A stretch of DNA of 5,612 nt, taken from Methanobacteriota archaeon. Lineage in GTDB: Archaea > Halobacteriota > Methanosarcinia > Methanosarcinales > Methanosarcinaceae. The stretch lies in NCBI GenBank assembly GCA_030837265.1, contig JAUPKV010000449.1, positions 1 through 5,612 of the forward strand, read 5' to 3'. Both the position numbers and the translations under genes were made by a program. The notes below the pieces were generated by a model that ran no database searches, was not told the DNA's origin, and was given only the letters and a program-made list of their open reading frames with translations. This document shows, in pieces, positions 1-5,612 of this stretch; the stretch's first letter is position 1; each line of letters opens with the position of its first letter.

Positions 1-30
1 AGAATGTTATTGCGATCTCATTCGGGATTC

Positions 31-38
31 AAAAATAT
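31..38 (-). terminator. T-run terminator after tRNA-Pyl
   Basis: Immediately after the tRNA 3' end the minus strand reads TATATTTTT. A run of T directly behind a stable tRNA fold is a typical archaeal transcription stop. Weak signal on its own. Confidence 0.4.
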
Positions 39-40
39 AG

Positions 41-109
41 CGGAAACCCCGGGAATCTAACCCGGCTGAATGAATTTAGAGTCCATTTGATCTACATGAT
101 CGGGTTTCC
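41..109 (-). tRNA. pylT: tRNA-Pyl (anticodon CUA), amber-decoding pyrrolysine tRNA, possibly a divergent copy
   Basis: Read on the minus strand this folds into the compact tRNA-Pyl shape: a 7-bp acceptor stem (GGAAACC with GGTTTCC), one base, a 4-bp D stem (GATC/GATC) closing a 5-base loop ATGTA, a single base, a 6-bp anticodon stem (AATGGA/TTCATT, one G-U pair), loop CTCTAAA with anticodon CUA at 79-77, a 3-base variable region, and a 5-bp T stem (CCGGG/CCCGG) around loop TTAGATT. The short D loop, missing D-loop GG, short variable region and unusual T loop are the known hallmarks of Methanosarcina tRNA-Pyl, and most bases match the pylT sequence as I remember it. Differences from memory are C instead of T at position 8, A instead of G before the anticodon stem, and weaker anticodon-stem pairs. 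The bases after discriminator G are CTA, not CCA. A T run follows. pylS would be expected to the left but is outside the window. It may be the main pylT or a second, drifting copy. Confidence 0.88.
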
Positions 110-455
110 TCCAGGAAATAGCATACTGAGTAATTAATTCGAAAGTCTCAAATTTAGCGAATGCTTTGTTTTTAATTGAAGCAGGCAGATCATAAACCAT
201 CGAGGTACAGAATTTGATCTTGTTTCTCCCTGCTGCATAATTATGTACAGTGCCCATGGAGCACAGAATCTGGAATTTGGATATCATTTTAATAGAACTT
301 GAAATATTTAACCTAACGCGTGAAGTTATTTCCAAAAAGAAAAGATATAGCTCTCTACATATGCATTTGAAAAGCAAATTGGTAATTACATAGATAATTA
401 GTTTAGCTCAAGCCAGCTGATTTTTTAATCATATTGAAATTTTCAATGGCATTAA
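110..455. other. AT-rich stretch without a convincing gene
   Basis: A minus-strand frame runs open from 377 to 57 (106 codons), but its last 17 or so codons are the tRNA-Pyl gene, it has no ribosome binding site, and I do not recognise the protein. It contains a stretch around CTSMVYDLPASIKNKAFAKF that looks protein-like, so a relic of an older gene cannot be excluded. A second short open stretch in another minus frame ends at 403 and reads AIINAIENFNMIKKSAGLS. It begins where the nitrogenase-like fragment at 456-665 stops, so it may be a frameshifted continuation or random sequence. Otherwise I see nothing defined. Confidence 0.4.
131..139 (-). promoter_or_regulatory. Candidate TATA box for the tRNA-Pyl gene
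   Basis: The minus strand reads GAATTAATTAC here, centred about 25 bases before the tRNA 5' end at 109, which is where an archaeal TATA box should sit for a start a few bases ahead of the tRNA. No clear BRE is visible next to it. The spacing is right, but AT-rich sequence is common in this region. Confidence 0.33.
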
Positions 456-665
456 TTATCGCACATCGGTTATCATTGAGAACTGGCAAAAAGCATTAAG
501 TGAGCTGCAACCCATGCACTGGCTGAAGTTCCTGACACTATCCCTAAGTTTCCCCGAACGTGAGCACTTTACCAGTTCACCTGCAGTTCCTTCGAAACCG
601 GTAACCGAACCCAGGCGAATTTCACGTACGGGAACACTCGATTCTTTAAGATTTTCTTTATTCAT
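456..665 (-). pseudogene. N-terminal fragment of a nitrogenase component 1-like oxidoreductase
   Basis: The 69-residue product starts MNKENLKESS and carries REIRLGS (residues 14-20), then FEGTAGELVKCSRSG (24-38) and a cysteine-rich block RNFSQCMGCSSLNAFCQFSM (45-64). This resembles the N-terminus of nitrogenase-like NifD/NifE-family proteins found in Methanosarcina, where the block leads into a NHGPVGC-type motif supplying metal-cluster cysteines. Cysteines 34, 50, 53 and 60 are present, but the frame stops at residue 69, just before that second motif. The family is normally several hundred residues, so about 85% is missing. The start is well supported: AGGAG at 672-676 lies 6 bases before the ATG. 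It follows the broken substrate-binding gene on the same strand by 85 bases, so both were probably one operon. The family match is from memory of motifs, without an alignment; a short functional peptide is possible but unlikely. Confidence 0.7.
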
Positions 666-671
666 TCTTGT

Positions 672-676
672 CTCCT
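672..676 (-). promoter_or_regulatory. Shine-Dalgarno site of the nitrogenase-like fragment
   Basis: The minus strand reads AGGAG six bases before ATG at 665. A clean ribosome binding site at this place fixes the start and shows that the 5' end of the gene has survived even though the rest is lost. Confidence 0.65.
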
Positions 677-721
677 AAAAACTGACTATCCTTTGAGTGT
701 TCTCTCACCGTTTCAGTTTTT
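677..721. repeat. Inverted repeat in the gap between the two decayed genes
   Basis: AAAAACTGA (677-685) and TCAGTTTTT (713-721) are perfect 9-base inverted copies separated by 27 bases. As RNA on the minus strand they would form a stem whose base touches the AGGAG ribosome binding site at 672-676, so it could affect access to that site. It could also be a leftover protein-binding site or chance in an AT-rich gap. Confidence 0.4.
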
Positions 722-750
722 CAAAAAATGCATAAACCTGGAAGATAAGT

Positions 751-1571
751 TTACCAGACATTTTTGAATTGATCTGTATATAAATCCGAAACCTTGAACT
801 CACCTGGTTTTATAAGACCTTGAACGGTCATTTCATCCAGCCATGCCTGTAACTGGGACTCATTGATATTTCCGTTGTTACTGTAATAATGAGACACAGC
901 TCCTCCTTCGCACAGCCCGAGCCTTTCGGCTGTTATATTTCCCGCTTCCCGAGGATTTTCGTTGCACCACCGCTCTGACTCCTTATATCCCGTGATGAAC
1001 TTTTCCACAGTCGTCGGATGGGACTGTATAAAGCTTTCCTTACAGAGAAGCAGAGTCATCCCCCCTGCCTCGCCGAGAGCATCCGAGCTGCTTGCAATAG
1101 ATCTTGCATTCAAGCGCTTTTTAGTACACCCACTGTATGCAGGCTGCAATACGGCGATGTCTATAATATTTTCTCTGAGCGCTTGTTGCTGGTTCTCTTC
1201 GGGTATCACCGAGTACTCAATCTTGTCTGCAGGTATCCCGTACTTTCGTAAAAGTGCATTGGTTTGCAAATCGGAACTGCACCCAAGGGCCCCAATTCCT
1301 ACCTTAAGGGTTTGATTAATGTACTTAATTGACTCAAAAGAGGTAAGGTCGCTATCATTAGCTACAATCCAGGACAGGTATTGCTGTTTAGTGTCTCCAT
1401 TCCCGGGTGAGCAAGAGCATAAGGTCTCTGTGTAGCCACGGTCTGCCCTACATCGATATAATCGATACCCTGTTTTTTGAAAAAGTCCTGCTGGTTTCCG
1501 ACGAACCAGGGGGTGCCGGTACAATCGTTTGTCACGCTAGCCCTAAAAGTGTACTTGCTCAAAGGAGCCAT
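751..1571 (-). pseudogene. Broken ABC-transporter substrate-binding protein (NMT1/SsuA-like)
   Basis: The intact family binds nitrate, sulfonates, taurine or thiamine-precursor-like ligands outside the membrane and hands them to an ABC permease. Two frames hold the halves. From ATG at 1571: MAPLSKYTFRASVTND, then TPWFVGNQQDFFKKQGIDYI and VGQTVATQRPYALA, the usual first strand and helix of the fold. Near 1410 the reading must shift by one base to continue as GDTKQQYLSWIVANDSDL, TLKVGIGALGCSSDLQTNAL, HPTTVEKFITGYKE and the end VSDLYTDQFKNVW at TAA 751-753. The family normally has some 30-50 residues between these halves (the GxxD segment), and these are absent, which points to an internal deletion plus a frameshift. 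A stop codon lies two codons upstream of the first ATG, and there is no signal peptide or lipobox, so the N-terminus is lost too. No permease or ATPase gene is in the window. The ligand cannot be told. Confidence 0.82.
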
Positions 1572-1732
1572 GGCTCAGAATTCATTATATAATTTGCTGT
1601 AACCGAAAAGAATAATAGAGAATCAGCTCCGACCCCCAATAAAAACAAAGCATCACAAAAATTCAATAATTAATAAACTTCCATTACATAAACACTTAAT
1701 AATAAGTTCCTTTTTTAGTTATATGGTAACAG
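1572..1732. other. Intergenic region between the decayed transporter gene and rfcL
   Basis: This 161-base AT-rich gap separates two genes pointing away from each other. On the minus strand the TATATAAT-like stretch near 1583-1591 lies too close to the ATG at 1571 to act as its promoter, which agrees with the 5' end of that gene being lost. The plus strand carries the rfcL promoter candidate near 1696-1704. Confidence 0.4.
1696..1704 (+). promoter_or_regulatory. Candidate TATA box of rfcL
   Basis: TTAATAATA is centred about 33 bases before the first rfcL ATG. A start some 25 bases downstream would give a leader of only a few bases, which fits the lack of a good Shine-Dalgarno site before rfcL. 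Inference from spacing only. Confidence 0.35.
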
Positions 1733-3370
1733 ATGATGTCGGCAATTGAATGGGCTGAAAAATACCGTCCCTCAAGTCTCAAAGATATTGTGGGGAATAA
1801 AAAGGCAGTGCATGATTTACGAACCTGGGCAGAGGAGTGGCTTTCAGGTGTACCTGAGAAAAGGGCAGTTGTGCTCGAAGGACCTGCAGGTGTAGGGAAG
1901 ACATCAAGTGCTCATGCCCTTGCCCGAGATATGGGCTGGGAAGTAATTGAACTGAATGCAAGTGATCAGCGGACTGCAGGGGTGATAGAGAAAGTTGCGG
2001 GGTCAGCGGCATCTATGAACACTTTTTTTGGAGGAAAACGTCTGATTATCCTGGACGAAGCGGATAATCTACACGGGAGTGCGGATAGAGGCGGGATGCG
2101 GTCGATTGCAGTTATCATAAAGACTGCACTTCAGCCGATAGTGTTGATTGTAAATGACGTTTATGGGTTGACTCCAACTATCCGGGATCTGTGCCTGGAG
2201 ATAAAGTTCGGATCAGTGCAGAGTCGTTCTATGATACCTGCATTGAAGAAAATATGTGATAGTGAAGGGATTTCGTGCAGCATAGATGCAATACAGCAGA
2301 TTGCAGAAAACGCCGGGGGTGACCTCCGGAGTGCAGTCAACGACCTTCAAGCTGCAGCTTGCGGAAAGGAAGTGCTGGAAGTTGGAGATATCAGCACCGC
2401 TGTTAGGGATGTAAAAGAAAATATTTTCAAGGCAATGCAAAGGATATTCAAGAGCACTGATTGTAAAAAGGCACTCGAGGTCACACGAGGGATTGATGAA
2501 AGCCCTGAAGACCTGATCCACTGGATCGACGAAAACCTGCCTATCCAGTATGCGAGTAAAGACGGTGACCTTGGAGATATTCAAACCGGATTTGACTATC
2601 TTTCAAAGGCTGACCTCTATCTGGGGCGCGTAAAGAAGCGCCAGAACTATCACATGTGGAGGTATGCCAGCATGCTGATGGTCTGTGGAGCCGCAATCTC
2701 GAAAACCAGGCCTTATCCGGGGTTTATCAAGTATCAGCAGCCTTCTCTATGGAAAAGGCTTGGACAGACTCGTTCAAAGCGAGATCTAAGGGATAATATT
2801 GCTTCTAAAATTGGAGAACACAGCTTTGAGTCCATACGCTATTCCCGAGGCCGCCTTATGGAGATTTATTCCAGAATGGTAAAAGATGAAAGAGCTGCAA
2901 TTGAAGTAACTGCAGATCTCGGGCTTGACCTTGAAGAGTTGATGTACCTTTCCGGGAGCACAAAACCCAGCAAAAAGCTGCAAAAAATCTACGAAGAAGC
3001 ACAGGAACTGTACCGTACAGGTAGTGATGAATCCAGAAAAGAAGTAGAGTTTTTCATAGCTCCTGCTACATCCCGTACTATGTCAGAAAATGAGACGCAA
3101 AACCCACTTAGCTCTATATTTAAACCTCCTGAGAAAGAAGATAAAATATTAACCGGGAAACCTGAAACTCCCAATCCCCAGGCTTCTAAAAGCAAGTTGA
3201 AAACCCGCAAATCGACATTAGACTTATCCCCTGAACCTTCCGGAGAAATAAAGAAATTAGAAAGTGCTAAGAAAGTCTCTGAACCTAAACCTACAAATCC
3301 GGAAGCTGATGACGAGAAAGCATTGAAAAAAGCAGAGTCGAAAACCCAAAAATCACTTTTCGACTTTTAG
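1733..3370 (+). CDS. rfcL: Replication factor C large subunit (clamp loader)
   Basis: RfcL joins small RFC subunits in the AAA+ clamp loader that opens the PCNA ring and places it on primed DNA. In the 545-residue product I see the RFC YRP box (11-13), Walker A GPAGVGKT (50-57), NASDQR (75-80), Walker B LIILDEAD (104-111), a sensor-1 asparagine in IVND (about 141) and the sensor-2 motif [12 protein letters not shown] (195-206). A helical collar domain follows to about residue 440. The tail from about 445 is charged and rich in Ser, Pro and Lys, probably disordered, and ends in QKSLFDF (539-545), a PCNA-binding PIP box. A stop at 1727-1729 limits the start to ATG 1733 or 1736; no strong ribosome binding site is seen. 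The stop is TAG at 3368-3370, overlapping the stop of convergent nadM by four bases. Length and motifs are normal for euryarchaea, so the assignment is secure. Confidence 0.97.
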
Positions 3371-3888
3371 AGAGGTGAATTTCCATCGCTTGCAGATACA
3401 TTCCTGAGACGAGATACTCCATCAATCTCTTTGATCGATTCTGCGATAGGTTTTGGAACGAGGTGTTCCCATTTTTCGCCAGCAATCATTCGTCTTCGGA
3501 TTTCTGTACCAGAATATGTTTCTCGGACGTAAAGAGGTGATTCTTTTACGCAAAAACCGGCTTCTCTGAAAAGCTGGATGACCAATGGGTTATTTGAGTA
3601 TACAACATGAAATTTGGGTGTACGGGATGCGACATGATGAACCCAGATAGAATTGTATCTGACGTCTTCAATAGGGAGGACATAGTGGCGAATAGGGAGG
3701 CTTTCAAGTGCATTGTAAATCATTAGCACTCTTTCTCCTGCAGTAAAAGGATCAGTAGCTTCATGACTTTTCTGGGCGCTTCCAATGCCTATTACCAGTT
3801 CGTCAACCTCTTCTGCAATGCGAGTAATTACAGCGTGGTGGCCAAAATGATACGGTTGAAAACGCCCAATATAGAAAGCTCGTATCAT
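3367..3888 (-). CDS. nadM: Archaeal nicotinamide-nucleotide adenylyltransferase (NMNAT)
   Basis: The enzyme joins NMN and ATP to give NAD+ and pyrophosphate, the last shared step of NAD synthesis, in the cytoplasm. The 173-residue protein has the nucleotidyltransferase start [18 protein letters not shown] with the HxGH signature at residues 14-17, the [17 protein letters not shown] segment (37-53), VYSNNPLV (96-103) and the C-terminal phosphate-binding YSGTEIRRR (125-133). All expected catalytic motifs are present and the length is typical of archaeal NMNATs. I chose ATG 3888 over TTG 3900: the TTG directly abuts the AAGGAG site at 3901-3906, while the ATG lies 12 bases beyond it and begins the conserved strand. 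The gene has its own BRE/TATA-like promoter and converges with rfcL, sharing the bases TTAG at the stops. It lies 218 bases downstream of mer on the same strand, but a hairpin between them suggests separate transcripts. Confidence 0.95.
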
Positions 3889-3900
3889 TCCAGATACCAA

Positions 3901-3906
3901 CTCCTT
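3901..3906 (-). promoter_or_regulatory. Ribosome binding site deciding the nadM start
   Basis: AAGGAG on the minus strand ends right at the TTG at 3900 and 12 bases before ATG 3888. Zero spacing rules out the TTG, so the shorter protein is preferred. Twelve bases is slightly long but usable. Confidence 0.6.
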
Positions 3907-3951
3907 ATTTTTAATTTGATTTTTATTTTGGTTTAATTTAATTATTTTTAA

Positions 3952-3966
3952 TATATTAAATTTCGG
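3952..3966 (-). promoter_or_regulatory. BRE/TATA promoter of nadM
   Basis: The minus strand reads CCGAAATTTAATATA: a BRE-like CCGAAA followed directly by TTTAATATA, close to the archaeal consensus. A start about 25 bases further on, near 3930, would give a leader of roughly 40 bases with the AAGGAG site. This is the best-formed promoter in the window. Confidence 0.5.
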
Positions 3967-4018
3967 ACAGTTATTAATACTTTCTGGCTTTTAATACCCG
4001 AAATCAAGCTATCTTATG

Positions 4019-4069
4019 AAAATAATTAATTAATTCATAAAAATAATTAACCCTGTTATAAAAATAATT
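4019..4069. repeat. Three AT-rich repeats at exact 21-base spacing
   Basis: AAAATAATTAA begins at 4019 and 4040, and AAAATAATT at 4061, so the copies are spaced exactly 21 bases apart, two helical turns. The bases between copies are only partly alike. On the minus strand each copy gives a U-rich run (AATTATTTT), so the array may help end mer transcription. It might instead be a binding array or slipped-strand AT repeat. Confidence 0.5.
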
Positions 4070-4071
4070 GA

Positions 4072-4096
4072 AAAGATGCAATAAAATTGCATCTTT
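4072..4096 (-). terminator. Hairpin and U-rich terminator after mer
   Basis: AAAGATGCAA (4072-4081) and TTGCATCTTT (4087-4096) form a perfect 10-bp stem with a 5-base loop, 10 bases beyond the mer stop. On the minus strand it is followed by TTTTC and then by several U-rich tracts (TTATTTTTAT). Archaea often stop at U tracts alone; the stem may also protect the mRNA 3' end. Part of the stem (CAAAGATG) is repeated in the last codons of mer, allowing an alternative fold. Confidence 0.6.
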
Positions 4097-4106
4097 GTAA
4101 AAAGAA

Positions 4107-5096
<990 letters not shown>

Positions 5097-5103
5097 TTAA
5101 CTA

Positions 5104-5108
5104 CTCCT
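5104..5108 (-). promoter_or_regulatory. Shine-Dalgarno site of mer
   Basis: AGGAG on the minus strand lies 10 bases before ATG 5093 and supports this start. A further GGAG near 5146-5149 lies too far upstream to serve this start. Confidence 0.6.
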
Positions 5109-5164
5109 AATTTATTGTTAGTGGCTTAGTAAGTATTTTTATCTCCTTTAAAATTACTTCACAA

Positions 5165-5200
5165 GATCATCAATATTCATTATAATGAATATTGATGATC
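5165..5200. promoter_or_regulatory. Perfect 36-bp palindrome in the mer leader
   Basis: The half site GATCATCAATATTCATTA (5165-5182) is followed directly by its exact reverse complement (5183-5200), with no mismatch. It lies 72 to 107 bases before the mer start. As RNA it would form about 16 bp with a 4-base loop; as DNA it is a symmetric operator-like site. If the TATA box at 5226-5233 is used, the palindrome sits at the very 5' end of the mRNA. A dimeric regulator site, a 5' stabilising hairpin or an attenuator are all possible. Confidence 0.75.
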
Positions 5201-5225
5201 AATCCTAAGCAGATGCAAATTACAG

Positions 5226-5233
5226 TATTTAAA
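5226..5233 (-). promoter_or_regulatory. Candidate TATA box of mer (proximal)
   Basis: TTTAAATA on the minus strand fits the archaeal TATA consensus and would place the transcript start near 5201-5207, just ahead of the palindrome. Two more distal TATA-like runs are at 5238-5247 (TTATATATAG) and 5262-5276 (TTTTATATATATTTT), so the true promoter is uncertain. Confidence 0.4.
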
Positions 5234-5261
5234 ACTCTATATATAATTATCCGTATTAAAC

Positions 5262-5276
5262 AAAATATATATAAAA
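5262..5276 (-). promoter_or_regulatory. Candidate distal TATA box upstream of mer
   Basis: TTTTATATATATTTT on the minus strand, preceded by AAAAG, is another good TATA-like run. It would start a leader of about 145-150 bases containing the palindrome. Between here and the insertion element (about 5277-5410) I see no gene and no other clear signal. Confidence 0.35.
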
Positions 5277-5428
5277 CTTTTAATAATCATTCAATACTTT
5301 TTCTTTATTGCCACGATTTATTTCGAGCCGATCACTCAAAAGAAATGATTATGTTTTAAAAACTTTTTCCAGAAATATGGGTTGAAATTCTGTTTCCAAA
5401 TCACACTGATTGGAATCGAGTGAACTAC

Positions 5429-5540
5429 CCCTCCCTAAAACCTTCGTCTTCGACTAGGTTTTGAGGAAGGAGCTTCGTGGTTCATCCCTCGAACTACTGT
5501 TCGCAAGTCCCCAAGCTCATCCCCTGTGTTCCACAGGTGT
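5429..5540 (-). ncRNA. Candidate omega (TnpB guide) RNA region at the element's right end
   Basis: In IS200/IS605 elements the omega RNA overlaps the 3' end of tnpB and runs through the right end, with the guide read from flanking DNA. Here three hairpins follow each other: CCTGTG/CACAGG (5523-5537), GTGGTTC/GAACTAC (5477-5497, one imperfect pair), and a long imperfect stem at 5429-5470 with core AAAACCT/AGGTTTT. The place and strand fit; the exact ends and expression are inferred from the family. Confidence 0.45.
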
Positions 5541-5612
5541 CAGATTACTATAAGATTTTGATCTTGAAGAGAGAACTTTTTGATATTGATTGCAGCATTG
5601 ATATCTCTATCA
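5435..5612 (-). pseudogene. tnpB: TnpB C-terminal fragment with in-frame TGA
   Basis: TnpB is an RNA-guided nuclease, ancestor of Cas12, that helps its insertion sequence persist. The visible part reads DRDINAAINIKKFSLQDQNL; the DRDxNAA motif carries the last catalytic aspartate of the RuvC domain. The frame stops at TGA 5542-5540, yet beyond it the same frame stays open for 34 codons (HLWNTGDELGDLRTVVRGMN, then HEAPSSKPSRRRRF) up to TAG 5437-5435. This tail resembles the usual C-terminal tails of Methanosarcina TnpB-like transposases as I recall them (a QEA-type ending). So the TGA may be a recent nonsense mutation, for example from CGA. Alternatively the protein naturally ends at TGA and the rest is conserved as guide RNA. 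Catalytic residues shown are intact, so loss of activity is not certain. Most of the gene lies right of the window. Confidence 0.72.

Follow-up and report, generated by a model that had tools for sequence, protein, structure and literature searches.

Does the tRNA-Pyl gene (pylT) found upstream of the replication factor gene rfcL in a member of the Methanosarcinaceae still serve to decode UAG, or is it a displaced copy in the course of being lost? The question was raised by a 5,612-nucleotide stretch of DNA (contig JAUPKV010000449.1 of assembly GCA_030837265.1), the whole of which is referred to here as the window. A tree of rfcL and mer, which took in 16 genomes and an outgroup, placed the window beside Methanosarcina sp. 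Chersky.3_35 (G001, a 2.8-Mb MAG; bootstrap 99) and then Methanosarcina sp. Ant1 (G002, 94).

ARAGORN called a single tRNA in the window, a tRNA-Pyl with a CTA anticodon (CUA in the RNA) at 40-109 on the minus strand, which bore out the initial annotation, whose interval of 31-139 was slightly wide. The covariance check that it had proposed was carried out with a model, R1, built from 12 pylT sequences of the family with the window left out, and the model accepted the fold with 95.0 bits (E 1.1e-29). Applied to 16 other pylT genes, several of them in the model, R1 gave 94.0-102.3 bits for 15, the ordinary Methanosarcina-type genes of L101, L114, L118 and L120 scoring 101.4-102.3 bits. The remaining gene, at 82.4 bits, was the diverged second copy of L140 (G110:C41), in which two pylT lie ~730 bp apart and the second has 79% identity to the query; an identical pylT pair, with starts 198 bp apart and a run of N between, was also seen in L060/L126 (G018:C43) and is perhaps a scaffolding artefact. 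A scan of the window against Rfam up to E 1 gave no match, and Rfam thus speaks neither for nor against the call. All 22 cloverleaf pairs of the window tRNA are standard pairs, and it has the family cloverleaf, in which the anticodon stem is 6 bp long, position 8 is a single base, the D loop has five bases and the variable loop three, together with the discriminator base G (aligned gene position 69) that is invariant across 99 family rows. By sequence and fold the gene is a genuine tRNAPyl. A hint of DUF7187 in an open reading frame at 57-377 was rejected, as its score lay under the gathering cut-off and it had no homologues; of 111 genomes, 12 gave DUF7187 matches, and every match overlapped pylT, indicating that the tRNA itself had been read as protein.

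The gene is nevertheless not a typical member of its genus. It has at most 94% identity to Methanosarcina pylT and differs from the consensus at 4 of 70 bases, whereas among 30 Methanosarcina-type rows 22 show no difference, seven show one and a single row shows two. The changes, in gene numbering, are T8C, G22A (the base before the anticodon stem), and C37T and G39A (both in the anticodon stem), and the gene ends in CTA in place of CCA; the unusual bases had been listed correctly in the initial annotation when set against the genus consensus. Its further idea, that a changed core could alter the decoding of UAG, is weakened, since 3, 25 and 11 of the 99 family rows have C8, A22 and A39, respectively, and none has T37. 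T37 makes a G-U out of the G-C at pair 27-37, a weakened pair unique to the window, and the energy of the anticodon arm is -0.5 kcal/mol, compared with -3.0 in 75 of the 99 rows and -2.2 or lower in 98. When four random transitions were introduced, 2.9% of trials left no broken pair and gave at least three family states; for four random substitutions of any kind the figure was 0.2%. As 11 of the 99 rows encode no CCA, CTA alone is no proof of decay. Divergence at fourfold sites between the window and G001 is 0.53, half of which, taken over 70 nt, would correspond to ~18 neutral changes on the window branch since the split; as only four were found, any relaxation of selection would have to be recent.

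Homology to ordinary Methanosarcina pylT loci covers the tRNA and all 39 nt of its 3' flank (1-39, minus strand) up to the window edge. On alignment this flank, in which CCA reads CTA, corresponds to the pylT-pylS leader, and more changes were found in its otherwise near-invariant element. This element, TTTCTGAATCCCGGAATGG, lies between pylT and pylS in Methanosarcina, for example in L113. Its first 17 nt carry no change or one in 13 loci of the subgroup and two changes in the window, and just after these 17 nt the window reads GAATG against GGAATGG in the same 13 loci. The flank is of the CATATTT type, as in the relatives of the window by rfcL. In 29 Methanosarcina-type loci pylS starts 181-254 nt past pylT (the first copy of the G018 tandem, at 425 nt, was left out). 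Given a flank homologous to the leader, pylS would be expected just beyond the left end of the window, and it is possible that it lies directly to the left of this pylT.

On the other side of the tRNA the likeness breaks off. The upstream region was compared with the 29 Methanosarcina-type loci that have long flanks, drawn from 96 family genomes with a pylT match and grouped partly by similarity. A conserved element of the type CCAATAAACATATATATTAAA lies ~100 nt upstream of pylT in all 29 (200-nt alignment). In the 27 loci matched by pattern it starts 74-115 nt before the tRNA, at 96-106 in 25 of them, and a promoter matrix scored these native sites at 25.4-37.3; L102 and L118 carry variant elements with scores of 29.3 and 19.5. 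No match to the element was found in the 600 nt upstream of the window tRNA (110-709, minus strand), the best score being -11.5, where shuffled sequence had a median of -8.7. Most local alignments with canonical loci stop at 109-129, which points to a rearrangement breakpoint at about that place and would leave 110-129 (minus strand) as a small leftover of the native 5' flank; two low-identity matches run further, that of L087 to 142 and that of L074 to 174. The element was also present in the near outgroup L135 (score 31.6), while many family loci of other genera score near or below zero on the matrix, L132 as low as -16.7, and their pylT are preceded by other upstream sequences. The element is thus a feature of the genus Methanosarcina, not common to all pylT, and its loss does not mean that there is no promoter.

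The position of the gene is as unusual as its upstream sequence. The gene rfcL (1733-3370, plus strand; NF003231, 871 bits), for the large subunit of replication factor C, is followed by nadM, for nicotinamide-nucleotide adenylyltransferase (3367-3900, minus; TIGR01527), and by mer, for 5,10-methylenetetrahydromethanopterin reductase (4107-5093, minus; TIGR03555, 570 bits), which indeed lies ~4 kb from the tRNA, as had been stated earlier. By tblastn, mer was found near rfcL, as in the window, only in L001 (G001) and L002 (G002) among the rfcL loci, sequence extending at least 3.5 kb past the rfcL match in 14 of the 19 closest loci and 2.2 kb, mer included, in L001. Ahead of rfcL a conserved region occupies 1686-1732 (plus strand), homology to relatives beginning at 1654-1702 depending on the relative. 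Within the DNA covered, none of 58 rfcL loci had pylT beside rfcL (25 were also scanned with ARAGORN); of the 19 closest loci, 16 were covered for 2 kb or more upstream of rfcL, the sister locus L001 for only 743 bp. Four relatives inspected (L002, L003, L009 and L011) have divergent genes upstream of rfcL, which are mtrH and mtxX by NCBIfam in L002 and alike by sequence start in the other three, and none of these genes was found there in the window or in the 743 bp of G001. These 58 loci, and the point just before the tRNA at which likeness to other pylT loci ends, support the initial suggestion of a relocated pyl locus. At the far end of the window a perfect 36-nt palindrome lies upstream of mer (5165-5200), possibly a regulator site or hairpin. 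The last residues of an open reading frame, DRDINAAINIKKFSLQDQNLIVI (5543-5611, minus), resemble the C-terminal end of the TnpB proteins that IS200/IS605 elements encode; this 23-aa tail at the right edge gave no Pfam match. An RfcL with 98% identity to that of the window (P0001) sits on a 20.9-kb ENA contig.

Between pylT and rfcL lies a decayed gene for an SsuA/NMT1-like substrate-binding protein (753-1560, minus strand), from which ~97 bp have been deleted at 1411 and the N-terminus is missing; a decayed accessory gene at this place had been proposed from the sequence, and the proposal holds. The remnant has 86% protein identity over 221 residues to an intact frame of 338 aa in G001, where the intact gene (L202, G001:C448) adjoins a glycyl radical enzyme gene split over several frames. 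Neither Pfam nor NCBIfam gave a match for a small open reading frame at 456-665. A perfect 14-nt inverted repeat, with arms at 161-174 and 1640-1653, encloses most of the DNA that separates pylT from rfcL, and any such 14-nt inverted pair turned up in 2 of 300 shuffles.

The sister genome offered a view of the rest of the pyl system. The pylS of G001 (L179, contig C148) has an in-frame TAG and an in-frame TAA, and pylBCD do not follow it directly; in the place where pylB would be expected there is a frame-broken gene, presumably mtbA-like. Searches of G001 with the models for PylB, PylC and PylD gave only weak matches (21.3, 28.9 and 20.0 bits), all well short of the cut-off. A score below cut-off is not in itself absence, since PylB also falls short of it in G010 and G011, where the gene is fragmented. 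MtbB and MtmB were searched for in G001 and not found; even G002 and G003, in which pyl genes are retained, have MtbB only in fragments, and its absence from G001 is therefore weak evidence. A pylT relic was sought in G001 with the covariance model and the idea was rejected, the sole match being a tRNA-Cys; as the pylS contig ends inside pylS, the pylT of G001 may lie outside the sequence covered. Intact PylS proteins occur within the clade (P0121, P0123, P0125, P0128 and P0132), with P0128, which was considered as a candidate for the PylS of the window species itself, sister to the broken PylS of G001. Loss of pyl is thus not clade-wide, and what has happened in G001 does not carry over automatically to the window. 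Among other relatives, G099 and G100 were without pylT at E 0.001, without PylS over cut-off and without MtbB and MtmB, and may be further losses or incomplete genomes.

The use of UAG as a stop was less informative. In both the window and G001 rfcL ends in TAG, compared with TAA in 16 and TGA in one of 18 other rfcL loci, the last of which (L016) has TAG only after a masked stretch; the shared TAG is suggestive at most. TAG stops in the sampled G001 DNA, taken as a possible sign of UAG reassignment, were not raised: TAG ended 7 of 103 genes there, compared with 16 of 360 for G002, G095 and G003 (Fisher p 0.31); with genes of at least 250 aa the counts were 2 of 64 and 9 of 244. For G099 and G100, which have no pyl, 5 of 54 against the same 16 of 360 gave p 0.17, and genes of at least 250 aa gave p 0.065, in small samples of lower GC.

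We favour, with about even confidence, the reading that the window holds the pylT of Methanosarcina, original or duplicated, which was relocated and cut from the promoter of its genus and is drifting, most likely as a recent relic. Formerly the tRNA would have decoded amber codons in the ordinary way, with PylS to charge it. A rearrangement would have moved it, or a copy that kept 39 nt or more of the pylT-pylS leader, to the region upstream of rfcL, with a break within ~20 nt of the mature tRNA that split it from the conserved element. Once displaced it would probably have had little or no expression, and drift would then have produced the four base changes, the change of CCA to CTA and the changes in the 3' element. 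The sequence itself shows the identity of the gene, its homology, the missing element, the base changes and the unusual position; from these, reduced expression, relaxed selection and the status of a relic are inferred. The gene may derive from a pyl locus in the course of loss, as in G001, or from a duplicate. We lean to a relic because the element found in all 29 Methanosarcina-type loci and in L135 is absent here, because four changes stand against none to two in 30 rows, with T37 in no family row and so weak an arm, and because the neighbouring gene is decayed, the pylS of G001 is broken with weak PylB, PylC and PylD matches, and rfcL ends in TAG in both. Counted against a relic are the 22 pairs that are all kept and three of four changes that are family states, an outcome reached in few of the transition trials, as well as the genus-specific nature of the matrix, the recency of any relaxation, the intact PylS nearby and TAG stops that are not raised in G001. 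The initial idea of a pseudo-tRNA is in keeping with the loss of the usual promoter element, the raised substitution and the decay nearby, and at odds with the intact fold; it is plausible and stops short of proof.

A working pylT, relocated together with pylSBCD and served by a different promoter, with its base changes being variants tolerated in the lineage, is a serious competitor, to which we give appreciable but lesser credence. It would account for a 3' flank that is colinear with the leader up to the window edge, where pylS would follow at its usual distance, for an intact fold with three changes known from other members of the family and an end without CCA as in 11 of 99 rows, and for the intact PylS of relatives. 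Genes upstream of pylT differ among relatives, and other genera place other sequences there. What it explains poorly is the lack of a genus-type element within 600 nt, and more changes than in any of the 30 genus rows, with a weak pair 27-37 found nowhere else. An assembly chimera upstream of the tRNA, by which a pyl locus was joined to an rfcL contig, might be suggested by the sharp break, the high conservation of pylT between strains and the position of the tRNA at the window edge, but is improbable, as the diverged tRNA and 3' flank would have had to come from a pylT donor just as unusual, and the CATATTT-type flank matches the rfcL relatives of the window.

The relic reading has precedents. 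The window gene resembles the pylT of the Methanosarcina pylTSBCD cluster in its 94% identical tRNA, its architecture and its homologous 3' flank, and differs from it in lying beside rfcL without the promoter element, in four substitutions and in CTA for CCA. A third pylT of Methanomassiliicoccus luminyensis, isolated from the main cluster, was judged a likely pseudogene (PMC3941956); it lacks the typical tRNA stem-loops, whereas the fold in the window is intact, and it is an extra copy, whereas one copy is known from the 5,612 nt of the window. Lokiarchaeia and Thorarchaeia, as described in PMC9723677, keep tRNAPyl where the pyl cluster is lacking, and it was proposed to be a remnant; these belong to another phylum, whereas the window may record a recent loss within the genus Methanosarcina. 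MAGs of peatland Methanosarcinales are described, in passages that make no mention of pylT or the pyl cluster, as having genes only for methylated oxygen compounds and no methylamine methyltransferase genes (PMC10805028), which G001 also seems to lack. Remnants and pseudogenes of pylT are thus already on record in these sources (PMC3941956, PMC9723677), and a possible recent loss within Methanosarcina would be the interesting part; titles and the beginnings of abstracts in our literature search held no pyl loss or displaced pylT within that genus. It is conceivable, though rather unlikely, that we see a Methanosarcina lineage midway in dismantling pyrrolysine decoding, with pylT displaced and drifting, the pylS of G001 ridden with stops and without recognisable biosynthetic genes, and UAG back as an ordinary rfcL stop in both.

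As Methanosarcina pylT is almost invariant, with 22 of 30 rows identical, a displaced copy that is changing offers a natural test of which of its bases matter, and also of the order in which an expansion of the genetic code is lost. Should the pyl locus be in decay here too, as in G001, a clade that also holds intact PylS would offer closely related lineages before, during and after the loss of the 22nd amino acid.
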